In this document: piece after piece, positions 1 to 7,320 of the stretch
Numbering within the stretch: position 1 is the stretch's first letter
Layout of the letters: the number at the start of each line of letters is the position of its first letter
Source: Candidatus Fermentibacterota bacterium
GTDB lineage: Bacteria > JAFGKV01
Assembly: GCA_016928395.1 (NCBI GenBank)
Contig: JAFGKV010000007.1
Coordinates: forward strand, 1-7,320
Length of the DNA stretch: 7,320 nt
Reading direction: 5' to 3'
Notes under the pieces: generated by a model
Databases searched by the model: none
Told to the model about the DNA's origin: nothing
What the model saw: only the letters and a program-made list of their open reading frames with translations
Program-made: the position numbers and the translations under genes

Positions 1-349
1 GGAGTCGCTCCATGACCAGCTCTCCGATCACTTCGGTGGGGATTTCGTGGCTCTGTTGGGCAAAGAGCGCGGCCTCCACACGATCGACGATTTCGTCCAT
101 CTGCTGAGGGCCTATGGGCCGCTTGCCGCAGGCGGTCCGGATGGCGCGGTGGATCTTCTCACGATCATATGGCTCACGGCGGCCGTCCTTCTTGACGACT
201 ACTACATCGGCATCTTCCACATACTCATAGGTTGTGTAGCGACGGGAGCACCCCAGGCATTCTCTTCTTCTCCGCACCGCCGAACCCTCATGCACTGCGC
301 GGCTGTCCACTACCTTGTCTTCGGGATGACCGCAGAAGGGGCATTTCAT
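1..349 (-). CDS. nrdR: Transcriptional repressor NrdR (3' end cut by window edge)
   Basis: NrdR is a cytoplasmic nucleotide-sensing repressor of ribonucleotide reductase operons. The 116 residues visible begin MKCPFCGHPEDK and hold a four-cysteine zinc ribbon (C3, C6, C31, C34) with the hallmark RRRRECLGCSRRYTTYE stretch. An ATP-cone domain follows from about residue 48 (VVKKDGRREPYDREKI, then helices with RAIRTACGKRP). The family is about 150 aa, so roughly 35 C-terminal residues lie beyond base 1. The ATG at 349-347 overlaps the rpiB TGA (348-346) as ATGA, and the upstream ribosome binding site is weak, which suggests translational coupling to rpiB. No NrdR box was recognised in the window. 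Identity is very secure. Confidence 0.97.
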   Translation of the reverse strand, partial: MKCPFCGHPEDKVVDSRAVHEGSAVRRRRECLGCSRRYTTYEYVEDADVVVVKKDGRREPYDREKIHRAIRTACGKRPIGPQQMDEIVDRVEAALFAQQSHEIPTEVIGELVMERL

Positions 350-801
350 GGCGTCATGGTCTCTGAAGACTCAAGATCGTGGATCTGGCCAACTCTTCGC
401 CCGTGGCGACCTCCCTCGAATTCGGTGGATAACCAGACCTCAACGATGCGCCGGGCCATCTCCTCGCCGATGAGCCGCCCACCCAACGCGAGCATGTTGG
501 CATCATTGTGCCGCCGGGAAAGCTCGGCGCTCAGCGGGTCATGGCACAGGGCGCACCGCACGCCTTTAACCTTGTTCGCCACGATCGAGGCGCCGATGCC
601 TGATCCACACACGACGATGGCGCGGGAGATCCCGCCGCTGCCGACGCGCCCGGCCATCCGCGCGATGATGGGGGGGTAGTCCACCGATGAATCCCCGGCG
701 CATCCGCCGTCTTCCACATCGTAGCCGGTGTCTCGCAGCACTTGGGCGAGGAAGTGCTTCAGGGTGAAGCCGCCATGGTCAGAGGCGATACCAATCTTCA
801 T
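346..801 (-). CDS. rpiB: Ribose-5-phosphate isomerase B (RpiB/LacAB family)
   Basis: This 151-aa cytosolic enzyme interconverts ribose-5-phosphate and ribulose-5-phosphate in the non-oxidative pentose phosphate pathway, so it feeds PRPP and nucleotide synthesis. The start MKIGIASDHGG gives the phosphate/sugar-binding D8-H9 pair. C65 in CGSGIG is the expected catalytic base; many family members have CGTGIG, so S67 is a mild variant. H98 in RRHNDAN is the ring-opening histidine. ANMLALGGR and the tail FEGGRHGRRVGQI are family signatures. Length is normal. The ATG at 801-799 overlaps the tsaC stop as ATGA and has a strong GGAGGA at 812-807, five bases upstream, inside the tsaC 3' end. Substrate specificity within RpiB/LacA/LacB/allose isomerases cannot be settled from sequence, but the t6A and nrdR neighbours favour the housekeeping ribose enzyme. 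Confidence 0.95.
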   Translation of the reverse strand: MKIGIASDHGGFTLKHFLAQVLRDTGYDVEDGGCAGDSSVDYPPIIARMAGRVGSGGISRAIVVCGSGIGASIVANKVKGVRCALCHDPLSAELSRRHNDANMLALGGRLIGEEMARRIVEVWLSTEFEGGRHGRRVGQIHDLESSETMTP

Positions 802-1403
802 TCATGTCCTCCGGGTCGGTATCCGCGCGAAGCCTGGCGCACAACACGCGGTGGTTCGGTGGTAAGGTCGATGACTGTGCTGGGCGGCAGCCCTCCGCAC
901 GGGCCTTGAATGACCATGTCCACGGTCTCAAGACGCAGCACCTGCGCAAGAGCGGCCGGAGTGTACGGTGGAGCTAGACCGCTGGCATTGGCGCTGGTTG
1001 CCGTGAGCAGAAGGCGTGAAGCTGCCAGGATGTCGGCTACTGGCTGAAACTGCGTCCAACGGATGCCGACGAGCCCCTCAGGAGACACAAGCCACGGAGG
1101 AGTACCGCTGCACGGGGGAAGCAGCAGTGTCCATGGGCCGGGGAGCAGTGCTTCTGCCCGGACGCGGGCCGTGGGAGACAGCGAGGCCACCCGTGGAACC
1201 GCCCCCAAGTCAGGGACGAATACGGCCGGCGGTTTGCCGGAGTTCCGGCCTTTAATTTGCAGCACCCGCGCCACCACTTCCTGGCGAAGGGCATCGGCCG
1301 CAAGCCCAAAGCAGGTGTCGGTGGGAACCACGACGACTCCGCCACGCCGGAGAATCTCGGATGCTCTCCGGAGTGAATACGGGTCGTGCATTGTCCCGCC
1401 CAC
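798..1403 (-). CDS. tsaC: Threonylcarbamoyl-AMP synthase (YrdC/Sua5-type, short form)
   Basis: TsaC makes threonylcarbamoyl-AMP from threonine, bicarbonate and ATP, the first step of t6A37 tRNA modification. The 201-aa protein is a single YrdC domain: PTDTCFGL at 27-34, the nucleotide/threonine-binding KGR at 51-53 with KP at 57-58, PGPWT at 88-92, GIR at 113-115, TSAN at 136-139 and STVID at 175-179. It lacks the extra C-terminal Sua5 domain of the longer form. I chose the GTG at 1403-1401 because AAGGGGAG (1418-1411) sits 7 bases upstream. An in-frame ATG at 1391-1389 (residue 5) is 12 bases later with poorer spacing. The start lies 3 bases past the tsaD stop. Some genomes carry several YrdC paralogues (YciO, HypF), but pairing with tsaD supports the t6A role. 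Confidence 0.93.
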   Translation of the reverse strand: MGGTMHDPYSLRRASEILRRGGVVVVPTDTCFGLAADALRQEVVARVLQIKGRNSGKPPAVFVPDLGAVPRVASLSPTARVRAEALLPGPWTLLLPPCSGTPPWLVSPEGLVGIRWTQFQPVADILAASRLLLTATSANASGLAPPYTPAALAQVLRLETVDMVIQGPCGGLPPSTVIDLTTEPPRVVRQASRGYRPGGHE

Positions 1404-1406
1404 GCC

Positions 1407-2522
1407 TTATCTCCCCTTGACGGCCTCACAGTGCGGCGCGGCCACCGAGCCGGAACACGGTGCGGTGCTGGAATCGCCCATCCTGGAGAGAACAAGGGGT
1501 TTTGCGTCTGCGCCCTTCCAGCGAGGCATCGATGCAACGGCGGATGCCTCCACCGCGAGGTCGGCAACTGCGCCCCGCCGAAGATCCACTTCCCCCAGAG
1601 CCGCCACCATGACGCCATTGTCGGTACACAGCTCGGGAGGCGGGATGATCAATCGTAACCCTCGGCCTCCGCAGGCCTCGGCCATGGCCTGACGAAGCCG
1701 TCGATTGGCCGCGACGCCTCCGACCATGGCCACCGTTGAGACACCGGCGGCAAAGGCCGCAGTGATGGTCTTGCCGACCAGCACGTCCACCACCGCCTCC
1801 AGGTAGCTGGCAGCCAGATCGGACGTGGCGCCGGCGTCGGCAGGGCTGCCATGGGTGCGCACATACACCGCCAGCGCGGTCTTTAGCCCACTGAAACTGA
1901 AATCGAAGCCCTTTCGGTCTGCGATGGGACGAGGAAACGCCACCGCGGCAGGATTGCCGCGCGAGGCTACCCCATCCAGGGCGGGACCGCCGGGATAGCC
2001 CAAGCCCAGCAAGTGAGCTGCCTTGTCTATCGCTTCGCCCGCCGCATCATCCAGTGTCGACCCCATGACCTGCGCCTCGCCTGGGGCCGTGACACGACAT
2101 AGTAGGGTGTGGCCGCCGGAGGCCAGCAGGGTGACATGGGGCACCTCGACCTCGGGAAACGCCACGAACACGGTATGAAGGTGGGCGCTCAGATGATTCA
2201 CCGGGACAAGGGGGAGACTTCGCGCCATGCAGATCCCTTTGGCTGCGGCAACACCGACCAGTAGTGCACCGATGAGCCCGGGCGATGTCGTGACTGCGAC
2301 GGCATCCAGGTCGCCCCACGTCACACCGGCACGATCCATGGCCTCCCCGATGACAGGGATAAGCAGTCTGCTGTGCTGGCGGGCGGCGATTTCCGGCACC
2401 ACGCCTCCATAGGCCGCATGGAAGGCGTGCTGGCTCGAGACAACGGATGAGGCAACGGCGCCGTCGCAGACCACGGCGCCGCAGGTATCATCGCATGACG
2501 TTTCGATCCCGAGGACTTTCAC
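1407..2522 (-). CDS. tsaD: tRNA N6-adenosine threonylcarbamoyltransferase
   Basis: TsaD (Kae1/YgjD/Gcp family, ASKHA fold) transfers threonylcarbamoyl from TC-AMP to A37 of ANN-decoding tRNAs, in bacteria together with TsaB and TsaE; neither partner is in this window. Signatures in order: GIETSCDDT at 5-13, PEIAARQH at 43-50, NHLSAHLH at 109-116 with metal ligands H110 and H114, ASGGHT at 134-139, DDAAGEAIDKAA at 158-169, GYPGGP at 175-180, FSFSGLKTA at 208-216, GGVAANRRLR at 268-277 and CTDNG at 299-303 with metal ligand D301. At 371 aa it is about 30 residues longer than the usual 335-340; the tail after about residue 338 matches nothing I know. Start is GTG at 2522-2520 behind a near-perfect GGAGGTGA (2539-2532) that contains the stop codon of the preceding gene, so the two are probably translationally coupled. 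Confidence 0.97.
   Translation of the reverse strand: MKVLGIETSCDDTCGAVVCDGAVASSVVSSQHAFHAAYGGVVPEIAARQHSRLLIPVIGEAMDRAGVTWGDLDAVAVTTSPGLIGALLVGVAAAKGICMARSLPLVPVNHLSAHLHTVFVAFPEVEVPHVTLLASGGHTLLCRVTAPGEAQVMGSTLDDAAGEAIDKAAHLLGLGYPGGPALDGVASRGNPAAVAFPRPIADRKGFDFSFSGLKTALAVYVRTHGSPADAGATSDLAASYLEAVVDVLVGKTITAAFAAGVSTVAMVGGVAANRRLRQAMAEACGGRGLRLIIPPPELCTDNGVMVAALGEVDLRRGAVADLAVEASAVASMPRWKGADAKPLVLSRMGDSSTAPCSGSVAAPHCEAVKGR
1411..1418 (-). promoter_or_regulatory. Ribosome binding site of tsaC
   Basis: AAGGGGAG on the minus strand, within the last codons of tsaD and 7 bases before the GTG at 1403. It favours GTG over the ATG at 1391, which would be 19 bases away. Confidence 0.75.
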
Positions 2523-2530
2523 TCCGCGTT

Positions 2531-2540
2531 CTCACCTCCC
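2531..2540 (-). promoter_or_regulatory. Ribosome binding site of tsaD, overlapping the upstream stop codon
   Basis: GGGAGGTGAG on the minus strand is a near-perfect anti-16S complement 8-9 bases before the GTG start. The TGA inside it (2534-2532) is the stop codon of the IlvD/Edd-like gene. Ribosomes terminating there sit on the initiation site, the arrangement expected for translational coupling. Confidence 0.88.
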
Positions 2541-4622
2541 CAGGAAAGGAGCGGCGCCGCTGGTCGTCGGGGTCACGGAGTTCAGCAGGCTTCGCAGGGA
2601 CAGCGGCAGGGCGAGGCGGTCTTCCGCCATCTTCCGCTGGCGCATTGCACCCAACGGTCTGCGTTGAATCTCATTCTTTGACAGCAGTACGATCTTGCCA
2701 AGGTCGAAGGAACTATCCTTGTCCAAGGCATTCATGATGCCATTCTCGAAGTCCACATAGACCAGTTCGCCGGTCTCGATGGCGGCGATGCCGCCGCCTT
2801 CCATGCCCTCGGGAGCGCAATGCCCGATGAAGGGGCCCCAACTGGTGCCAGCGATCCGGCCGTCGGTGCACAGCACCGTGATGTTTCTCAAGCGTACATC
2901 CCGCTGGAGGTACTCCGCAGGATAGTAGATCTGGCGCATGCCTCCGGCAACAGGCCCCTCCCCGGCAATCACCACGAAAATCCGCATCAACTCGTCGTCG
3001 ACGAGCCGGTCGAACAGCTCATCCTTCTTCAGTTTTGCGTAGAGTTTGTAGTCATCCAGGCGATCAGGATAGTTCAGGGAGAAAAGGCTCAGAAGATCGT
3101 CCATGGTGACGATCGTCTTCACCTTGTCGAGGATCTCGCTACTCTCGAAGAGGTCGGCCACCGCGTCCTCCTCGTTGTAGTAGAAGACCGCCAGATATGT
3201 CTTCTTGTCAAAACGATCAAGTTCCTCAGGGGACAGGCTGCTGATGCGGGTGACCGAACTCTCACAGAAGTTCCCGCGTAACTCGACTATGCCGCTGCAT
3301 TCCTTTGCCGGCGAGGATTGCACAAAGACGCCATCGGGCTCCTGGGCGGCGGACAACCTATCATTCCACGGTACGTCCACCGTCGGGCCGTCCTTCACCT
3401 GGGTTGCATCGACCTGCCGAAGCGCCCGTAGGACCGTGTCGAATCCTCCGGCACGCTTGGCGGCGATCTCTGCGGCCCAGCCATGAAGGGTCGGCTCGCC
3501 ATCCGGGGGAAACATTGCAAAGGAGGGAGTCTCGGAACAGATGGCCGAGATGAACGTGGTGGTGGGCTGCCGCTCTTCCGGGAGATCCATGAAGCTGGCC
3601 AGGTACGAGAAATGGAGGGACCAGTCTGTGGATCCGTTGAGCGTGGACCAGAGCCGGATGGCATTGTCAAGGTTTGCCTCCACCAGTTCCGCTGCGCCTA
3701 GTTGCGCCTTGCGGGTGCTGACCGCCTTGAGGAACGGCCCCAGGGCGTGGGAAACCGCGGCGTCATTGGGCTGCTTGACGAGGAGTTCATATCCCGAGGG
3801 AATCAACCCGAGACCGTACAGGACCACCCGGTTCGTTCCGGTGTTCTCCATGCAGGCCGGCGCCGTGGGCCGGTCGCACAGGGCCTGCGCCAGGGAAAGC
3901 AGCATCTCGTCCCGCTCGTTTCTGGACATCAGCTTGCGGGCATTGAGCTGTTCGAGAAGTTTGTAGAACATCGGATAGACGTTGGTTCGAAGTCGTTGGG
4001 CCATGAGGGCGTCGAGTTGGCTGCGCAGCAGCGGACGATCAGTCTTGTCGCGGATTACCCTGAGCCGGTCACGGATCTCCTTTGGTATGGGTCTCTCAGC
4101 GACCAGCGGCGGCGGGAGAAACAGGGCGGAAAACGGAGGCCGTTTGGCGTTCTTGCGCTGTGTGTCTATCTCGACATAGGCGCCCAACTCTGCTACGGGC
4201 CGCATTTCTCCGGAGGTAATGGAGATCGCCGCATCGAAACCGTAGGCCTCTATCTGAGCAACGACCAGAGCGGTCGTGATGTTTCTGCTGACCAGGTCAT
4301 AACGCATGCCGGTGTGGCCGATGGCGACACCCTGAGGCACGGTCGGCAACATCACGGAGAACGGGAGACAGCCCTTTTCCCATACGGCGCATGCCGCCGC
4401 CCGGGCCATGGCACAGTCCAGAACGTGTGCCGGATCGTCAGGCGTACCGGTTACCACCGCGATACGGTTCCTGCCCTTCATCAGCTTGCCGATGATGTCT
4501 TCCCGGGTGGCTATGACTTTGGCGTTCCGTAAGGTGTACTCCACGCTCGCTACCAACGAAGGGAGGGGCAGAGGGTGTGCGATGAGTGGGTCTTTTGAGG
4601 TGAGAGGGTGCATTCGAACCAT
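2532..4622 (-). CDS. Divergent IlvD/Edd-family dehydratase-like protein, probable pseudoenzyme
   Basis: About 696 aa. The IlvD/Edd fold is visible throughout: QGVAIGHTGMRYDLVSR (97-113), NGSTD (329-333), LRGNF (448-452), GMRQI (561-565), TDGRIAGTSWGPFIGH (586-601) and GGGIA near 609, followed by a typical C-terminal barrel. Family members dehydrate dihydroxy-acids or sugar acids with an Fe-S cluster and Mg. Aligned by eye, Fe-S Cys1 is A65 (DPAH for TPCN), the Mg Asp is Q97, Cys2 of CDK is S137, the carbamylated Lys is E139, and the Ser of GRFSG is A591. Only Cys3 (C257) may remain. It exceeds IlvD (about 560 aa) through inserts near 170-215 and 500-547. The ATG at 4622 follows GAGGAG (4637-4632) by 9 nt; a TTG at 4697 would add 25 residues but has no ribosome binding site. 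It heads the tsaD operon. Ordinary dehydratase activity is unlikely; the function is unknown. Confidence 0.8.
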   Translation of the reverse strand: MVRMHPLTSKDPLIAHPLPLPSLVASVEYTLRNAKVIATREDIIGKLMKGRNRIAVVTGTPDDPAHVLDCAMARAAACAVWEKGCLPFSVMLPTVPQGVAIGHTGMRYDLVSRNITTALVVAQIEAYGFDAAISITSGEMRPVAELGAYVEIDTQRKNAKRPPFSALFLPPPLVAERPIPKEIRDRLRVIRDKTDRPLLRSQLDALMAQRLRTNVYPMFYKLLEQLNARKLMSRNERDEMLLSLAQALCDRPTAPACMENTGTNRVVLYGLGLIPSGYELLVKQPNDAAVSHALGPFLKAVSTRKAQLGAAELVEANLDNAIRLWSTLNGSTDWSLHFSYLASFMDLPEERQPTTTFISAICSETPSFAMFPPDGEPTLHGWAAEIAAKRAGGFDTVLRALRQVDATQVKDGPTVDVPWNDRLSAAQEPDGVFVQSSPAKECSGIVELRGNFCESSVTRISSLSPEELDRFDKKTYLAVFYYNEEDAVADLFESSEILDKVKTIVTMDDLLSLFSLNYPDRLDDYKLYAKLKKDELFDRLVDDELMRIFVVIAGEGPVAGGMRQIYYPAEYLQRDVRLRNITVLCTDGRIAGTSWGPFIGHCAPEGMEGGGIAAIETGELVYVDFENGIMNALDKDSSFDLGKIVLLSKNEIQRRPLGAMRQRKMAEDRLALPLSLRSLLNSVTPTTSGAAPFLGR

Positions 4623-4630
4623 CAGGCGTG

Positions 4631-4638
4631 TCTCCTCA
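4631..4638 (-). promoter_or_regulatory. Ribosome binding site of the IlvD/Edd-like gene
   Basis: TGAGGAGA on the minus strand, 8-9 bases before the ATG at 4622. No comparable site precedes the TTG at 4697, so this supports the shorter 696-aa protein. A further in-frame ATG at 4613 is too far from the site to be preferred. Confidence 0.75.
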
Positions 4639-4661
4639 GGCTTCAGGCGCGTCGCAACGGG

Positions 4662-4684
4662 AAAATGCCGGCATGGTGTGCCGG
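4662..4684 (-). terminator. Weak attenuator-like hairpin just before the IlvD/Edd-like gene
   Basis: On the minus strand CCGGCA (4684-4679) and TGCCGG (4673-4668) form a 6-bp stem with a 5-base loop. CATTTT (4667-4662) follows closely. The stem is short and there are only four T residues, so it would be inefficient. It lies about 40 bases upstream of the ATG at 4622, where an attenuator would be expected. Confidence 0.25.
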
Positions 4685-4782
4685 TGAGCTGTGGCAATCA
4701 GGGCGTCGCATAGGAACCGGCAGGTATGCCAGGGGACCACACTGCTCCACTATGAGGGCGAACAGCGTAGCACGGGCATGCC

Positions 4783-4802
4783 GCAGCATTACCTCGTGCT
4801 GC
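4783..4802. repeat. Small inverted repeat in the operon leader
   Basis: GCAGCA (4783-4788) and TGCTGC (4797-4802) pair perfectly over 6 bp with an 8-base loop. It may be a leader hairpin or a binding site for a dimeric regulator. A stem this short can arise by chance. Confidence 0.3.
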
Positions 4803-4859
4803 TGTGGTATTGTGAGGACGTGACGCGAAGGGACCCCACGATACTACACAGAACGAAAC

Positions 4860-4931
4860 GGCTCCTGGCTTTCTCACAAGCGATGTGCATATGGACCCAA
4901 AAGGAGCCCAGCAACTTATAAAAGAAGCCAG
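4860..4931 (-). other. Possible structured leader element with interleaved complementary 7-mers
   Basis: In minus-strand order there are CTGGCTT (4931-4925), GGCTCCT (4908-4902), then AAGCCAG (4871-4865) directly joined to GAGCC (4864-4860). The first pairs with the third and the second with the fourth (AGGAGCC, 4866-4860). The interleaved order is that of a pseudoknot or of two competing stems, since the last two share two bases. Chance is not excluded, and the candidate promoter overlaps the 5' arm. Confidence 0.25.
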
Positions 4932-4940
4932 AAAAGTCAA
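4915..4940 (-). promoter_or_regulatory. Candidate sigma-70-type promoter for the IlvD/Edd-like operon
   Basis: On the minus strand TTGACT (4940-4935) is followed after 14 bases by TATAAG (4920-4915). Both hexamers fit the consensus well (5 of 6 each), but the spacer is shorter than the usual 16-18. If real, transcription would start near 4908 and leave a leader of about 285 bases before the ATG at 4622. No better-spaced pair was found nearby. Confidence 0.35.
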
Positions 4941-4963
4941 GGTAAATAAGGGTCTTGCCCGAT

Positions 4964-4995
4964 TCCCCTCGACACCTTGGCTGGCGTCGAGGGGA
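4964..4995 (-). terminator. 10-bp hairpin, possible terminator of the dnaK transcript
   Basis: The arms TCCCCTCGAC (4964-4973) and GTCGAGGGGA (4986-4995) pair perfectly over 10 bp around a 12-base loop. On the minus strand an AT-rich stretch (CTTATTT, 4950-4944) follows about 13 bases after the stem, which is too far for a standard intrinsic terminator. The hairpin is clear. Its role as a terminator is a weak inference from its place after dnaK. Confidence 0.4.
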
Positions 4996-5005
4996 GCCCT
5001 CAGCA

Positions 5006-5027
5006 CCCCGCGGTCGATTCCGCGGGG
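5006..5027. repeat. 8-bp GC hairpin, second of three
   Basis: The arms CCCCGCGG (5006-5013) and CCGCGGGG (5020-5027) flank a 6-base loop. Three further pairs (5003-5005 with 5030-5032) can form across a two-base bulge. There is no U-tract on either side. Confidence 0.65.
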
Positions 5028-5058
5028 CTTGCGTGGGATCAGATCGCCTGATGGAGGC

Positions 5059-5085
5059 CCCCCGGCTCCGCTGCGGAGCCGGGGG
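5059..5085. repeat. 12-bp perfect hairpin downstream of dnaK
   Basis: The arms at 5059-5070 (CCCCCGGCTCCG) and 5074-5085 (CGGAGCCGGGGG) pair perfectly over 12 bp with a 3-base loop. It begins 58 bases past the dnaK stop. No U-tract follows in either direction, so it is not a textbook intrinsic terminator. It could protect the dnaK 3' end, act with Rho or be a REP-like palindrome. Confidence 0.7.
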
Positions 5086-5142
5086 CAGGCCTCGGACTCT
5101 TGCGGCCCGTGGAAGCGAGCAGGGGCCGCCGGCTGCTACGGG

Positions 5143-7038
5143 CTATTGGACAACCTCGAAGTCGGCATCAACCGGCCCGGAGTCTTCGGGGGGAGCGGTA
5201 TCGGGGCCAGGCCCGTCCGGTGAACCCTGACTCTGACCCGCGGCGGCTTCGTACATCTTACCCGCGGCCTGATGCCACGCCTTGAGGAGGTCATCGGTGC
5301 CTGTCTTGATCCGCGCCTCATCATCGCTCTTGATGGCATCCTTGAGGCTGGCTACGAGGCGTTCCACCTCGCCCTTTGTTGCCGGATCCAGTTTGTCCTT
5401 CATCTCCTCCAGGTTCTTCTCGGTCTGATACACCAGTTGATCCGCACGGTTACGCGCCTCGACCAACTGGCGCTTGGACTTGTCTTCGTCGGCATGCTGC
5501 TCGGCATCCCGTACGAACTTCTTGATCTCCTCATCCGTGAGCCCGGAAGACGCCTGGATCCGGATGGACTGTTCCTTGCCGGTGGCCTTGTCCTTGGCGG
5601 AGACCTTGAGTATGCCGTTGGCATCAAGATCGAAGGTGACCTCGATCTGCGGCATACCCCTGGGAGCGGGGGGCAAGCCGGTGAGCTGGAAACGGCCGAT
5701 GCTCTTGTTGTAAATCGCCATCTCGCGCTCACCCTGAAGCACGTGGATTTCCACTGTGTTCTGGTTGTCCTCCGCAGTGCTGAACACTTCGCTCTTGCGT
5801 GTCGGGATGGTCGTATTCCGCTCGATGAGCTTCGTGAATACCCCACCCAGGGTTTCGATGCCCAATGACAGGGGAGTCACATCCAACAGAAGGATGTCCT
5901 TCACTTCGCCTGCCAGCACGCCGCCCTGAATGGCGGCGCCGACAGCCACCACCTCATCAGGGTTCACACCCTTGTGGGGTGCGCGGCCGAACAACTCCTC
6001 GACCACCTGCTGCACCCGCGGCATCCTGGTCTGCCCTCCCACGAGGATGATCTCGTCGACATCCTGGGCGCTGAGACCTGCGTCCTGGAGCGCACGTTTG
6101 CAGGGGCCAACGCTGCGCTGCACCAGATCCTCGACGAGTTGCTCGAGCTTGGCCCTGCTCAGGGTCATCCGAAGGTGCTTGGGGCCGCTGGCATCGGCGG
6201 TCACGAACGGCAGGTTGATCTCCGTCTCCAGTGTCGAGGACAGTTCACACTTCGCCTTCTCCGCCGCCTCCTTGAGACGTTGGAGCGCCATGGGATCCTT
6301 CCGGAGGTCGATCCCCTGTTCCTTCTTGAACTCGTCGGCGATCCAGTCCATCACCTGCTGGTCGAAATCGTCGCCGCCCAGGTGGGTGTCACCATTGGTG
6401 GACTTCACCTCGAAGACACCGTCGCCGATTTCGAGGATAGAAATGTCAAACGTCCCGCCGCCCAGATCGTAGACTGCGATCTTCTCATCCTTCTTCTTGT
6501 CAAGACCGTAGGCCAAAGACGCGGCGGTGGGCTCGTTTATGATGCGCTTGACATTGAGGCCGGCGATCTTACCCGCATCCTTCGTGGCCTGTCGCTGCGA
6601 GTCATTGAAATACGCAGGCACGGTGACGACGGCGTCGGTCACCGTCTCACCGAGATAGTCCTCCGCCGTCTGCCGCATCTTCTGGAGGATCATCGCCGAA
6701 ATCTCAGGAGGCGAGTACTCCTTGTTACCGATCTTGACCCGCGCGTCATCATTGGGCCCCGTCACCACAGCAAATGGCACCTCCGAGGTCTCGGCCTTCA
6801 CTTCCTGATACTTCCGGCCCATGAACCGCTTGATGGAGAATACCGTTCTGTCGGGGTTGGTGATCGCCTGGCGCTTCGCCGCCAAACCAACCACCCGTTC
6901 CCCATCCTTGGTGAACGCCACCACCGACGGGGTCGTACGACCACCTTCGGCATTGGCAATCACCACGGGCTTGCCGCCTTCCATGACGGCGACGCACGAG
7001 TTCGTCGTGCCGAGATCAATACCGATGGTTTTGCTCAT
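5143..7038 (-). CDS. dnaK: Molecular chaperone DnaK (Hsp70)
   Basis: This 631-aa cytosolic ATP-driven chaperone binds exposed hydrophobic peptides with DnaJ and GrpE as partners. The nucleotide-binding domain carries IDLGTTNS (7-14), [13 protein letters not shown] (168-180), [12 protein letters not shown] (189-200) and LVGGQTRMP (332-340). The linker [12 protein letters not shown] starts near 379, then come the substrate-binding beta domain ([20 protein letters not shown] near 458-477) and the helical lid. The C-terminus has a Gly/Pro/Ser-rich tail and ends VDADFEVVQ, like the conserved EEVD-type tail. The segment around residues 65-95 ([13 protein letters not shown] onward) is the insert found in diderm DnaK and absent from Firmicutes. 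Start is ATG at 7038-7036 because GGAGGAG (7051-7045) lies 6 bases upstream; a TTG at 7053 would overlap that site. No grpE, dnaJ or hrcA flanks it within the window. Confidence 0.98.
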
Positions 7039-7044
7039 GACATA

Positions 7045-7051
7045 CTCCTCC
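7045..7051 (-). promoter_or_regulatory. Ribosome binding site of dnaK
   Basis: GGAGGAG on the minus strand, 6 bases before the ATG at 7038. It decides between this ATG and the in-frame TTG at 7053, which would place the ribosome binding site inside the coding region. Confidence 0.9.
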
Positions 7052-7098
7052 AATGATGACCACCACTGCGTGATGGCCCTTTCGTAGGCTTCGTTACT

Positions 7099-7112
7099 CC
7101 TGACGCTTCAGG
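7099..7112. repeat. Short hairpin in the dnaK 5' region
   Basis: CCTGA (7099-7103) and TCAGG (7108-7112) form a 5-bp stem with a 4-base loop about 60 bases upstream of the dnaK start. It may be part of the 5' untranslated region, but it is short enough to be chance. I found no well-spaced sigma-70 or sigma-32 promoter around it. Confidence 0.2.
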
Positions 7113-7200
7113 TAAACCTATGCAACGACCGTGCCCAGCCCCCAGCCTCCCGAGTGTGGCGCCACCAGGGGCTTCAGGTCCGCCGCCTCTACGCCTCTCT

Positions 7201-7231
7201 GCCACTTTGGCAGTTATTCCGCCATAGTGGC
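7201..7231. promoter_or_regulatory. 11-N9-11 inverted repeat upstream of dnaK
   Basis: GCCACTTTGGC (7201-7211) and GCCATAGTGGC (7221-7231) are inverted copies matching at 10 of 11 positions, separated by 9 bases. The spacing resembles the CIRCE operator of HrcA (9-N9-9), but the sequence is not CIRCE. It lies 163 bases upstream of the dnaK ATG. It could be an operator for a heat-shock regulator or a hairpin belonging to whatever lies to the right. No T-tract follows on either strand. Confidence 0.45.
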
Positions 7232-7320
7232 TACCCGCTCGTGCGCGATTCAGGCGTGTGGCCGATGTGCGGACGAGTTGCCCTCCCACGCGGCACATGG
7301 CTACTTCCACGGCTTTGCCC

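Follow-up and report, generated by a model that had tools for sequence, protein, structure and literature searches.

An IlvD/Edd-fold protein without an iron-sulfur site, kept intact in a candidate bacterial phylum

The window considered here, 7,320 nucleotides from a draft genome of Candidatus Fermentibacterota, carries a series of genes that are all read from the minus strand. The gene of interest occupies 2532..4622 (ATG at 4620-4622, stop codon at 2532-2534) and encodes a 696-aa protein of the IlvD/Edd fold. A ribosome binding site, AGGAG, lies at 4632..4636, 9 nt before the ATG, and this motif is common to all three genomes discussed below. The first-pass annotation of the window had described an intact frame of about 2.1 kb behind a good ribosome binding site, and both features hold. 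Downstream, tsaD (1407..2522) follows 9 nt after the stop codon and is succeeded by tsaC/sua5, with its YrdC domain (798..1403), by rpiB (346..801) and by nrdR (2..349), which is cut by the window end. The upstream neighbour is dnaK (5143..7053). A search for promoters and terminators upstream of the IlvD-like gene gave no match, and an Rfam search found nothing. The same genome encodes another DnaK-type protein (G000:C199:18165-20000), with 60% identity to that of the window, and a similarly divergent copy is present in each of the other two genomes.

Three genomes of the phylum were examined, namely that of the window (G000), one of the same genus (G001) and one of another genus (G002), with completeness of 94, 82 and 98%. 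All are drafts, and two of them are metagenome-assembled. A full-length, syntenic version of the protein is found in 3/3, at 67-84% identity (84% within the genus, 67% with the other genus), and these three sequences, the window protein and its two orthologues, are referred to below as the window family. The gene order dnaK - IlvD-like gene - tsaD - tsaC - rpiB - nrdR is identical in G000 and G002; in G001 the order runs from the IlvD-like gene through tsaD and tsaC to rpiB, nrdR not being seen in that contig. In both G000 and G001 the IlvD-like gene and tsaD are 9 nt apart. Across window positions 2-4622 (minus strand), the t6A genes, a pentose isomerase gene and the gene for a ribonucleotide reductase regulator stay together with the IlvD-like gene in a tight row. 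The upstream flank in G001 (L036:1-515) is AT-rich and unlike the dnaK side of the other two genomes, which reflects either a rearrangement or an assembly join. No member of the family was found in 12 genomes of the two phyla nearest by DnaK, in viral contigs, or among 72,556 plasmids, and a single scan of 84,980 genomes with narrow patterns recovered just the two orthologues.

The window protein is the sole IlvD/Edd protein found in its genome, and no other was found in the three genomes of the phylum. The same three genomes gave no match to ketol-acid reductoisomerase (KARI, IlvC) and none to acetolactate synthase (best score 19.6 bits, cut-off 538), each of which was detected in 14/14 control genomes; read from drafts, these absences are strong, not absolute. 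With no further IlvD/Edd protein, no IlvC and no acetolactate synthase, it follows that the window protein does not serve valine/isoleucine synthesis as its DHAD, and the notion of a sole branched-chain DHAD with altered ligands was rejected on the missing KARI and acetolactate synthase. All three genomes, without KARI, acetolactate synthase or a canonical DHAD, have the appearance of branched-chain amino acid auxotrophs.

Assignment to the IlvD/Edd family comes from both of its Pfam domains. A profile search of the kind proposed in the first-pass annotation gave 56.8 bits for PF00920 (ILVD_EDD_N, cut-off 27) and 73.4 bits for PF24877 (ILV_EDD_C, cut-off 27.7), and the two orthologues likewise exceed the curated cut-offs of both models. 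The motifs GH.GM, GSTD, LRGN, TDGR and GH..PE are present and in the right order, as had been claimed at the outset. Among the NCBIfam models, the window protein falls far under every subfamily and equivalog cut-off, and its sequence relatives in the PDB are DHADs, sugar-acid dehydratases and 6-phosphogluconate dehydratase only. Two AlphaFold models reached pLDDT values of 35 and 46, too poor for a view of the active site. When the weak model was submitted to Foldseek, 22/22 matches at E < 0.001 were IlvD/EDD, with TM-scores of only about 0.25, a result that is partly circular in that DHADs were present in the alignment behind the second model.

When the C-terminal half was used in a domain-wide search, a single distant protein matched strongly; it comes from another phylum and has 715 aa (33% identity, E 5e-34). 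This protein represents a long subfamily (about 715-720 aa) present in six genomes of one family of that phylum (loci L054-L060); the loci of the subfamily also include L051:2820-4964 (minus strand) and L064:7965-10127. A member of 720 aa is borne on a plasmid of Thalassospira marina (WP_101286656.1), where it is annotated as DHAD and has an enolase-superfamily gene and a TRAP transporter in its vicinity. In the plasmid search 239 records matched the long relative, and the window protein matched one, that of the active Thalassospira relative. The long member tested is far under all NCBIfam cut-offs; the subfamily probably consists of sugar-acid dehydratases.

Two helical insertions tie the window family to these proteins and are missing from the other IlvD/Edd sequences in the alignment. 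The first, at residues 176-250 (3873..4097), is larger than the canonical segment; the second, at residues 500-548 (2979..3125), shows 95% pairwise identity in the window family versus 51% in the active long subfamily. In the tree, the window family and the long members form one side with 100/100 support, and each of the two groups is itself fully supported. The stem branch of the window family measures 2.63 changes per site, set against differences of only 0.1-0.3 within the family. Because the base of this tree joins long branches, its topology was given no more weight than the insertions held in common and the direct match between sequences. The window family thus forms its own branch, with the active long subfamily as sister group, and the two shared insertions and the joint clade show that both descend from an ancestor of that architecture.

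What the catalytic positions do in active members is known from D-xylonate dehydratase. There, Mg is held by Glu92, Asp129, the carbamylated Lys130 and Glu463; Cys128 and Cys200 bind the cluster, joined in one subfamily by Cys60 and in another, probably, by the cysteine of the CDG motif; and Ser490 is the base, with Arg488 nearby and Thr206 near the Mg (PMC5770437). The Cys-Asp-Lys motif, the Mg ligands, the third cysteine and the catalytic serine are stated to be fully conserved across IlvD/Edd (PMC5770437). These positions were compared in an alignment of the three window-family proteins with 32 further IlvD/Edd sequences, six of them long active relatives and 26 from elsewhere in the family; "active" here means that the catalytic residues are intact, as judged by sequence alone.

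At the Mg-ligand Asp of the CDG/DDG motif, the window family has Gln97 (4332..4334) in 3/3 members, where 32/32 active sequences have Asp. The Cys-Asp-Lys motif, which supplies a cluster cysteine, a Mg-ligand Asp and the carbamylated lysine (PMC5770437), is replaced by Gly138-Glu139-Met140 (4203..4211); the glycine is found in 3/3 and position 140 is Met, Ile or Leu, versus Cys and Lys in 32/32 active sequences. Pro255 (3858..3860) takes the place of the third cluster cysteine, again in 3/3 versus 32/32. In the alignment, Asn260 (3843..3845) replaces a Thr that is invariant in 32/32 active sequences and is probably the Thr near Mg (compare Thr206 of D-xylonate dehydratase, PMC5770437), and Asp333 (3624..3626) replaces the Asn of GGSTN. 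The Mg ligands thus read Gln97 for Asp/Glu, Glu139 for Asp, so that a carboxylate stays, and Glu555 (2958..2960), which is unchanged. The position of the catalytic serine is Ala591 (2850..2852) in G000 and G001 and Ser in G002. Asp587, Arg589, Ser594, His601 and Glu605 are unchanged as well.

The first-pass annotation had proposed that nearly all catalytic and metal-binding residues were lost. The replacement of the ligands stands in four MAFFT modes, as does the reading of Q97, but parts of the residue map have to be redrawn. The second cysteine and the carbamylated lysine had been assigned to S137 and E139, each off by one; the true positions are G138 and M140, and E139 replaces the intervening Asp. 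C257 had been offered as a possible surviving third cysteine, but it lies two residues beyond P255, and G002 has Phe there, which leaves the family without a single cluster cysteine. The supposed loss of the first cysteine at A65 is uninformative from the alignment and says little, because Ala is also found there in 6/6 active long relatives and Gly in 22/26 canonical sequences. As for conservation among homologues, Q97 and E139 are fixed in the family, but the proposed serine-to-alanine change at 591 is not.

Among the 32 active sequences 53 columns are near-invariant, and of these the window family retains 32 in full and 6 in part, with 15 lost. Of the cofactor or catalytic columns, 7/7 are lost or partly lost, versus 14/46 other near-invariant columns (Fisher p = 0.0008), so the replacement of these positions is not chance. 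In the window family, then, neither the carbamylated lysine nor any cluster-binding cysteine is left, and the protein has been kept intact and syntenic in its phylum.

Selection on the gene has been strong. By the Nei-Gojobori method dN/dS is 0.066 for G000-G001 and 0.094 for G001-G002, with synonymous sites near saturation; under a GY codon model the value is about 0.03 for the whole gene and drops to 0.008 over residues 441-696, set beside 0.02-0.03 for TsaD of the same genomes. The family is under purifying selection of housekeeping strength, and the first-pass annotation's refuting case, a single degenerate copy whose dN/dS is near 1, was not found, since the two orthologues share the loss. 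Constraint is greatest in the C-terminal half, residues 441-696 (2535..3302), where 85% of columns are invariant versus 48% in the active long subfamily. At residues 40-175 the relation is reversed, with 50% invariant columns in the window family and 74% in the active long proteins, and this flip between regions is significant within each group (Fisher p = 6e-13 and 1e-6). Between G000 and G002, the C-terminal 253 residues are 87% identical, compared with 80% for DnaK, 63% for TsaD and 48% for Sua5. A long stem followed by slow change, together with constraint that has moved out of the cofactor domain and into the C-terminal half, points to repurposing, as does the finding that every catalytic column is hit while 32/46 other near-invariant columns stay. 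Stripped of its cluster ligands yet conserved as strictly as housekeeping genes are, the protein has almost certainly taken up a new function. The first-pass annotation's suggestion of a selected role other than Fe-S dehydration is supported by the shared loss, the purifying selection and the absence of the branched-chain enzymes tested.

The explanation that we favor, and put at about an even chance, is that this is a repurposed, Fe-S-free protein of the IlvD/Edd fold, most likely a binding or scaffold pseudoenzyme. Judging from the family mechanism, the window family should be unable to carry out Fe-S Lewis-acid dehydration; that it works by binding is less sure. In solved relatives the active site lies at the dimer interface, with the C-terminus contributing (PMC5770437, PMC11316719). 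The conserved C-terminal half and the helical insertion could accordingly be pictured as a surface for oligomerisation and partner docking, and the old inter-domain pocket (Q97, E139, D333, E555, D587 and R589, all kept in the family) might bind a carboxylate-type ligand or a metal. Binding there without turnover would suit a sensor or scaffold role. That said, the carboxylates E139 and E555 and the arginine R589 are still near the former Mg site, and G002 keeps a serine at the catalytic position, both of which speak against a non-catalytic reading; metal binding and some chemistry are possible on the basis of these residues.

The strongest rival to the binding or scaffold reading is metal-only chemistry at Q97, E139 and E555. 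The protein would still be an enzyme with a rebuilt site, using neither an Fe-S cluster nor a carbamylated lysine; a divalent metal would be held by those three residues, and R589, H601 and E605 would act on a carboxylate substrate. Carboxylates do occupy two of the four Mg-ligand positions (E139 and E555), a third is an invariant glutamine, D587, R589, S594, H601 and E605 are kept, and most of the replaced pocket residues are fixed in the family. This fixation, however, barely rises above the background of the N-terminal domain, which is the less conserved part of the protein, an unusual state for a domain with a working site. Moreover, position 140 is variously Met, Ile or Leu, and the serine proposed as base is alanine in two of the three members. 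We regard this rival as somewhat unlikely. Slightly wider in scope, and advanced only tentatively, is the proposal that a phylum-restricted version of the fold dropped the Fe-S cluster and the carbamylated lysine and gained a new activity, be it metal-only chemistry or a structural or regulatory part tied to tsaD-tsaC.

The location of the gene bears on the second half of that proposal. The IlvD-like gene heads a tight, conserved row with tsaD and tsaC and is therefore probably co-expressed with these tRNA t6A genes. The order shared by G000 and G002 from dnaK to nrdR and kept in G001 from this gene to rpiB, along with the 9-nt gap to tsaD in G000 and G001, would suit a partner or regulator of the tRNA-modification proteins TsaD and TsaC encoded directly downstream. 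Conserved operons often join unrelated housekeeping genes, however, and the row may reflect shared housekeeping expression only; the active long relatives adjoin sugar-acid or kinase genes instead. TsaB was found in all three genomes, so that no t6A part is obviously missing and a stand-in for TsaB can be discarded. A partner or regulator of this kind is clearly unlikely, and a functional tie to the t6A genes is a lead only.

That the protein is a normal IlvD/Edd dehydratase, with its active site obscured only by a faulty alignment, is very improbable. It does pass the Pfam family models with TDGR and GH..PE intact, but the residue register is identical in the four MAFFT modes, against both canonical sequences and long active relatives, and a HMMER alignment to the solved DHAD 9ix7 agrees with it at Q97 and P255. 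Furthermore, none of the three members has a Cys, Lys or Asp at positions 95-98 or 136-141. A pseudogene in decay or an assembly artefact, which the near-complete loss of catalytic residues and the draft state of the assemblies might suggest, is exceedingly improbable and already refuted by intact 696-aa frames of equal length, in the same gene order, in three separate genomes with dN/dS far below 1.

The window family breaks nearly all of the residues described as conserved family-wide (PMC5770437), yet selection at housekeeping level keeps it, in a phylum in which no enzyme of branched-chain biosynthesis was found. It also cautions that similarity is no safe ground for labelling such genes DHAD. 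The family shares with DHAD IlvD (TIGR00110, NF002068) the fold family, the motif order and the positions of E555, D587 and R589, but it lacks the cluster cysteines and the carbamylated lysine, the window protein scores 104.7 bits against the TIGR00110 cut-off of 618, and KARI and acetolactate synthase are missing from its genomes. Edd 6-phosphogluconate dehydratase (TIGR01196; 37.7 bits against 708) and YjhG/YagF D-xylonate dehydratase (TIGR03432; 45.5 bits against 808) belong to the same superfamily, and again the cofactor ligands are absent from the window protein. With the solved sugar-acid dehydratases, Caulobacter crescentus D-xylonate dehydratase (5OYN) and Rhizobium leguminosarum L-arabinonate dehydratase (5J84), the two-domain plan is shared by homology. 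Those enzymes, however, have three cysteines holding a [2Fe-2S] cluster, a Mg ion coordinated by Glu, Asp, carbamylated Lys and Glu, and a serine as base (PMC5770437); of the four Mg ligands, one is unchanged in the window protein and one is a conservative Asp-to-Glu change.

Like bacterial pseudoenzymes in general, the window family has a conserved catalytic fold without the catalytic residues and is under selection, but none was found described for IlvD/Edd, and a search of the open-access literature yielded no paper on a member of this kind. The first-pass annotation's statement that no described family matches has to be qualified, since a sister group with an intact site exists in the long subfamily. 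The two groups share their length, both insertions, 26-33% identity over long stretches, the joint clade and Ala at the "Cys1" position. They differ in that the long subfamily has CDG, GCDK, GGIC, GGSTN or close variants, and SDGR/TDGR-x-Ser intact in 6/6 full-length sequences, a more constrained N-terminal domain and, from gene orders read in part, several copies adjoining FGGY sugar kinases. Together, the window family and its active sister subfamily make a before-and-after pair for how an Fe-S enzyme becomes something else.
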